The notes below the pieces were generated by a model. The model made no database searches. It was not told where the DNA came from and saw only the letters and a list, made by a program, of their open reading frames with translations. Both the position numbers and the translations under genes were made by a program. Positions 1-64,000 of a DNA stretch of 64,000 nucleotides are shown here, in pieces (within the stretch, counting starts at the first letter, position 1; each line of letters opens with the position of its first letter). This stretch comes from a bacterium (GTDB lineage Bacteria > Armatimonadota > UBA5829), in contig JAJFUS010000005.1 in the NCBI GenBank assembly GCA_021372295.1, positions 62,001 through 126,000 on the forward strand, read 5' to 3'.

Positions 1-192
1 TTATGGAAGTTAGTGGCTTCGCAAGGCAAAAAAACACCTGCGTAATGCGCTCTCATGTTTGTCAGTCTACCCTTGCATTTGGACAAGGGAAACCCACAGC
101 TATTGCGGAAGAGTACATTATGGAGTTTAGCACCTGGGCCAGTCAGCGGCCGGCAAACTCCGAAAACATGGAAGCAGAGGGGGCTGCCTGGA
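1..192. other. window edge, no gene recognised
   Basis: I see no convincing coding sequence here. The frame of the downstream gene stays open back to about position 55, but without a ribosome-binding site or secretion signal at its far end, so it is more likely the leader of that gene. A purine-rich stretch near 174-183 is the probable ribosome-binding site for the ATG at 193. Confidence 0.4.
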
Positions 193-2355
193 ATGATTGG
201 GAATGCGTTTCTAATGATCGCGCTAACATTGTCTGGAGGTTTAGCTGCAAGCATGCAAGTATCAACAGCGGTTGATCCGAATCAACATCTGGAACGCACG
301 AGCTTCCAGAACTTCGACCCGTACGACCCGAGGATCGACTTGAAGTCCGACGTCGCAATTGTATACGGAATCGATCCCGGTTTGCCGAACCGCATCAAAG
401 TCTGGCGTGACCAGGGTTATATTACCCATGTCATGACCGGCTGCGCATGGGGCAATTATCAGGATTATCTCTCCGGCAAGTGGGATGGCGTAAACCATCA
501 GGACAATGCCCAGACTCGCAAAGACGGCAAGCCTATTTTGCATGGCAAGGACGTTCCATATATGTGCCCCACTCAGAATTACGGCAAATATCTGTGTGTC
601 GGGGTTAAGCGGGCAATCGACGCCGGCGCTCAGGCGATATACATGGAGGAACCCGAGTTCTGGGTGGACGCAGGCTATTCGGAGGCGTTCAAGCGAGAAT
701 GGCAGGCTTACTATAACGAGCCCTGGATCGCGCCGCATACGTCGCCTGACGCTCAGTACCGCGCTTCCAAGCTCAAATATTACCTTTACCGCCGCGCGCT
801 GGAAGACGTGTTTACTTTCGTCAGGGAATACGGCCAACAGATCGGGCGTGATGTTAAGTGCTACGTGCCGACGCATTCACTGGTCAATTACGCGTCGTGG
901 AGGATTGTCAGCCCGGAGTCCAGTCTGGTGATGATTCCCGGATGCGACGGATATGTCGGCCAGGTCTGGACAGGCACCGCTCGCACGCCGAACATCTACA
1001 AAGGTGTAGCCAAAGAACGAACATTTGAGACCGGTTTTTTGGAGTACGGCTCTCTGCATAACCTTGTCCGAGCGACCGGCAGGCGCATGTGGTATCTCAA
1101 CGATCCTATCGAAGACTCTCCGAATTTCTGCTGGGCAGATTACAAGATGAACTGGGAGTCCACGTTGGTGGCGTCGCTGTTGTGGCCGGATGTGTGGCGT
1201 TATGAGGTGATGCCGTGGCCGACCCGGGTCTTTACATTCAAATACCCCAAAAAAAACGTCAGAGATATGGCTCCCGGAGAAAAAGTCGATAAAGAAGGCA
1301 TTCCGGCCGATTACGCGACGGAATTGCTCACAGTCATCAATGAACTGAACAATATGAACCAGAAAGAGATATCCTGGGACTGTAACGCTCGTGGAATAGG
1401 CGTTTTGGTTTCGGATACGATGATGTTCCAGCGCGATTCCGGTAGTTTGGACTTAGCCTCATTCTTTGGTTTGGCCATGCCGATTGTTAAGTCCGGCGTA
1501 CCTGTCGAGCCTGTGCAACTGGAAAACACAACAATCCCCGGTTATCTGAAGGACTACAAGGTTCTCTTCATGACATACCAGGGAATGAAACCGATGAAGC
1601 CCGAATATCACGACGCGATTGCCGATTGGGTAAAATCAGGAGGCGTACTGGTGGTCGTGGATGACGACAAAGACCCTTACAACACCGTAAAAGAGTGGTG
1701 GAACACTTCTCCCATGGCGTACGCCGCGCCCCGGCTTCATCTCTTTGAGAAACTGGGAATCAGTGGAGAAGGCACGCACAAAGTCGGAAGTGGCGCTGTT
1801 GTGTTTTTCATAAACAGCCCGGCCGACATTGCAAGCAGAGCAAGTGGCGCGCAAGAAATCCTGTGTCTTGCACGTCAGGCTTGCCAACTGGCCGGTTTGG
1901 ATTGGAATGAAACCAACTATCTGCTGCTGAACAGAGGGCCTTATGTAATCGGCGCGGGACTCGACGAGACCGAGAAAGAGAGCGCTGTGCGGGTCGTGAA
2001 AGGCCTGTTCGTCGATCTGTTCAGCCCGACTCTCGAGGTTAAGGAAAGTGTCAGCTTGTCTCCCGGCTCTCGCGTGTTCCTGCTGGACATCAATAAAGTG
2101 GATCGAAGCGCTGGGCATGTTTTGGCTTCGGCGTCGAAGGTGCTTGCTGCGACATGCTCGGCCAATTCTCTGGAGTTTCACTCCGAGGGCCCCAAGGCGA
2201 CAACATGCGCGACCCGGCTCCTTCTACCTTCGGCCCCTAAGCAAGTATTGGTGGATGGTAAAACGATAGATGCTGCTTGGGACGAGAACTCACGCACAGC
2301 GTTGATTAAATATGCCAACTCCCCCGACGGACACCGGGTGACGGTTAATTGGTAG
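193..2355 (+). CDS. secreted glycoside-hydrolase-like protein
   Basis: A 720-residue exported protein. I chose the ATG at 193 because it opens a hydrophobic signal peptide (MIGNAFLMIALTLSGGLAAS) and has a purine-rich site upstream; an in-frame start at 55 would bury that signal. The N-terminal two thirds, with many Trp/Tyr and acidic residues such as the YMEEPEFW segment, read like a TIM-barrel glycosidase. The region around residues 440-560 (LKDYKVLFMTYQGMKP, then a VKSGGVLVVVDDD strand) resembles the GATase1-like domain that follows the barrel in GH42-type beta-galactosidases. Family and substrate are not certain. Its 3' end abuts repeat copy 1, facing a convergent kinase gene. Confidence 0.55.
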   Translation: MIGNAFLMIALTLSGGLAASMQVSTAVDPNQHLERTSFQNFDPYDPRIDLKSDVAIVYGIDPGLPNRIKVWRDQGYITHVMTGCAWGNYQDYLSGKWDGVNHQDNAQTRKDGKPILHGKDVPYMCPTQNYGKYLCVGVKRAIDAGAQAIYMEEPEFWVDAGYSEAFKREWQAYYNEPWIAPHTSPDAQYRASKLKYYLYRRALEDVFTFVREYGQQIGRDVKCYVPTHSLVNYASWRIVSPESSLVMIPGCDGYVGQVWTGTARTPNIYKGVAKERTFETGFLEYGSLHNLVRATGRRMWYLNDPIEDSPNFCWADYKMNWESTLVASLLWPDVWRYEVMPWPTRVFTFKYPKKNVRDMAPGEKVDKEGIPADYATELLTVINELNNMNQKEISWDCNARGIGVLVSDTMMFQRDSGSLDLASFFGLAMPIVKSGVPVEPVQLENTTIPGYLKDYKVLFMTYQGMKPMKPEYHDAIADWVKSGGVLVVVDDDKDPYNTVKEWWNTSPMAYAAPRLHLFEKLGISGEGTHKVGSGAVVFFINSPADIASRASGAQEILCLARQACQLAGLDWNETNYLLLNRGPYVIGAGLDETEKESAVRVVKGLFVDLFSPTLEVKESVSLSPGSRVFLLDINKVDRSAGHVLASASKVLAATCSANSLEFHSEGPKATTCATRLLLPSAPKQVLVDGKTIDAAWDENSRTALIKYANSPDGHRVTVNW

Positions 2356-2360
2356 ACGCC

Positions 2361-2572
2361 ATTGGGGGTTCCGCCCCAAACCCCGGCCAGAGACTCTGTC
2401 TCTGGACTCTGCAAGGAAACCAGGTTTCCTTGACCTTCTGACCCTGAATTGATTACCCCCGTTACACGGGGGTAATCAATTCAGAGATGTGGGTCTGGGG
2501 CCCGCGGCCTCAGCGGGTTCCAAGGGCGGAGGCCCTTGGTCGGGAGTCTGAGGGTGAAACCCTCAGATCATC
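2361..2572 (+). repeat. multi-hairpin repeat, copy 1
   Basis: First of nine copies of a family found only between genes or at gene ends here. It begins with a GGGGTTCCGCCCC-type hairpin and runs through AGAGACTCTGTCTCT and AAGGAAACCAGGTTTCCTT hairpins. The central palindrome at 2444-2484 has an 18-bp stem, and the copy ends with CTGAGGGTGAAACCCTCAG. It lies between two convergent genes, and its last bases include the stop codon of the PfkB-family gene at 2563. The outer terminal repeats are not clear in this copy. Confidence 0.85.
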
Positions 2573-3489
2573 GACTCGAAGTGCACGATCTGTCTGAACT
2601 CGTCGTAGCGTGTGTCGATCTGGCTGAGCGTCAGACGTTTGAACATATCCAGGCTGAAGTCCTGCACGTTGTATGAAGCCATCGTGCTGCCGTAAATTAC
2701 GGCTTTCCTGATGTTGATATCCGTGATCTCGCCTACGCTCGCAATATAGCCCATAAACCCTCCCGCGAAGCTGTCGCCCGCGCCGGTGGGGTCGGTTACC
2801 TCTTCGAGCGGATATGACGCCGCCGCAAAGCACATGCTCTCATTGCAATACATGACCGCGCCGTGCTCGCCTTTTTTGACGATCACATACTTAGGTCCAA
2901 GCTCGTGGATTACGCTGGCTGCGCGGGTGATGTTGGTAATGCCCGTGAGCTGTCTGACCTCCGCGTCGTTGATAAAGACTATGTCCACACGCTTCAACAC
3001 TTTCAGAAGTGCGTCTTTTTTGCTTGAAATCCAGAAGTTCATGGTGTCGCATGCCGTCAGTTTTGCCCCGGGAACCTGATCGAGCACTTTGAGCTGCAGT
3101 TCGGGGTCGATGTTGGCAAGAAACACATATTTCGACGACTTATAATCTTCAGGAAGCTCGGGGCTGAATGCCTGAAAGACGTTGAGTTCGGTGATTTTCG
3201 TGTTGGCCTGGTTCATGTCACCTTCGTAGGAGCCAGCCCAGTGAAATGTCTTGCCGCCGGGTATGATTTGAATTCCCTTGGTGTCGATCTTGCGCGACGC
3301 CAGGAAGTCGAGGTGCTCCTTCGGAAAATCTTCTCCGACGACACCCACCACTTTCACCGGCGCGAAGAAACTCGCAGCCACTGAGCTGTACACCGCCGCT
3401 CCGCCAAGCGCCCGCTCGACTTTTCCTGTCGGCGTCTCGACCGTGTCGAGAGCCACGCTTCCAACTATGAGAACGCTGTTTTCAGACAA
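2563..3489 (-). CDS. PfkB-family carbohydrate or nucleoside kinase
   Basis: A 308-residue cytoplasmic kinase of the ribokinase/PfkB family, which phosphorylates a sugar or nucleoside with ATP. Seen: an N-terminal glycine-rich segment (ALGGAAVYSSVAAS, near residue 28) and the family signature DPTGAGDSFAGGFMGY near residue 235, which carries the catalytic Asp and the anion-hole glycines. The substrate cannot be read from sequence. It follows the WecG-family glycosyltransferase gene by 12 bp on the same strand, so the two are probably co-transcribed and may act on one sugar pathway. The stop codon lies within repeat copy 1. Confidence 0.85.
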   Translation of the reverse strand: MSENSVLIVGSVALDTVETPTGKVERALGGAAVYSSVAASFFAPVKVVGVVGEDFPKEHLDFLASRKIDTKGIQIIPGGKTFHWAGSYEGDMNQANTKITELNVFQAFSPELPEDYKSSKYVFLANIDPELQLKVLDQVPGAKLTACDTMNFWISSKKDALLKVLKRVDIVFINDAEVRQLTGITNITRAASVIHELGPKYVIVKKGEHGAVMYCNESMCFAAASYPLEEVTDPTGAGDSFAGGFMGYIASVGEITDINIRKAVIYGSTMASYNVQDFSLDMFKRLTLSQIDTRYDEFRQIVHFESMI

Positions 3490-3501
3490 TGCAAATACCT
3501 C

Positions 3502-4272
3502 TCATTTTCCGAGCAATCTTTCTTTGTAGACCATCATTAAGAATTTCGGCAAAACGCTGACTTTTTTGATCTTGCTGGGGTCTTTACACAGGCGATATGC
3601 CCATTCCAGGCCGTGATCCTGGAACCATTTCGGCGCGCGCTTCACTTTGCCGGAGAACACGTCGAACGATCCTCCGACCCCCATCGCGACGCAAACGCCC
3701 ATATCGTGCATGTATCGCTTGATGAACTTTTCCTGCCTGGGGATTCCCATCGCCACCAGCAGCGCCTGCGCTCCCGACGCCTTAACCAGACTTGCGATTT
3801 CGGAATCACGGTCGGGCGTAAAGTAACCGTCGTGAGTGCCCGCGATTTTCATGCCCGGATAAGTCCTCGACAGATTTTGCGCCGCAGCATCAGCGACACC
3901 AGGTTCCGCGCCAAGAAAATATATCGAAAAACCCTGCTCGGCGGACATCCGGCACATCTCCCGCGCCAGATCTACCCCACTCACTCTCTGTGCGAGGGGC
4001 GTCCCGAGAATCTTCGCGCCCTTGACTATTCCCGAGCCGTCGGGCGTAACCAAGTCGGCCTCGTTGATAATATTCTTGAGGTCGGCATCGTCCTGCGCCA
4101 TGGCGATCATCGAGGCGTCAGCGGTGACGATCATATTCGCCGTACCGCTGGCGATAAACCTTGTAATGGCATCCAGCGTACCGGTCATGTCGACCCGGTT
4201 CACCTTTACCCCGAGAATGCTGATGCGGGGAATGCCATCTCCCAGATTGTCCGACTTTTCAGTTGTCGCCAT
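3502..4272 (-). CDS. WecG/TagA/CpsF-family glycosyltransferase
   Basis: A 256-residue glycosyltransferase of the GT26 (WecG/TagA) family, which moves an N-acetylated amino sugar from a UDP donor onto a lipid-linked acceptor for surface polysaccharide or teichoic-acid-like polymers. Family features: an IVTADASM segment, the TPDGSGIVKGAK motif and a VSGVDLAREM helix. A longer reading from an ATG at 4329 is open, but a promoter-like pair (CGTCAA 4334-4339 and GATATG 4310-4315, read on the minus strand) would put that ATG outside the transcript, so the ATG at 4272 is preferred. Likely one operon with the PfkB kinase. Acceptor and sugar are unknown. Confidence 0.85.
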   Translation of the reverse strand: MATTEKSDNLGDGIPRISILGVKVNRVDMTGTLDAITRFIASGTANMIVTADASMIAMAQDDADLKNIINEADLVTPDGSGIVKGAKILGTPLAQRVSGVDLAREMCRMSAEQGFSIYFLGAEPGVADAAAQNLSRTYPGMKIAGTHDGYFTPDRDSEIASLVKASGAQALLVAMGIPRQEKFIKRYMHDMGVCVAMGVGGSFDVFSGKVKRAPKWFQDHGLEWAYRLCKDPSKIKKVSVLPKFLMMVYKERLLGK

Positions 4273-4309
4273 GAGCGTGCTCACTTCTCTTTGTAAATTC
4301 CAATCCCAA

Positions 4310-4339
4310 GATATGCTGTGTGACTTCATGTATCGTCAA
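4310..4339 (-). promoter_or_regulatory. candidate sigma-70 promoter for the WecG gene
   Basis: Read on the minus strand: TTGACG, 18 bp, CATATC. Transcription would start near 4303, about 30 bases before the ATG at 4272. It overlaps the upstream in-frame ATG at 4329 and so decides the start. Confidence 0.4.
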
Positions 4340-4538
4340 CAATTAAACCGCGAATACCAACTCGCTGTCAAGGAGTTAAGCAGCCGCTCGGGATGTCTAC
4401 AGGATACTTATGGCCCAGCCGATAATTCATCAGTGGATTACTCATCAGCGAAGGAATCTGCGGGCAATGTCGCCAACAATATCAGCGGCAGGTTGCTTTG
4501 TTGTACGTTCGCTTGCAAACATTATTTTGGAGGTAGTT

Positions 4539-5690
4539 GTGAAAATCTTTTTCTTGCTATTGTGTGCATTTATGGTGACTATGATAATCGCGCCCGCGTA
4601 TGCCGGAGACATCAACTTCGGCAGCTATGCGCGATCCGAAGCGATGGGTGGAGCAGGTCTTGCTTTGACGGACGGCGGTGTATCGTCGTCGATAGTCAAT
4701 CCCGCCGCTCTGGCCGCCGCCTGTTCGGGGCTTCGATTTGTCACTCCGAGCTTTGATCTGCAGACAAGCGGGGCGTCGGTCAGCGATTTGCAGGACAGCA
4801 TCAGCGATCTGCAGGACAGCGACGATGATGGTGCCCTGGCTTTGGCAAAAACATTCGGGACGCAGGACACAAAGCTCGGCGTCAGTATGACCACCGGCAT
4901 TACCGGCGCGTTCGGTTTGACAGCCGAAGGTGAAGCCATAGGCCTTATCACTCCTGGAGATTACTTTAAAGAGTGGGCAAGCGCGGGTGCGCCTACCGAC
5001 CTTAACGCGGCATATCAAGACGGCTCGTTTTTGTCATCTTCCTTGATCGGGCAAGCTATTGCAGGCGGCGCAACCACCAGTGAGATCGCGCAAATGATTA
5101 ATGACGACGGAACAAGTGTCTCCGCTCAATATGTCTATTCGCTGCCAGCTGTCAACTGTGGGACAAAGTTCAACATGGCTAACGGCAGAATGCTGGTTGG
5201 AACGAAAGTAAGATGGCTCAATAGCGAAACCCATTCTTGGGATGTCGTTGCAACCGGAGATGACACGACCGGCGAACTCGATGTTGATGTTCAGGAGAAT
5301 TCGAACGATTACTATGAGGATGACGGAATCGCAGCCGACCTGGGGCTCATATTCCAGCCGAAGAAGTCGCTAATGCAATTCGGGGTTGTGGTGAACAACA
5401 TGCTTAATCCTAATCTGAAAGGCATTGATATGGAAAGGATGATAAGCTTGGGTGTAGCTTCACAACCGAATACTCGCTTTACATATGCAATAGACTTGAT
5501 AAACATTAACGACGCCTATGACGACGGCACTCACCTAAGAATGGGCGCCGAACTGGCTCTGACAAAGAAGATCGCCCTGCGCGCCGGCCACTGTGAAGAC
5601 GGCTGGACTTATGGCGTGGGATTCTACGGCCTGAACGTCGCGTTTGCCGGTGATGCGCCGAGAATGATATCCAAGGCCCTTAGATTCTAA
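4539..5690 (+). CDS. TraF-like outer-membrane beta-barrel protein
   Basis: A 383-residue exported protein starting at a GTG placed 4 bases after a perfect GGAGGT (4529-4534). The signal peptide (KIFFLLLCAFMVTMIIAPAYA) is followed by FGSYARSEAMGGAGLALTDG and SSIVNPAALA, the pattern of the TraF/PorV-like barrel families (MGGAG ... NPA). Alternating strands continue to a C-terminal NVAFAGDAPRMISKALRF end. A duplicated SDLQDSISDLQDSDDD stretch lies near residue 82. Probably sits in the outer membrane; partner and cargo are unknown. A clear hairpin follows the stop codon. Confidence 0.7.
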   Translation: MKIFFLLLCAFMVTMIIAPAYAGDINFGSYARSEAMGGAGLALTDGGVSSSIVNPAALAAACSGLRFVTPSFDLQTSGASVSDLQDSISDLQDSDDDGALALAKTFGTQDTKLGVSMTTGITGAFGLTAEGEAIGLITPGDYFKEWASAGAPTDLNAAYQDGSFLSSSLIGQAIAGGATTSEIAQMINDDGTSVSAQYVYSLPAVNCGTKFNMANGRMLVGTKVRWLNSETHSWDVVATGDDTTGELDVDVQENSNDYYEDDGIAADLGLIFQPKKSLMQFGVVVNNMLNPNLKGIDMERMISLGVASQPNTRFTYAIDLININDAYDDGTHLRMGAELALTKKIALRAGHCEDGWTYGVGFYGLNVAFAGDAPRMISKALRF

Positions 5691-5704
5691 TTGCAACAGC
5701 TATC

Positions 5705-5730
5705 GGATGGGCGGATTACTCCGCCCATCC
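5705..5730 (+). terminator. hairpin after the barrel gene
   Basis: A perfect 11-bp stem (GGATGGGCGGA with its complement) and a 4-base loop, 15 bases after the stop codon. It has no T-run on the + strand, so efficient intrinsic termination is uncertain. Confidence 0.45.
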
Positions 5731-5806
5731 ACAAGAAAACCTCCTGATTACCCGCTCAAAATCATCGTTATCAACAGATTCTTTGCCATAATCAACGTCC
5801 GCGCTA

Positions 5807-5835
5807 TTGGAAAATCTCGCATATCACTGTATAGT
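5807..5835 (+). promoter_or_regulatory. candidate sigma-70 promoter for ahcY
   Basis: TTGGAA (5807-5812), 17 bp, TATAGT (5830-5835). Predicted start near 5842 leaves a leader of about 84 bases that contains a strong stem-loop. Confidence 0.5.
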
Positions 5836-5850
5836 ATTGTCAGAATTGAC

Positions 5851-5905
5851 ATCACACAGCTCGGCAGCAGGCTCAAAAACTAGAGGGATGAGCTGCTGTT
5901 GTGAT
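5851..5905 (+). promoter_or_regulatory. stem-loop in the ahcY leader
   Basis: ATCACA (5851-5856) pairs with TGTGAT (5900-5905), and CAGCAG (5865-5870) plus CTCA (5872-5875) pair with TGAG (5889-5892) plus CTGCTG (5893-5898), leaving a 13-base loop. The stem ends 8 bases before the AAAGGAG ribosome-binding site. It does not match the S-adenosylhomocysteine riboswitch core as I know it. Confidence 0.4.
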
Positions 5906-5925
5906 CTATAAAAGGAGAATATCAA

Positions 5926-7323
5926 TTGACTGACTATTACGTGAAAGACATCAGCCTCGCGGACTTCGGGCGCAAAGAGATTGTAATGGCCGAAAAAGAA
6001 ATGCCCGGCCTGATGGCTACCAGAGAAAAATACGGCCCGTCCAAGCCTCTTGCCGGCGCTCGGGTTATGGGATCGCTGCACATGACCATTCAGACAGCCG
6101 TTCTCATTGAGACACTGGTCGAGCTTGGCGCGGACGTCCGCTGGGCAAGCTGCAACATTTTCTCAACTCAGGATCACGCTGCTGCTGCGATTGCGGCGGC
6201 GGGAGTTCCCGTGTTTGCATTTAAGGGCGAGAGCCTCGAAGAATATTGGGATTTCACAAAAAAAGCGATGACCTGGCCGGACGGAAGCGGCCCCACATTG
6301 ATCGTCGATGACGGCGGCGACGCCACGCTTCTGGTGCATCGAGGCTATATGGCCGAGAACGATGCGTCCATCCTCGACGAACCGACGGACAATAAAGAGC
6401 TTGCCATTATTAACGAGGCGATCAGGAAATCTCTCGCACAGGACCCTTCGTTCTTTCACAAAGTGGTCGAAAGCATAAAGGGCGTCTCAGAAGAGACCAC
6501 TACCGGCGTCCACAGGCTGTACCAGATGCTGGAAAAGGGAGAACTGCTCTTCCCGGCCATTAACGTCAACGACTCAGTTACAAAAAGCAAATTCGACAAC
6601 ATATACGGCTGCCGCGAGTCGCTCGTCGACGGCATCAAACGCGCGACCGACGTGATGATAGCGGGCAAAACTGCGCTTATCTGCGGCTACGGTGACGTGG
6701 GCAAGGGCTCCGCAGAATCGCTTGCCGGCCAGAAAGCCCGGATCTGGGTAACTGAGATCGATCCAATCTGTGCCCTGCAGGCGTGTATGGCGGGCTACAC
6801 TGTGACGACTATCGAGGATGCTCTTCCCTTCGCCGACATATACGTCACATGCACCGGCAACTGCGACATCATCACCGCGGAGCACATGTCCAAAATGAAA
6901 GACCAGGCCATCGTCTGCAACATCGGTCATTTCGATAACGAGATTCAAGTGGACGCAATGAAAGCCTGGCCTGGAATCAAGCACACCAACATCAAGCCTC
7001 AGGTGGACGCGTTCACGTTCCCCGATGGCCATACGATATATCTTCTGGCGGAGGGTCGTCTCATCAACCTGGGATGCGCGACCGGACACCCGAGCTTCGT
7101 GATGTCCAACAGTTTCACCAACCAGACTCTCGCGCAGATTGATCTATGGACGAACAAGCACAAAATCGGGGTATATCTGCTGAACAAGAAGCTGGACGAG
7201 GAGGTTGCGAGACTTCACCTCGGTAAACTCGGCGCGAAACTCACTCAACTCACTCAAAAGCAGGCCGACTATATAGGTGTGCCCAAAGACGGGCCGTTCA
7301 AGGCGGAGCATTATAGATATTAG
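5926..7323 (+). CDS. ahcY: adenosylhomocysteinase
   Basis: S-adenosyl-L-homocysteine hydrolase, 465 residues: splits SAH to adenosine and homocysteine, clearing the product inhibitor of methyltransferases. It opens with [16 protein letters not shown], typical of the family. The NAD-binding loop [13 protein letters not shown] lies near residue 251, and the [21 protein letters not shown] segment just before it is diagnostic. The C-terminus ends PFKAEHYRY, the family signature that reaches into the neighbouring subunit. The start is a TTG at 5926 with AAAGGAG 8 bases upstream. It is transcribed alone from a promoter near 5807, with a leader hairpin. Confidence 0.97.
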
Positions 7324-7470
7324 GTAGTAGAGTACAGCCTGGCCTGCGAATCAGGGCCTGCGCACAAATGTTAGTTTACGCACAGGTGCGTGCGGGATGT
7401 GACAAGTATTACAAACAGGTACACGGGAGGCAGCCGTTGGAGTAATCAGTATATCAAGGAGATTGGTGTA

Positions 7471-7542
7471 TTGGCTTCAACTGGTTTTCTGGCTGACTTG
7501 AACTCAATTCCAAGATTTGACATCGAGCAGTTTGTATGTTAA
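7471..7542 (+). other. possible 23-codon small ORF before lysA
   Basis: A TTG start 9 bases after AAGGAG (7456-7461) opens a 23-codon frame ending at TAA 7540-7542. It holds no lysine codons, so it is not an obvious attenuation peptide, and the lysA promoter lies inside its 3' half. The Shine-Dalgarno match is the only argument for translation. A GTG at 7466 would give an alternative 11-codon frame. Confidence 0.2.
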
Positions 7543-7545
7543 ATT
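7517..7545 (+). promoter_or_regulatory. strong sigma-70 promoter for lysA
   Basis: TTGACA (7517-7522), 17 bp, TAAATT (7540-7545). The predicted start near 7552 coincides with the first base of a hairpin-plus-T-run. Confidence 0.55.
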
Positions 7546-7551
7546 ACTCGT

Positions 7552-7585
7552 GAACCGGCTTGTCAGTGGGGCTGGTTCGTTTTTT
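7552..7585 (+). terminator. terminator-like hairpin at the lysA transcript start
   Basis: GAACCGGC (7552-7559) pairs with GCTGGTTC (7571-7578, one G-U pair), followed by GTTTTTT. It could end a transcript from ahcY. Because the predicted lysA start is at its left edge, it could also protect or attenuate the lysA mRNA. The 287 bp between ahcY and lysA hold no other gene that I can support. Confidence 0.5.
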
Positions 7586-7610
7586 ATGTGTGGAAAAGGG
7601 GATCTCGACA

Positions 7611-8951
7611 GTGTTGCTTGGAACACAAAAAATTAATAGCAGGAACCACCTCGAAATTGGTGGCTGCGACACGGCGGACCTCGCGGCGCAGTTCGGAACG
7701 CCGCTGTACGTAATGGACGAACAATCGATTCGGGAAAGATGCCGGACTTTCAAGCAAGCGTTCGATCGTGAATACGGTTGCTCGAACATTGCCTATGCCA
7801 GCAAGGCGTTCATCGTGACGGCAATGTGCGCGCTGGTCGATCAGGAAGGACTGTGGCTGGATGTCGCCAGCGCGGGCGAGCTGTATACAGCCAAATGCGC
7901 GGGGTTTCCGATGGATCGAATCGTGTTCCACGGCAACTACAAGACTGCCGACGAGCTCGAAATGGCCGTCGAACTGGGCGTGAAATATGTGGTCGCCGAC
8001 AGCTTTATGGAACTCGAACTGCTGAGCGCCATAGCCGAGGACGCAGGCAAAACTCAAGAAATCATGCTGCGCTGCAACCCTGGGGTCGATCCGCATACAC
8101 ACAGACTCATTCGCACGGGCCAGGAAGACAGCAAGTTCGGGTTCAACATCAAGAACGGAACCGCGATGAAGGCCGTTAAACAGGCGCTCGATTGCAGGGG
8201 AATTAAGCTGAGCGGTGTGCATTGTCACGTCGGAAGCCAGCTGTTCGACCTCACGCCGTTTACTGAGGCTGCGCCTGTAATGATCGAATTCATTAAGCAA
8301 ATAAAGGACGAAACCGGCGCGCCAATCGAAGTTCTCGACCTGGGCGGCGGATTGGGCGTTCGATACCTTGAGGAGCACAATCCTCCGAGCATAGACGAAT
8401 TCGCAAAGACCGTGAGCGAGGCTATAATTACCGCCTGCGCTGCGTCGGATATCGAAAAACCGGGATTAATGCTGGAACCGGGCAGATCGATAGCGGGCGA
8501 GGCCGGGACAACTCTGTATACCATCGGCGCGCCAAAGGAAGTCAATATCCCTGAGGAGCCGGGCGTAAAGACCTACCTGCCCGTGGACGGCGGCCTCTCG
8601 GACAACCCGCGTCCGGCGCTCTATGATGCGCTGTATTCGGCGATCCTAGCCAATCGCGCCGGAGATGCTCCGACAAAAGCATACACTGTTTCCGGCAAAC
8701 ACTGCGAAACCGACATGCTCATTCCGAACGTATTATTACCGGAGGCAAAGACCGGCGATCTGCTGGCGGTTCAAACCACCGGCGCGTATAATCACGCTAT
8801 GGCAAGCAACTACAACCGGTTCACACGACCGGCGGTGGTGTTCGTGGCGGACGGAAAGGCCGATCTGGTCGCGCGGCGCGAGACTCTCGAAGACATTGTC
8901 AAATGCGACGTGTTGCCGGAGAGATTCAAGGGTTCGCAAACAAAGGCCTAG
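7611..8951 (+). CDS. lysA: diaminopimelate decarboxylase
   Basis: PLP-dependent enzyme, 446 residues, making L-lysine from meso-diaminopimelate. The PLP lysine is in NIAYASKAF (Lys65). The HCHVGSQ motif, the GGGLGVRYLEEHNPPS glycine loop and EPGRSIAGEAG (phosphate binding) follow in the usual order. The SGKHCETDML segment holds the catalytic Cys contributed across the dimer, and GAYNHAMASNYNRF is family-typical. The start chosen is GTG at 7611, 9 bases after AAAAGGGGAT; TTG at 7614 is possible. It leads a + strand run of lysA, M50 protease, trpS and trmFO with gaps of 1-16 bp. Confidence 0.96.
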   Translation: MLLGTQKINSRNHLEIGGCDTADLAAQFGTPLYVMDEQSIRERCRTFKQAFDREYGCSNIAYASKAFIVTAMCALVDQEGLWLDVASAGELYTAKCAGFPMDRIVFHGNYKTADELEMAVELGVKYVVADSFMELELLSAIAEDAGKTQEIMLRCNPGVDPHTHRLIRTGQEDSKFGFNIKNGTAMKAVKQALDCRGIKLSGVHCHVGSQLFDLTPFTEAAPVMIEFIKQIKDETGAPIEVLDLGGGLGVRYLEEHNPPSIDEFAKTVSEAIITACAASDIEKPGLMLEPGRSIAGEAGTTLYTIGAPKEVNIPEEPGVKTYLPVDGGLSDNPRPALYDALYSAILANRAGDAPTKAYTVSGKHCETDMLIPNVLLPEAKTGDLLAVQTTGAYNHAMASNYNRFTRPAVVFVADGKADLVARRETLEDIVKCDVLPERFKGSQTKA

Positions 8952-8967
8952 CGATCTCAGGATAATT

Positions 8968-9597
8968 ATGCCAAGAGATTTTAACTTATATCAATTCGTT
9001 CTATCGATGATTGCGTTGATAATCTGCATCACCATACACGAGTTCGCGCATGCGTACTCGGCGTGGCGAGCAGGTGACGACACGCCTAAACTTCAGGGCC
9101 GCATATCGCTCAACCCTATAGATCATCTTGACCCCATCGGCACAGTTATGATGGTGCTTTCGTCGATCTCGGGGTTCGGAATCGGATGGGGAAAGCCTGT
9201 GCGAATTAACCCAGGCAACTTCCACAGCCCGAGGTGGGGAAATTTCTGGGTGTCGCTGTGGGGGCCGCTGGCCAACTTGTTTACTGCAATGGTCGCCGGC
9301 GTAATCCTCAGATTGCTCGGAGCATCGATGCCGGGCAACGTATTTCACTTCGTGCTCATTATTACGTTCATAAGCATAACACTGGCAATCTTCAATCTGA
9401 TTCCGATTGCGCCTTTGGACGGCTCGCACATACTCTCGTCACTTCTGCCTAGAGAGCACGCAATCAAATACGACATGTTTATGGGCCGTTACGGATTCTT
9501 GATTTTCCTTGCACTGATATTCTTGCTGCCGGACGTGCTTCCCGCAATCATGGGGCCGCCGAGCCGGTTTCTTCTGCATCTTTTTGTTGGAGTCTGA
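8968..9597 (+). CDS. site-2 protease family (M50) membrane metalloprotease
   Basis: A 209-residue integral-membrane zinc protease of the short M50 type (YwhC/Rip3-like), which cleaves substrates inside the membrane. HEFAH at residues 24-28 is the zinc site, embedded in the first membrane helix. NLIPIAPLDGSHI near residue 150 is the NPxP-DG motif carrying the third ligand. About four to five hydrophobic helices are visible. No PDZ domain is present, unlike RseP. It starts 16 bases after lysA, with CAGGA before the ATG. The substrate is not evident; the position between lysA and trpS is common for this short type. Confidence 0.9.
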   Translation: MPRDFNLYQFVLSMIALIICITIHEFAHAYSAWRAGDDTPKLQGRISLNPIDHLDPIGTVMMVLSSISGFGIGWGKPVRINPGNFHSPRWGNFWVSLWGPLANLFTAMVAGVILRLLGASMPGNVFHFVLIITFISITLAIFNLIPIAPLDGSHILSSLLPREHAIKYDMFMGRYGFLIFLALIFLLPDVLPAIMGPPSRFLLHLFVGV

Positions 9598-9601
9598 TAC
9601 A

Positions 9602-10570
9602 TTGAGCAAAGGTAGACTACTTTCGGGCATGCAGCCGACCGGGCTGCTTCATCTGGGCAATCTGGAGGGGGCACTGGCCAACTGGGTAAAATTGCAGGAC
9701 GAGTACGAGGCGTTTTACTTCGTGGCGGACTGGCACGCTCTCACCACGATGCTCGACAGAACCGAACTCATCGCCAAATACAGGCGGGAGGTCGCAACCG
9801 ACTTCCTGGCCGCCGGTCTAGATCCCGAGAAGTGCGCTATCTTCGTGCAGTCTGACGTCAAAGAGCACGCGGAGCTTCATTTGCTGCTGAGTATGTCCAC
9901 ACCAGTAGGCTGGCTTGAGCGAGTGCCCACATTTAAGGAAAAGAAGGAACAGCTTCACCTGGAGACAGTCAGTTACGGCCTGATGGGCTACCCTGTGCTG
10001 ATGACCGCCGACATTTTGATGTATAAGGCGGACGTCGTGCCGGTAGGTCAGGATCAGCTTCCGCACCTGGAACTTTCGCGAGAGATTGGGCGCCGGTTCA
10101 ACAACATATACGGCGAAATCTTCCCGGACTGCAAAGGTATGCTCACAAAATATGCCGCAATGCCGGGTCTTGACGGCAGGAAGATGTCCAAAAGCTACGG
10201 CAACGCGATCTATCTGTGCGATTCGCCGGAAGAAACCATCGAAAAAGTCCGCACGATGTTCACCGACCCGCTCAAAATCCGCAAGGACGACCCCGGGCAT
10301 CCCGGCGGGTGCGCGGTCTACGCGATGATGGATGTCTACGGTCAGGCCGATATGCACGACGACTGCGAAGCGGGCAAGATCGGCTGCATGCAGTGTAAAA
10401 AGCGCCTGGCAAACTTCCTGAACGGCCGCCTTGCGCCGATCCGCGAACGCCGGAACGAGCTTGTCCAGCATCCCGAGCGTCTCGACGAGATCTTGGCTGC
10501 AGGCGCGGAGAAAGCGCGCAAGGTCGCAAAAGTTACGATGGAGGAAGTGCGAGAGGCAATGCACTTCTAA
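9602..10570 (+). CDS. trpS: tryptophanyl-tRNA synthetase
   Basis: Class I aminoacyl-tRNA synthetase charging tRNA-Trp, 322 residues, the usual bacterial length. The HIGH-type motif is LHLGNLEGA near residue 17 and the KMSKS loop is GRKMSKSYGN near residue 195. The start is TTG at 9602, five bases past the stop of the protease gene and 9 bases after GGAG; a TTG at 9584 is in frame but overlaps the previous gene. The gap to trmFO is one base, so translation is probably coupled. Confidence 0.96.
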   Translation: MSKGRLLSGMQPTGLLHLGNLEGALANWVKLQDEYEAFYFVADWHALTTMLDRTELIAKYRREVATDFLAAGLDPEKCAIFVQSDVKEHAELHLLLSMSTPVGWLERVPTFKEKKEQLHLETVSYGLMGYPVLMTADILMYKADVVPVGQDQLPHLELSREIGRRFNNIYGEIFPDCKGMLTKYAAMPGLDGRKMSKSYGNAIYLCDSPEETIEKVRTMFTDPLKIRKDDPGHPGGCAVYAMMDVYGQADMHDDCEAGKIGCMQCKKRLANFLNGRLAPIRERRNELVQHPERLDEILAAGAEKARKVAKVTMEEVREAMHF

Positions 10571-10571
10571 G

Positions 10572-11918
10572 ATGAATAACATAACAATCATCGGAGGCGG
10601 GCTTGCCGGGTGCGAGGCCGCCTTTCAAATTGCAATAAAAGGGCTGAGCGTCAGGCTTTACGAAATGCGTCCGCATATCATGACCGGTGCGCACCGCTCA
10701 GGCAATTTGGGCGAGCTGGTATGCTCAAGTTCGCTCAAGTCGAACTCGCCAAGCACCGCGCATGGACTTCTCAAAGAAGAGATGCGCACGATGGGTTCGA
10801 TTATACTTGATTGCGCGGCGAAGGCGTCAGTCCCAGGCGGCGATGCCCTATGCGTAGATCGCGAGAAATTCGGCAAACTGGTCACGCAGGTAATCGAGTC
10901 CAACCCCAACATAGAAGTCATTCGCCAGGAAATTACCGATATTCCCCTAGATAGACCGTGCGTTATAGCCACCGGTCCGCTCACATCCCCTGCCCTTGCT
11001 GACAGCATCAAACAACTTACCGGGGCAAATCACCTGCATTTTTTCGATGCAATCGCGCCGTCGGTTGACTCCGAAAGCATCGATTATGGCAAATGCTTCA
11101 GACAATCGCGCTACGACAAGGGCGAAGCCGCATATATCAACTGCCCGATGACACATGAGGAATACGAAGCGTTCATAGACGCGCTTGTCGGGGCGAGAAT
11201 CGCCAATCTTCATCTCGAAGAAGAAAAAAACGCGCGATATTTCGAGGGGTGCCTGCCTGTGGAAGTGATTGCAAAACGAGGCAGGGACACACTCACGTTC
11301 GGTACGATGAAACCAGTCGGACTCACCGACCCGCACACCGGGCGCAGACCGCACGCGGTCGTCCAACTCAGGCAGGAAAACGCCGATGGCACGGTTTACG
11401 GCCTAGTGGGATTCCAGACCCAGCTCAGGCAGTCAGAGCAGGATCGAGTCTTTCGGATGATACCGGGGCTGGAGCATGCCGAGTTTGTGCAGTATGGAGC
11501 CGTCCATCGAAACACATATATCGACTCGCCGAACGTTCTCACATCCGCGCTTCATACCAAACTCGACAAAGGGCTGTTTTTCGCAGGGCAAATGGTCGGG
11601 GTCGAAGGGTATATGGAATCAGCTGCATCGGGGATAGTGGCCGGGATCAACGCCTCGCGAATCGCAACCGGGCAGAGTGTAGTCGTGCCGCCCAAAGAAA
11701 CGATAATCGGCGCGCTGCTCGATTATATCGCCAACTGCCCGATAGACGATTTCCAGCCGATGAACTCCAACTTCGGAATACTTCCTCCGATCCTGGAAAA
11801 GCATCCCAAGAAGATGCGCAAAGAGTTGAAAGTCGAGCGAGCGCGTAAAGCCATGCGCGAATTCTCCGAATTATCTTGGGGCTCCGCCCCAAACCCTGCA
11901 AGAGACTCTGTCTCTTGA
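10572..11918 (+). CDS. trmFO: methylenetetrahydrofolate-tRNA-(uracil-5-)-methyltransferase TrmFO
   Basis: FAD-dependent enzyme that makes m5U54 in the tRNA T-loop using methylene-THF, 448 residues. The FAD loop GGGLAGCEAAFQIA is at residues 8-21. TGAHRSGNLGELVCSSSLKS and the C-terminal FAGQMVGVEGYMESAASGI are typical of the GidA-like TrmFO family. The normal protein should end near the KVERARKAMREFSEL helix. The last 13 residues (SWGSAPNPARDSV and one Ser) are encoded by repeat copy 2, which supplies the stop codon. The ATG at 10572 is one base past the trpS stop. Confidence 0.95.
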   Translation: MNNITIIGGGLAGCEAAFQIAIKGLSVRLYEMRPHIMTGAHRSGNLGELVCSSSLKSNSPSTAHGLLKEEMRTMGSIILDCAAKASVPGGDALCVDREKFGKLVTQVIESNPNIEVIRQEITDIPLDRPCVIATGPLTSPALADSIKQLTGANHLHFFDAIAPSVDSESIDYGKCFRQSRYDKGEAAYINCPMTHEEYEAFIDALVGARIANLHLEEEKNARYFEGCLPVEVIAKRGRDTLTFGTMKPVGLTDPHTGRRPHAVVQLRQENADGTVYGLVGFQTQLRQSEQDRVFRMIPGLEHAEFVQYGAVHRNTYIDSPNVLTSALHTKLDKGLFFAGQMVGVEGYMESAASGIVAGINASRIATGQSVVVPPKETIIGALLDYIANCPIDDFQPMNSNFGILPPILEKHPKKMRKELKVERARKAMREFSELSWGSAPNPARDSVS

Positions 11919-12095
11919 CTCTGCAAGGAAACCATGTTTCCTTGACCTTCTGACTCAGAGTTGAATGATCCCTTAAGGGATCATTCAACTCTGGAACGGG
12001 GGTCCAGGGGCCACTCGGCTCCTGGCGGGGTTAAGGGGTGGAACCCCTTATGGGAGTCTGAGGGTGAAACCCTCAGATAATCTTCGCAGAAATAA
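11871..12095 (+). repeat. multi-hairpin repeat, copy 2
   Basis: Same orientation as copy 1. The central palindrome at 11956-11993 is perfect over 38 bases. The left end reads through as the C-terminus of TrmFO. The right end (AGATAATCTTCGCAGAAATA) is a degenerate form of the terminal inverted repeat. The whole element lies between trmFO and the tyrS promoter. Confidence 0.9.
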
Positions 12096-12109
12096 ACTCT
12101 TGTGCCGAT

Positions 12110-12138
12110 TTGACTTCCAAGCTCATCAAGATTACCAT
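12110..12138 (+). promoter_or_regulatory. candidate sigma-70 promoter for tyrS
   Basis: TTGACT (12110-12115), 17 bp, TACCAT (12133-12138), placed just after repeat copy 2. I looked for a T-box leader before tyrS and found none; the leader would be only about 60 bases. Confidence 0.4.
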
Positions 12139-12205
12139 GATTGTAGGCAGAGCTTTGAATTACTCAAGGGCGAGCTAAAAATACGTTCCAATACAGGGTG
12201 ATGAA

Positions 12206-13483
12206 ATGACAATATACGAAGACTTGAAATGGCGAGACATTATTTTCCAGAGTTCCGATTCCGAGGCAATCAGTGAACTGCTGGCAAAACCCGGACAGCC
12301 CCTGTATTGCGGCTTCGACCCAACCGCGGCAAGCCTGCACATCGGCAGTCTGCTGCCTCTACTCACACTCAGACGCTTCCAACTAGCCGGGCACAAACCC
12401 ATAGCGCTTGTGGGAGGAGCAACCGGCCTTATCGGCGACCCGAGCGGCAAAGCATCGGAGCGCACACTAAATACGAAAGAAGTGGTCGATGAGTACGTTC
12501 AGGGCATTCGCGCTCAGATCGAACGAATACTCGACCCATCCGGCTCCACCGGCGTTCAAGTAGTCAACAATTATGATTGGTTCGCTCCAATCACAGCGAT
12601 AGAATTTCTTCGAGACGTTGGCAAGCACTTCAGCGTGAACAAAATGATCGCCAAAGACTCGGTTAGTTCCAGGATTGAAAGAGATGAAGTCGGCATATCC
12701 TACACCGAGTTCAGCTACATGCTGCTGCAGGCCTATGACTTCTACCATCTATGCAAAGAGTTCGACTGCAAGCTGCAGGTGGGCGGCGCGGATCAATGGG
12801 GCAACATGACCGCTGGAATCGAGTTGGTCAGAAGAAAACTCTCGCAGCAAGCGTACTGCCTTACGTTTCCGCTTGTCACCAATGCGGCGGGCCAGAAATT
12901 CGGGAAGTCCGAGGCCGGCGCAATCTGGCTGGACGCCGAGCGTACCTCGCCTTATACGTTGTACCAATATTTCGTAAATACCGACGACCGCGACGTCGTG
13001 AAATACCTCAAGTTCTTCACCCTTCTATGTCATGAGGAAATTGAGGATCTGATACACAAAGTCGAAACCGAGCCGGAACGCCGTGAAGCGCAGCGAAAAT
13101 TGGCCTACGAGGTAACCTCGATCATTCATGGCGGATCCGAAGCGGATAAAGTAGTGGCCGCCAGCCAAGCGCTTTTCGGTGATCGAAGCCTTGCCGATAC
13201 AGACCCCAAGACCCTGCTTTCAGCGGTAGAGAGCGCACCGACCCTCACTTATGACTCGGTCGACGCCTTACCGAATGCTATGCAGTTGGTTGTGGACAGC
13301 GGGCTGATCGCGTCCAAATCGGAAGCAAGACGCCAAATAAGTTCAGGCGGGGTGTATATAAACAACGAGCGCGTCTCGGATATAGACTTTTGCCCGAAAG
13401 CGTCCGACTTCATCCACGGGACGCTGATGCTGCTGCGAAGAGGCAAGAAAAACTACGCGGTGGTGCGGTTGAAAGACAAATGA
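12206..13483 (+). CDS. tyrS: tyrosyl-tRNA synthetase
   Basis: Class I synthetase charging tRNA-Tyr, 425 residues. The HIGH motif appears as LHIGSLLPL (residues 44-52) and the KMSKS loop as KFGKSEAGAIW, the form typical of TyrRS. GGADQWGNMTAG lines the tyrosine pocket. The C-terminus carries an S4 RNA-binding domain (SKSEARRQISSGGVYINNERV onward). The ATG at 12206 follows AGGGTGA. The 3' end faces the DUF4139 gene across a strong hairpin. Confidence 0.97.
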   Translation: MTIYEDLKWRDIIFQSSDSEAISELLAKPGQPLYCGFDPTAASLHIGSLLPLLTLRRFQLAGHKPIALVGGATGLIGDPSGKASERTLNTKEVVDEYVQGIRAQIERILDPSGSTGVQVVNNYDWFAPITAIEFLRDVGKHFSVNKMIAKDSVSSRIERDEVGISYTEFSYMLLQAYDFYHLCKEFDCKLQVGGADQWGNMTAGIELVRRKLSQQAYCLTFPLVTNAAGQKFGKSEAGAIWLDAERTSPYTLYQYFVNTDDRDVVKYLKFFTLLCHEEIEDLIHKVETEPERREAQRKLAYEVTSIIHGGSEADKVVAASQALFGDRSLADTDPKTLLSAVESAPTLTYDSVDALPNAMQLVVDSGLIASKSEARRQISSGGVYINNERVSDIDFCPKASDFIHGTLMLLRRGKKNYAVVRLKDK

Positions 13484-13490
13484 TATGATG

Positions 13491-13532
13491 GCAGAGTCTG
13501 CGGAAAGCAATTGCATCTTCCGCAGACTCTGC
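13491..13532. terminator. hairpin between convergent tyrS and DUF4139 genes
   Basis: GCAGAGTCTGCGGAA (13491-13505) pairs perfectly with 13518-13532, a 15-bp stem between two facing 3' ends. It has no long T-run on either side, so it is at best an unconventional bidirectional terminator. It is unrelated to the multi-hairpin repeat. Confidence 0.5.
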
Positions 13533-13539
13533 AAATATA

Positions 13540-14985
13540 TTACCAGCTCGTTCGGATGGTATACGTGACGGTCGTCTCGCCGTCCTTGGGCACTTTCACC
13601 GGAAATGCGATGGTGCTGGCGTCCAGTTTGTTGTAATCGTGGCTGGCCTGCGTGACTTTCCAATCGCTCCAGACATGATCGATTATCTTCACTTCCACGG
13701 GCACATCCTTGTGATTCCTTATCTTGACCTCAAAGCTCTCCTGAACCACGTTGGCGGCGATCTTTTTATAATCGGTGCGTTTGTAGTCGCCAACCACATC
13801 GAACGCATCGCCTATATACAGCCTGATCTTCTCGTCCTTAGGAGTGTGGTCGATGCTGTCCTCGCCGATAAACTGCTGGCTGCCGTTGTCATCGAGCTTA
13901 TAGACTCTGATCTTGCCCGCCGGAAGCGGCATGCCCATGTTGTTTTCTTTGGAGTTCTTGAGTTCGAGAGTTACATTGACTTTGTGATAGTCCGATGTGT
14001 CGTATCCGCTGCCGGGATCGTAACTGTTCCGGCCGGGATACCACCAGCTTCGGAACCAGTCGCCGCGAGCGTCGTATGTCATCTCTTTGGTTACCGGCGC
14101 GTTCGACGCGTTCAACAGAGAAAGCTGCTTGGTTTCGTTGTTGCGGATATCGGCCGGACGCTGCATCGTATACATGTGATACTCGAAGAAGCTTTTTTCC
14201 TGAAATTGCGGCGCGGCCTCCTCCAAATAACTGGCTTTTGCCATAGCCGCGCGCGGCTGCGCCTGCTGCAACCTACGCACGTCACCCGCCATAAGAGTCA
14301 GTTTTGCGTTATCGTAAGTCGCTCCGCTTTCGTTGTTGAGTGTCACCCAACCCGCCAGGTCGAGAGCTGTGTCGTTCTTATTGACCAGCGCGACATAATC
14401 GGCCTTCCAACCGATACCGTCCGTGATATAGCTGATCTGGGCTGTCTGCGTGCCCGCCTTGTCGCTCTTGAGCAACCAGTTCAGGGTCGGCCTGGGATGA
14501 AGCCCCTCGGGCATCTTATCTATCTCGATCTGACCAGAAGGGTTTATTGTCATGCCCCCAGTGTGCTCGTTGGTTTTTATCACGATGCCGCCATTGGCCG
14601 GTGGACTCAAAAGCTCGCCCGACACTTGACGGACAGAACCGTCCGCGTTGTAACTGGTGAAAGTCACGCGCTCTCCTACCGATTTGTTGAGTATATTGTC
14701 CGGCGAAATGAGATCATACTGATAGTTCTGCTCAAGGATTTCGACGGAATCCGGCGCAGTGAGAGACTTAAACAGCACGCTGGTCGGGTCGATTTTCGCG
14801 GCTACATCCTCCACGTCAATTGAGTTCACCCCGGCATTAAGGTCGATTGCGCGGGTGTCTTTAACCAGGGCAAAGTTACCGTTGTAGACAGTCAGCGCCA
14901 GCGATTCCGGCTCAGATACACTGGCGGCTGAACATATGGCCGCCAATGCAAGTGCAAAAGCAATACAAATTACGCTGCATTTCAT
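13540..14985 (-). CDS. DUF4139-domain secreted protein
   Basis: A 481-residue exported protein. The ATG at 14985 is preceded by AGGAGG and opens a signal peptide (MKCSVICIAFALALAAICSA); the longer open frame to 15027 lacks both. The mature part begins with LTVYNGNFALVKDTRAIDL, the hallmark of DUF4139 proteins, and continues as beta-rich segments with repeated GWKADYVALVNKND and TLNNESGATYDNAKL motifs (mucoidy-inhibitor MuiA-like C-terminal domain). It ends in a beta-strand finishing TSW. The biochemical role of this family is not established. Monocistronic here. Confidence 0.8.
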   Translation of the reverse strand: MKCSVICIAFALALAAICSAASVSEPESLALTVYNGNFALVKDTRAIDLNAGVNSIDVEDVAAKIDPTSVLFKSLTAPDSVEILEQNYQYDLISPDNILNKSVGERVTFTSYNADGSVRQVSGELLSPPANGGIVIKTNEHTGGMTINPSGQIEIDKMPEGLHPRPTLNWLLKSDKAGTQTAQISYITDGIGWKADYVALVNKNDTALDLAGWVTLNNESGATYDNAKLTLMAGDVRRLQQAQPRAAMAKASYLEEAAPQFQEKSFFEYHMYTMQRPADIRNNETKQLSLLNASNAPVTKEMTYDARGDWFRSWWYPGRNSYDPGSGYDTSDYHKVNVTLELKNSKENNMGMPLPAGKIRVYKLDDNGSQQFIGEDSIDHTPKDEKIRLYIGDAFDVVGDYKRTDYKKIAANVVQESFEVKIRNHKDVPVEVKIIDHVWSDWKVTQASHDYNKLDASTIAFPVKVPKDGETTVTYTIRTSW

Positions 14986-15077
14986 CTGAATTATCCTCCT
15001 GAAAGGGTTAGACGCATGAACAGACACATTACTTCACTTTTTATGCTAACTTCAACAACTTTCGAGCCGATACCTGC

Positions 15078-15114
15078 AAAAAAGAGCGAGAGCACTATTT
15101 TCGCGCTCTCGCTC
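15078..15114 (-). terminator. rho-independent terminator
   Basis: On the minus strand, GAGCGAGAGC pairs with GCTCTCGCTC (15084-15114) and is followed at once by TTTTTT (15083-15078). It ends the 15144-15812 gene. Confidence 0.85.
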
Positions 15115-15143
15115 CAATTTTGTCTATTTGATTGTAGCCAATA

Positions 15144-15812
15144 CTATTTGGCTGGCGCAGGCGCTGCATGAAGTGCTGCCTGCCCTGTTACCTTGCCCGT
15201 GTCAATGTCGATGGCCAGAATGCCGTCGGCCTGCGTCATGTAGAGAGTGCGTCCCTGCAATTCAGGAAAATCGACACTCGGGCGCGGCGTCACACCCATG
15301 TCGCGGGCACCAGGAGCGCCGGGGGAATGCGCTGGGCGCTCAGGTTTGGCAATTGTCGCATGTGTCACGATCTTGAACGTAGCTGCGTCGATCCTGAAAA
15401 ACTGATCGCCAAGGATCACGATTATATCGGCGCCGTTTTTTGCAAAGAGCATTATGCCGCGTTCAGGTATCGGGCCAGGTCGGTTCATATCCGGCCCACA
15501 TGCATCCGGCTTGGAAGTCTCGATCTTGCCGAGCAAGTCAAGTTTTCCCAATTCTTTCAGGGTTCCAGTCTCAAACTTGGTGAGAGCGCCGCCATCGAGC
15601 GCAAATACGCCGGTCTCGCTGCATTTTACCGCAGCCTGAGAATGACCGCCGGGGCCTGGTTGCTGTCCGCCTGGTCTGTCCGGCCCGGCCATGGGCTGCA
15701 TGCCCTGCTGCATACCCATCTGGAACTGTCCGGGCACGCCCTGTGCGAATCCGGCTGTCGCCAGGATTCCGACGATAATCAATGTCGATCCGATTACTAC
15801 TGAGGTTTTCAT
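15144..15812 (-). CDS. secreted Gly/Pro/Met-rich protein, function unknown
   Basis: A 222-residue exported protein with signal peptide MKTSVVIGSTLIIVGILATA and AGAGGAG before the ATG. The mature N-terminus is low-complexity (Gln, Gly, Met and Pro, with MGMQQGMQPMAG). The rest holds two beta-like stretches: GVFALDGGALTKFETGTLKE and TLYMTQADGILAIDIDTGKV. Both look like single blades of a PQQ-type propeller (value, label, 'is stored as'). It is far too short for a full propeller, so it may be a remnant or a specialised small protein. I do not recognise a family. It has its own terminator. Confidence 0.6.
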   Translation of the reverse strand: MKTSVVIGSTLIIVGILATAGFAQGVPGQFQMGMQQGMQPMAGPDRPGGQQPGPGGHSQAAVKCSETGVFALDGGALTKFETGTLKELGKLDLLGKIETSKPDACGPDMNRPGPIPERGIMLFAKNGADIIVILGDQFFRIDAATFKIVTHATIAKPERPAHSPGAPGARDMGVTPRPSVDFPELQGRTLYMTQADGILAIDIDTGKVTGQAALHAAPAPAK

Positions 15813-15911
15813 GATGATTTGCTCCTCTCAAATGATAGCTGCTCTTCAGCTCTATAAGGATCATACCATCACAATATCGCAGTAGTATCGCAGCAATATC
15901 TTTGTTATGTT

Positions 15912-16340
15912 TTATGCGCCGGAATATTCTTCGTTGTCGGAGTCATTATCGGCCTCCAGATCGAGCGATGCGGAATTGATGCAGTAGCGCAGACCAGTCG
16001 GAGCGGGGCCGTCGGTAAACACATGCCCGAGATGAGCCTCGCACCGGCTGCAGACGACTTCGGTTCGGACTCTTCCCTGGCTGGTATCTTCGAGGGTTTC
16101 AATGTTTTCGTCGCGCACGGGCGATGTGAAACTGGGCCAACCCGTGCCCGAATCGAACTTCGCATCGGACTCAAAGAGAGGCTGCCCGCATGCCGCACAG
16201 TGATATATTCCTTTCCCGTGCTCGTCCCAGTACTTGCCCGTAAAAGGGGACTCGGTGCCTTTCTTTCGCAATATTTCATACTGCTCGGGCGAAAGTTGGG
16301 CGCGCCACTGATCGTCGGGTTTTCTGATTTTTTCTTTCAT
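15912..16340 (-). CDS. msrB: peptide-methionine (R)-S-oxide reductase
   Basis: Repairs methionine-R-sulfoxide in proteins, 142 residues. Seen: CAACGQPLF and [14 protein letters not shown], the two CxxC pairs that bind structural zinc; GTGWPSF for the substrate pocket; and RYCINSASL with the catalytic Cys. There is no signal peptide, so it acts in the cytoplasm. It is a stand-alone MsrB without an MsrA fusion. The C-terminal tail after NSASL is acidic ([16 protein letters not shown]). Confidence 0.96.
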
Positions 16341-16416
16341 TGATGCGTCTTCCGTGATCTACTTGAAAATACTATACCCCGAGGCGATATACCTTACCCA
16401 CTTGTTGACGTGACGG

Positions 16417-17310
16417 CTACTTCGATCTGCCCTTCTGCGCCACGCTGAGTATATCAGTCAGGCTGCCGCCCGATCCACCTTCCTGGGACACGGTAAACGG
16501 CTTTTGCATGTCGTAGCTGGATACAAGTCTATCTAGAGCCTCGTTGGATTTGTTAACCAGTTGTATGGCATTGGAGTTCATCTTGGGTAGATTGCGCCGC
16601 ATCTCCTGTTGACGCATTTCTATCCAGTTGGCTTTACTGTCGGAAGAAAGGCTATTCAGCATAGATGACATCTGATATAGAGCATCGGTCTCAACGTAAA
16701 GCAGTTGCCTGTATACGCCGCTCAACTCCCGGCATTCTGACGGCGCGGTGGCCTTATCAAATGTGTGCAGAACAATAAGCATCGCATCCGCCGACTTACT
16801 TAACTCGTCTTTCTCCGACTCATCGCTCTGTTCGCCGGTCATCTGACCCACAAGTCGACCGATTACCGAACCCGCTATCGCAGATATATCCTTATCGACT
16901 ATTGCAGTATTCCTGATTTCCTCCACCCTTTTTAGAAAGGCAAGATAATCCACCACAGCCTGCGGCGGCTTGGGTTTCGGAGTTGATGTTGGCGTAGCCT
17001 GGCCAGTTGGAGGAATGCCCTGAGGCGCATTTGTGACATTGCCATCGCCCGGCAAACCCGCAGGCGCGTTAGTCACGTTTCCGGTCGGCAGCGGCCCCGA
17101 AGCGGATGGATTGGTCACGTTCCCTCGGTTGGCGAACACGGTAAACACCAGCGCGAGTATCGCAATAACCGCAAGCGCACCGATAGCATAGATAATCGGG
17201 CTGCGCTTTCGCAATCTAGCCGGCGCGGACTCGACTTCACCACCGAAGCCGCAATTCGGGCAGAACCGCGCTCCCTCCGGCACCTCTGATCCGCACTTCG
17301 GACACCTCAT
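16417..17310 (-). CDS. zinc-ribbon membrane protein
   Basis: A 297-residue protein beginning with a double zinc knuckle (MRCPKCGSEVPEGARFCPNC). One membrane helix follows near residues 38-58 (IIYAIGALAVIAILALVFTV), then a Gly/Thr/Asn-rich linker with repeats of GNVTNAP, and a helical extracytoplasmic domain of about 170 residues. The ATG at 17310 has GGAGTTGATTGAC before it; a TTG three codons earlier is weaker. It lies 18 bp downstream of the formylglycine-enzyme-like gene on the same strand, so probably co-transcribed. The function of the outer domain is unknown to me. Confidence 0.75.
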   Translation of the reverse strand: MRCPKCGSEVPEGARFCPNCGFGGEVESAPARLRKRSPIIYAIGALAVIAILALVFTVFANRGNVTNPSASGPLPTGNVTNAPAGLPGDGNVTNAPQGIPPTGQATPTSTPKPKPPQAVVDYLAFLKRVEEIRNTAIVDKDISAIAGSVIGRLVGQMTGEQSDESEKDELSKSADAMLIVLHTFDKATAPSECRELSGVYRQLLYVETDALYQMSSMLNSLSSDSKANWIEMRQQEMRRNLPKMNSNAIQLVNKSNEALDRLVSSYDMQKPFTVSQEGGSGGSLTDILSVAQKGRSK

Positions 17311-17328
17311 GTCAATCAACTCCTTAGG

Positions 17329-18009
17329 TCATGGGGATGGAGAATGATCCGCCACACAGCGAAAGCCCAGGCATTCGCTCAAATCGGTCTGCAGTCTGTG
17401 CGACTTATATGCGCATATATACTTATACGGCTCTTTCTGGGCAAATGATCCGCCTTTGACAATCATCGCGCCGTCAGAGTGCGGAGTGGATGTCCATTCC
17501 CAAACGTTTCCGGCCATATCCATCACTCCGTACGGGCTGGAACCCATCGGATGGATGTCCACCGGAGACAGACCGCCCTCGCCACTCACACTGCTCGACA
17601 GTCGATCCGGGTTCCACACTCCTCCCCAGGGAAATAACATACCCAATCTGCCGCGCGCGGCCTTTTCCCATTCTTCCTGGGTCGGGAGGCGCTTTCCGTT
17701 CCATTTTGCATAAGCTTCGGCCATCGGGTATGTCACCATCACAGCGGGCAATCGCGCGGCATCCGTCGGGGGAGGATTGTCCTTTCCATATATCCAGTCT
17801 AAGCCCGATTCGACCACAAATTCGTGAAACTCGGCGTTGGTGACAGGATATTTGTCTATGTAATAGTCAGGCAAATCCATATCGCGCCGGGGCATCGTCA
17901 CGGTGAGTAAATCCGTGGCCAGATCGAACCGTCTGCATATCCGCTTTACTTCTTTTTTATCCAAACCCATAACAAACGAGCCGGAAGGAATCAGGATCAT
18001 ATTGCTCAT
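17329..18009 (-). CDS. formylglycine-generating-enzyme-like (SUMF1/EgtB) domain protein
   Basis: A 226-residue single-domain member of the FGE-sulfatase fold. Typical elements in order: LIPSGSFVMG at the start, DYYIDKYPVTNAEFHEFV, GKRLPTQEEWEKAARG, YGVMDMAGNVWEWTST, VKGGSFAQKE and LGFRCV at the end. The family includes sulfatase activators, EgtB-like enzymes and many proteins of unknown role. I cannot confirm the paired catalytic cysteines of true FGEs; only isolated Cys residues are visible near the C-terminus. No Shine-Dalgarno is clear before the ATG at 18009. Its partner gene encodes a zinc-ribbon membrane protein. Confidence 0.8.
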   Translation of the reverse strand: MSNMILIPSGSFVMGLDKKEVKRICRRFDLATDLLTVTMPRRDMDLPDYYIDKYPVTNAEFHEFVVESGLDWIYGKDNPPPTDAARLPAVMVTYPMAEAYAKWNGKRLPTQEEWEKAARGRLGMLFPWGGVWNPDRLSSSVSGEGGLSPVDIHPMGSSPYGVMDMAGNVWEWTSTPHSDGAMIVKGGSFAQKEPYKYICAYKSHRLQTDLSECLGFRCVADHSPSP

Positions 18010-18057
18010 ACTTAGTGATTAGTTCTTGCGCTTGCATTCGGAATCCTGCCACGGTTT

Positions 18058-18262
18058 AAGAGTTCAGTTCTGCGAAAATTATCTGAGAGTTTCCCCCTCA
18101 GTCCCTTGCAAACCCGCTGGGGCCGCAGACTCCAGACCCCTATATCAGAGTTTGTAATCCACTGACAGGGGATTACAAACTTTGGGGTCAGAACGTCCAA
18201 GAAACCCGGTTTCCTGGCAGAGTCTGGGTTTGGGGCAGAGCCCTAAAATGCTTGCAGACACA
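18058..18262 (-). repeat. multi-hairpin repeat, copy 3 (degenerate)
   Basis: The left terminal repeat (AGTTCAGTTCTGCGAAAATT) is intact. The CTGAGAGTTTCCCCCTCAG hairpin and the central palindrome near 18147-18184 carry unpaired bases, and the right end is eroded. This is the most diverged copy. It abuts the 3' end of the 18265-19215 gene. Confidence 0.8.
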
Positions 18263-18264
18263 AA

Positions 18265-19215
18265 CTATTTGCCCTGGGCAGCCTGTTTCTTTGGTCGTCC
18301 CGCCGAATAAAGCGGCGCGCACGCAGTCGACCGCACGATCACCTCTGTCCTAATTGCATCCCCGTCCTGAACTTTATCCGCGCCAATTGCCGTCACAAGA
18401 AGCATGACCCCAGTCGATCCTTTGAAAGCCTCAGCCGGAATTGTAGCCGATGTGGTGGTTGCGGAAAGCAGGGCTTTCTGCTCAATCAACTTGTCGAGTT
18501 CTTCGCGCGCAAACGCAGTGTTGTCCACATTGAGCGCCGCGCCCGCCTCCGATCCAGCGGTCCAGGTAATCGTTTCGTCCGCGTTGCCTCCGTAAGCAGT
18601 CACCATATATGCCAGCGCATTCGGCACTGCATTCCATTCCACCTTGATCGGCTTGTCGAGATCCACATTCTTATCAAGACCGATAAGCCTTATCGGAGCG
18701 AGGAAATCCTGCTCCGAACTCAAAGTGACAAATGTCGATCCAGTGTAATCGGCCGTAAGATTATATATGCCCACGGCTGAAGCGTTCTCGCTAATCTGCC
18801 CGGCTTTGCCTTTCTTGCTTTGTCCCGGCCAGACAGCAATTGTTTTATAGTCTTGTTGCGAGCGGGGTTCGACGTTATCAGACTCTTTCACGCTTGGCTG
18901 ACCCGGCTCGACGGCCTCCGACGATCCCCAATACGTCTTTAGGGTTACCTTGTCTGAGCCTTTGGCAGCAGTAGATGGTGTCACCGCACTCATCTGCATT
19001 ACGGCTGTCTCGCCGAGCTTTAGTCCGGTGGGGAGAGTCACGCTGGCCTGCGGTTTCGCGGCTGTGTCATTACTCAGAAGCTGCATAGTCAGGCTTCGGA
19101 CTGCCGGATCAGTGTCGGAAACCTTGCCCTGCACGTCAGGTGAAATGGCGGAAATGCCCGGGAAAATCATTCTGGATGTGGTAATGGCTATGACAAACAG
19201 CGCTTTAAGTGCCAA
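18265..19215 (-). CDS. secreted protein with a fibronectin-III-like region, unknown
   Basis: A 316-residue protein that starts at a TTG preceded by AAAGGAA. The N-terminus has a hydrophobic segment (ALFVIAITTSRMIFPGISA) acting as a signal peptide. The mid-part is low-complexity and charged. Near residues 190-240, LDKPIKVEWNAVPNALAYMVTAYG is the core strand pair of a fibronectin-III-like or carboxypeptidase-regulatory fold. It follows the KOW-domain gene by 14 bp on the same strand and may belong to that operon, although the operon's other products are cytoplasmic. I do not recognise the family. Confidence 0.6.
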   Translation of the reverse strand: MALKALFVIAITTSRMIFPGISAISPDVQGKVSDTDPAVRSLTMQLLSNDTAAKPQASVTLPTGLKLGETAVMQMSAVTPSTAAKGSDKVTLKTYWGSSEAVEPGQPSVKESDNVEPRSQQDYKTIAVWPGQSKKGKAGQISENASAVGIYNLTADYTGSTFVTLSSEQDFLAPIRLIGLDKNVDLDKPIKVEWNAVPNALAYMVTAYGGNADETITWTAGSEAGAALNVDNTAFAREELDKLIEQKALLSATTTSATIPAEAFKGSTGVMLLVTAIGADKVQDGDAIRTEVIVRSTACAPLYSAGRPKKQAAQGK

Positions 19216-19229
19216 TTGACGGTTCCTTT

Positions 19230-20354
19230 CTACTGCGTCTCGATTATTTCGACATTCGCTCTAGGTACTGAGACGATTTTCCCATCGTAAAGTTCCGCCT
19301 CCAGCACTCTGACAAGGGCGCCGCTTTCCACCTCGACGGGTTCGGGAGGCAATTTAGTCACAGCGCCGAGTTCACCAAAGTACGGCTCCCGGATTATTCG
19401 CACCGTGCTGCCTATATCAAGTATCTGACCTTTTGACGAGGCTTCGGAGACTTTTGGCGCTTCGTCGAGGGGCGCGACAACCTCGGGACGAATCACGCCA
19501 GCTCTGATCTGAGTGGCTCCGTTGATGGAAACGGTGCGTCCATCGAGCGATTTCAGCAGATTGTATGTGCGGCCAGCCATTTTTATCGAACCAAAACCCT
19601 CGGTAAGGATTAAAGTGGTGGGAATGTCTTCCTGACCGGTGATCGCCACCCCTATATCGTGGCCGAGATATTCGATCAGATCAGTGTCGATTATAGCGCC
19701 GACCACTATCCCGCTGGCGCCGATTTTCGCAGCCTTTTTGATCGCGCCAATGGTAATACCTGCTCCGCCTATCAAGACTTGACCGGCATGGGATTCGTCG
19801 ATCATATCTTCGGTGAGCATGTCGGACGCCGAAGACGCGGGAATCACGATTTTGCCCATCTTCTCGCCGCCGACTCCGAATATCCCCTGCACCAGCGCGC
19901 CATAAGTCTGAACGACAACCCCCTCATCGGGAATTACTTCGTATACGGTACCGTTGACATAAGCATCGACTTCCACCGGCGCGGATTTCAGCCGCACGCC
20001 GACATGTCCCGTAGCGGAGCTGATGAGTTCAACCGTTCCCGAATACGCAGTTTTGCACTCGCTTTTAAACAAGCCGAAAAACGATTTCGTCGAAGCGATC
20101 ACTTGTCCGGCTTCGACTTTATCGCCCTGCGCAATACTCAGCGCCGCGAGCGCTTCCGGCGGCTCAAGGCCTAAAATTTCCGCGACCCTGATGGTCTGAA
20201 TGACGCCCGGAATCTCCGTGCGCGCGACAATCGTACCGGCTTCGACCTTGTCACCGACATTCACCATCACCTGGCCCTTGAGCGGCAGGCGGCGGGTTTT
20301 GTTTATAATTGTGCCGGAACTGATTTTCAGTCCGGGAGTATATGCTGTTCCCAT
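19230..20354 (-). CDS. KOW-motif protein partnered with a MutL/GlmL-family protein
   Basis: A 374-residue cytoplasmic protein. Residues 1-70 form a beta-rich, lipoyl/biotinyl-like 'hammerhead' segment (LPLKGQVMVNVGDKVEAGTIVART, then SIAQGDKVEAGQVIAST). Residues 150-290 form an alpha/beta domain (IVIPASS, QVLIGGAGITIGAIKKAAKIGASGIVVG, TTLILTEGFGS). The C-terminus is a KOW motif (ILDIGSTVRIIREPYFGELG). Its ATG follows the stop of the MutL-like gene with no gap, so the two products are probably made together and may interact. No catalytic motif is evident. The family is conserved in my recollection but uncharacterised. Confidence 0.7.
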   Translation of the reverse strand: MGTAYTPGLKISSGTIINKTRRLPLKGQVMVNVGDKVEAGTIVARTEIPGVIQTIRVAEILGLEPPEALAALSIAQGDKVEAGQVIASTKSFFGLFKSECKTAYSGTVELISSATGHVGVRLKSAPVEVDAYVNGTVYEVIPDEGVVVQTYGALVQGIFGVGGEKMGKIVIPASSASDMLTEDMIDESHAGQVLIGGAGITIGAIKKAAKIGASGIVVGAIIDTDLIEYLGHDIGVAITGQEDIPTTLILTEGFGSIKMAGRTYNLLKSLDGRTVSINGATQIRAGVIRPEVVAPLDEAPKVSEASSKGQILDIGSTVRIIREPYFGELGAVTKLPPEPVEVESGALVRVLEAELYDGKIVSVPRANVEIIETQ

Positions 20355-22136
20355 CTATTCCGTCCTCAGTCCGAGAGCCTCATGCCACTCCCTGAGCTTC
20401 GCGATTCGCAGCGCCGAGTCGTCGGGTAAGACCATCGGCCGACCGCGGCAGTCTATAATCAAGCCGACCACGCCACCCTCGATCTTGCACTTTCTCTCTT
20501 TGCCGACGCCTTCGCCGACATCCATCTTCTTGGCGGGCTTGATCACGGCTTCCACCATCTCACCCGCCGGAATCGGCACGAGCTTGAGGGTTCCGAATGG
20601 CACAGCATGTGTTTCGCCACCGATAGTGACCCAGCACGCGACATCTCCCGGCTTAATCCTGCCGACCGGTGCGATCACATGCCCAAGCTTAATAAGGCAG
20701 TCGCGCTCGAAGACCTGCGCCGCCGCTTCGGGGTGAACGGTCGAGAGCACGCCGAGCTGGGGCATCATAAATATTGAATCGACGGCAAGCATCGTGACGC
20801 CCTCGGGCTGATAGGCGTCGAGCATCATATACGCCGCCTCGACACGCCTGGGCGCGTGACTCAAGACCCCTCCGCTGCCGATAATCATATCCAGGCTCAT
20901 CATGTTCACAAGCGTCTGGCCGGATTCCTGCTGATCCATAATCTCGCCAACGGTGCGCACTGTCTGCACGCCTTTGAGCGAACGCGCGAGTGTCTTGTGA
21001 TGCTCGAACGCAAGCCTTAAAGCCTCGCGCGAAACGGCCTGCTCGACCCGAAGATCGCGCAGAGTCTGCGGGATGGTGGTCGGGCGTATCATTTTATTTC
21101 GGAGGCTGTTGCGAAGCGCGGCTTCGTCCACATCAAATGGAACCCACCTGCCGATCCCGCTTGTGCCGGCCTCGGCGAGCACATTGCAGATAGAGTAACT
21201 CATCCCGAGGTTGGCGCTTACGGTGCGATTGTACGTGCCTTTGAAGACCGAGAAAACGTCTGTCGTCGCGCCGCCAATATCGGCTGCAAGCACGTTGATC
21301 CCGAACTGTTCGGCCACAGTCTGGATGATCTTGCCGACCGCATTTGGCGTGGACATAATGCCCGAGCTGACCCAATCGCTGAGTTTGCCGTATCCCGGAG
21401 CCTGCTGCATAACGTGCTGAAGGAAAAGCTCGTGTATGGCCTCGCGCGCCGGGCCTAGGTTCTCGCGGTCGAGGGTGGGACGCAAATTATCGACAAATCG
21501 AAGATCCACCCTGCCGCCAAGGACTTCCTCCACAGGCTCGCGGGCATCTTTGTTGCCCGCGTATATTACAGGAATGTTCATCCCGATTCCCAGCCTCGGC
21601 CTGGGGTCTGCCGAGACCAGCATCTCTGCAAGCTCCACCAGGTGCTTAACGGTGCCGCCATCGGTGCCGCCGCTCATCAGGATCATATCGGGACGAAGCT
21701 CGCGAATCCGTTTGACTTTCTCGAAGTCTTTCCGGCCATCATCGACCGCCATCACGTCGATTATGATCGCGCCGGCGCCCAACGCGGCTCTCTCCGCGCT
21801 TTCGGCGCTCATCGCCATAACCACTCCCGCCACACTCATCTGCAGCCCGCCGCCCGCGCTGGACGTGGAAAGATATATGTCCACACCCGAGCCATCGGCA
21901 TTCAGAGGAGTCATAATATGATTGTCCGTATCGAGAATAGGCTTATTCGCCAACTCTTCGACCTCGCGCACGGCGTTTACCACACCCACGGTTACGTCGT
22001 CGAACGGAGACTCTACGGTGGTCGGAGCCTCGCCCCTCACCACCAGCCTGTATTCGTCGCCCTGTTTTTCTATCAGTATAGCCTTGGTGGTGGTGCTGCC
22101 GCAGTCCGTTGCCAGTATGCTCTTGATCTCAGTCAT
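20355..22136 (-). CDS. MutL/GlmL-family (glutamate mutase accessory-like) ATPase-fold protein
   Basis: A 593-residue protein of the family named after GlmL/MutL, encoded with glutamate mutase in clostridia. Seen: an actin/Hsp70-type phosphate-1 loop near the N-terminus (ATDCGSTTTKAIL, Asp11), LMSGGTDGGTVKHLVE, and a second loop LAADIGGATTDVFSVF near residue 285. By family analogy it may act as a reactivase or chaperone. No GlmS, GlmE or other B12-dependent mutase subunit lies in the window, so its client is unknown. The operon order is CoA-binding protein, 74-aa protein, this gene, then the KOW protein. Confidence 0.85.
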   Translation of the reverse strand: MTEIKSILATDCGSTTTKAILIEKQGDEYRLVVRGEAPTTVESPFDDVTVGVVNAVREVEELANKPILDTDNHIMTPLNADGSGVDIYLSTSSAGGGLQMSVAGVVMAMSAESAERAALGAGAIIIDVMAVDDGRKDFEKVKRIRELRPDMILMSGGTDGGTVKHLVELAEMLVSADPRPRLGIGMNIPVIYAGNKDAREPVEEVLGGRVDLRFVDNLRPTLDRENLGPAREAIHELFLQHVMQQAPGYGKLSDWVSSGIMSTPNAVGKIIQTVAEQFGINVLAADIGGATTDVFSVFKGTYNRTVSANLGMSYSICNVLAEAGTSGIGRWVPFDVDEAALRNSLRNKMIRPTTIPQTLRDLRVEQAVSREALRLAFEHHKTLARSLKGVQTVRTVGEIMDQQESGQTLVNMMSLDMIIGSGGVLSHAPRRVEAAYMMLDAYQPEGVTMLAVDSIFMMPQLGVLSTVHPEAAAQVFERDCLIKLGHVIAPVGRIKPGDVACWVTIGGETHAVPFGTLKLVPIPAGEMVEAVIKPAKKMDVGEGVGKERKCKIEGGVVGLIIDCRGRPMVLPDDSALRIAKLREWHEALGLRTE

Positions 22137-22142
22137 AAATCG

Positions 22143-22367
22143 TTATACCTTCTGCCAGCGCGAGAACTCGCTGCTGTCGATCTCCACGAAAGGCAGGCCC
22201 TTGGTCTTGTCTATTCGCTCGACATGCGCGATGCCTTCACTTACCCCGAGGAATATAAATGTCTCACCTTTGGGCGAGCGGACTTTGTCGTTGCGATTTA
22301 TTCCGTAAATACCGGGGCCAGTGGCGGCTATAATGTCTCTACGTTGCACTGCAATGGGTTTGTTCAA
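22143..22367 (-). CDS. 74-residue conserved-looking small protein, unknown
   Basis: A short basic protein, no signal peptide, with a beta-rich core (PIAVQRRDIIAATGPGIYGI, then KGETFIFLGVSEGIAHVERI). It could be a small beta-barrel. It sits 6 bp before the MutL-like gene and 22 bp after the CoA-binding gene, on the same strand. That position is the main reason to accept it as real. I recognise no family. Confidence 0.6.
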   Translation of the reverse strand: MNKPIAVQRRDIIAATGPGIYGINRNDKVRSPKGETFIFLGVSEGIAHVERIDKTKGLPFVEIDSSEFSRWQKV

Positions 22368-22389
22368 TACGATTTCCTCCAGTTTCGGA

Positions 22390-22755
22390 TCAGAACTGCC
22401 CTGTTTTAAGCAAAACGAGTGTGCAGGCTTCCTGCACCTGGATGCCCGCTTCTTCGCACCTGCGCGCGAGTTTGTCGTTATAGGCGCCGGGGTTGAGTAT
22501 TACCCGGCGCGGATGCGCCTCGATTATCTCTTCTATGACCGGTGTCGAATTTCTCTCCGAAAGATACACCGTAATCGTGTCGACCGGCTCTGAAATGGAA
22601 CTGAGGCTCGGATAGCATCTTATTCCGTCTATCGGTTTCTTGGACGGGTGCACTGGAAACACTCCATAGCCGTATTCCGCAAGCATTTTTACGGCTTTGT
22701 ATGAATAGCGCTCCGGGTTAGTCGATGCGCCCATTACTACTACGTTATATTTCAT
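22390..22755 (-). CDS. CoA-binding domain protein (YccU type)
   Basis: A 121-residue protein of the CoA_binding_2 family: a lone Rossmann-like domain related to the N-terminal part of succinyl-CoA synthetase alpha. VVVMGASTNPERYSYKAVKML is the nucleotide loop, GYGVFPVHPSKKPIDGIRCYPSL is typical of the family, and VILNPGAYND closes the fold. I chose the ATG at 22755 (8 bases after GGAG), not the one at 22761, which is too close. It is the first gene of the minus-strand operon driven from a strong promoter at 22786-22814. The physiological role of such proteins is poorly known. Confidence 0.85.
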   Translation of the reverse strand: MKYNVVVMGASTNPERYSYKAVKMLAEYGYGVFPVHPSKKPIDGIRCYPSLSSISEPVDTITVYLSERNSTPVIEEIIEAHPRRVILNPGAYNDKLARRCEEAGIQVQEACTLVLLKTGQF

Positions 22756-22785
22756 GCACATGTCTCCGACTCATTTGTAAGGTCT

Positions 22786-22814
22786 ATTATAATCCCATGC
22801 AGGGTATCGTGCAA
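22786..22814 (-). promoter_or_regulatory. strong sigma-70 promoter for the CoA-binding/MutL operon
   Basis: On the minus strand: TTGCAC, 17 bp, TATAAT. Predicted start near 22779, giving a leader of about 23 bases. It is divergent from the PPi-PFK promoter. Confidence 0.65.
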
Positions 22815-22863
22815 AGATAATCTCGGACATACCAGGGCTAATGAGCCAAACTCAGCGACATCT

Positions 22864-22891
22864 TTGCAAAACCCGCCAGATTTACTATAAT
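22864..22891 (+). promoter_or_regulatory. sigma-70 promoter for PPi-PFK
   Basis: TTGCAA (22864-22869), 16 bp, TATAAT (22886-22891). The leader of about 75 bases carries a stem-loop at 22908-22925 (CCCTCCG, loop TATG, CGGAGGG). Confidence 0.6.
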
Positions 22892-22972
22892 GTAGTGGTT
22901 CGCACAGCCCTCCGTATGCGGAGGGTGTATTTGTTGTACGGGCCCAATCCATTTAGAGGAAGAATCAGCAAG

Positions 22973-24664
22973 ATGAGTGCCGACAAATCCGCATTGCAGA
23001 AAGCACGCGCGGCTTATCAGCCGAAACTGCCCAAGGCGCTGCGCACAGGGAACATAAAGGTCGAGCTTGGAGCGCCTACCGAGCCGGCCACCGATAAGGA
23101 AGATATCAAGAAACTCTTCCCTCACACTTATGGCCAGCCCGTGGCGAAAATCGTCGAAGGAGAAGGCAACCTGAACAGCGCTCCCATGAATGTGGGCGTA
23201 GTGCTCTCGGGTGGACAGGCTCCCGGCGGGCATAACGTCATCGCGGGCATCTTCGACGGCCTCAAGGCCGCCAACCCGGAAACGAAGATATATGGTTTCC
23301 TGAAGGGCCCCGGAGGCTGTATCAAGGGCAAGTATAAGGAACTGACCGCAGATATCATCGACGCATATCGCAACACCGGCGGTTTCGACATGATCATGAG
23401 CGGCCGCGACAAGATCGAAAAGCCCGAAGATCTGGCGGCATGCCTGACCAACTTTGCCGAGATGAACCTGGACGGCGTGGTGATAATCGGAGGCGACGAC
23501 TCTAACACGAATGCGGCCGTTCTGGCCGAGTATCTTCGCTCGCAGGATTCAAAAACCCGGGTAATCGGCGTGCCAAAGACTATCGACGGCGACATGAAAA
23601 ATGACCAGATCGAAGCGTCGTTCGGATTCGACACCGCCACCAAAACTTATTCCGAACTTATAGGCAATATCTGCCGCGACGCCACTTCGGCGGTCAAATA
23701 CTGGCACTTCGTAAGGCTTATGGGACGCGCGGCGAGCCATGTCGCGCTGGAGTGCGCGCTGCAAACTCACCCGAATATCTGCCTTGTCTCCGAAGAAATC
23801 CAGGAAAAGGGCACAACTCTTGAAGAAATAGTCAATTATATAGTCGATGTGGTCGTCAAACGCGCCGCAGCAGGCAAAAACTACGGCATTCTGGTGGTTC
23901 CCGAGGGCCTGCCCGAATTCATTTCCGACATAAAGACCATGATCGACGAACTCTCAAACATCCTGGGCAAAGACGAGAAGTTCATCCACGAACTCGGCGA
24001 TCACACTGAGCGTGTTCAGTATCTGAGTGGACAGCTCTCCGATCACAGCGCGCGCGTATACGGCTCGCTGCCGCAGGAGATCCAGGAAGTCCTCCTGAAG
24101 CGCGACAGTCACGGCAACGTGCCGCTTTCACAGGTCGAGACTGAGCGATTGTTGATAGACCTGGTGGCCGACAAGATCAGGTTCCTCAAAAATCACGGCC
24201 AAACCGAAGCGAAGTTCAGCCCTCTGGGTCATTTCTTCGGTTATGAAGGACGCTGCGCGTTTCCATCCAACTTCGACGCGGATTACTGTTATTCCCTGGG
24301 ATATACCGCGGCTCAGATGGTGCGCGCCGACCTTACTGGCTACACCGTAAACGTGCAGAACGTGACTAAATCGTCCGATGAGTGGATCGCGGGCGGGACT
24401 CCCGTCACGATGATGCTCAACATGGAGGTTCGCAAGGGCAAGCCCACACCGGTCATCAAGAAAGCTCTGGTGACCCTCGACAGCGAGCCATTCAAACATT
24501 TCGCCGCCAACCGCGAAGATTGGGCGATCAACGACTGCTATGTCTTCCCCGGCCCTATCCAGTACTTCGGCCCATCGGAAGTCTGCGATGCGCCTACCTG
24601 CACTCTGGCTCTTGAGAAGGGCGAGAAGAAAAAACCGTGCGGTTGCTGCTGCTGCGGGAAGTAG
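22973..24664 (+). CDS. pfp: diphosphate-fructose-6-phosphate 1-phosphotransferase
   Basis: PPi-dependent phosphofructokinase of the long type, 563 residues. It interconverts fructose-6-phosphate and fructose-1,6-bisphosphate with pyrophosphate, reversibly, in glycolysis. GGDDSNTNA (from residue 173) has the Asp that marks PPi use in place of the ATP-type Gly. PKTIDGDMKN (201-210) gives the catalytic TIDxD, and MGRAASHVALE follows. Length and the C-terminal YEGRCAFPSNFD segment fit the plant-beta-like long class. The C-terminus ends with a Cys-rich CGCCCCGK tail after KGEKKKP, which is unusual. The ATG at 22973 follows GAGGA at 12 bases. Confidence 0.93.
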   Translation: MSADKSALQKARAAYQPKLPKALRTGNIKVELGAPTEPATDKEDIKKLFPHTYGQPVAKIVEGEGNLNSAPMNVGVVLSGGQAPGGHNVIAGIFDGLKAANPETKIYGFLKGPGGCIKGKYKELTADIIDAYRNTGGFDMIMSGRDKIEKPEDLAACLTNFAEMNLDGVVIIGGDDSNTNAAVLAEYLRSQDSKTRVIGVPKTIDGDMKNDQIEASFGFDTATKTYSELIGNICRDATSAVKYWHFVRLMGRAASHVALECALQTHPNICLVSEEIQEKGTTLEEIVNYIVDVVVKRAAAGKNYGILVVPEGLPEFISDIKTMIDELSNILGKDEKFIHELGDHTERVQYLSGQLSDHSARVYGSLPQEIQEVLLKRDSHGNVPLSQVETERLLIDLVADKIRFLKNHGQTEAKFSPLGHFFGYEGRCAFPSNFDADYCYSLGYTAAQMVRADLTGYTVNVQNVTKSSDEWIAGGTPVTMMLNMEVRKGKPTPVIKKALVTLDSEPFKHFAANREDWAINDCYVFPGPIQYFGPSEVCDAPTCTLALEKGEKKKPCGCCCCGK

Positions 24665-24689
24665 ATCAAATCTAGATCAAAAAACAATA

Positions 24690-24726
24690 AAGAGTCGGGT
24701 AATATTCAAGGTTACCCGACTCTTTT
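24690..24726 (+). terminator. rho-independent terminator of PPi-PFK
   Basis: AAGAGTCGGGTAA pairs with TTACCCGACTCTT across a short loop and runs into TTTT. The A-run on the other side also makes it usable in reverse. Confidence 0.9.
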
Positions 24727-24798
24727 CGTATATGATCATTTCCGTTATGACAATCACACTTGCGCGAGGCACAGCTTTACAGTATACTGTGTGTGCGC

Positions 24799-24826
24799 TT
24801 GGTTATTAATCACTCAGGCTTAATAT
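24799..24826 (+). promoter_or_regulatory. possible sigma-70 promoter
   Basis: TTGGTT (24799-24804), 16 bp, TAATAT (24821-24826), before the secreted protein gene at 24879. Confidence 0.35.
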
Positions 24827-24878
24827 ATGCAACATCTATACGCGCTGGAGTTCATCTTTGGTCAAGGAGCAATTCATA

Positions 24879-25526
24879 ATGAAATCACCCAAGTTAACAT
24901 TAGTCGTTTTATTGCTTTTGTTCTGTGCAACAATGACAAATGCACAGACACCATTTGCAGCGAAAGCCTGTACAAAGCTTGAGTATTGCAATGCAATTAT
25001 GAGTCTTCCTGCAACGAGTAATGACTGGAGAAGATTGGCTTCCGGGCTCCAAGCAAATATTGAAAATGACATTCTAACCTACAATCGATCAATGCAGGAT
25101 GCAAAAGATGGAACTACAATAAGTTCCGGAGTGGCGACTATGTTGAGCCTGATAGGTGCAGCTATTATAGGCAGCAGCGACTCTGATACGACAAGGAAAC
25201 ATGTTGGATTGGCGACTTCAATAGTTTCCGCCGCGATTGGCCTTTATCAAGTGATTCAAGGCGTCAAAGGAGGACCTGCTGAGTATGTAAACAATGCAAA
25301 TGCGTTATTACGCAACTGGAATACGGCAGCTCTGAAAGCAACTAATGATGAGGATCTGCAAAAAGCCTATGCCACGTTTTCTTCAGGAGCTTATGACTTG
25401 CAGAAATCTTCTTATGCTCACTTCACTATTCCCTCTCCCGTAGACCTCAACTTGGAAAAAAAGACTCCAACACCAGAGCCGAACCCAAAACCTGGACCAA
25501 CACCAAGCCCGTCACCTGACAAATAA
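24879..25526 (+). CDS. secreted protein with proline-rich tail, unknown
   Basis: A 215-residue protein with signal peptide MKSPKLTLVVLLLLFCATMT, cut near NAQ. The ATG is 10 bases after AAGGAG. The body is mostly helical, with a possible membrane-active hairpin: the glycine-rich segment SSGVATMLSLIGAAIIGSS, then GLATSIVSAAIGLYQVIQG. The tail is PTPEPNPKPGPTPSPSPDK, a wall- or membrane-spanning type of linker. Base composition is visibly more AT-rich than its neighbours and codon choice is less biased, which hints at acquisition. I recognise no family. Confidence 0.6.
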   Translation: MKSPKLTLVVLLLLFCATMTNAQTPFAAKACTKLEYCNAIMSLPATSNDWRRLASGLQANIENDILTYNRSMQDAKDGTTISSGVATMLSLIGAAIIGSSDSDTTRKHVGLATSIVSAAIGLYQVIQGVKGGPAEYVNNANALLRNWNTAALKATNDEDLQKAYATFSSGAYDLQKSSYAHFTIPSPVDLNLEKKTPTPEPNPKPGPTPSPSPDK

Positions 25527-25570
25527 AAAACACAGGAGGTGCATTGGAGATTCATTCGCCCTGCACCTCC
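25525..25570 (-). terminator. rho-independent terminator
   Basis: GGAGGTGCA (25535-25543) pairs with 25562-25570. On the minus strand it is followed by a T-run (25530-25525). It ends the pseudoprotease-TPR gene and overlaps the stop of the facing gene. Confidence 0.7.
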
Positions 25571-25591
25571 CACGCTTTGACATCCGCCAGC

Positions 25592-27136
25592 CTACTTCAT
25601 TTTTACATCCAGCGCCTGCAGAGCGTCCAGTATATCCTTGGGCGGGTTCAGCACGCGGATTTTAGCTATCACTTCGGCCGCGTCGGTTTTCTTGCCCTGA
25701 TCCACCAGAAACGTCGCCAAAGTCATCAAAGCGCGTGGATTTTGTGGCTGTTTTTCGGCAAGCGTGCGATAAGCCTTTTCGGCTTTCTCTTTATCGCCGG
25801 CTTCCTCGTATGTTGAGCCGAGAGCATACCACGCCTCAGGCCATTCTCCGGCCATCTTGAGCGCTTTACCAATCGAGATCACCGCTTCTTCATACTTTTT
25901 CTGCCGCTTCTCGACTCGTGCCAGCAAAAGATAAGCCGAGGGGCTGTCAGAAGCCATTAAAGTTGCTTTTTGAGCATAAATGAAAGCTTTATCGAAGTTC
26001 TTTTCGTCGGCTAAGTAAAAATCGGCGAGCGCAGCCATTGGACGCACATCGCCCGGTGCTTCTTCAATAGCCTTCAGAAACTCCTTTTCTGCTTCATCCG
26101 GCTTTTTCTGGCCGATAAGAGCCATTGCGCGACTGGCGTGAAGGGTCGGAAGCATCGGGTCGATCCTGGCGGCTTCATCATACTGCGTAATCGCTTCATC
26201 GAACCTGCCAACTCCGGCAAGCGCGATCCCAAGCACGAGGTAAGGCTGCGCATCGGACGGACGCATTTTCACCAGAGCCTGCGCGCTTTCCAGCGCAAGG
26301 TCAGGCCGCGCCGCGCCGATCATCGAGTATATTCTGGCCTGAAGCTGGAATATGGCGTCGGCATTGTCGTCACGCCTGATCGTCGCTGTCGGCGGAGAAT
26401 ACAGAGACTCTGAGCGCATGCCATGGTCGCCGAGCCATCGCGCGATTGCCGTGGAAATAGAACACCTTCCAAACACCTGATCGCTGCTGCCGCCGGTTAT
26501 GACCAGCCGGTTTAGATACATACCCACCATAAGCGGCCCGCGCGCGATTATCGAGCCGTTGGGAACAGACTTATCCGGATTGACATCTATCAGGAACATC
26601 CAGTGATATTTGTCGATCTCAGTGACGAAGACCTGGCTTGCATTCCACTCTCCGACCGCCAGCTTGTACGATTCGCCAGACTTCTCGCGGGTTATGCCGT
26701 AGATTTCAGTAGGCCAGCGGTTACCTATCGGATCTCCACTCATCAGTTCGCCAAGAGTCCCGTACGCCGCTTTGGAAAAATCGCTGCCCTGCGCAAACGT
26801 CACGGAAGGAAGTCCCGTAACCGGCAATTTCAAAAGCGCGATGTTGAGATCCTTGTCCTGCGCCTTGAGCTCGCATTGATACGCCGCGCCGGTATATGGG
26901 CTGATAAACAGCGGATAGCGGATCAGGCGCGTCGCCTGTGGCCCCACTTTCTCGCTGACGGCATCGATTGTCGTCACCACCCAACTGCCGTCACCCACAA
27001 CGAAGCACGTGCTCATCCAGTTGGACTGGTCGCCAAAAACCCGTATTACCCCGGTACAATCGGCCAACCCGCCGGCCCACGCGCCCGTTATCGATATCAA
27101 AGCAACAATTGCAAAGAGAAAAAGTACTTTTTTCAT
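25592..27136 (-). CDS. secreted trypsin-fold pseudoprotease with TPR repeats
   Basis: A 514-residue exported protein with signal peptide MKKVLFLFAIVALISITGAW. Residues 25-230 follow the HtrA/trypsin layout: TGVIRVFGDQSNWMSTCFVV, GSWVVTTIDAVSE where the catalytic TxxH would be, DKDLNIALLKL with the Asp, and PNGSIIARG where GNSGGP is expected. The His is absent and the Ser loop is altered, so it is probably inactive. Residues 260-500 hold about six TPR units (ALVKMRPSDAQPYLVLGIAL and similar), suited to protein binding. The -10 box nearly touches the ATG and there is no Shine-Dalgarno. Confidence 0.75.
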   Translation of the reverse strand: MKKVLFLFAIVALISITGAWAGGLADCTGVIRVFGDQSNWMSTCFVVGDGSWVVTTIDAVSEKVGPQATRLIRYPLFISPYTGAAYQCELKAQDKDLNIALLKLPVTGLPSVTFAQGSDFSKAAYGTLGELMSGDPIGNRWPTEIYGITREKSGESYKLAVGEWNASQVFVTEIDKYHWMFLIDVNPDKSVPNGSIIARGPLMVGMYLNRLVITGGSSDQVFGRCSISTAIARWLGDHGMRSESLYSPPTATIRRDDNADAIFQLQARIYSMIGAARPDLALESAQALVKMRPSDAQPYLVLGIALAGVGRFDEAITQYDEAARIDPMLPTLHASRAMALIGQKKPDEAEKEFLKAIEEAPGDVRPMAALADFYLADEKNFDKAFIYAQKATLMASDSPSAYLLLARVEKRQKKYEEAVISIGKALKMAGEWPEAWYALGSTYEEAGDKEKAEKAYRTLAEKQPQNPRALMTLATFLVDQGKKTDAAEVIAKIRVLNPPKDILDALQALDVKMK

Positions 27137-27143
27137 GCCTATA

Positions 27144-27172
27144 CTCTACCACCAAAACGCCTTTGGCGCAAA
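27144..27172 (-). promoter_or_regulatory. candidate promoter giving a leaderless mRNA
   Basis: On the minus strand: TTGCGC, 17 bp, TAGAGT. The predicted start lies at or within a base or two of the ATG at 27136. Confidence 0.35.
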
Positions 27173-27180
27173 AGAGCAAG

Positions 27181-27424
27181 AGTTCAGCTTTATGAGATTT
27201 TCTTGGGGCTCCGCCCCAATCCCAGCCAGTGGCTTTGCCTCTGGACTCCACAAGGAAACCAGGTTTCCTTGATCTTCTGACCCGAACTTAATTATCCCCC
27301 TTAAGGGGGATAATTAAGTTCGCTACGGGGGTTCAGGGGTCCGGCTCCTGGCGAGGTTAAGGGGCAGAGCCACTTATGGGAGTCTGAGGGTAAAACCCTC
27401 AGATAATTCTCGCAGAACCGAACT
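27181..27424 (+). repeat. multi-hairpin repeat, copy 4 (full length)
   Basis: A 244-bp copy with both terminal inverted repeats: the left begins AGTTCAGCTTTATGAGATTT, and the right, read on the minus strand, begins AGTTCGGTTCTGCGAGAATT. The central palindrome at 27283-27322 is perfect over 40 bases. This is the only copy between two divergent genes, away from any gene 3' end. Confidence 0.92.
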
Positions 27425-27437
27425 CATCCGCAAAAGG

Positions 27438-27466
27438 TTGCCTGTTCGCGATTGATGCAATACAAT
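27438..27466 (+). promoter_or_regulatory. sigma-70 promoter for serS
   Basis: TTGCCT (27438-27443), 17 bp, TACAAT (27461-27466). Leader about 28 bases, starting just after repeat copy 4. No T-box is possible in this space. Confidence 0.5.
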
Positions 27467-27492
27467 ATAAGGGACACACTATTGGAAAGTGA

Positions 27493-28776
<1,284 letters not shown>

Positions 28777-28792
28777 TATTTAGTATTTATTA

Positions 28793-28865
28793 TTTTATAT
28801 TTGCTGTACCGCGTTAGGCAGTGCTTGGAGCGCAGGGACGGTATTGCTCCAAAGCAAATATAAAA
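28793..28865. repeat. nested inverted repeat between serS and the desulfurase gene
   Basis: TTTTATATTTGCT (28793-28805) is the exact complement of 28853-28865. Inside it TTGGAGC (28825-28831) pairs with 28846-28852, so the two right arms are contiguous. AT-rich flanks extend the outer arms imperfectly over the serS stop codon. It differs from the multi-hairpin family. It could be a terminator relic or a small non-autonomous element. Confidence 0.5.
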
Positions 28866-28898
28866 TCTAAAATGTTAAATCCAAACATGAGGCAATCC

Positions 28899-30083
28899 AT
28901 GAGTGAAATAATATATCTCGACCACGCCGCGACAACCCCGGTCGACCCGGAAGTGCTGGACGCTATGCTGCCGTATCTGAGGGACAAGTTCGGCAGCGCA
29001 TCCACTTTGTATTCTCTCGGCCGGGAAGCCCGCGAGGCCGTCGAGACTGCCCGCGAGCAGGTCGCCGAACTTATTAACGCACAGCCCGAGGAAGTCTACT
29101 TCACCGGCGGAGGCAGCGAGTGCGACAACTGGGCGATTTTTGGTGTGGCGGCTGCAAAAGCCGGTAAGGGCAAGCATATTATCACCAGCGCAATCGAGCA
29201 TCACGCCGTGCTGGAGCCGTTCCATGCTCTGGAAAAGCAGGGATACTCGGCTACAATACTGGGTGTAGACGAAAACGGGTTCGTGAGTGTCGATGAACTC
29301 GCCTCAACGATCAACGATCAGACGATCCTCGTTTCGATCATGCACGCCAATAACGAGATCGGCACTATAGAACCCGTCGAAGAGATAGGCCGGATCTGCC
29401 GGGAAAAAGGCATTCATTTCCACACCGACACCGTACAGACCATCGGTCATATTCCTGTGGACGTGCAAGCGATAGGCTGCGACTCCCTGGCTATTTCCGC
29501 GCACAAGCTCTATGGCCCGAAAGGCGTTGGCGCTATGTATATACGCAAGGGCGCGAAAGTCGAGAGGCTGATTCGCGGCGGAAGTCAAGAGAACAACCGC
29601 CGCGCAGGAACGCATAACGTGCCGGGCATAGTCGGCCTAGGCAAAGCGTGCGAACTTGCAAAGAAGCGAATGGCCGATGAAGCCGAATACACGACCAATC
29701 TCCGCGACGCTCTCATCGAAGGAATCGAGTCGAATATCAAGGATGTGAAGCTCAATGGCGACCGCATAAAGCGCATTCCGAACAACGTAAACTTCTCATT
29801 CACTGGAATCGAAGGCGAGTCGATGATCCTGCTTATGGACATGAACGGGATTTGCGTATCGTCGGGTTCGGCATGTACGTCGGGTTCGCTTGATCCGTCA
29901 CACGTGTTGATAGCTCTCGGTCTCAAGCACGAGCAGGCGCACGGATCTCTCCGCCTAACCTTGGGCAAAGACAACACTATGGAGCAAATCGACAAAGTGC
30001 TGGACGTTTTGCCGGAGATTGTCGACCGCCTGCGACGGATGTCGCCTATATACGCGGTCGGCGAGCAGTGCGAAAGAGAATAA
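28899..30083 (+). CDS. cysteine desulfurase (NifS/IscS family)
   Basis: PLP enzyme, 394 residues, that takes sulfur from cysteine for Fe-S clusters, tRNA thiolation and cofactors. IYLDHAATTPVDPEVLDAM at the start, the SAIEHHAVLEP histidine, the FHTDTVQTIGH pocket and SAHKLYGPKGVGA with the PLP lysine are all clear. The active-site loop SSGSACTSGSLDPSHVLIAL has the short spacing seen in group I (NifS/IscS), not SufS. The ATG at 28899 has GAGG 6 bases upstream; in-frame codons back to 28821 cross a palindrome. No IscU or regulator is adjacent, so NifS and IscS cannot be told apart. Confidence 0.95.
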   Translation: MSEIIYLDHAATTPVDPEVLDAMLPYLRDKFGSASTLYSLGREAREAVETAREQVAELINAQPEEVYFTGGGSECDNWAIFGVAAAKAGKGKHIITSAIEHHAVLEPFHALEKQGYSATILGVDENGFVSVDELASTINDQTILVSIMHANNEIGTIEPVEEIGRICREKGIHFHTDTVQTIGHIPVDVQAIGCDSLAISAHKLYGPKGVGAMYIRKGAKVERLIRGGSQENNRRAGTHNVPGIVGLGKACELAKKRMADEAEYTTNLRDALIEGIESNIKDVKLNGDRIKRIPNNVNFSFTGIEGESMILLMDMNGICVSSGSACTSGSLDPSHVLIALGLKHEQAHGSLRLTLGKDNTMEQIDKVLDVLPEIVDRLRRMSPIYAVGEQCERE

Positions 30084-30096
30084 TCCGCCGGATAGG

Positions 30097-30344
30097 AGTT
30101 CAGTTCTGCGAGAATCATCTGAGGGTTTCACCCTCAGACTCCCATAAGGGGCTCCGCACCCCTGAACCCGCGCTGGGGCCGCGGGCCCCAGACCCCCATC
30201 CCTGAATTGGTTACCCCCGTTTTACGGGGGTAACCAATTCAGGGTCAGAAGGTCCAGGAAACCGGGTTTCCTTGCAGAGTCAAGAGACAGAGTCTCTGAC
30301 GGGGTTTGGGGCAGGGCCCCAAGAAAATCCCGCAAGACTGAACT
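30097..30344 (-). repeat. multi-hairpin repeat, copy 5 (full length, type copy)
   Basis: A 248-bp copy with both ends intact: the left begins AGTTCAGTTCTGCGAGAATC, and the right, read in reverse, begins AGTTCAGTCTTGCGGGATTT. In between, in order: CTGAGGGTTTCACCCTCAG; a GGGG/CCCC hairpin; CTGGGGCCGCGGGCCCCAG; the central palindrome (30200-30244); a GGAAACCGGGTTTCC hairpin; AGAGACAGAGTCTCT; and TTGGGGCAGGGCCCCAA. It fills the gap between two convergent genes. No clear target-site duplication is visible. Confidence 0.93.
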
Positions 30345-30350
30345 GTTATC

Positions 30351-30932
30351 TTACCATTCAACGCCCGCTCTATAGGCATGCGCGTGCTGTGTCTGAGCCA
30401 GCTTGTCAACAAGATGCTTGTCGAACTCCGGCAAGTCGCCCGGGTGGCGGCTGGAGAGGAAATTCTCGTCTTCAACGACGGCTTCATCGACCCATCTGGC
30501 TCCCGCGTTTATGAGGTCGTCCTTGATGGTGTGATATGAAGTCATTCTTCGTCCCGACACCAGACCCGCAGAGATCAGCGTCCATGGCCCGTGACATATC
30601 ACTGCGATGAGTTTGTTCTGCTCGTTAATGTGACGAAGGAAGTTCTGAACTGACTCGTTTTCCCTCAGCTTATCGGCATTCGCCACACCGCCGGGAAGCA
30701 ATACTGCGTCATAGTCCTCGGGGTTCGCCTGGTCTATAGGCACGTCTATCTCGAACTGATCGCCCGGGCGATTGTGGTGCATGCCTCGAACAAGCCGCTG
30801 AGAGGGTGAAACTATATGTACTACGGCCCCTTCGGATACAAGCGCGTCGCGGGGGCTGGTAAACTCGACCTGTTCAAAACCGTCGGTCATTATTGCAGCC
30901 ACACGGATGTTCTCAAGTTTGTTTCCATACAT
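30351..30932 (-). CDS. DJ-1/PfpI-family protein (YhbO/PH1704-like)
   Basis: A 193-residue glutamine-amidotransferase-fold protein. The nucleophile elbow is VICHGPW (Cys near 113) with the adjacent His, and FEQVEFTSPRDAL supplies the acidic residue. Members act as deglycases, chaperones or proteases; assignments are disputed. I chose ATG 30932, 8 bases after GGAGG. An ATG at 30956 directly abuts a TATAAT (30957-30962 on the minus strand), so it would lie outside the transcript. Its stop codon is 7 bases from repeat copy 5. Confidence 0.9.
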   Translation of the reverse strand: MYGNKLENIRVAAIMTDGFEQVEFTSPRDALVSEGAVVHIVSPSQRLVRGMHHNRPGDQFEIDVPIDQANPEDYDAVLLPGGVANADKLRENESVQNFLRHINEQNKLIAVICHGPWTLISAGLVSGRRMTSYHTIKDDLINAGARWVDEAVVEDENFLSSRHPGDLPEFDKHLVDKLAQTQHAHAYRAGVEW

Positions 30933-30956
30933 ATCCTGGTCCTCCACATCAGCCAT

Positions 30957-31316
30957 ATTATAACCGGCGCTTTCTTGTGAGAGCTACCCGCCAACAACCT
31001 TCGATAAACACACCCCGTAGACAGAAACAAAGTCAATTGATTCCTTTTGTCGGACCATTATCTGTAAATTCGATAGTTAATAGTCAATTTCGAGCAGGAT
31101 ATTGTGTTATGCGCGAGGAAGTATAGCTAAGTTGTAGCAGGCAAGCAGCACGCTGTGTGAAATGCATGGATAGTAGGTGTCTCCAATAGCATTTCGTTTC
31201 AACTGCCGTGCAATACTGACATAAGTCTGCCTGGAAAGTCGTCGGTCTCACGCGTATGGCGTCTGGCTCCGCGTACCTGATGGGACGTTGTTCACAAACC
31301 TGGAGCAAGAGCGTAT
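30957..31316. other. intergenic space between divergent genes
   Basis: About 360 bp separating the DJ-1 gene and the heparinase-like gene. A TATAAT at 30957-30962 (minus strand) is the likely -10 box of the DJ-1 gene, without a good -35 partner. I see no gene, structured RNA or repeat in the rest. Confidence 0.4.
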
Positions 31317-33605
31317 ATGGTTGAATGGAATCTGGACACCGTAAGCATCTCAGAGAGCAGCATCAGCGTGGCACAAATTGGGCGCGTAATCAATACCTAC
31401 CCGAGACCATGCGTGCTGATTAACGAGCGTGAACTCAGCGTGCTGCGGCGAGGACTGACTAAGGACGGTTGGAAGAGAACCCTCTATTTGCAACCGGCAG
31501 GTCTTCGCCACAAAATTTATGCAGGCGCAGGCATGCTTTCAACAGCAAACCAATGGCTGGAGAGAGAAATCGACATCCCCAAAGCTGAAGATGACACTCC
31601 TTGCGATATGCGTCACAAACAGCTCGCCGGAGCCGCGCTGGCGCTGGCATTAGTCTACAACATCGAGAAAGAAAAAACCTATTCCGATAAGGCGGCTGAT
31701 ATCCTGCGCGAATATGCCCACGCCTATCCCGACTTCCAACCAGACGCCGGCGAGAGCGTGGGAGGAATGATCCGCAGTTCGGGCGATGAGGCTGCTTGCG
31801 CAATAGCACTGGCGCAGGCTTATGACCTGATCTATTACTCCAGAAGCCTGAGCGAAAAAGAAAAAGAGCACATTGAAACGCAGCTCTTCGCACGTATAGC
31901 CGAGAGCTTTCGAGACTTAGGCTGCGAAGGCGCGTCCGGCGCGCAGCATATCTCGGCAATCGGCGTCATTGGAATGGCCGTCAAAGACGCGAACATGGCC
32001 GCTTACGCGTTGGCGCATTATTCCGCGTGGACACACAAGAACCTTTTTGACGGCGGCCTATACCCGAAGTCTACACACACAACGCATTTTGCCGTGTTGT
32101 CTTCATTCCTGCATCTTGCCGAAGCATTTTTCCGAGGCGGGATCGATATATTCTCGCTGAGATCAAAGGACACCGCATCGCTAAAGGCAATGTTTAGCGC
32201 CCCCTTGGGCCTGATGTATCCCTCTTTCCGTCTTCCCGCGAAAGGCTGCGGGGACTACGATGCGTTCGTCCCGCTCGACCTATATGAGGTTGCCTACAGG
32301 CGGTGGGGCGACTCCGACTTTGCCTGGGCTTTGAGAACAGGCTACAAACTCGCCACACAAGACCCCATACGGTTTTCCAGATCAGGATTTTATGCGATGC
32401 TATTTGGTCGCGATCTTCCGGGACGCTCAGCCGCACCCATACTCAGGAGCCGATACTACCCCGCGCTCGGGATATGTTCTCTCAGGAATGAAAAAGATCT
32501 GATGGCAACAGTCAACTGCGCATCCGGCGAGGCAGATGGCCACATGGACAACCTCGGTTTCACACTCTTTACCGACAATCAGGTCGCGGTTCCCGATTAC
32601 GGCTCGCCTGAATGTGTGTCGGAGGCTTCCGAGTGGTTTGGCGGCAGTCTCGCTCACAACACAGTGGTGGTGGATGGAAAGTCGCAGTTGCTCTCGGGTC
32701 AAAATGATCCGCCGACTCTGTGTACTGGAACATTCCTGCAGGGAGTCCAAGTCCGGTCGAATGATCATTACCCAGGAGTCAGCCACACTCGAAGAATTGT
32801 GATGCTCGATGGCGTATGTATTGTCCACGATGTGCTGAAAAGCAACGATAAACATGACTACGACTGGATCATGCGCTGCGAAGGCATCCCCAATTTGCGA
32901 AGTCATCACGAAACATGCACTGTCGAACAATCTTCTACACCGATGCTGGAATGGGAAAATGCTTACAAAATGGGTAAATCATTCAGGATCGATTGGGAAC
33001 TTGCGTCAAGCGAACTGGCACTGACGATGTGGCATATTGATGGCGAAGGAGAGTTCGCCATCGGAAACTGCGCAGCCGAAACTGCCAGCCGGAGAGTTAA
33101 GATCCTGCGATGCCGCCGGCATGGAAATGAGGCTGGCTTCCTGGCTGTGCTGGTTCCCTCGCATGTATGCGAAGATGTCCTCCTGAAAAAAGACGGTAAC
33201 GTGATCACTTTGACGACCAGGAATAGTGTCGATTATCTGTATGTTCGCGGCTGCGGTATCGGAGAAGAGTCCATAATGGAAACCGACGGGGAGTTCGCGG
33301 CGGTGCGCATGGCGGGAAACGCTATCAAATCGGCAGTGCTCAGTCACGGGTCGTGGTTGAAATGGAACGGCGCACCCGTGCTCGAATGCCCGTCCGAAAC
33401 AGGTTGTCTGGAGGTCTCGTTCGAGGACCGCGGGCCCCAAATCAAGTATCGCGGCGGCACGACGGGTATCGTGAAGGTGAAAACAAACGCCCGCGCTCTG
33501 CGCGTGAACGGCTATCGCGCTCCGACATCCAACTCGGATGGGTACGCCACACTGCGTGTCGCGGAACACATGATCGAAACCGACCAGCCGCCTGAAAGGA
33601 ACTGA
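31317..33605 (+). CDS. heparinase II/III-family protein
   Basis: A 762-residue polysaccharide-lyase-like protein. Residues 90-390 form a helical toroid (AGAALALALVYNIEKEKTYS, AAGAL-type helices). Residues 395-640 form the heparinase II/III beta-sandwich, with SLAHNTVVVDGKSQLLSGQ near 435-455, the most typical stretch. The PL8/12/15/17/21 lyases use Tyr/His/Asn near the helix-sandwich junction, and candidates are present, but I cannot fix the family or substrate (uronic-acid polymers are likely). No signal peptide is visible, which is odd for a lyase. GGAG precedes the ATG by 11 bases. Confidence 0.75.
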   Translation: MVEWNLDTVSISESSISVAQIGRVINTYPRPCVLINERELSVLRRGLTKDGWKRTLYLQPAGLRHKIYAGAGMLSTANQWLEREIDIPKAEDDTPCDMRHKQLAGAALALALVYNIEKEKTYSDKAADILREYAHAYPDFQPDAGESVGGMIRSSGDEAACAIALAQAYDLIYYSRSLSEKEKEHIETQLFARIAESFRDLGCEGASGAQHISAIGVIGMAVKDANMAAYALAHYSAWTHKNLFDGGLYPKSTHTTHFAVLSSFLHLAEAFFRGGIDIFSLRSKDTASLKAMFSAPLGLMYPSFRLPAKGCGDYDAFVPLDLYEVAYRRWGDSDFAWALRTGYKLATQDPIRFSRSGFYAMLFGRDLPGRSAAPILRSRYYPALGICSLRNEKDLMATVNCASGEADGHMDNLGFTLFTDNQVAVPDYGSPECVSEASEWFGGSLAHNTVVVDGKSQLLSGQNDPPTLCTGTFLQGVQVRSNDHYPGVSHTRRIVMLDGVCIVHDVLKSNDKHDYDWIMRCEGIPNLRSHHETCTVEQSSTPMLEWENAYKMGKSFRIDWELASSELALTMWHIDGEGEFAIGNCAAETASRRVKILRCRRHGNEAGFLAVLVPSHVCEDVLLKKDGNVITLTTRNSVDYLYVRGCGIGEESIMETDGEFAAVRMAGNAIKSAVLSHGSWLKWNGAPVLECPSETGCLEVSFEDRGPQIKYRGGTTGIVKVKTNARALRVNGYRAPTSNSDGYATLRVAEHMIETDQPPERN

Positions 33606-33702
33606 CAGTCCTGCGAGGTTATTGAAAAACACGTATTCTCGCGAGGCTGCGCGGCATCCCTTATGCAGGCATAATTATTAAACCTGCAGCTGAGGTGATG
33701 CC

Positions 33703-34569
33703 ATGATTAGGACTTTATCTATCGTAGTTCTGTTGGGTCTGGTCCTTTGTGACGAGTCGTCGGCATCGAGCATCGCGTACGCAAAGGTAAAGATGGGCAG
33801 GACTGTGGCGCATACCGTCACGGTCAACCTTGCCGACCCGCAAGTGAGAGTCACGGTTGCGCTCGCCAAAGGCGGGGCAGGATCATCTGAATCGTTCAAA
33901 TCGATCGTGCGACGCGTGCATCCGGCGGCCGCCATTACAGGCACATTCTTCGACACAAAAACACTTATTCCCACTGGTGACATTGCTTTGTTCGGCACGG
34001 TGGTTCATTCGGGCTGCATCGGCTCCGCGCTGTGCATAGATCACGAAAATAAAGCTTCTGTAGTGCCTATTCGCAAAGGTAGACAACAAAAGTGGGCAGG
34101 CTATGAAACCGTGCTGTGCGCAGGCCCGACTCTGGTCGCCAAAGGCAAGGTCGCTATCGCGCTCAAGCACGAAGGTTTTCGCAGATCGCTGTGCGCACCA
34201 GCGCGGCGCACGGCCGTCGGCATCACTAAAGCCGGGAAACTCCTTATCGTGGCGATTAACCGCGACGCATCGCTCTATCAGATTGCAAAGGTGATGGTCA
34301 AACTACACACTGTTGACGCAGTCTGCCTTGACGGCGGTTCTTCGACCGGATTTTATCATGATGGCAGATTTCTGGCAATGCCTTCCAGATCGCTGACGAA
34401 TTGCCTGTTGGTCTATGCAACCCCTGCTGATTATCGAATGGCAAAATCGGAGCTTGCTCCAGCCAGGTTGTTCGCCAGCGCCGAAACCCTGACCCTTGAG
34501 GAGCTATTCTCAAATATTCCTCTAGCTATCGGCAATGCCTTTGCGCCGCTTCCTGTGCGGGGAAGATGA
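33703..34569 (+). CDS. phosphodiester glycosidase (NAGPA-domain) family protein
   Basis: A 288-residue exported protein: signal peptide MIRTLSIVVLLGLVLCDESS, with GAGGTGATG before the ATG. The body matches the NAGPA/DUF2233 fold, which removes GlcNAc from phosphodiesters in polymers or exopolysaccharide. AAITGTFFDTKTLIPTGDIA near residue 87, RRTAVGITKAGKLLIVAI near 170 and AVCLDGGSSTGFYHDGRF near 205 are the three hallmark segments. A TGCAGG/CCTGCA inverted repeat lies 40 bases upstream. It follows the heparinase-like gene by 97 bp and may act on the same polymer. Confidence 0.8.
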   Translation: MIRTLSIVVLLGLVLCDESSASSIAYAKVKMGRTVAHTVTVNLADPQVRVTVALAKGGAGSSESFKSIVRRVHPAAAITGTFFDTKTLIPTGDIALFGTVVHSGCIGSALCIDHENKASVVPIRKGRQQKWAGYETVLCAGPTLVAKGKVAIALKHEGFRRSLCAPARRTAVGITKAGKLLIVAINRDASLYQIAKVMVKLHTVDAVCLDGGSSTGFYHDGRFLAMPSRSLTNCLLVYATPADYRMAKSELAPARLFASAETLTLEELFSNIPLAIGNAFAPLPVRGR

Positions 34570-34608
34570 ACAATCAAGCACAGGCATTTTTGCTCAGCCT
34601 GGCTGCAA

Positions 34609-34624
34609 TGGCATGATTCTTGCA
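34609..34624 (+). promoter_or_regulatory. sigma-54 promoter for the receiver-PilZ gene
   Basis: TGGCATG, 4 bp, TTGCA: one mismatch (T for C) to the TGGCACG-N4-TTGCA consensus, with GG and GC exactly 10 bases apart. Predicted start near 34636, about 120 bases before the ATG at 34759. Confidence 0.7.
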
Positions 34625-34758
34625 ATATAAACAGTGGATGGCTGTTCCGCATAGTTCACCCAGGCACATCATTTACATGACCGAAGAAGTTTGGGCTTGC
34701 AATACATTGGGTCGTAGATGATGTCGTTCGTATTGTTTTACTGCAGGAGGCCCACGAC

Positions 34759-35736
34759 ATGGTCACCAAGGGCAATGTCCTTGTTGTTGACGATGAGGTT
34801 AATCTGTGCCGCATTCTCGGGGCGAAGCTGGCGAAAAGCGGTTATAGTGTCGTGGCTGTGCATGATGGCTTGCAGGCAGTTGAGAAGGTTCGTGAGTCAC
34901 ACTTCGATATCGTTCTCCTGGATTTGATCCTGCCGAAGATGGACGGATTGACTGCCCTGGCCGAGATTCGCAGCACGCATAGTGCGTTGCCCGTAATAGT
35001 AATGACGGCATGTGAAAACGCTGAGGCGCTGGCTCAAGCCAGAACGTACGGCGTGCAGGCTTACGTCAACAAACCGTTCGATCTTGACAATCTGGTTTCG
35101 CTGGTCGCAGATACGTCAAAGGCTGAGTCGGCTTCGCGTGAAGCAAAGCTCCCAACCACCACAGTTCTGTTCGGCAAGGGTCAGATCGTCACTCTCGACT
35201 TTCATAACGGCAACCACTCAAAAGTATACACCGGCCAGGTTTGCAACAAAGATGATCGTACGCTTTCCGTACTTCTGTCTTGTCAGAACGCCGATATACC
35301 GGCGCGTAGCAACGTCAGGTGCTCTCTGTCGGCGTGCGACGCGCATTATACTTTCACTACACACGTGCTCAAAACGGTAAACGGTCCTGAGGCGGTAGTG
35401 GTCGTCGATAAGCCCGGAGTAATCTACCGGGCACAGCGTCGCGCTCATGCCAGGCGTCCCGTTCGCATCCCGATTCTTTATGCATCAGCGTCCGACGAGC
35501 ACTTTGAGCCTAAAAACGGCGAGATCCGTGATTTGAGTCTAGGCGGCCTATCTATAGCGGTACCGGAAGAGCTGCTGCCGGGAGATATGCTCAGTGTGGA
35601 GTTTCATAACACGACACACAGCGTGAAAGCCAAAGCGCAGGTGCTGCATTCAAGGAATAACGAAAGTTCTGAATATGTTCTGGGCTGCCGCTTCACCCAG
35701 GCAGACGAGTCTCTGCGCGAACTTCTGGATTGCTGA
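34759..35736 (+). CDS. response regulator with PilZ (c-di-GMP) output domain
   Basis: A 325-residue two-domain regulator. Residues 5-120 are a CheY-like receiver: Asp11/Asp12 acid pair, phospho-acceptor Asp55 in IVLLDLILPKMDG, Thr83 and Lys105. Residues 135-220 resemble the YcgR N-terminal (PilZN-type) barrel. Residues 225-325 are a PilZ domain with RRAHARR (227-233) and DLSLGG (258-263), the two motifs that bind c-di-GMP. It should combine a phosphorylation input with c-di-GMP sensing, probably to steer motility or surface structures. GGAGG precedes the ATG. A sigma-54-type promoter lies upstream, and no histidine kinase is adjacent. Confidence 0.9.
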   Translation: MVTKGNVLVVDDEVNLCRILGAKLAKSGYSVVAVHDGLQAVEKVRESHFDIVLLDLILPKMDGLTALAEIRSTHSALPVIVMTACENAEALAQARTYGVQAYVNKPFDLDNLVSLVADTSKAESASREAKLPTTTVLFGKGQIVTLDFHNGNHSKVYTGQVCNKDDRTLSVLLSCQNADIPARSNVRCSLSACDAHYTFTTHVLKTVNGPEAVVVVDKPGVIYRAQRRAHARRPVRIPILYASASDEHFEPKNGEIRDLSLGGLSIAVPEELLPGDMLSVEFHNTTHSVKAKAQVLHSRNNESSEYVLGCRFTQADESLRELLDC

Positions 35737-35770
35737 ACCCCTCAAGCAAACACCCTTTATCTAGGCGCCG

Positions 35771-38182
35771 CTAATCCGCGGGTATTGATGTCCAGTCGTC
35801 TTGTGAGTCAGTGATCAGCGTGTATATGGAGTATTCGTCATCGGAGCCTGGAATGCTGTCGGGATCTATAGCCTCTATTGAGAGAACGCCTGTGGCCGCC
35901 AGGTAATCGCCGGTTTTCACGTCATTGTTCCCAACAAGATATACCCTGGTGCCGTGAATCGTGCTTTCGGAGTAATCCAGAAGCCTGGAACCATCATCTA
36001 TATAGGCAACCGTGAACCCCGTGTTGCCATCATAGTAGCCATTGGTGACATTGCCCCACAACCGGACACGCGAGCCGACATTGCATACAGAAGACGAGGC
36101 GTAAAGCGCGGGTTGATTGTGGGCACTACCGCCGATCCGGCATTGTGGCATTCCAAACGGCGATGGCAGCGCAAATGGCCCTTGCGTGACTGTCCAGTCG
36201 TATGCATTGACCACAGCCTCTTTGCCGACTGGCATAAGTATGCCTTTAAGTGTTACCCTATCGCCGACATCCGGCTGATCGTATCCTAACTCACCGAAAA
36301 TGACCGCAATACCCGCAGGCGAGCCGGAACGTTGAACATAAGCCTTGTTGTAGCTCATCCCCTCGTAAGTCAGCGTCTGACCCGCAAGAGTGACGATCAC
36401 ATCCTCAAGCTGGGCTCCAGTGCATCTTTCCTGCTGCTTCAGAGCGCCAACCTCGATTGCCGCCGGTGAGCCGAATGTAACGTCATCCATGGCGACTATA
36501 TGTGTCAATATTGGATAATATTGCCTTATATCCAGAAAGACAGTCACCATTCCGGTGGAACCGGCCGTCGTTGTCACTCCGCCAGGATACCACTTATTAT
36601 CCTCGGTTGGCGAAAAACCTTTCCACCACACGATACTGCTGCTTGATGGGTCTGTTCCACCGTTCGGATCGATCCCCAGGCGCGCGCGCGTGTCGTAATA
36701 TCCCCCACCCACGCTCACCGTGGCAAAACGTGCGCACAGTGAACATATCTGGCCCGCCGGCCAGTATATCCTCTGGAATACTCCGCCGTCCTTGTATGCA
36801 ATACTCGCAGATGCGCCGATGAAGTACGATCCGTCATAAGCCTTTATTCCCGCGCTTGACCAACTATCCGTACCGCTCGACGGGTACGGCCCCAACAGGC
36901 CGTCAATCGCGGAGCATCCGCTCAGCGATGAAGTGTACTGCACCCACGGATAAAGGTCGGTGGCGGAAGACTCGAAACTGCCGTTTTCGAGCGATGATTT
37001 TGGAACCGGCAGCGTAGTGAATTGATAATCGCCGGAAGACCGGGTGCTACAATTCGGCGCGCCGGACCAAACTCGGTAACCATAAGTCTCCACCTCATCA
37101 AGCCCGGACAAAGTCACTGAGTGGGCAGTGGTCAGAGTGTCGTCCACAGCCGTAGATGTCGACGCGCCGCTGGAGGTCTTCCAATACTCTACATAAGAAG
37201 TCGCCTCAATGTCAGTTGTCCACTCGACAACTACATTGAGACCCTGGGTAGAAGCGGAGACGTTCGAAAATTGGATAGGCAGTGTGAAGTATTTGGTGCT
37301 GGAAGATACGTCATAGGTGTCGTCCGCACTGCTTGTAACCTGAAACATATACTTCTTGCCGGGAATAAGGTTTTCCAGCCGCACGCTGTGATTTGTAGTA
37401 AGCGCGCTATCCGAAACTGTTTGATCGAGCGTGCCGCCGTAGATCCCGTAAGCAACTTGCGAATTCGAGGATATGCTCGTCGTCCAACTAATAAGGGCTG
37501 TGGAATCGACTTGAGCAGGATCGCCGGGAACCGTCGCTGTGATGTTTGATATGGTATTATATGAGCACCACTGCACGTTATCCCACAGGGTAGTCGTGAG
37601 GGTATCACCGCTGGTCTGATAACCCCGAATGAAGAGAGTGTACGTCCCTGAACCGTAAATACTGAGGGTAGCCGTCTGCCACGGCTCATAATCCCCCCAA
37701 GGCAACTCGACCCAGCTACTCACGTTGGAAGCATTACTGGTGGCATATCCCACCAGACCAACATAAACTCTGCTGCCGTTGTCGTGTTCGTAATATCCAT
37801 ATTCACCGGCAGCCATTGAGTATGCGCGCCCGCTTATGATAATGTCCGCCGCGCCACCCGCCCATGTAAATGACTGAAAGATGCCGCCGTTACGTGCAGG
37901 CTCGCTGGGGGCACCAGCCGATTGCAGCCCGCAGACGTTAACACCGTCGGGAACAGTAGTATTGGAGAGTATATTGAACGTGCACGACTCACCGACGCAT
38001 CCGACAACCGGCAACGCGCCATCGCCGCCCGCAACAATATAGGAATACGTGCTCCAGCCATCCAAACCACAAACGCCCAGCTCAAAACTCGGGTTGATTA
38101 TTGGACTACCCACGCAGACAACGGACACGAATATGACGAACACAAGGGCCAGATATAACGGAAATACCCTCACTTTAGTCAT
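35771..38182 (-). CDS. large secreted multidomain protein (fibronectin-III, carbohydrate-binding-like, OB-like)
   Basis: An 803-residue exported protein with signal peptide VFPLYLALVFVIFVSVVCVG. It has a modular build. First comes a jelly-roll-like module (INPSFELGVCGLDGWS). Two fibronectin-III domains cover about residues 215-390 (PAQVDSTALISWTTSISSNS; LNVVVEWTTDIEATSYVEYW). A second jelly-roll module begins near 397 (LENGSFESSATDLYPW). Two OB-like modules close the chain (VGDRVTLKGILMPVGKEAVV; SRVRLWGNVTNGYYDG). The last module resembles the whole of the next small gene upstream. Probably a cell-surface adhesin or matrix protein; no catalytic site is seen. Confidence 0.7.
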   Translation of the reverse strand: MTKVRVFPLYLALVFVIFVSVVCVGSPIINPSFELGVCGLDGWSTYSYIVAGGDGALPVVGCVGESCTFNILSNTTVPDGVNVCGLQSAGAPSEPARNGGIFQSFTWAGGAADIIISGRAYSMAAGEYGYYEHDNGSRVYVGLVGYATSNASNVSSWVELPWGDYEPWQTATLSIYGSGTYTLFIRGYQTSGDTLTTTLWDNVQWCSYNTISNITATVPGDPAQVDSTALISWTTSISSNSQVAYGIYGGTLDQTVSDSALTTNHSVRLENLIPGKKYMFQVTSSADDTYDVSSSTKYFTLPIQFSNVSASTQGLNVVVEWTTDIEATSYVEYWKTSSGASTSTAVDDTLTTAHSVTLSGLDEVETYGYRVWSGAPNCSTRSSGDYQFTTLPVPKSSLENGSFESSATDLYPWVQYTSSLSGCSAIDGLLGPYPSSGTDSWSSAGIKAYDGSYFIGASASIAYKDGGVFQRIYWPAGQICSLCARFATVSVGGGYYDTRARLGIDPNGGTDPSSSSIVWWKGFSPTEDNKWYPGGVTTTAGSTGMVTVFLDIRQYYPILTHIVAMDDVTFGSPAAIEVGALKQQERCTGAQLEDVIVTLAGQTLTYEGMSYNKAYVQRSGSPAGIAVIFGELGYDQPDVGDRVTLKGILMPVGKEAVVNAYDWTVTQGPFALPSPFGMPQCRIGGSAHNQPALYASSSVCNVGSRVRLWGNVTNGYYDGNTGFTVAYIDDGSRLLDYSESTIHGTRVYLVGNNDVKTGDYLAATGVLSIEAIDPDSIPGSDDEYSIYTLITDSQDDWTSIPAD

Positions 38183-38282
38183 AGTCGCACGCGAGCCTCC
38201 CCGAATTAAGATGGCGGGTACAAGTATAGGTTACAGTTGACGGCAACTTCGCACCCACGTCATACTGTAACCCATAGCTTAA

Positions 38283-38711
38283 TTAGAAAATATCGATGTC
38301 CGACTGCTGTCTGGGTCTCAGGTTGGGTCTAATTACGCTGTTGATCGCAACCGTGCTGGAGATACATACAACCGTAACATGGTCGCCCACAGACGGGGGG
38401 GTGATGGTGTTGCCGGATGCGAGGCTGCCATAACTGACGCGCACGCCCGTATAACCCGATCCATCACTGAGATTAGAACCGTCGTTGATGTAGAAGAGGC
38501 TATTGGTGGTATCCACCGCGGTCACTTCGCCCCACACCTTGATCAGCAGACCGATATTGTTTAGCCCTGCTCCATCTTCCACACCAAGAGTGTAACTGTT
38601 GAGAGCGCCGCCTCCGATAGCTCGATTGTTCATAGCCAGAGGCTGGATCTCAGTAGCGCCTACGCACACGGCCAACGCGAAAACCAAACATATAGATATA
38701 ATCAGCTTCAT
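38283..38711 (-). CDS. small secreted OB-fold-like protein
   Basis: A 142-residue exported protein. The ATG at 38711 follows AGAGGTGACTAT and opens MKLIISICLVFALAVCVGAT. The mature part is one beta-barrel-like module (LLIKVWGEVTAVDTTNSLFY, INDGSNL, VGDHVTVVCI) closely like the last module of the 803-residue protein downstream (RVRLWGNVT...FTVAYIDDGSRL). The two genes may come from domain duplication. The open frame back to 38873 has no start signals. The ligand is unknown. Confidence 0.65.
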   Translation of the reverse strand: MKLIISICLVFALAVCVGATEIQPLAMNNRAIGGGALNSYTLGVEDGAGLNNIGLLIKVWGEVTAVDTTNSLFYINDGSNLSDGSGYTGVRVSYGSLASGNTITPPSVGDHVTVVCISSTVAINSVIRPNLRPRQQSDIDIF

Positions 38712-38824
38712 ATAGTCACCTCTACTTATTTTATACCCTAAAAACAGCTGTTTGACAAGTGCGGCAGGCAAGTTTTCTCTTATATGATCTACCCCATAAC
38801 CCACGCCGCTAAACGCATGGGGTG

Positions 38825-38876
38825 AAAAAACGAAACAAGGGGTGGCTGCTGGGAGCATTCTCCTTGCAGCCACCCC
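38825..38876 (-). terminator. terminator of the 38952-39653 gene
   Basis: On the minus strand, an 11-bp GGGGTGGCTGC stem pairs across a 16-base loop and is followed by TTGTTTCGTTTTTTC. A second small GGGGG/CCCCC hairpin precedes it near 38875-38897. Confidence 0.65.
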
Positions 38877-38951
38877 CTATGGGGGAGAAACCCCCTTGAA
38901 TTCATAGTGGCCGGATTTTTAGTTTACTTACTTAGTTGCCTCTGTCCAATA

Positions 38952-39653
38952 TTACTGAACGTCAGCCGGAATTATCAGAGCTAGGTTGTCACGATTAGTA
39001 TAAACCCAATAGCCCTTGCCAGCGCGCAGATAGTAATCGTCGCAATAGAAATACCCAGCGTTATACATTGTCTGCGTGTTACCATCATAGTAGGAGAATT
39101 GACCACTGATCCATCCAGCAGCCTCCGCCTCTTCAATGGTCTTCATATCGACCCCGTCGGTTACCTTCAAATAATCGCCAACACCACTGTACTCGTCTGA
39201 ACCAAACGGAACGTCATGGTTAAACGGGTTTCCAATCAGATTCCATCCTCCAGCGTCAACTCCATCAGTCTGATCGCCCGGCAGAGAAATCCACATGTCA
39301 GTTTTGACATTATTGGCATCCGGAACACCATCTGCAACTCCATCAAAGCTTACAGAATATGCGGTATCACACCAGAGCCAGTAACCATCGCCAAGCAAAA
39401 CGCCCCCAAAAGCGGACGTGTTGTAAGGATCGTAGCCAACCATAGTCGCAGTCGCACCATCAAAGCGACTTAAACTGGAAGAATAATAATCCAGTCCAAC
39501 CTGATCAAACACAGACAGCGGATCAGAATTGAGCGGCACTACAGGTGCAGCCACCAGGTTAAACCCGGAGTAAACATCATAGGCCCCCACCTCAGCGAAA
39601 GCACTACAGGACGCCAACACGACGATTGCAAGCACTAAACCTAATGTTTTCAT
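38952..39653 (-). CDS. secreted protein with two 'GWNLI..GKGYW' modules
   Basis: A 233-residue exported protein: signal peptide MKTLGLVLAIVVLASCSAFA, with a perfect AAAGGAGGTG before the ATG at 39653. A second ATG at 39701, in frame and also with a GGGGGAGGTGG site, would add 16 residues before the signal; the shorter form is preferred. The mature part repeats one layout twice: YSGFNLVAAPVVPLNSDPLS ... GDGYWLWCD, and GGWNLIGNPFNHDVPF ... GKGYWVYTNRD. This aromatic module occurs in bacterial surface proteins; its role is not known to me. The promoter at 39767-39794 is strong. Confidence 0.7.
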   Translation of the reverse strand: MKTLGLVLAIVVLASCSAFAEVGAYDVYSGFNLVAAPVVPLNSDPLSVFDQVGLDYYSSSLSRFDGATATMVGYDPYNTSAFGGVLLGDGYWLWCDTAYSVSFDGVADGVPDANNVKTDMWISLPGDQTDGVDAGGWNLIGNPFNHDVPFGSDEYSGVGDYLKVTDGVDMKTIEEAEAAGWISGQFSYYDGNTQTMYNAGYFYCDDYYLRAGKGYWVYTNRDNLALIIPADVQ

Positions 39654-39766
39654 CTTTTCACCTCCTTTCAATACTTTGAGATTCGATTTAAGTGTAAACA
39701 TAACTATCCACCTCCCCCTTTCAGATGATTGAGTTGAGTCAATCCTATTGATATCCCCTCGCCTGT

Positions 39767-39794
39767 AATATAACAGCCGACAGGAGACTGTCAA
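39767..39794 (-). promoter_or_regulatory. strong sigma-70 promoter
   Basis: On the minus strand: TTGACA, 16 bp, TATATT. It drives the 38952-39653 gene with a leader of about 60-110 bases, depending on the start used. Confidence 0.65.
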
Positions 39795-39812
39795 CCTGAC
39801 AATATACTGCAT

Positions 39813-40120
39813 CAGAATAAGTGCAAGTCTTTATAAACTATTTCCCCTGTAGGTTTGGATAAAAACCCTGCGAAAACAGTTTCTTTTGTTTTGCCCTGCT
39901 CTTTTGAGCCAACAGCGGCTTGATACCTGCCATAAACTTGTTTTTTCAGTCTATCACACCGAACCCATTCATGGCCCGGCCTAGATGCTAAATCAAGTTC
40001 GGCATGACGGAAACACATCTACTGCAATTTCAATACTCCCTCACATTTGGAGGGAAGGAGCCGCCGGTCGATAAAACCGGCGGCAATAATATTGGTGCAC
40101 CAAGAATATTCTTGGCTAGT
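39813..40120. other. intergenic region with a GC hairpin
   Basis: About 300 bp without a supported gene. GCCGCCGGT (40060-40068) pairs with ACCGGCGGC (40076-40084), just downstream of the PEP-CTERM gene on the minus strand. It lacks a T-run, so termination there is uncertain. Confidence 0.4.
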
Positions 40121-40684
40121 TTACTTTCTGCGTCGAATGCCGAAGCCCACGAGGCCAACAAGACCACTAAGCATAGCAACCATGCTGCCCGGCTCAGGCA
40201 CTACCTGTGCAAATGTAAGAGCAATCGGATCACCAGTATATGTAAGTACTTTACTAATTACCGGTGTAGCCTGCGCACTGGTTGCAGAAAAGAACTTGCC
40301 GCTATAGAGAACCGTCGAACCCTGCTTGAGTGCCCAATTTGAATCAGTAGCAATTGTCCCCAGATTAGGAGACCATAACTTGAGCAGGATATTACCCTTG
40401 GTCCAGCTTGATCCAGCCTTAACGACGAGGTTCCAAGAAGTGGCACCTACAACTGTATGAACCTTGAGCCTCTCGGCACCAGTAACGGTGGAGTAGACTT
40501 CACTGTTCACACCCGGGTTTACATCAAGCGGATTTGCCTTTGCAGTTCCTGTATCACTCAGTGTAATTGTGGGCAAACCACCCAAACCATCCGTGGCAGA
40601 CCCCGTAACAGCCTGCAGGACGTAAGCATTGGCAGCACCACATGCCATCATCAAAACGATACCCAAAACGATAACTTTCTTCAT
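40121..40684 (-). CDS. PEP-CTERM sorting-domain protein
   Basis: A 187-residue exported protein: signal peptide MKKVIVLGIVLMMACGAANA, with GGAGGAGGTG before the ATG at 40684. The C-terminus is a full PEP-CTERM signal: VPEPGS, a hydrophobic helix (MVAMLSGLVGLVGFG), then IRRRK. In known systems exosortase cuts at PEP and hands the protein to the surface or exopolysaccharide matrix; no exosortase gene is in the window. The body is a small beta-rich domain with no recognised family. A consensus sigma-54 promoter lies 135 bases upstream. Confidence 0.9.
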   Translation of the reverse strand: MKKVIVLGIVLMMACGAANAYVLQAVTGSATDGLGGLPTITLSDTGTAKANPLDVNPGVNSEVYSTVTGAERLKVHTVVGATSWNLVVKAGSSWTKGNILLKLWSPNLGTIATDSNWALKQGSTVLYSGKFFSATSAQATPVISKVLTYTGDPIALTFAQVVPEPGSMVAMLSGLVGLVGFGIRRRK

Positions 40685-40818
40685 TGTTTCACCTCCTCCT
40701 CTCACAATAGAAGATACAATTGAATATTCGCGAATGTCGCGTTTCCCTATGCTCTGCAACTGATTTCCCCCTTTCTAGCTCATCTGGCTCTGCAGAATTC
40801 TCACTCACTTGCTTATTG

Positions 40819-40834
40819 TGCAAATTTCGTGCCA
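40819..40834 (-). promoter_or_regulatory. sigma-54 promoter, exact consensus
   Basis: On the minus strand: TGGCACG, 4 bp, TTGCA. Predicted start near 40808, leaving about 124 bases of leader before the PEP-CTERM gene. Confidence 0.85.
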
Positions 40835-40839
40835 ATTCC

Positions 40840-41048
40840 ACAAACTCAGCGGTGCACCTTTGGGGAAATTAGAGCACAAGCCTTAAAACCAGTAATGTTG
40901 ACGAGCGCTTACGCCTCCAAAGCGTTTGTCACTAGGCTTGGGGTTTCCGGACACCGCGTGGCCTACGGGCGGAAATCCTTCCTTTCACCACCGCCGCGGC
41001 TTCTTCTAATGAGAAGCTCGAAACTCGGCCGGTTGGAACGATAGTAGT
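40840..41048 (-). other. structured region upstream of the PEP-CTERM gene
   Basis: Between a strong sigma-70 promoter (41055-41083) and the sigma-54 site lie about 200 bases rich in local pairing on the minus strand: a TGAC...CGCTT/AAGCG...GTCA stem, GGCGG/CCGCC, and GCTTCT/AGAAG. It could be an RNA leader, or DNA sites for a sigma-54 activator. It matches no riboswitch or small-RNA family I know. Confidence 0.35.
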
Positions 41049-41054
41049 ATTGGA

Positions 41055-41083
41055 ATTGTAGCATCCGATCTGCGAGTTGTCAA
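41055..41083 (-). promoter_or_regulatory. near-consensus sigma-70 promoter
   Basis: On the minus strand: TTGACA, 17 bp, TACAAT. It points at the PEP-CTERM gene, about 365 bases away, through the structured region. Confidence 0.6.
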
Positions 41084-41159
41084 GAACTCTTTACTAAATC
41101 AGGTAATATTACCTATATAGAAAATAAACCGGACTCGCTGCTACCTCCCACCTAAGTGT

Positions 41160-41188
41160 AATGTATCACGGCTTTGATGAGCTGTCAA
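41160..41188 (-). promoter_or_regulatory. second sigma-70 promoter, minus strand
   Basis: On the minus strand: TTGACA, 17 bp, TACATT. It points the same way as the 41055-41083 promoter. Confidence 0.5.
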
Positions 41189-41237
41189 TGGGTATTTTCA
41201 GTATATAGAACAGAAAAGAAAGCCCACTAACCGTATA

Positions 41238-41266
41238 TTGACAGCGCAGCTTGTGCGATGTACACT
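41238..41266 (+). promoter_or_regulatory. sigma-70 promoter for the 41354 gene
   Basis: TTGACA (41238-41243), 17 bp, TACACT (41261-41266). Leader about 80 bases. Confidence 0.6.
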
Positions 41267-41353
41267 TTGTTTAAGTCTTTGCATCTTTTTGGTTCCGACC
41301 GCGCCTGGTTATGGCATTCATGTAATACAAAGCACTGGAAAGGAACATAAGAA

Positions 41354-42469
41354 TTGAGCCACAGAAACAGGCACATTCACAGGCTGGTGAGAGAGCCCAG
41401 GCTCGAAGGCGTTGCTCCGCCTCAGATGCTCCGCGACGATTTCGCCGCGCTCGACGCAAAGACCGTGCTGCGCTGCTCTTATGATGTCGAGCAGCTGGTG
41501 CTCCTGCAGTCGATAGAAGGCCACGCCCACATGGGTCACGGCCTGTTTTACGGCAAGACTTTCCCCAACACATCGATGGACGACATCGTCCGCTCGCTCA
41601 GGCTCGACCCCATAATGGTCAAGGAGGAGCGCCAGGAGCTCATTGACGAGGTAAGCGAGTTTGCGGAGCGAATCGTGGCCGGAGAAAACTTGAAATCGGC
41701 GTGCAACTCGGAAGGAGAGCCGCTCATACGATGCGGCGCGCTTCGTAATATCGAGATCGACCCCTGCGGCGCTCTGCAAGGCTTGTACCTGGGCGGGCTG
41801 CGGGACGAAGCCCAGATCAGGAACCTCGCCAACCGGCGCTACGGCGTGCAGATGGGCTATGGCAAGTGTTTCCTGGTCGATCAGGTCGTGCTGAAGCGCC
41901 TTGGGATGAACGGCTTCGACCTGGCCAGGGGAGCACACGAGGACGAAGTCGATGAGTTCGAACGCGCGGGGCTTTTTGCCGAGAATGGCGATCCACAAAT
42001 ATCGTATATGTATGTGCGCTACAAAGCCGGCCCCGGGGCATCGGACGACGCCGCGGTGGTTATGGCCGGAAAGATGTTCGGCTTGTCGGCCGCCGTGGGA
42101 TGTTTCCTGGCGGACGCGGTGGACACTCTGGAAAAATACGTGCCCGAGTACTCCGACCAGGACTACAGCATCGCCGATTATATCGAGCACAACTACGACA
42201 AACTGGCCGTCACTAAAGACGACGCCGTAGATCTCGCCTATCTGTGCGCCATCCCGCACGAGATGCAGGGCAAAATCCCCGACAGCTCGCTGAGGCACAT
42301 GCTTCAGATCGACCGCAAGCACGACCAGTGCGCGCTGGAAAGCCATCTGGCGTTCGTTGCGGGAAATCCGCGTTCAAATATGGAACTCGACCACGGCGAA
42401 TGCACCAACACAGAGTTTTATCAGTACATAGATCAGCGCCTGAGCAGTTTTCGTGAAAACGGAATCTGA
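41354..42469 (+). CDS. conserved-looking protein, unknown family
   Basis: A 371-residue soluble protein; no signal peptide or membrane segment. The start is a TTG with AAAGGAAC about 10 bases upstream and a strong promoter behind it. Its composition and codon use look like those of the housekeeping neighbours, so it is surely real. Segments that could be landmarks: HAHMGHGLFYGKTF (several His), IRCGALRNIEIDPCGALQGL, NRRYGVQMGYGKCFLVDQVV and IPHEMQGKIPDSSLRHML. The His/Asp/Cys content could bind a metal, but no known motif is evident. It is followed at 32 bp by a small lipoprotein gene, possibly co-transcribed. Confidence 0.7.
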   Translation: MSHRNRHIHRLVREPRLEGVAPPQMLRDDFAALDAKTVLRCSYDVEQLVLLQSIEGHAHMGHGLFYGKTFPNTSMDDIVRSLRLDPIMVKEERQELIDEVSEFAERIVAGENLKSACNSEGEPLIRCGALRNIEIDPCGALQGLYLGGLRDEAQIRNLANRRYGVQMGYGKCFLVDQVVLKRLGMNGFDLARGAHEDEVDEFERAGLFAENGDPQISYMYVRYKAGPGASDDAAVVMAGKMFGLSAAVGCFLADAVDTLEKYVPEYSDQDYSIADYIEHNYDKLAVTKDDAVDLAYLCAIPHEMQGKIPDSSLRHMLQIDRKHDQCALESHLAFVAGNPRSNMELDHGECTNTEFYQYIDQRLSSFRENGI

Positions 42470-42501
42470 CACGGCAACCCGACGGGAGGAAGAACAAAAA
42501 A

Positions 42502-42972
42502 ATGCGAATGCTTTACATTTTGTTGATCGCTTTGATCGCACCGGTTTTAGTAGGCTGTGGTGGAGGGGGCGGCGGAAGCAGTGATAATGACGAAGCTACG
42601 GTCGCTCTGACGGTTCCCACCGGAACAACCATTACAGATGGAAGTGGAAACGAGTTATCGGAGGCGCCGACGGTAACAATAAAGTCCGCCGACAGTTTCA
42701 CACCGTCGATGGAGAGTGACTCGTTTGTGGCCGCGGCTACATGCGAACCGGCGGGCGCGGTTTTCAGCAATGCCGTAACCCTGACATTCCATCTGGCTGC
42801 CGCGGTCGAATCCGGCGCGAGTCTGGCTCTGTTTCAATCGAATGCAAGCAACAGTTGGAACGAAGTGTCCGATTATACTCTCAATGTGTCAGCTGACAGG
42901 TTGACACTGACCGTAGAAGTCTCCAGTTTCAGTGCATATGAGGATTATGTAATCCTGGTGGTACCCACCTAA
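42502..42972 (+). CDS. small lipoprotein
   Basis: A 156-residue protein whose signal peptide ends in a lipobox (APVLVGC) followed by GGGGGG and Ser/Asp, so the mature Cys is probably acylated. The mature part is Thr/Ser/Val-rich beta structure (ATVALTVPTGTTITDG; AVTLTFHLAAAVESG), like a small Ig-type domain. GGGAGGAAG precedes the ATG by 12 bases. A bidirectional terminator follows. I do not recognise the family. Confidence 0.7.
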   Translation: MRMLYILLIALIAPVLVGCGGGGGGSSDNDEATVALTVPTGTTITDGSGNELSEAPTVTIKSADSFTPSMESDSFVAAATCEPAGAVFSNAVTLTFHLAAAVESGASLALFQSNASNSWNEVSDYTLNVSADRLTLTVEVSSFSAYEDYVILVVPT

Positions 42973-42983
42973 AGGTGAAGAAC

Positions 42984-43021
42984 AAAAAAGCGCCCGCACT
43001 TGAAAGTGCGGGCGCTTTTTT
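42984..43021. terminator. bidirectional rho-independent terminator
   Basis: AAAAAAGCGCCCGCACTT, two loop bases, then the exact complement: A-run on one side, T-run on the other. It serves the convergent lipoprotein and PEP-CTERM genes. Confidence 0.95.
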
Positions 43022-43045
43022 GTATATTGTGTCCAGTCCGGTAGA

Positions 43046-43735
43046 CTACTTCCTTCTGCGGATTCCAAAACCGATCAGTCCAATCAGTCCCGTGCCGAAC
43101 GCAAGCAGACTTCCAGGCTCAGGTGTTTCCGTCATGTAATTGTAAGTAACAGTGGCCTTACCCAACGCAGACCTGGTTGAATAAAATGCTATGTTACCGG
43201 TATCCTCAGTATGACTCGTAGCGCCAGTCGCCGCCACATTCACGTCGAATGTGCCGCTGCCCTCATAATTCCCAAAGTCAGCCGCACCAATTGATGCGGT
43301 TTTCGAATCACTCGCGGAAGTGTTCGTTGAGAACCAAGTCCAATTAGTGTAATCAGGAACAATGGTGTTGTCCGGAACAGAAATTGTTCCGCTTGCGCCG
43401 CCTGTAGTGCTCACCGAGTAACCACCGGTCACCGCAGTCACGTCGACAGACCATGTAAAGCCTACGTCACATTTTTTCAGACCAATGTTCGCCGCAGCCG
43501 CCAAACAGCTCATCGTGGCATCCAACTGAATGCTGATACCTTCCAACGTAGCGCCGGCATACATGCCACCGACACCGTTGTCGAATTTGCTCAGCTGAAT
43601 AGTCGCATTACCCGGAGTCACCAGCTTCGCAATGTCCGCACTGTAGGAAACCGAGTCGTGAATTACGTAAGCCTGCGCTGCCCCACACGTGAGAACCACC
43701 AGCAAAGCCAAAACAAATATTACGCGTCCTCTCAA
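43046..43735 (-). CDS. PEP-CTERM protein with choice-of-anchor-E-like domain
   Basis: A 229-residue exported protein. Start is TTG at 43735, with GGGAGGG upstream. Signal peptide RVIFVLALLVVLTCGAAQA. The C-terminus reads TPEPGS, a hydrophobic helix (LLAFGTGLIGLIGFG) and IRRRK, almost the same as the other PEP-CTERM protein at 40121. The body (QLSKFDNGVGGMYAGATLEGISIQLD and GTFDVNVAATGA) resembles choice-of-anchor-E proteins. Probably exosortase-processed and displayed on the surface. An exact sigma-54 promoter lies about 195 bases upstream. Confidence 0.88.
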   Translation of the reverse strand: MRGRVIFVLALLVVLTCGAAQAYVIHDSVSYSADIAKLVTPGNATIQLSKFDNGVGGMYAGATLEGISIQLDATMSCLAAAANIGLKKCDVGFTWSVDVTAVTGGYSVSTTGGASGTISVPDNTIVPDYTNWTWFSTNTSASDSKTASIGAADFGNYEGSGTFDVNVAATGATSHTEDTGNIAFYSTRSALGKATVTYNYMTETPEPGSLLAFGTGLIGLIGFGIRRRK

Positions 43736-43880
43736 TCTATTTCCCTCCCATCATTAAGTCATTAAATTCTGGCGCGACCGTCAAGTCGCCCCGACTATAC
43801 CTCACCCTGATATCGAGTTTGGCCAGTCGACAAGCCGACGCCTTGGGTGGAGGTCATAAGTACTGCTATCTTGATCCCCA

Positions 43881-43906
43881 TACGCGGGGCCGGCACCGCC
43901 CGCGTA
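43881..43906 (-). promoter_or_regulatory. stem-loop in the PEP-CTERM leader
   Basis: TACGCGGG (43881-43888) pairs perfectly with CCCGCGTA (43899-43906), beginning about 12 bases after the predicted sigma-54 start. It may stabilise the 5' end of the mRNA. Confidence 0.4.
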
Positions 43907-43928
43907 CAGTCATTCCACATGAGAGCTG

Positions 43929-43944
43929 TGCAATTATCGTGCCA
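43929..43944 (-). promoter_or_regulatory. sigma-54 promoter, exact consensus
   Basis: On the minus strand: TGGCACG, 4 bp, TTGCA, identical in its conserved bases to the site at 40819-40834. Predicted start near 43918. Confidence 0.85.
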
Positions 43945-44026
43945 ACCCGCGCAATTATGGCTGCCTGAAACAAAAACTTTTTTGCTGGTTTAAAAATAGA
44001 TGGTTGAGTTTAGATATATGAGGGTA

Positions 44027-45367
44027 TTACCCACCCAAGCGGTGCTGAACTTCGCGGGCGGCGATAACTCCTGACGCCGATGCCTGCGCTAGCCCTCGAG
44101 TGACGCCTGCGCCGTCGCCTATGGCAAAGAGGTTCTCTATAGCGGTTTCGAGTTTGTCGGTGAGTTCCACTCGTGATGAGTAGAATTTCACTTCCACGCC
44201 GTAGATAAGTGTGTGGGGACTCGCGACGCCCGGGGCCAGCCGGTCCATCGCGTGAAGCATTTCAAGTATTCCCGAGACGTGCCTGTAAGGCAGCACGAAG
44301 CTCAGATCGCCGGGAATCGCGTTTGGAAGAGTGGGTTCGGTCAAACATCTTTCTATGCGAGCGCCGGTACTCCTGCGCCCGGCCTCCAGGTCGCCGAGCC
44401 TCTGAACTATCACGCCTCCCGAAAGCAGGTTCGCAAGGCTCGCCACATAGCGGCCATAAGCTATCGGTTCATGGAACGGTTCGGTAAACGAGTTCGACAC
44501 AAGCAGGGCAAAATTGGTGTTGCCGGTCTTCTTGCGAGCATAGCTGTGACCATTTACGCTGGTGACGCCGTCGTGTTTTTCGATGACGACCTCGCCGTTG
44601 GGACACACGCAGAACGAGCGCACTTTATCGTCAAAAGACTTGGAGTAGTAAACGAGTTTGGGTTCATATACTATATCGGTGATGTCGCTCATAACAGCGG
44701 CCGGCATCTCGACCCTCACACCGATGTCCACCGGGTTTGTCATAGTCTTGAGGTGAAGCCGCCCAGCTTCTTTCGCAAGCCAGTCCGATCCCGACCTGCC
44801 GGGCGCAACTATAACATAATCCGCCTTTATGACGTCTCCGGCGGTGGTCTTCACGCCCGCGATCTTCTTGCCCGAGATCACGAGTTCGTCGATTGGGGTC
44901 TCCATCCTCACATCGACCCGTTCTCTGAGAGCGTCGCGCATGCGGGTGAGGATCGACGGGCACATTTCAGTTCCCAGATGCCTCACCTCGGAATGCACCA
45001 GCTTCATACCGGCAAGCTGCGCTTTGTGCCCGATATCGGAGACCTGGTCTTCGTCGGACCCGTAGACTTTTTCCGAGCCGCCGTAGTTGACCCATATCTG
45101 GTCGACGTACTTCAGCAGTCTGCGGACTTCTCTTTCGGACATGAGATTGTTAAGCTGCCCGCCCACCTCGGGGGAAAGCGTGAGTTTTCCGTCGGAGAAC
45201 GCTCCGGCTCCGCCCCATCCCGAAAGCAGTTCGGACTTGCGAACGCGCTGATCTATATCGGCTCCCTTATCGACAATACATACGCTCAAATCCTTCATCT
45301 TCGACAGATGAAGCGCCGCGAATATTCCCGCCGGGCCCGCTCCCACGATCAGCACGTCATATTTCAT
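44027..45367 (-). CDS. FAD-dependent dehydrogenase (COG2509 type)
   Basis: A 446-residue flavoprotein. The FAD dinucleotide loop VLIVGAGPAGIFAALHLS is at the N-terminus, and LSGWGGAGAFSDGKLTLSPEVGG follows, typical of this uncharacterised dehydrogenase family. ADYVIVAPGRSGSDW is the second cofactor contact, and LFAIGDGAGVTRGLAQASASG the C-terminal FAD-binding helix with a small-residue pocket. Substrate not known. Its ATG overlaps the stop of the SRPBCC gene by one base, so the two are translationally coupled. Confidence 0.85.
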   Translation of the reverse strand: MKYDVLIVGAGPAGIFAALHLSKMKDLSVCIVDKGADIDQRVRKSELLSGWGGAGAFSDGKLTLSPEVGGQLNNLMSEREVRRLLKYVDQIWVNYGGSEKVYGSDEDQVSDIGHKAQLAGMKLVHSEVRHLGTEMCPSILTRMRDALRERVDVRMETPIDELVISGKKIAGVKTTAGDVIKADYVIVAPGRSGSDWLAKEAGRLHLKTMTNPVDIGVRVEMPAAVMSDITDIVYEPKLVYYSKSFDDKVRSFCVCPNGEVVIEKHDGVTSVNGHSYARKKTGNTNFALLVSNSFTEPFHEPIAYGRYVASLANLLSGGVIVQRLGDLEAGRRSTGARIERCLTEPTLPNAIPGDLSFVLPYRHVSGILEMLHAMDRLAPGVASPHTLIYGVEVKFYSSRVELTDKLETAIENLFAIGDGAGVTRGLAQASASGVIAAREVQHRLGG

Positions 45368-45816
45368 TATTTTCGCTCGACCTCCCGTTTTATAGCCGAA
45401 AGCATATTGTCCACGTTTTCTTTCATTTTCTTGGCGATCAAGCCCTTGATGAGAGCGCCCACCAATGGCACATCGTACTCCACTTCGATCTCGGAATCGA
45501 ATTTAGTAGTCGCGCCTAGGCCGGTAAACGTCCATAAACCCGCATATTTACTGTAATCGCCCTTGACCAGGGTGAACTTGCAAGTTTTTGCCTGGTCGTC
45601 CCATATATCTTCTTCGGTCCATTTGAGCGTTGTCTTGAATTCTTTTACGATTCCTACCCACTCGGTTATCGTCCGAGCGCCGCCATTACTCGCCTCGACG
45701 ACCTTCACGCTCTTCAAATCCGGCATAAACTCCGGGAACGCCTCCACGTTTTTCGCCAGCGCGTAGACATCATCAATCGCGCCGTTTATTTCTATCGAGC
45801 TTTTTACTATTGCCAA
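45367..45816 (-). CDS. SRPBCC (START-like) ligand-binding protein
   Basis: A 149-residue single-domain protein of the RatA/COQ10-like SRPBCC group: VKSSIEINGAIDDVYALAKN at the N-terminus, FPEFMPDLKSVKVVE, then a beta-sheet and a long C-terminal helix (LIKGLIAKKMKENVDNMLSA). Such proteins hold lipids or quinones in a helix-grip cavity. Start is TTG, with AAAGGAG at good spacing. It overlaps the FAD-dehydrogenase gene by one base, which suggests a shared pathway, perhaps with a hydrophobic substrate. The pair is an inference from layout. Confidence 0.85.
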   Translation of the reverse strand: MAIVKSSIEINGAIDDVYALAKNVEAFPEFMPDLKSVKVVEASNGGARTITEWVGIVKEFKTTLKWTEEDIWDDQAKTCKFTLVKGDYSKYAGLWTFTGLGATTKFDSEIEVEYDVPLVGALIKGLIAKKMKENVDNMLSAIKREVERK

Positions 45817-45886
45817 TGCTTGACTCCTTTACAGTTTTCGGTTGACAGTTGTGCCCTCACCATACTCATATTCTCTGAAAAAGGTT

Positions 45887-46618
45887 CTACACAGCCTCCA
45901 ACATATCATCATCACATTCCAACGACCTGACCAGCCGCGCAATCACTGTTTGGCCGCCGTATACCTGCTGGTTGATTTGAACATCAAACTCCACGTCGTC
46001 CGTAAATATCACCAGATCGACCTGGCTGCCTCGCTCAATAAACCCGAGCTTCTGCGAGTAATCCATGTTCTGCCCCGGCTGCACGAAACACCTGATCTTC
46101 GCGACGAACTTGTCCGCAATGAGCACCACCGCCATCTTGATTCCGCCGCAGTCCATGAAAATGGTGTTGCGCTCGTTCTCCAGATGATAGCGCCGGGCGA
46201 ACATATCCACCATCTTCCTCAGCCACACCACTCTGATATACTCCCACACGTCGAGCATGGGCAGATTGAGCTTTGCGCCCACCCGGTGGATTTTCTCCAC
46301 CACACCCGGCAGCGGCGTGTAATTGAAGTGAACGTCCAGCGGCGACATGTATATGCCTATCGCCCAGCCGTTCTTCTGCTCGTAGTCACAGCCGGTAATC
46401 TCGGGCAAAGGGATCTTTTCACCGAGCTTTTCGGCGAATATCGAGTTTTCGTCAACCCGCTTGATGTATACTACCCGGCCATCCGCCGGAGCCACAATCA
46501 CGCCGTCACGACTTTCAGGCTCGCGCGCCGGGTCGCGATAAAACCACACCCGCCGCAAAAACATCAGCGCGCCCAGCCAGACTACTATAATGCCCAATAT
46601 TATGTAAACCCAAGTCAT
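45887..46618 (-). CDS. phosphatidylserine decarboxylase-related protein
   Basis: A 243-residue membrane-anchored protein of the PSD family. An N-terminal helix (YIILGIIVVWLGALMF) is followed by APADGRVVYIK and GIYMSPLDVHFNYTPLPGVV, both characteristic. IERGSQVDL carries the Gly-Ser (197-198) where the proenzyme would cut itself to make the pyruvoyl group. It would turn phosphatidylserine into phosphatidylethanolamine, or act on a related lipid. No PssA is in the window. The ATG forms an ATGA overlap with the stop of the upstream GCS2 gene, which decides the start over a GTG at 46642. Confidence 0.85.
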   Translation of the reverse strand: MTWVYIILGIIVVWLGALMFLRRVWFYRDPAREPESRDGVIVAPADGRVVYIKRVDENSIFAEKLGEKIPLPEITGCDYEQKNGWAIGIYMSPLDVHFNYTPLPGVVEKIHRVGAKLNLPMLDVWEYIRVVWLRKMVDMFARRYHLENERNTIFMDCGGIKMAVVLIADKFVAKIRCFVQPGQNMDYSQKLGFIERGSQVDLVIFTDDVEFDVQINQQVYGGQTVIARLVRSLECDDDMLEAV

Positions 46619-47601
46619 GCCTGCTCTTTGAAACCTTTCCACGCATAATACGGCAGCCGGGGCACAAAGTACGCCAGGAACCCCAAAGTCCCCCGCAATA
46701 CATCCGCCCGCTGCTTCTTTTCGACGGGCCTCGGCTCGAAGATTCCACCACGATAACCGCTGTCCATCGCGCTGTAGGCCGCGACCAGCCCCTCTTTTTC
46801 ATACAAATCGCGAAGGTCGTCGGATGCGGTGCGCGTAAGCATCTCGACCGGAAAATCGACAATCGAGGCGAGTTCGTCCACCAGACCCGCCGTCTCTTCA
46901 ATAATACCCCTGCGGCAGATTTCGCCGCGCAGAAGGTTGTATTGCTCGATATTCGGCTCCAGCGATTCGTCCAGTTCAGCTATGGCGCCCACAGCCCGCA
47001 GCAGACACCGAATTCTCGCCATGTCCCAACACGTGTCGCACGCCCTCAGTTCGATAGTGCCCAGTCTTTTTGAAAGAATGACGTCTTGAAACCGGACAGT
47101 CCAGTCGTTTCTAATCGGCCCTATTGCAAACGACTTGAACATTCGATACGACTGCCCGAAATACCTTCCCAAGACCATCGGAGAGTTGGCGGTGAAGAGC
47201 GGCAATACCGGCAGAAAGTGGATCAGGTTGTCGTAAAGCCGTTTTTTGTCCTTAATGCCACCAATGTGAATATGGATCGCGCAGGTGTTGGTTGGGGCGT
47301 CGTAATTGATGAGATGCCCCATCGGCACTATAAGCCCCGTCGCAACCGACGCCAACTCGCTCCGGCGCTTTTCCAAGTCGTCCGCGAGCGATTCAACACC
47401 TTCGTGCACTCCAGTGCTGATCTCCACACCGCTCACCCACCCCTGCTTGAGGTCTTTTCCCCGAGCGAAATTGTGGGCGGAGTGGGTGTAGTAGAACCCG
47501 GGGTTTCTGGCAAGCAGCCTGGCCAGATAATAGAACGAGTCGAAAGTGGGTTTCTCCGGCTCGGTTATAAATACCTCTTCTTCAATTCCATAAGTTGGCA
47601 T
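46615..47601 (-). CDS. GCS2-family carboxylate-amine ligase (YbdK-like)
   Basis: A 328-residue member of the glutamate-cysteine ligase family 2. YGIEEEVFITEPEKPTFDSF opens it (GxEEE metal site). FARGKDLKQGWVSGVEISTG, TNTCAIHIHIGGIKDKKRLY and LGTIELRACDTCWDMARIRC follow, all typical. It should join a carboxylate to an amine with ATP; the true product is unknown. It shares an ATGA overlap with the PSD-related gene. The -10 box ends 11 bases before the ATG, so the mRNA is nearly leaderless. An in-frame start at 47640 would lie inside the -35 box. Confidence 0.85.
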   Translation of the reverse strand: MPTYGIEEEVFITEPEKPTFDSFYYLARLLARNPGFYYTHSAHNFARGKDLKQGWVSGVEISTGVHEGVESLADDLEKRRSELASVATGLIVPMGHLINYDAPTNTCAIHIHIGGIKDKKRLYDNLIHFLPVLPLFTANSPMVLGRYFGQSYRMFKSFAIGPIRNDWTVRFQDVILSKRLGTIELRACDTCWDMARIRCLLRAVGAIAELDESLEPNIEQYNLLRGEICRRGIIEETAGLVDELASIVDFPVEMLTRTASDDLRDLYEKEGLVAAYSAMDSGYRGGIFEPRPVEKKQRADVLRGTLGFLAYFVPRLPYYAWKGFKEQA

Positions 47602-47611
47602 CGCGATTCCA

Positions 47612-47640
47612 ATTATAGCAGTCGAATCACTGCGTGGCAA
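47612..47640 (-). promoter_or_regulatory. strong sigma-70 promoter for GCS2-PSD
   Basis: On the minus strand: TTGCCA, 17 bp, TATAAT. Predicted start near 47605, four bases from the ATG at 47601. Confidence 0.65.
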
Positions 47641-47698
47641 TTGCAGCGATAAGTGGTATCATATTAAGACTTCATCAAGCTTAACTGGAGGCCATAGA

Positions 47699-48811
47699 GT
47701 GATTGATCCGCGAATGAATAAACTTGCCGACGTGCTCGTCGGATACTCTACAAAAGTGCAGCCCGGGGACAAAGTCCTGATAGATGCGTCGGGCATTCCG
47801 TCAGAGATGGTATCGGTGCTCATAAAACGTGTGGTCGAGGCTGGAGGACTGCCGTTCGCAGAAGTCCACGATGCGAAAATCTCACGCACGCTCGTCATGA
47901 ATACGACCGAAGAGCAGGCAAAAATTCTCTGCCGGCGCGATCTAGATTTCATGAAGGAAATGCAGTGCTATATCGCGCTTCGAGGCGGTTATAACGTCAC
48001 CGAGATGTCCGATGTCCCGGACGAAAAGATGAAAATCCTTCAGAAACAGATGCGTCCGGTGCTGGATTACCGGGTCGAACACACCAGGTGGGTCGTGCTG
48101 CGCTGGCCGACTTCCTCGATGGCGCAGCTTGCCGGAATGAGCACTGAGCAGTTCGAAGACTTTTATTTCGACGTCTGCACTCTCGACTACGCGAAAATGT
48201 CCGAGGCCGAAAAGCCTCTTAAGGAGCGAATGGAACGCGCCGACCGCGTGAAGATAGTCGGGCCGCTGGACACCGATATCGAGTTTTCGATCAAGGGCAT
48301 ACCAGCCGTGCAGTGTGACGGCGACCGCAACATCCCTGACGGCGAACTCTTCACCGCGCCAGTAAGAGACAGCGTGAACGGAGTCATGCATTTCAACGCC
48401 GGGACAATATACCAGGGCAAACCGTTTGATGATATCCGGCTCGTTTTCAAAGACGGCAAGATTGTCGAAGCGACCGGCTCGGACACAAAAGCGCTCAACG
48501 ACATACTCGACACCGACGAAGGCTCGCGCTATATCGGTGAGTTCTCACTGGGGTTCAATCCGCATATCAAGCGCGCCATGCGGGACATTCTCTTCGACGA
48601 GAAGATCGACGGCTCGATTCACTTTACTCCCGGCCGCTGCTACGAAGAAGCCGATAACGGCAATCATTCGAAGATCCACTGGGACATGGTACTCATTCAA
48701 ACCGAGGACTACGGCGGAGGCCAAATATACTTCGACGACGAATTGATCCGCAAAAACGGCCGATTCGTGCCGGACTACCTGCAGGTGTTGAATCCTGAAA
48801 ACCTGGCCTGA
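47699..48811 (+). CDS. M29-family aminopeptidase
   Basis: A 370-residue metallo-aminopeptidase of the AmpS/AmpT (M29) family, releasing N-terminal residues in the cytoplasm. The N-terminal domain starts LADVLVGYSTKVQPGDKVLI. The metal-ligand segments are IPDGELFTAPVRDSVNGVMH (Glu), YIGEFSLGFNPHI (Glu), HFTPGRCYEE and SKIHWDMVL (His, Asp). Start is GTG at 47699, 7 bases after GGAGG. The stop codon is immediately followed by repeat copy 6. Confidence 0.93.
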   Translation: MIDPRMNKLADVLVGYSTKVQPGDKVLIDASGIPSEMVSVLIKRVVEAGGLPFAEVHDAKISRTLVMNTTEEQAKILCRRDLDFMKEMQCYIALRGGYNVTEMSDVPDEKMKILQKQMRPVLDYRVEHTRWVVLRWPTSSMAQLAGMSTEQFEDFYFDVCTLDYAKMSEAEKPLKERMERADRVKIVGPLDTDIEFSIKGIPAVQCDGDRNIPDGELFTAPVRDSVNGVMHFNAGTIYQGKPFDDIRLVFKDGKIVEATGSDTKALNDILDTDEGSRYIGEFSLGFNPHIKRAMRDILFDEKIDGSIHFTPGRCYEEADNGNHSKIHWDMVLIQTEDYGGGQIYFDDELIRKNGRFVPDYLQVLNPENLA

Positions 48812-49022
48812 TTATCTTGAGGGTTTCACCCTCAAACTCCCAGCAGCGGCTCCGCGCCCCTTCACCCGCGCTGGGGCCGCGGACCCCAGACCCCCGTTCC
48901 AGAGTTGAATGGTCCCTTAAGGGACCATTCAACTCTGAGTCAGAAGGTCAAGGAAACCTGGTTTCCTTGCAGAGCCCAGAGACGGAGTCTCTGGTGGGGT
49001 TTGGGGCAAAGCCCCAAAGAGA
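48812..49022 (-). repeat. multi-hairpin repeat, copy 6
   Basis: Fills the whole space between two convergent genes: the aminopeptidase stop codon on the left and the aroC stop codon on the right. The central palindrome at 48900-48937 is perfect over 38 bases. The flanking hairpins are CTTGAGGGTTTCACCCTCAA and CCAGAGACGGAGTCTCTGG. The outer terminal repeats have been trimmed. Confidence 0.92.
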
Positions 49023-50144
49023 CTACCACGGGTGTTCGAATGTCTGCACGGAATCGTAGCCGCGCCACATCATCAAGTGATCGAGCAAAGTGATCCTGAC
49101 CATGGACTCGGCGACCGCAACCAGCCTTGCGGTGATTGTCGGATCTCTGCGCGTGATGGCTTCGAGCTTGGTGTTTTCCATCTTTGCCATGTTCACAGTA
49201 TCCTGGTCGATGGAGATGGTGGCAGTCGGCTTTACAGCCACTCTCACGACAATCTCCTCGCCGTTTGAGATGCCGCCTTCTATGCCTCCGGCTCTATTGG
49301 TTCGGAAGTGAACCTTGCCATCATCGCCGACATATGGGATGTCGTTGCACTCGGAGCCTTTCATGCTGCCGACAGCAAACCCCGCGCCGAACTCGACGCC
49401 CTTCACAGCACCGATGCTCATCAGGCCGTGCGCAATTGTCGCGTTGAGCTTGTCAAAAACCGGCTCGCCAAGCCCAGCGGGAACTCCTCGCGCTATCACC
49501 TCGACGATTCCGCCCGCGGTGTCGCCCTCGTCTTTAATTTCAAGCACGCGGTCGATCATCTTCTTGGCGGCTTCATCGTCGGGGCAGTTAATCATGTTCG
49601 CTCGATAATTCTTTTCAATATCCTCAAATGTGAGCTTGCGAGCCGAGATGCCCATGCACTCTTTCACATATCCGAGGACTTTGATTCCCTGCTGCTCCAG
49701 TATTTTCTTTGCGACCGCACCTGCCGCGACGCGCATGCACGTCTCTCGACCGCTTGCGCGGCCCGCCCCGCACCAGTCGGCGTACTTGCCGTATTTGATC
49801 ATATATGTGTATTCGGCATGGCCGGGTCGAACCATGTCTTTTACGTCAAAATACTGCTTGACGTGGATATCATGGCGGTCGACATTATAGATTATCAGCC
49901 CCAATGGAGCACCGGTAGTAAAACCGTCGCGCATCCCCGCGAAGATATGAACCTGATCGGTCTCTTTTCTAGGGGAATCCAGCGGCGATGTGCCTGGCCG
50001 ACGGGCGTCGAGTTCTTTCTGAACATATTCGTCCGAAATCTCAAGCCCCGCCGGGCAGCCGTCGATAATCGCCACCAGAGCGTCGCCGTACGATTCGCCG
50101 CACGCGCTGACCCTGAACATTCTGCCGAAAGTATTACCTAACAC
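49023..50144 (-). CDS. aroC: chorismate synthase (variant active-site motif)
   Basis: Last enzyme of the shikimate pathway: EPSP to chorismate with reduced FMN; 373 residues. GMRDGFTTGAPLGLIIYN, MVRPGHAEYTYMIKYG, RASGRETCMRVAAGAVAKK and RAGGIEGGISNGE are all as expected. The first signature reads CGESYGDAL (16-20 GESYG) where the family has GESHG: the conserved His, a proposed general acid, is Tyr here. RASGRET also departs from RSSARET. Start is GTG with GGAGG upstream. It lies between repeat copies 6 and 7, downstream of aroA. Confidence 0.95.
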   Translation of the reverse strand: MLGNTFGRMFRVSACGESYGDALVAIIDGCPAGLEISDEYVQKELDARRPGTSPLDSPRKETDQVHIFAGMRDGFTTGAPLGLIIYNVDRHDIHVKQYFDVKDMVRPGHAEYTYMIKYGKYADWCGAGRASGRETCMRVAAGAVAKKILEQQGIKVLGYVKECMGISARKLTFEDIEKNYRANMINCPDDEAAKKMIDRVLEIKDEGDTAGGIVEVIARGVPAGLGEPVFDKLNATIAHGLMSIGAVKGVEFGAGFAVGSMKGSECNDIPYVGDDGKVHFRTNRAGGIEGGISNGEEIVVRVAVKPTATISIDQDTVNMAKMENTKLEAITRRDPTITARLVAVAESMVRITLLDHLMMWRGYDSVQTFEHPW

Positions 50145-50202
50145 TCAATTTCCTCCTATTTCTTGCGGCCACTCGCGCAGCCTGTCGGCCGCGGCCCGCC
50201 GC

Positions 50203-50408
50203 TATATTGAGGGCTTCACCCTCAAACTCCTGACCAAGGGCTCTGCCCTTGGATCCCGTCAGGAGCCGAGTGGCCCCTGCACCCCCGTTCCATAATTGAA
50301 TGATCCCTTAAAGGGATCATTCAATTATGAGCCAGAAGGTCAAGGAAACCTGGTTTCCTTGCAGAGTCCAGAGACAGAGTCTCTGGCGGGATTTGGGGCG
50401 GAGCCCAC
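50203..50408 (-). repeat. multi-hairpin repeat, copy 7
   Basis: Between aroC and aroA, with its right part (50340-50408) inside the aroA reading frame. The central palindrome at 50291-50329 has its own arm sequence (CATAATTGAATGATCCC). With copy 6 it brackets aroC in the same orientation, which allows recombination across the gene. Confidence 0.92.
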
Positions 50409-51686
50409 ACACATATCCGCGCCGGCACTCTTCATCAGTTCCACAAAGTTAGGAAACGTGACGCTCAGAGCCTCGGCGTTATATATATCTGTCTCGCCGT
50501 CCAGGCACAAACCTGCAACAGCCAATGCCATTATAACACGATGGTCGCCATGACCGCGAACGTCAGCCGCATGCAGCTTCGAGCCGCGAATCACCAACCC
50601 GTCCGGCAGTTCTTCAACATCGGCTCCCATTTTGGACAACTCCTCAAACATGACTGTTATCCGATCGGTTTCTTTCAGCCGAGCCTGCCCGACGTTTATC
50701 AGCCTCGTCTCACCCTGGGCAAAACAGGCAGTTACCGCCAGCGCGGGCAGCGCATCGGGAGTATCGGCCAGATCGAGCGTCGCGCCGCAAAGACATCCGC
50801 CCGAAACCACAAGCTCTCTTCGTCCTTCGGTCTCCACTCTCCACTCTATATTCGCGCCCATCCGTCTGAGCATATCGACAACCGCCTTGTCGCCCTGAGT
50901 ATCGTTCGGGTCAAGTCCGAGAATGGCAAGTTTACCACCGGTGATTGCCGCAACGCACAGGAAGAATGTCGCCGAACTCCAGTCGGCGGGCACAGCCCTG
51001 TCGAACGGCTTATACTTCTGCCGACCCGGTATTGCAAACCTCCGAAAATCCTGATTATCGACACTTATCCCCTGCTCTTCGATCCAACGAAGAGTCATTT
51101 CGACATAGGGTTTCTCGGTCAGATTCGTAACGTTGATGATCGTGTCACCCTGCGCAATCGGACAGTTTATGAGTAGGCTGCTGAGATACTGCGACGTCTT
51201 GCTCCCATCGAGTTCAATTTCTCCACCACGGAGTGGGCCGCGCACAATAATCGGAGCCATGCCGTTATCCCGAGTCGAGTCAATCCCTGCGCCGAGAGCG
51301 CTTAGCGCGTCGATTATAGGCCCTGCGGGCCTGCGCCTGATTTGATCGTCGCCGGTAAAGACGCTCGTCCCGTCGACAAGCGCCGCCATGCCCAGCGCGA
51401 TATATAATGTCGTGCCTGAGTTGCCGACGTCTATTACGTCATCCGGCACACTCGGCATGCCGCTTATTCCGCGCACTATCCAGTCGCCATCGATCTCGTC
51501 TATACGAGCGCCGAGCAAGCGGCATGCGTCCACCGCCGACATCGTATCCGACGCGACAAGCGGCCTGCGTATAATCGATTCACCCTCCGCAAGCGACGCA
51601 ATCACCAACGCGCGAATGGTATGCGACTTCGACCCTGGAATCTCCACCGACCCCGCTATCATAGACTTTTTTACAATCAGTTTCAT
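50340..51686 (-). CDS. aroA: 3-phosphoshikimate 1-carboxyvinyltransferase with repeat-encoded tail
   Basis: EPSP synthase, 448 residues, joining PEP to shikimate-3-phosphate; the next step, AroC, is encoded just downstream. IPGSKSHTIRALVIASLAEG (Lys20), VGNSGTTLYIALG, GSKTSQYLSSLLI, ADWSSATFFL, RLKETDRITVMFEEL and VRGHGDHRVIMALAV are present. The natural end is near VELMKSAGADMCVG. The last 20 residues (SAPNPARDSVSGLCKETRFP) are translated from repeat copy 7. Start ATG 51686 with AGGAAAG; the open frame to 51920 crosses the promoter and has no signal. Confidence 0.95.
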   Translation of the reverse strand: MKLIVKKSMIAGSVEIPGSKSHTIRALVIASLAEGESIIRRPLVASDTMSAVDACRLLGARIDEIDGDWIVRGISGMPSVPDDVIDVGNSGTTLYIALGMAALVDGTSVFTGDDQIRRRPAGPIIDALSALGAGIDSTRDNGMAPIIVRGPLRGGEIELDGSKTSQYLSSLLINCPIAQGDTIINVTNLTEKPYVEMTLRWIEEQGISVDNQDFRRFAIPGRQKYKPFDRAVPADWSSATFFLCVAAITGGKLAILGLDPNDTQGDKAVVDMLRRMGANIEWRVETEGRRELVVSGGCLCGATLDLADTPDALPALAVTACFAQGETRLINVGQARLKETDRITVMFEELSKMGADVEELPDGLVIRGSKLHAADVRGHGDHRVIMALAVAGLCLDGETDIYNAEALSVTFPNFVELMKSAGADMCVGSAPNPARDSVSGLCKETRFP

Positions 51687-51695
51687 ACTTTCCTG

Positions 51696-51725
51696 AGGAT
51701 ACAGGAGACGGCCGGGCGTTGTCAA
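51696..51725 (-). promoter_or_regulatory. promoter for aroA
   Basis: On the minus strand: TTGACA, 18 bp, TATCCT. Predicted start near 51689, within a few bases of the ATG at 51686, so the leader is minimal and the AGGAAAG site overlaps the -10 region. Confidence 0.45.
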
Positions 51726-51770
51726 ATCGCTGGTGCGTTTTTCCCCAAATAAGGCGGGGATTATTGCTCG

Positions 51771-51799
51771 TTGACATGGCGCTTTTTGGGGGGTAGAAT
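51771..51799 (+). promoter_or_regulatory. sigma-70 promoter upstream of the CBS-GGDEF gene
   Basis: TTGACA (51771-51776), 17 bp, TAGAAT (51794-51799). It would give a leader of about 178 bases. I looked for a c-di-GMP riboswitch there and did not find one. Confidence 0.6.
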
Positions 51800-51943
51800 T
51801 GTCAAGCAATGCCGACGGAACGGCTTCGCGTGGAAACAGCATGGAAGCAAATCCGGCGGACTCCGGCTGTTTGTCCGTGTCCCCGATTATCCGCGTAGTA
51901 ACCAAGTTGCAATTGCTCAAACCGGTATTTTATTCAGTGTAAA

Positions 51944-51959
51944 CGGCACGATGATTGCA
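51944..51959 (+). promoter_or_regulatory. sigma-54 promoter for the CBS-GGDEF gene
   Basis: CGGCACG, 4 bp, TTGCA: one mismatch at the least conserved position, with GG and GC 10 bases apart. Predicted start near 51970, 14 bases before the ATG and just upstream of its GAGGGTGG site. Confidence 0.65.
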
Positions 51960-51983
51960 CGTAATTCCCTTAAGAGGGTGGAT

Positions 51984-53279
51984 ATGAAAACAGTCAGAGA
52001 TTTAATGACACCTGATGTGGTATGGGTCACGCCTTCGACACGAGTCAAGGTTGCGATCACATTTATGAAAGGCCACAGTATAGGCGCGCTCCCCGTGCTC
52101 GTAAACAGCGGGCTGGTGGGCATCGTCACCTTGTACGACCTCCTGGGCGAGCCTCAAGACGCGCCCGTCGAAGAACTGATGACCCGCAGGTTTACTTCGG
52201 TCGACCCCGATATGACCGCCTACGATGCCGCGCGGCTTCTCCAGGAGACCGGCGACAACCATCTTCTTGTAACCCAGGACGACCAGCTCGTAGGAATTCT
52301 TTCCCAGGGCGACCTGATGCCGGAACTCGGACGCACATTCGACCCTCTTACCGAGCTTCCATGGTCAGACAGCTTCCGCGAGTGGTCGATGAACGCTCTG
52401 AAGCGCGGCCTTGAAATCACGATTATCCTCTTTGACCTGGACAAATTCGGCATATTCAATAAGAAATACGGCCACGTGGTCGGCGATACCGTTATAAAAG
52501 AAGTCGCGGGCGTGCTCAAGAGAGGCGTCGATCCAGACCTGGAACTGTTGTGCCGCTACGGCGGCGACGAGTTCGGCCTGGTGACCGTCCGCCGAGCCGA
52601 TGAGGCAGCCGCACTTGCAGAAGTGCTAAAGGAAAGAGTTTCTCAGATCAAGATTGACGAGGTTCCCGAGGGGGTCTCGATGACCTACGGAATGTTCGGC
52701 GGCAGGCGAACCAAAGAGCGCGAAGATATGCACTACGCCGCCACCATCGACGATCTGATCACGCGCGCCAGCAAAAACTGCACCGCCAACAAGCCTAACC
52801 GCATAGAAGAGGCTCTGCCTGCTCTTGCTTCGGCGGCATCTCTGCTCGAAGCTGCGTCCAGTGACGGCTCCGCGCGCGCGCCGAGGCTTAAAATCGAGAC
52901 CATCAGCTTCATCAGTTCCGGCACTGAAGCTAAAGTGGGCGTCACGCTTGCAAGAGGCGGAAATGAGTTTATGCGAGAGTCCAGCGGTTACGCGGTCGGC
53001 GAAGAAAGTATTCTTCGCCTGTTTGCCGAAGCTGCCGCCGGGGCAGTGTGCAAGTCGCTTGCGCCCGATCATGGAATCGTTGTGGAAGACGCTTCCCTGC
53101 AGGAGAGCGGCAAGGACGACGAAATAGTCACTGTGGTCGCGATGTATGTCCATCCCCGATCCAGTGTCAGGCTGACCGGCAGTGCTCTCGTGCGTCGAGG
53201 TGACCACTATCGCGCCGCAGCAGCCGCTCTGCTCGATGCGGTCAACAGACAGGTCGAGCTTGCTCCATCACGCGAATAA
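51984..53279 (+). CDS. CBS-pair diguanylate cyclase
   Basis: A 431-residue cytoplasmic protein. Residues 1-115 are two CBS domains (VRDLMTPDVVWVTPSTRVKV; VEELMTRRFTSVDPDMTAYD), which sense adenine nucleotides. Residues 117-290 form a GGDEF domain with an intact RYGGDEFGLV (193-197) and DLDKFGIFNKKYGHVVGD, so it can probably make c-di-GMP; no RxxD inhibitory site is obvious. Residues 300-431 form an extra alpha/beta domain I do not recognise (LKIETISFISSGTEAKVGVT ... VRLTGSALVRRGDHYRAAAA). ATG 51984 has GAGGGTGG upstream. A sigma-70 and a sigma-54 promoter both precede it. Confidence 0.9.
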   Translation: MKTVRDLMTPDVVWVTPSTRVKVAITFMKGHSIGALPVLVNSGLVGIVTLYDLLGEPQDAPVEELMTRRFTSVDPDMTAYDAARLLQETGDNHLLVTQDDQLVGILSQGDLMPELGRTFDPLTELPWSDSFREWSMNALKRGLEITIILFDLDKFGIFNKKYGHVVGDTVIKEVAGVLKRGVDPDLELLCRYGGDEFGLVTVRRADEAAALAEVLKERVSQIKIDEVPEGVSMTYGMFGGRRTKEREDMHYAATIDDLITRASKNCTANKPNRIEEALPALASAASLLEAASSDGSARAPRLKIETISFISSGTEAKVGVTLARGGNEFMRESSGYAVGEESILRLFAEAAAGAVCKSLAPDHGIVVEDASLQESGKDDEIVTVVAMYVHPRSSVRLTGSALVRRGDHYRAAAAALLDAVNRQVELAPSRE

Positions 53280-53281
53280 TC

Positions 53282-53319
53282 AAAAAATGGGAGCGGCGAC
53301 TTCAAAAATCGCCACCCCC
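53282..53319 (-). terminator. rho-independent terminator of the UroD-like gene
   Basis: On the minus strand, GGGGGTGGCGA pairs with TCGCCGCTCCC (two G-U pairs), followed by ATTTTTTG (A-run 53282-53287 on the + strand). Confidence 0.75.
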
Positions 53320-53357
53320 ATCATCATGCACGAAAGCACAGCGGCGAAAGGAGAGGG

Positions 53358-54362
53358 TTATCGGACCGCTGCGCACTCCCTGCCGATGGCCGCTCTTTCA
53401 AACGTCTTCATATTTTCAATGCTGGTCCCGGGAGCAACATCGCAGCCGGACGATATTATAAACCGGTCACAGTCCGCCATCCGATCCAGAAGGCGTCTCG
53501 TCTGGACGCATACTGTCTCCGGCGTGCCGAAACGCAGGACTTCGGTCGGGTCGATGTTGCCCATCAAGACTACATTCTCCGGCAGCCTGGGGTATATCTC
53601 GTAAGGATCTGTAACCGATCCCACATGCAGAGCCTCGATTCCGGTGGCGCACAGGCTTTCAATCATATGAGTGATGTTGCCACAATTGTGAAGAGCCGGC
53701 GTCCTGCCCCGACTTTTGATCAGATCGACCAGTTCCTTCACGTAAGCATTCGAAAACTCGTTGGCATCATCTTCGCGCAGCATCCCCGACGCCGGTTCGA
53801 GAATCATTACGCCGTCCACACCGGTGTCCAGCAGCGCGCCGATATATTTCTTCAGGAGAGCATTTGCTTTGGCGAGCACTACGCGCACTGTCTCTGGTTC
53901 CAGCTTTACACCGATGGCGATTTCGGTCATGCCCATCAGCCTGCCCGCTATAGAGAACGGCCCCAGCACATATCCCCACACAAGTTTGTCGGGGAAGGCG
54001 TTTCGCATTTCACGGCAGACATCCACGTATATATTTAACCGATTGCCCTCGCCGATCTCGGGGATCACGAGCGCATCGGCGGCTTCTTTTGTTTCTACGG
54101 ATATACCGTGAATAGTCGGCATTTCGTCGGTTTCCCAGTTCACCGTCGCGCCCAGCGCCTCGGTTTCCACGGTGAGGTCCATCATCGGAAAGATTATATC
54201 AAAGCTCAACGCCTTGTTTAGAGCAATCAGGGTCGCGGCCTGAACTGAACCGTCAGTCAAATTTTGAGCGACTGTCGTGTTTGTCAACTCAGTACCGGGA
54301 AAACCCGAAAGCGGCGCGGCCAACTGTCTGCCTGCGTTCTTTACATATTCACTAAACGTCAT
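53358..54362 (-). CDS. uroporphyrinogen-decarboxylase-family (MtaA/CmuA-like) protein
   Basis: A 334-residue TIM barrel of the UroD superfamily. This branch (MtaA, CmuA and others) moves methyl groups to or from corrinoids or thiols using zinc. TPALHNCGNITHMIESLCAT supplies a His-x-Cys pair, and FIISSGCDVAPGTSIENM near the end a third Cys, the zinc pattern of methyltransferases and not of haem-making HemE. DGVMILEPASGML is typical. Start ATG 54362 with AAGAGG upstream; an ATG at 54416 overlaps the -10 box. No corrinoid protein is adjacent. Confidence 0.85.
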   Translation of the reverse strand: MTFSEYVKNAGRQLAAPLSGFPGTELTNTTVAQNLTDGSVQAATLIALNKALSFDIIFPMMDLTVETEALGATVNWETDEMPTIHGISVETKEAADALVIPEIGEGNRLNIYVDVCREMRNAFPDKLVWGYVLGPFSIAGRLMGMTEIAIGVKLEPETVRVVLAKANALLKKYIGALLDTGVDGVMILEPASGMLREDDANEFSNAYVKELVDLIKSRGRTPALHNCGNITHMIESLCATGIEALHVGSVTDPYEIYPRLPENVVLMGNIDPTEVLRFGTPETVCVQTRRLLDRMADCDRFIISSGCDVAPGTSIENMKTFERAAIGRECAAVR

Positions 54363-54414
54363 TTGAAAAACCTCTTGCTTAATCAGATCCCGAATCATCG
54401 GCTTCATTATTTTC

Positions 54415-54443
54415 ATTATATCCCCGCATGTAGGCGTTCACAA
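54415..54443 (-). promoter_or_regulatory. strong sigma-70 promoter for the UroD-like gene
   Basis: On the minus strand: TTGTGA, 17 bp, TATAAT. Predicted start near 54408, 46 bases before the ATG at 54362. Confidence 0.65.
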
Positions 54444-54507
54444 TGGCTGCGCGCCACTTTGCTACGAGGTTACAAAGAGCACGGATTTACCACAACCGAC
54501 AATCTTC

Positions 54508-54535
54508 TTGATTTTCAGGTCGATTGTGGTATCAT
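54508..54535 (+). promoter_or_regulatory. promoter giving a leaderless mRNA
   Basis: TTGATT (54508-54513), 16 bp, TATCAT (54530-54535). The ATG at 54544 is 9 bases past the -10 box and has no Shine-Dalgarno. Confidence 0.45.
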
Positions 54536-54543
54536 TGGCTTAT

Positions 54544-55194
54544 ATGGACGACATCAGGTCAAAAGCTGAATTCGACAAGCTCATCACGGCGGCACACGTC
54601 CACAGGCGGCGCGGAGATTATGCCGAGGCCGATCGGGCGATCAGGCACGCTCTCGATATGTGCCCGAACGATATGGATGCCCGCGAGTTCGCTGCGGACA
54701 TGCTCTTCGCCCGAGGCAGGTTGGAGCAGGCCGCAAAAGAATACAAAGCGATTCTCTCGGAGGACGCCTCGCGTACCTATGCGGAGGAGCAATACGCCAG
54801 AGTGATCCTGCAAATATCCGAAGGCAAGCGGCAACAGGAACTGCTCAAAGACATGCTGGAGAACCCGTCAAAGTATCGAGCTCCGGCGCGGTCTCCATTG
54901 GTGGCGGCAATCCTTTCGATAGCTCCCGGCTTCGGCCAGATATATAACGGTCAGTTCGTGAAAGGGGCCGCGCTCTTTACCACTACTATGATCCTTTGGT
55001 TCTTCTTTTATCTCATGAGGCCCGACGTGAGCGCGTACCGGCCGGATGTCAGAATGATGCAGTTCGTGCAAAACCTCAGTCCGCTGGCGGTGATCTTTGC
55101 GCTGTCGGCATTCTTTCTGCAAGTGTACGCGTTCGTGGACGCTCCTGTCGTTGCCGACAAGCAAAAGAAAAACCAGGACGCGCAGCCGGGTTAA
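54544..55194 (+). CDS. TPR protein with TM2/DUF5683-like membrane domain
   Basis: A 216-residue protein. Residues 1-95 hold two TPR units (FDKLITAAHVHRRRGDYAEA; ARGRLEQAAKEYKAILSED). Residues 120-205 form a membrane domain that opens with AILSIAPGFGQIYNGQFVKG, the PGxGQxYNG...KG pattern of TM2-like proteins, followed by two hydrophobic helices (ALFTTTMILWFFFYLM; PLAVIFALSAFFLQVYAFV). A basic tail follows. A scaffold role at the inner membrane is plausible but not shown. Probably translated from a leaderless mRNA. Repeat copy 8 follows its stop. Confidence 0.75.
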   Translation: MDDIRSKAEFDKLITAAHVHRRRGDYAEADRAIRHALDMCPNDMDAREFAADMLFARGRLEQAAKEYKAILSEDASRTYAEEQYARVILQISEGKRQQELLKDMLENPSKYRAPARSPLVAAILSIAPGFGQIYNGQFVKGAALFTTTMILWFFFYLMRPDVSAYRPDVRMMQFVQNLSPLAVIFALSAFFLQVYAFVDAPVVADKQKKNQDAQPG

Positions 55195-55200
55195 AACAAT

Positions 55201-55330
55201 GGTTCAGTCTTGCGGGATTTTCTTGGGGCTCTGCAAGGAAACCAGGTTTCCTCCACATTCTGACCCGAACTTAATTATCCCCTTAAGGGGATAATTAAGT
55301 TCGATATGGGGCTCAGGGGCGACCCCAAGA
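55201..55330 (+). repeat. multi-hairpin repeat, copy 8 (internally deleted)
   Basis: The left terminal repeat (GGTTCAGTCTTGCGGGATTT) and the central palindrome (55266-55303, perfect over 38 bases) are kept. The AGAGACTCTGTCTCT hairpin and most of the right half are missing, leaving about 130 bp. It lies between two convergent genes, and the RND stop codon follows directly. Confidence 0.9.
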
Positions 55331-58300
55331 TTACCTTTCCAGGTCGTTTCCAGCCCCTACGTAATCGGTATCGAGATCAAGCTCTCCCATACCGGACAGG
55401 TCGTCCTTTCGACTGGATCCCGGCGCGATTTTCTTAAGCAGTCCCTGCCAGGCGTCGTCCACGATCGTGTAGGTCACGGGAATTACGATCAAAGTAAGCA
55501 AGGTCGATACGATAAGACCACCGATAACTGCAATCGCCATAGGCGAGCGCATCTCGGAACCCTGGTCCAGAGCCAAAGCAGTCGGCATCATACCACCGAT
55601 CATGGCCAGAGTGGTCATCATAATAGGCCTGAGCCTGGTCTGGCCCGCCCCCAGAAGAGCGTCATGCCGATTAGTGCCTCTCTCCCGCAGGGTGTTCGTG
55701 TAGTCGATCAGCAGGATGGCGTTCTTTGTAACAAGACCCACCAGCATGATGATACCGATCATTGCGACCACACTGAGCGACTTGCCCGTAACCAGCAGAG
55801 CAAGCAGCGCACCAATCATAGCCTGAGGCAGTGCGAACATAATGACCAGTGGCGTCAGGAACGACTCAAACAGCGCTCCCATCAGCATATACACCAACAC
55901 GATAGCCAGAATTATTGCCGAGAACATATAACCGAAGCTCTCGTTCATCATCTTACCCATACCGCCGGTTGCAATCGTAGTGCCCGCAACTTTGGGCATA
56001 TCCTTCATGCGCTGGTTGATTGCGGCTTCCACATTACCCAGGTTCGCGCCGCTTTCCAGGTTCGCAGTCACTTTTACGAGCCTCTGATTGTTCTTACGGT
56101 CGATCTTGGTAGGTGAATAGTCGCGTGTTACCTGTGCGACGTCTTTGAGATACACCGGAACGCCGTATTTTGACCCGATGATGAGATTCTCGACATCCGA
56201 CGGTTTGTTTCGGTCAATATTAGCGTAGCGCACCCTTATGGGATACTCTGTGCCGCTGTCACGCAGCTTGGCGTCGTCATTGCCGTCGATAGCAATCCTT
56301 GCAGTGGTCGCCACCTGAGCCAGCGTCATATCCCACTTGGCAGCGCGAAGCCTGTCCACAATAATTCGCCTCTCGGGCTTGCCGGCCTTGTAAGAAATAT
56401 CCACGTCCATACAGCCCGGCGTCTTCTTCATAACCTCAGCCAGTTGATTGGCCTGCTTGAGGATGTCGTCCATATTCTGTCCCATGACTTCCTTGGTGAC
56501 ACCCTGAGTTCCCATGTCGCTGCTTATTGCAGCCGTAATCTGTTCTGCTCCGGGAATACTGGCAGTGCGAGCGGATACCGCGTCAATTACTTCCTGTACA
56601 CCGCGTTTTCGCAGGTTCTTGTCCACGATCTTACAACTGATGACCGCATAGTTGGTGCCTGTATTGCCACCCGAATGCGAACCGGCACTGTCCGTACCGA
56701 CAACGCTCACATAATACCCCTGCTGAACCAGTTTACGCTCCATCTTGCCGTTGTCGCCTTTGACTTCTTCATAGACCGGCCTAAACTCCGGCACCTGGTC
56801 AAGCACTTTCTCGATTTTTCTCGTCACGACATCAGTCGCTTTGAGGGAGGTTCCGGGAGTGGTGCGAACTTTGATTTGAAACTGGCCTTTGTCTGTGTCT
56901 GGAAACATACCGAACCCAAACGGCAGGTAAATAGTCAGCGCGATCACCACCATCATGGCGCCAAATATAATCGCGACTTTCTTACTCTTTTTGTCAATGA
57001 GCATTGCAGCCGCGCACGCGGCTACAGCCACCAGGGCAATTACAACCCTGGGTCCCGTAAAGGCGACTTTGCCCCCCGGAATGGGCATAGCCATCGCAAA
57101 CACGACCAGCAGGGACACACACCCGATCACAATAGTCAGGAACCGGTTGTGCAGAGCCCATTCCAGCACGCCTCGATAGGCGGCAGTGACAGCCGAAATG
57201 CCGCGTTCCAGCCCACCAAACAGGACGCCGGCGACTCTATCAACTCTGTCCTTATACGTCGGCCTGCCTTCGGCAATGCGCTTTGCAGAGAGTTCGTCAT
57301 CACGATCCTTTTCGTCTTCGGTCTTCATCCATCGCGAAGCAAGCATAGGGGTCAGGGTAAACGACATAAGCAGCGAGAACGCTGTGGCACACGCAACTGT
57401 AATACCGAACTGTCTGAAAAACTGTCCGATGATCCCGCCCATAAACGCAATCGGCACGAACACAACGATGTCCACCATAGTGATTGCTACAGCCGCAAGG
57501 CCGATCTCAGAACGCCCGTCGACTGCGGCAGCCTCTCTGCCCTTGCGCATTTTCAGGTGTCGCTCGATATTCTCCAGAACGACGATGGAGTCGTCGACAA
57601 GAATACCTACAACCAACGACAAAGCCAGAAGAGTCATCGTGTTGAGAGAAAACCCAAACGAACCGATCGGCAAAAACGTCGCAACGATAGAAGTCGGGAT
57701 AGCGATTGCAACAATAAACGTCGCCCTTGCCGTATGCAGGAACAAAAACACTATTATAACAACCAGCAAAATACCTTCGTAGAGGCTCTTGTTCACGGCC
57801 TCAAGCGAGTCCTCCACGGTTGTCGCAGCATCATTGATGATGGTTGGTTCGACACCAGCCGGAAGCAGTGGTCTCATCTCTTCGAGCTGTTCTCTGACAC
57901 CTTTGGAGATCTCCACTGTGTTTCCGTCCGACTGCTTCTGAACAGTGATAACAACACTGGGATCGCCGTTTATTCGGCTCAGATAGTCTGGTTCTACAAT
58001 CGTGTCATTGACTTTTGCAATGTCCCCGATCCGCACAACCGCGTCCGGCTCGCCGTTTCTGCCTTCGATAAACATCCGGGCATCGGCTACCTGCTCGGCA
58101 CTTTGGAACTCGCCGACGGTTCGCACGGAGTAATCACGCGCCCCTTCCTTGATGGAGCCTGCAGGAACATTCATATTGGCTCCAGCAACCGTAGAAACGA
58201 CCTTGCTTATACCTACGCCGTATGCCTGAAGCCTGTCCTTGTCGACATCAACCGCTATTTCGCGCTCATCGCCGCCGGTGACCTCCACTGCAGCCACACC

Positions 58301-58804
58301 GCCCACTTTGGACAACCTGTCGACAATGACATCATCAGCAAGAATGCGCATCTCCTTCGAGGACACATTGCCCGAAAGGCCGATTGTGACAACAGGATCG
58401 GATGAAATGTCCGCTTTCCTAATAATCGGTTTTTCTGCGTCTTCAGGCAGATCGGACTCGATTGCCGCCACCTTGTCGCGCACATCAGCAGCGGCAGCAT
58501 CGAGGTCGGTTCCCATCTCGAATTCCATTATGACAGTAGAAATGCCGTCCTGCGAGCTGGAAGTGACGTTGCGCAGGTTGCCCACCGACATAACGGCCTT
58601 CTCGACAGGTTCGCTGACGAGCGTTTCTATTTCATTGGGTCCTGCGCCTGCGTATGTTGTGATGACTCCCATATACGGAATGTCGATGTTGGGGTTCTCT
58701 TCAGCAGGCATTTTCTGCTTGGTCTGCATTCCCAGCACGATCAGCGCCAACACAAACATTACTATGAATATTGGACGCCGTATTGATACGTTAGTTAGCC
58801 ACAT
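55331..58804 (-). CDS. RND-family efflux permease (AcrB-like)
   Basis: A 1157-residue inner-membrane drug/proton antiporter of the HAE1 type. N-terminal helix PIFIVMFVLALIVLGMQTKQ, porter segments (YAGAGPNEIETLVSEPVEKA), and VGILVDDSIVVLENIERHLK with the paired Asp of the proton relay. The second half ends VGLVTKNAILLIDYTNTLRE and GSEMRSPMAIAVIGG. Between the first half and PFGFGMFPDTDKGQF lies an insert of about 50 residues holding two more hydrophobic helices, so the protein may have 14 membrane segments in place of 12. It works with the HlyD and TolC proteins encoded upstream. Confidence 0.95.
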   Translation of the reverse strand: MWLTNVSIRRPIFIVMFVLALIVLGMQTKQKMPAEENPNIDIPYMGVITTYAGAGPNEIETLVSEPVEKAVMSVGNLRNVTSSSQDGISTVIMEFEMGTDLDAAAADVRDKVAAIESDLPEDAEKPIIRKADISSDPVVTIGLSGNVSSKEMRILADDVIVDRLSKVGGVAAVEVTGGDEREIAVDVDKDRLQAYGVGISKVVSTVAGANMNVPAGSIKEGARDYSVRTVGEFQSAEQVADARMFIEGRNGEPDAVVRIGDIAKVNDTIVEPDYLSRINGDPSVVITVQKQSDGNTVEISKGVREQLEEMRPLLPAGVEPTIINDAATTVEDSLEAVNKSLYEGILLVVIIVFLFLHTARATFIVAIAIPTSIVATFLPIGSFGFSLNTMTLLALSLVVGILVDDSIVVLENIERHLKMRKGREAAAVDGRSEIGLAAVAITMVDIVVFVPIAFMGGIIGQFFRQFGITVACATAFSLLMSFTLTPMLASRWMKTEDEKDRDDELSAKRIAEGRPTYKDRVDRVAGVLFGGLERGISAVTAAYRGVLEWALHNRFLTIVIGCVSLLVVFAMAMPIPGGKVAFTGPRVVIALVAVAACAAAMLIDKKSKKVAIIFGAMMVVIALTIYLPFGFGMFPDTDKGQFQIKVRTTPGTSLKATDVVTRKIEKVLDQVPEFRPVYEEVKGDNGKMERKLVQQGYYVSVVGTDSAGSHSGGNTGTNYAVISCKIVDKNLRKRGVQEVIDAVSARTASIPGAEQITAAISSDMGTQGVTKEVMGQNMDDILKQANQLAEVMKKTPGCMDVDISYKAGKPERRIIVDRLRAAKWDMTLAQVATTARIAIDGNDDAKLRDSGTEYPIRVRYANIDRNKPSDVENLIIGSKYGVPVYLKDVAQVTRDYSPTKIDRKNNQRLVKVTANLESGANLGNVEAAINQRMKDMPKVAGTTIATGGMGKMMNESFGYMFSAIILAIVLVYMLMGALFESFLTPLVIMFALPQAMIGALLALLVTGKSLSVVAMIGIIMLVGLVTKNAILLIDYTNTLRERGTNRHDALLGAGQTRLRPIMMTTLAMIGGMMPTALALDQGSEMRSPMAIAVIGGLIVSTLLTLIVIPVTYTIVDDAWQGLLKKIAPGSSRKDDLSGMGELDLDTDYVGAGNDLER

Positions 58805-58903
58805 ATTCGATATCCTTGATGTTTACAATCTTTGGAGCCTGCCGTCCGAATGTGTAATGCACTATTGGATGCCATGCTCCACTAAGTTATACTAGACAGT
58901 GAG

Positions 58904-60358
58904 CTAACGCTCGATTTCGACTTTGGAGTTATCCTGCAAGTTCTGTCGACCCGACGTCACCACGATATCACCAACATTCAGGCCTTCCGGGTTAGCGATC
59001 TGCGTATAAGCGCTGTTTTCTCGCAACACTTCGACATCCATGCGCTTCACTTTATCCTTGCCGTTCATTATGAATACCATTTTAGTTCCTTTGCGCTCTT
59101 CAATGGCATCCTTGGGTACCAGTACTACGCTGCGTGACATTCCAATAACGATGCTTCCACGCGCAAACATTCCGGGCCGGATCGCGCCGGTCTTGTCGGT
59201 TATTCTAATACGCACAGGGAAATTCCTACCCGAAACGCTGGCGGAAGGATATATCTTGTCCACTATACCCTGGAAAGTTTTTCCCTGAATGGCATCTATG
59301 CGCACTTTGACATTTTGACCCATCGAGACATTGTCGATCTCAGTTTCGGAGACATCTCCCTGGAAGTAGAGCGAACCCAGGTTTACCACGCTTCCCATCG
59401 ACTGTCCGGCCGCCACGACCTGCCCCGGCTCGGTATTGCGTGATGCCAACAAACCCGATATGGGCGACTTCACCGATGTATACGAGAGCTGCTGTCTGGC
59501 AAGCGAAACGTTCGCCCTGGCCTGTTGCACAGAAGCCTGGGCCGACTTTATGTCCTCCTGCCGAAGCATATTCTGAGCGGCATTTGCCTTGGCTGATCGC
59601 AGCTGCTCTTTTGCGACCCGCACGTTTGCCTGAGCGGTATCCACGTCTTCGGCCCTGCCGCCTTCCTTGATTACGGAAAGTTGTTCTTGCGCGGATCTGT
59701 AGTCTGTCTGGGCGATCTTGTATTGAGTCTCGACCAGATCCAGCGTCGACTGCGAGATTGCGCCCTGATCGGCCAGCTTCTTGTTTCGCTTGTAATCGGC
59801 TTCCTTGTTGTCCAGCGTCGCCTTTGCGGCGGCCACTCTATTTTCAGCCACGAGCCGGTCTTGGCTGCGTGTCGGTGTCTTTGCCACAGCCAGTCTGGAT
59901 TTTGCGGCTTCCAGAGACGACTGTGCCTGTTCTATTGCCGCGTCGGTCTGGATTTTAGTCACTTTGGCATTTGTTCTGGCTTGCGACAGACGCGAAAGAG
60001 CCGATTCCAGGCTCGCCTCAGCCGATCTGAGATTGCTCTGAGCGTCGTCCGCATCGAGAGCCACCACGGTCATCCCCTTGCTTACGGAGTCACCTTCCCT
60101 AGCATATACGCCGGCCACTCTCCCGGGAATCTTTGCCGATAGAACCATTTCGTCGAGAGCTTTAATGTCGCCGGTCACCTCAACAGTCTGCTCCATGTCG
60201 CCACGAACTATTGCCGCGGTCTCTACCGGAATGCCCTCTTTGGCCCATATTTCTTTGCTGTTGGGCGGCGGCGTTTTGGGTGCGCGCGCACTTTTCGCCG
60301 CATACAATCCGCCCAGTGCGAGTATTATTATGATTAATGCGATTATTGTCTTTTTCAA
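58904..60358 (-). CDS. RND efflux periplasmic adaptor (HlyD/MFP family)
   Basis: A 484-residue membrane-fusion protein linking pump and TolC. Signal anchor MKKTIIALIIIILALGGLYA. The beta-lipoyl half-motifs are EMVLSAKIPGRVAGVYAREG and YTSVKSPISGLLASRNTEPG. Between them is a long alpha-hairpin (about residues 105-285) of heptads rich in Ala/Gln, longer than in AcrA, which hints at a tall periplasmic tunnel. A beta-barrel (VRIDAIQGKTFQGIVDKIYP) and a membrane-proximal domain follow. Start is TTG with GGGGGT upstream. The gap to the permease gene is 99 bp. Confidence 0.93.
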   Translation of the reverse strand: MKKTIIALIIIILALGGLYAAKSARAPKTPPPNSKEIWAKEGIPVETAAIVRGDMEQTVEVTGDIKALDEMVLSAKIPGRVAGVYAREGDSVSKGMTVVALDADDAQSNLRSAEASLESALSRLSQARTNAKVTKIQTDAAIEQAQSSLEAAKSRLAVAKTPTRSQDRLVAENRVAAAKATLDNKEADYKRNKKLADQGAISQSTLDLVETQYKIAQTDYRSAQEQLSVIKEGGRAEDVDTAQANVRVAKEQLRSAKANAAQNMLRQEDIKSAQASVQQARANVSLARQQLSYTSVKSPISGLLASRNTEPGQVVAAGQSMGSVVNLGSLYFQGDVSETEIDNVSMGQNVKVRIDAIQGKTFQGIVDKIYPSASVSGRNFPVRIRITDKTGAIRPGMFARGSIVIGMSRSVVLVPKDAIEERKGTKMVFIMNGKDKVKRMDVEVLRENSAYTQIANPEGLNVGDIVVTSGRQNLQDNSKVEIER

Positions 60359-60396
60359 TTACCAGACCCCCAAAATTAGTTTTAGATTTAGGTAAA

Positions 60397-60636
60397 AATT
60401 CAGTTTTGCGAGAATTATCTGAGGGTTTCACCCTCAGAATCCCGAGCAGGCGCCTCCGCCCCTGCACCCCGCTGGGGACGCGTTCCCAGACCCCGTTCCA
60501 GAGTTCAGCAGTCCCTTAAGGGACTGCTGAACTCTGAGTCAGAAGGTCCAGGAAACCCGGTTTCCTGGCAGGATCCAAGGACAGTGTCCTTGGCGGGGTT
60601 TGTGGCAGAGCCACAAAAATCCCGTAAGACTGAACT
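60397..60636 (-). repeat. multi-hairpin repeat, copy 9 (full length)
   Basis: A 240-bp copy with both terminal repeats (AATTCAGTTTTGCGAGAATT; in reverse AGTTCAGTCTTACGGGATTT). It has the clearest compensating changes: the central palindrome reads CAGAGTTCAGCAGTCCC with its exact complement (60499-60536), CCAAGGACAGTGTCCTTGG replaces the usual AGAGAC stem, and TTTGTGGCAGAGCCACAAA replaces TTTGGGG. It sits inside the efflux operon, between tolC and the adaptor gene, 4 bases from the tolC stop. Confidence 0.93.
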
Positions 60637-60640
60637 TTTA

Positions 60641-62011
60641 TCAGGGTTTCGTCTCGACCGGGTTGAGCAGCGCCAGCCTTTCAAGCTCCGGTATACATGA
60701 CGTAGCTCGCTGCAACTGCGCCTGCGCCGTGGCGTAGTCATATTGAGCGTTGACATTATTGAACCTCGCCTGAGTAAGCTGACTCTCGGCGTTGGTCACT
60801 TCCACAAGAATGGCGATCCCCGCGTCATAACGAACGTTCGCCAGCCTTAAAGCCTCTTCGGCCAGATCGACGTTCTGCTGCGTGGTGGATACCCGCTTTG
60901 CGGCCTCCTCCAACGTCAGGGCTGCCGTGCGAACGTCCAGCGACACGGCAAGCTGCGTCTGATCGAGTGTATCCTGAGCGTTCTGGAAATCCGCCTGAGC
61001 CTGCTCGACACGCGCCCTGGTGATCCCGCCGTTCCAGATGGGAATATTCGCCGTGAGCGCAGTCTGATACTCGGGAGTTCCCGTGTTCAACCCCGTAGTC
61101 GCGAAGGTATAGCCGTAACTCGAACTCAGGCTCAAGGTAGGATAATAAGCCGATTTCTCCAACCTTATGCCTTTTTCGCGAGCCTTTATGACCGTTTCTT
61201 GCGCAATGACCTCAGGGCGCTTGGCATATGCGGTTTCAATCGCCGCTGGAACATCGACAGGAACACCCTGTATGGCGGGAGTCTCCTTGACGATTTGAGT
61301 GGGAATATTCACGTCCACACCCAACACGCGGTTCAGAGCCGCCTGCGCCACCAAAACACGATTCTGCGCCTGAATGAGCGACTGGTTCAAATTGGCAAGA
61401 TCGGTTTGAGCGGTCGTGACATCAAATTTGGCCACGGTTCCGGCATTGAACCTCGCGGTGGTGTTGTCCAGACGGGTCTGCGCCACGTCCACGGCAGCCT
61501 GAGCCACGTCCTTTTGCCCGCATGCGCGAAGCAGATCATAATACGCCGTCTTGACGCTCAGTATCAAGTCTTCTGACACACTCAGCAGGCTTAAATACTG
61601 AATATCGAACTGATACTTGGCAATGTCCCTGGTATAACCCAACTGTTTGTTGACATCCAGCGGCAGCGCCATCGTGAGCCAGCCTTCATTGCTGATCGGC
61701 TTCTGAAACGTCAGATTAGTGCCTCCGCCAAGATCTATAATGACCTCGGTCTGCCTGCTGTGCTGCCCAACGGCGCTGAACTTGGGATTGAACGCGGCTC
61801 TTGCCTCATTAACCGATCCTCTGGACCTCTGCAGTTGATCCACTGCTATCTTGATATTCGGATTGTACCGAAACGCCAGTTCCAACGCCTGATCCAGATT
61901 GATACATTTATCAAGCTCGGGCGGATGTGGGGGCTCGGGCTTGCACTGCTGCGCCCAAGCGCCAGATATGCAAATTAAAGAAATGAGTAATGTCGGAATG
62001 AACTTCTTCAA
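60641..62011 (-). CDS. TolC-family outer-membrane efflux protein
   Basis: A 456-residue outer-membrane channel. Start is TTG at 62011, 9 bases after AAGGAGG, opening signal peptide KKFIPTLLISLICISGAWAQ; the frame open to 62071 has no such signal. Two OEP repeats: LDQALELAFRYNPNIKIAVD near residue 40, and VPAAIETAYAKRPEVIAQET near 255, each followed by long helices with RGSVNEARAAFNPK and GIRLEKSAYYPTLSL. The C-terminus ends RLALLNPVETKP. It completes the tripartite pump. Repeat copy 9 separates it from the adaptor gene. Confidence 0.94.
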   Translation of the reverse strand: MKKFIPTLLISLICISGAWAQQCKPEPPHPPELDKCINLDQALELAFRYNPNIKIAVDQLQRSRGSVNEARAAFNPKFSAVGQHSRQTEVIIDLGGGTNLTFQKPISNEGWLTMALPLDVNKQLGYTRDIAKYQFDIQYLSLLSVSEDLILSVKTAYYDLLRACGQKDVAQAAVDVAQTRLDNTTARFNAGTVAKFDVTTAQTDLANLNQSLIQAQNRVLVAQAALNRVLGVDVNIPTQIVKETPAIQGVPVDVPAAIETAYAKRPEVIAQETVIKAREKGIRLEKSAYYPTLSLSSSYGYTFATTGLNTGTPEYQTALTANIPIWNGGITRARVEQAQADFQNAQDTLDQTQLAVSLDVRTAALTLEEAAKRVSTTQQNVDLAEEALRLANVRYDAGIAILVEVTNAESQLTQARFNNVNAQYDYATAQAQLQRATSCIPELERLALLNPVETKP

Positions 62012-62081
62012 AATCCATTTCCTCCTTCGTATAAAGCTGAGAGCGGAGAGTTCAAAACTGTCGCTGCCCAATTGTTATTAT

Positions 62082-62336
62082 TTAGTCACCGTTGTGCTCA
62101 TCAGCAAACTCCGCAACCTTGGTCTCAAGACGGGTTATGTCTTCAAGCATTGCGGCAAACATTTCGCTCATAGCCCCAATCTTAAAAAGCGCTATGACTT
62201 GAGCATGAGGGTGCTTCAATACCAGGACTTTATCTCCGGGATTTATATCCAATTGTTTTCTGGCCTCTGCCGGAATTACCACCTGGCCTCTTTCGCCTAC
62301 CGTGGCTGAGCCATAGAAGTTTTCGTCCAAAAACAT
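62082..62336 (-). CDS. AbrB/MazE/SpoVT-type DNA-binding regulator
   Basis: An 84-residue swapped-hairpin DNA-binding protein: YGSATVGERGQVVIPAEARK with QLDINPGDKVLVL is the AbrB fold, followed by a helical tail (MSEMFAAMLEDITRLETKVA) for dimerisation. I chose ATG 62336: a strong promoter (62402-62430) starts transcription near 62395, so in-frame ATGs at 62399 and 62414 fall outside it. It is first in the efflux operon and probably regulates it; the 70-base gap to tolC fits. It could also be an antitoxin, but no toxin gene is near. Confidence 0.8.
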   Translation of the reverse strand: MFLDENFYGSATVGERGQVVIPAEARKQLDINPGDKVLVLKHPHAQVIALFKIGAMSEMFAAMLEDITRLETKVAEFADEHNGD

Positions 62337-62401
62337 TTTTTCACTCAATGTAAGATCACCTTTGCTGGGATAATGTGCCAAATCATACAAATCACACATA
62401 T

Positions 62402-62430
62402 ATACTATCGGCAAAGAATGTGATTGTCAA
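62402..62430 (-). promoter_or_regulatory. strong sigma-70 promoter for the efflux operon
   Basis: On the minus strand: TTGACA, 17 bp, TAGTAT. Predicted start near 62395. Confidence 0.7.
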
Positions 62431-62480
62431 TAGATGCGATGATGGAGATAGGAAACCGGAGGTTGGCATGCGGCAACTTG

Positions 62481-62510
62481 ATCGCGCGCGAGTTTGAACT
62501 CGCGCGCGAT
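62481..62510 (-). terminator. long GC-rich palindrome after the 62521 gene
   Basis: A perfect 14-bp stem (ATCGCGCGCGAGTT) with a 2-base loop, 10 bases after the stop codon of the minus-strand gene. No T-run follows. Likely a terminator or mRNA end stabiliser. Confidence 0.55.
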
Positions 62511-62520
62511 ATAAAATAGT

Positions 62521-62955
62521 TCACATCGGAGGTCTGTCCGAAGGTTGTTCGTAGTCGTCCGAAGGATGCGTTAGCGTCTGAGAACTGCGTCCGGTTGGCG
62601 GCATCGGCCTGGGAGCCGGAGGCGGTGTGCCGGGCGCTACTATGGACGCTCCAGGTGGGTTGATGGTCGGCCCCGGCGCATGCTGCACCTGATTACCCAC
62701 AGGAGGGGGTGGCGGCCCGCTCGGCCTTGCGAAAACCACAAAATACGCGATCACTATCAGCACAACCGCCGCCGCCGCTATTATTACAGCGGACAACTGC
62801 CGCGTTTTCGCTTTTTCGACGGATTTTGCTTCCGCGACTTTATCGGAGTCACGCCGTTTCTTTACCGCCTCGGTGGCGGCTTTGACGTCTTTAAGCAGAT
62901 CATCGCCGATCTTATCAACATCCACACTCAGATCAAGTCTATTATCATCCGGCAT
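62521..62955 (-). CDS. single-pass membrane protein with proline-rich exterior
   Basis: A 144-residue protein: a charged, helical N-terminal part (DKIGDDLLKDVKAATEAVKK), one membrane helix (AVIIAAAAVVLIVIAYFVVF, about residues 56-75), and a Pro/Gly-rich tail (PSGPPPPPVGNQ ... GTPPPAPRPMPPTGRSSQ). The layout suggests N-terminus inside and tail outside. AAGGTAG precedes the ATG. I recognise no family. A GC palindrome follows its stop. Confidence 0.65.
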   Translation of the reverse strand: MPDDNRLDLSVDVDKIGDDLLKDVKAATEAVKKRRDSDKVAEAKSVEKAKTRQLSAVIIAAAAVVLIVIAYFVVFARPSGPPPPPVGNQVQHAPGPTINPPGASIVAPGTPPPAPRPMPPTGRSSQTLTHPSDDYEQPSDRPPM

Positions 62956-63061
62956 AACAAATACTACCTTCCACGAAGACTATCGAACGCACCATATTTC
63001 TTAGACGATCACAACGCGTCTTTTGCTCCCGATATCAGGCGAACCGGCTCTTTCTATTTAC

Positions 63062-63385
63062 TTAAAGCAGCTGATCAAGGCGCGTCGTAATATTACCCTT
63101 GGGCTGCAGACCGACCATTCTGTCGGCGACTTCTCCGCCCTTAAAGATCAGAAGAGTAGGGATGCTCGATACACCGTATTTGCTTGCGATTGTGGCTTCG
63201 GTCTGCACGTCCAGTTTAAACACTTTCATCTTGCCCGCGTAGTCCGCGGCCAACTCGTCGATGGTAGGCCCGAGAGCCTTGCACGGCCCGCACCACTCCG
63301 CCCAAAAATCCACTAATACCGGGATATCGGACTTGAGAACTTCTTCTTCGAACTTGTTGGCTGTAATTGCCGGTGCTGCTGACAT
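63062..63385 (-). CDS. trxA: thioredoxin
   Basis: Cytoplasmic dithiol oxidoreductase, 107 residues. FWAEWCGPCKALGP holds the redox pair Cys32/Cys35. The cis-Pro loop is VSSIPTLLIFKGGE, and VDFWAEW and VGLQPKGNI are standard. AGGAGG lies before the ATG at 63385; the open frame to 63412 has no signal. It follows gltX by 39 bp on the same strand and may share its transcript. One likely client here is MsrB. Confidence 0.95.
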   Translation of the reverse strand: MSAAPAITANKFEEEVLKSDIPVLVDFWAEWCGPCKALGPTIDELAADYAGKMKVFKLDVQTEATIASKYGVSSIPTLLIFKGGEVADRMVGLQPKGNITTRLDQLL

Positions 63386-63424
63386 AATAAAAACCTCCTG
63401 TTTGAAAGTCAAAAAGTTAGAAAG

Positions 63425-64000
63425 TCAAAAAGTTTGAGATGCGGCTCTTTGCAGACGGGCTACGCACTTTTTCTGACCGATGACCTGCATCAGATCGAAA
63501 AGGCCAGGCCCCCACGTTCGTCCCGTAATCGCCATCCTTACCGGATGGATGATGTGCCCGCCTTCGAGGCCGTGCTCGACACCCGCCGCGCGAACCGCTG
63601 CGTCAATTGACTCTACATCCCACATCTCCAAGCCAGCCAGTTTCTCACTGACCGACTTCAACGCCGGAGGCGTCGTCTCCTTCGATAAATGCTTCTTTGC
63701 GCCCTTTTCGTCATACCCGAAATCATCGTTGTAGAAGAATTCCACCATCTCGGGCGCTTCCGCCAGTGTGACCAGTCGATCTCGAATAAGCGATGTCACG
63801 CTCTTGAGATATGCCAATTCCTCCTCGGACGGCATGCCGTTGATATACCCGGCCGCATGCAGTCTGGGTCGGATCATATTCGCCAAATCGTCCACGCTCA
63901 GCATTCGTATATATTCGCCGTTGAGATCGTTGAGTTTGGCGATGTCGAATATCGCGGGATGATTCGCGATGCCCTCCAGGCTGAACTTCTCGACGAGCTC
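63425..64000 (-). CDS. gltX: glutamyl-tRNA synthetase, C-terminal part (runs off the window)
   Basis: The frame is open from the window edge to a stop at 63425, giving the last 191 residues of a class I GluRS (the full protein is near 480-490). FSLEGIANHPAIFDIAKLND is the segment that follows the KMSKS domain in GluRS. The rest is the anticodon-binding helical domain, ending with HPVRMAITGRTWGPGLFDLM. The HIGH and KMSKS motifs lie beyond the window. A non-discriminating enzyme cannot be told from a discriminating one here. Confidence 0.92.
   Translation of the reverse strand, partial: ELVEKFSLEGIANHPAIFDIAKLNDLNGEYIRMLSVDDLANMIRPRLHAAGYINGMPSEEELAYLKSVTSLIRDRLVTLAEAPEMVEFFYNDDFGYDEKGAKKHLSKETTPPALKSVSEKLAGLEMWDVESIDAAVRAAGVEHGLEGGHIIHPVRMAITGRTWGPGLFDLMQVIGQKKCVARLQRAASQTF

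Follow-up and report, generated by a model that had tools for sequence, protein, structure and literature searches.

The palindrome at positions 11956–11993 of the 64,000-nucleotide stretch analysed here (the window) is H4, the central one of seven hairpins (H1–H7) that stand in tandem in an approximately 208-bp repeat. The copy that carries it is full length, occupies positions 11873–12080 of the forward strand and attains the top score among all genomic copies with covariance model R1 (252 bits). Alignment and structure place six side hairpins around H4, all on the forward strand: H1 (11876–11892; TTGGGGC, loop TCC, GCCCCAA), H2 (11899–11917; CAAGAGAC, loop TCT, GTCTCTTG), H3 (11924–11944; CAAGGAAAC, loop CAT, GTTTCCTTG), H5 (12004–12025; CCAGGGGCC, loop ACTC, GGCTCCTGG), H6 (12032–12050; TAAGGGGT, loop GGA, ACCCCTTA) and H7 (12058–12076; CTGAGGGT, loop GAA, ACCCTCAG). 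H3 is the best conserved of the seven. H4, also on the forward strand and the subject of the double-change analysis below, consists of 17-bp arms flanking TTAA. The DNA fold z score of this copy is −9.7, and the element folds strongly on both strands (z about −10).

Nine copies of the element lie in the window, four in forward and five in reverse orientation. Further forward-strand copies occupy 2360–2570 (195 bits with the covariance model; convergent ORFs on either side), 27200–27406 (210.7 bits; type-A terminal repeats, with GCAAAAG(A/G) at both flanks) and 55188–55333 (66.5 bits; truncated, with H4 intact). Reverse-strand copies are found at 18079–18249 (102.7 bits; degenerate and shortened), 30115–30325 (193 bits; type-A terminal repeats), 48813–49020 (208 bits; convergent ORFs on either side), 50203–50412 (217 bits; overlapping the 3′ end of an EPSP-synthase ORF identified by ORF and Pfam analysis) and 60415–60619 (202 bits; type-A terminal repeats). 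Judged from ORF coordinates, all nine are intergenic or at gene ends, in convergent and co-directional gene arrangements and one divergent arrangement. Two ORFs, one GidA/TrmFO-like (11873–11918) and the other that for EPSP synthase (50340–50412), extend into the element, and it thus appears that both proteins acquired altered C termini through the insertions.

A first-pass annotation of the window had quoted seven palindromic arms, and each was recovered at its position with an exact reverse complement as its second arm. Two copies were overlooked in that annotation, namely those at 30115–30325 (arm CTGAATTGGTTACCCCC at 30202) and 18079–18249 (imperfect). The arms had also been described as independent, but several belong to shared allele groups and so do not represent seven independent events. 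The window contains six matches to CAGAGTTGAATGATCCC with no more than three mismatches, where chance alone would give 0.16, and eight of its ten perfect palindromes (arms of at least 14 bp, loops of 3–9) are H4 of the element. The other two, at 24689 and 42985, are unrelated to the element, lie just downstream of ORFs and are probably terminators.

Pairing in the element is conserved far above chance. When 39 copies were assessed against the fixed seven-hairpin structure, pairing was held in 97.4% of cells and changes on both sides were seen at 27 pairs. Double-change cells numbered 250, whereas shuffled data gave 74 ± 8, and a shift of the partners by one to three columns lowered pairing to 31–53% and double-change cells to 8–30. 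Paired substitutions of this kind are widely taken as the best evidence of functional RNA structure.

The host genome (2.65 Mb), that of an uncultured member of the Armatimonadota, is a draft assembly of 56 contigs with 5.6% contamination, in which 147 of 150 scored candidates match the covariance model. After merging of matches on both strands, these represent about 108 distinct readable copies, plus further fragments. Numerous contigs terminate in or near element copies (C13:80, C31:80, C30:95, C25:2, C50:2, C2:2, C44:37 and C22:41), indicating that the assembly breaks there and that the true copy number is probably above this count. Contigs C13 and C31 begin with an identical flank, a possible assembly ambiguity. 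Three species of the same genus carry a few copies each, and none was found in the genomes searched from one further species of the genus and from other genera of the family. The H3 motif has no exact counterpart in viral contigs, plasmid records contain nothing similar to the element, and literature searches returned no description of such an element for Armatimonadota.

Two related structures were seen in the course of this survey. An extra hairpin with arms CAAAGCAAATTGTTTAC and GTAAACAATTTGCTTTG and a loop of about 22–24 nt sits at the H1|H2 or H6|H7 junction in some copies (L049, L050, L140, L153, L154, L157–L159, L165 and L166, as well as L105 in the genome G003). It is possibly a separate small palindromic element, and a relative of it is present in a same-genus genome. 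Another member of the Armatimonadota (G035; L100, L104 and L108) has about three full copies of a distinct intergenic hairpin array that resembles the H6–H5 half of the element and includes GGGGCTCCGCCCC, CTGGGGCCCAGGCCCCAG and a long palindrome, GTGCGGATTCCGGC...GCCGGAATCCGCAC.

The element core is flanked by several kinds of terminal inverted repeat (A, B, C and E), with the same kind on both sides in 43 copies. The type-B repeat (GGGTGYRTGTCAAA...) is present at both ends of eleven copies, and in four of these exact 9-bp direct repeats abut the ends (GGCACTTCA, TGTGCTCAA, CAAAGCTTG and CTTTTCGGC). A fifth duplication, an 8-bp repeat, flanks a type-B copy in the same-genus genome G004. None of 110 cross-pairings of left and right flanks from different type-B copies scores as high, and in the same scored test four of the eleven type-B copies lack a recognisable duplication. 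The 25 type-A copies carry weaker traces (GCCAATAGCG/GCTAATAGCG, and GCAAAAG at the window copy beginning at 27200), and in most of them the duplications are weak. Short deletion derivatives of the element with unchanged ends were also found, and the type-B repeat pairs that we inspected enclose nothing besides the element or deleted forms of it.

These 9-bp target duplications, together with a length too short for a transposase gene, indicate that the element is a non-autonomous, MITE-like transposable element. Indeed, it combines terminal inverted repeats, a target duplication of constant size (in type B) and high copy number with a core of only about 208 bp. The element would have been spread by a transposase that recognizes its terminal repeats and leaves the 9-bp duplications; the duplications are observed directly, and from them we infer that a transposase moved it. 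Searches for IS256 (PF00872), PF01609 and PF01610 transposases revealed none with matching ends in the genus. In the host genome IS256 survives only as remnants and PF01609 and PF01610 are absent, and no type-A-like or type-B-like terminal repeat frames the IS256 copies of the genus. An origin from REP sequences mobilized by a RAYT was rejected, as the Y1 transposase PF01797 has no match in the genome.

To characterize how the arms change, haplotypes of each hairpin were compared over 105 model-aligned copies. This alignment, having been fitted to the structure, may be slightly biased towards pairing. In place of the true genealogy, which reshuffling of hairpin versions makes hard to obtain, we used minimum spanning trees of the haplotypes. 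Nearest haplotypes of H4 differ in both arms 28 times and in one arm 18 times, whereas the six side hairpins together show 11 double and 123 single changes (Fisher p = 2e-12 against H4). On a tree built blind to pairing, H4 still has 28 both-arm and 21 one-arm changes. Random re-pairing of the H4 columns gave a mean of 1.8 both-arm changes and a maximum of 10 in 2,000 trials, and the arms of H4 are thus homogenized beyond what independent mutation yields. The same is seen on a smaller scale among the 30 copies of the CAGAGTTGAATGATCCC subclade, which contains 19 exact double cells (eight distinct) and two singles, compared with about 1.6 doubles expected from independent mutation at the divergence of the spacers. 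The side hairpins had been said to behave as H4 does, which is true of old, widely shared allele types but not of recent changes, in which singles prevail.

The kinds of substitution point in the same direction. Transitions make up 69% of single changes, and two independent mutations therefore predict 91% transition pairs among doubles. For H4 only 16 of 28 doubles are transitions, a share that departs from the two-mutation prediction (p = 2e-6) and is compatible with the 69% expected if one mutation is copied (p = 0.12). The transversion-rich doubles thus fit a single copied mutation rather than two independent ones. Doubles and singles are also unevenly placed along H4, at 25 and 7 in the outer 13 pairs and 3 and 11 in the four loop-adjacent pairs (p = 6e-4), a gradient that could partly reflect weaker selection near the loop. 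Moreover, positions 1, 4, 6, 7, 15 and 16 are nearly invariant (C1, A4, T6, T7, C15 and C16 hardly change symmetrically), and it is therefore likely that a sequence constraint, perhaps protein binding, also acts on H4.

Conserved pairing could instead have been maintained by selection acting on a folded RNA, a DNA hairpin or a cruciform (for example one recognized in transposition), with mismatched copies being lost, or unable to move until pairing is restored by a further mutation. The high share of paired cells, the many compensated pairs and the strong fold on both strands all agree with this explanation, and the near invariance of H3 and of some H4 positions implies constraint. However, selection on the pairing of the whole element would shield all of its hairpins, and recent mutations in the side hairpins are mostly unpaired, so that selection is not needed to account for them. 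In addition, the number of H4 doubles and their share of transversions both exceed what two independent mutations would give. We therefore consider selection for pairing, which the first-pass annotation had put forward, an unlikely cause of the matched arms, and one that recent changes do not require given how freely the side hairpins gather mismatches.

Mismatch types bear on whether an RNA is the selected form. Single changes produced 43 G-U and 42 A-C mismatches in the side hairpins and 7 and 5, respectively, in H4. Counting all mismatch cells gives 152 G-U and 92 A-C, or 92 and 70 after removal of shared alleles at H5 pair 6 (60 cells) and H2 pair 4 (22 cells). Neither RNA strand is clearly favoured, and the near equality of G-U and A-C mismatches indicates that no RNA strand is protected, which led us to reject a single-stranded RNA reading. 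Rfam families have no match in the window at gathering thresholds, a further point against selection for a folded RNA, and the window contains no tRNAs.

Some copies retain rearrangements in addition to substitutions. Exact loop inversions with unchanged arms are present in H6 (AGC to GCT in L061) and in H7 (GAA to TTC in L032 and L122). The entire H2–H6 block is flipped with respect to H1 and H7 in at least six host copies (L059, L125, L129, L139, L148 and L150) and in three copies from same-genus genomes (L101, L102 and L109). The block is also inverted in L176. Breakpoints of the block inversions fall in short inverted repeats (CCC[AG]CC / GGTGGG).

In yeast, template switching during replication is reported to yield arm homogenization and spacer inversions at arms longer than 9 bp (PMC8604942), and it has been proposed as a one-step route by which RNA hairpins, and compensatory changes within them, can arise and persist (PMC8794818). 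The loop-end gradient, the loop inversions and the H2–H6 flips of the element appear to be footprints of this known process. Loop-adjacent mismatches in H4 would escape correction because hairpin-primed copying uses the inner bases as its primer. That a process copies one arm onto the other, the second possibility raised in the first-pass annotation, is accordingly well supported for H4 by the ratio of doubles to singles, the abundance of transversions among doubles, the gradient towards the loop and the loop inversions.

Arms could also be homogenized if an extruded hairpin or cruciform underwent mismatch repair, which would convert one arm to the other without new replication. Repair would yield the same double changes with a mutation-like spectrum, and mismatches at the loop end could escape it by merely widening the loop. 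It leaves the exact loop inversions and the H2–H6 inversions unexplained, however, and template switching explains both (PMC8604942). We regard mismatch repair as improbable, and polymerase template switching, rather than hairpin repair or selection, would be the main cause.

Hairpin versions are reshuffled among copies to differing degrees. Association is strong among H3, H4 and H5 (Cramer's V of 0.64–0.74), intermediate between H2 and H6 (0.49) and weak in the other comparisons with H2 and H7 (0.12–0.27), and 31 distinct six-locus combinations occur among 55 fully typed copies. These shuffled combinations suggest that recombination or gene conversion between copies exchanges hairpin versions, and they argue that arms do not merely track duplication subfamilies. 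Under the latter explanation, a few ancient palindrome versions would simply have been copied around, as might be supposed from the linkage of H3–H4–H5 versions and from the dominance of three H4 types (13, 12 and 6 copies). Yet 98 copies hold 50 H4 haplotypes, the tree contains 28 separate short double steps and H2 and H7 are largely unlinked. Arm changes that follow old subfamilies only, which the first-pass annotation had named as evidence against its proposal, are thus not what is found, and we judge this explanation highly improbable.

We conclude that the locus probably holds one of more than 100 mostly intergenic copies of a MITE-like element with seven fixed hairpins, in which the H4 arms are matched mainly by template switching. 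In the proposed mechanism, a nascent strand would copy one H4 arm plus the loop-proximal bases of the other, fold back, prime on those loop-proximal bases and copy its own first arm; alternatively, it would switch to the sister strand. By either route, an H4 point mutation would be erased or passed to the partner arm, generating a 'compensatory' pair in one step. The shorter side hairpins would rarely undergo template switching, such that mismatches persist there, and recombination or gene conversion between copies would then redistribute whole hairpin versions. This copying is read from its footprints and not from a directly observed event, and a corrected copy does not reveal the direction in which it was copied. 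Arm copying might even belong to the life cycle of the element, with each transposition re-copying the palindrome from one arm through a single-stranded or hairpin intermediate, thereby proofreading it and flipping internal segments, and with a perfect H4 needed for mobility, but we consider this extension of the template-switching model quite unlikely.

With about 100 copies in one genome, the element reveals that paired substitutions can arise without RNA selection, most likely in one mutational step. The short hairpins and the loop-end zone, both rarely corrected, serve as controls within the same molecule. The debated idea that hairpins are maintained by template switching (PMC8794818) hence becomes directly measurable. 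Since the H4 arms are probably kept matched mostly by arm copying, the 'compensating' changes seen here are no proof of functional RNA, and covariation alone is insufficient to call repeat families structured RNAs.

Several known systems share features with the element. The pneumococcal BOX elements, which are not known to be related to it, are likewise modular small interspersed repeats, although each module of the present element is a hairpin. Prokaryotic MITEs such as Correia elements and RUP (PMC10969869) are also short, non-coding, mostly intergenic and high in copy number, with terminal inverted repeats and target-site duplications. The element differs from these in that its seven internal hairpins keep a fixed order but come in exchangeable versions and that a single core is bounded by terminal repeats of several kinds, and its parent insertion sequence was not found. 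REP, BIME and REPIN sequences and their RAYTs (PMC3116915, PMC2817692) similarly form many intergenic palindromes of mosaic composition, whereas the element is larger, has multiple hairpins, shows 9-bp duplications in one terminal-repeat kind and resides in a genome without a Y1 (RAYT-type) transposase. Closest in process is quasipalindrome correction (Ripley 1982, as cited in PMC7202029) or template-switch mutation (PMC8604942; PMC8794818), which shares arm homogenization, exact spacer inversion and multi-base symmetric changes with the element. Unlike the known cases, the element lets one palindrome be followed through about 100 copies within a single genome, with side hairpins of the same copies as an internal control and a measurable loop-end gradient.
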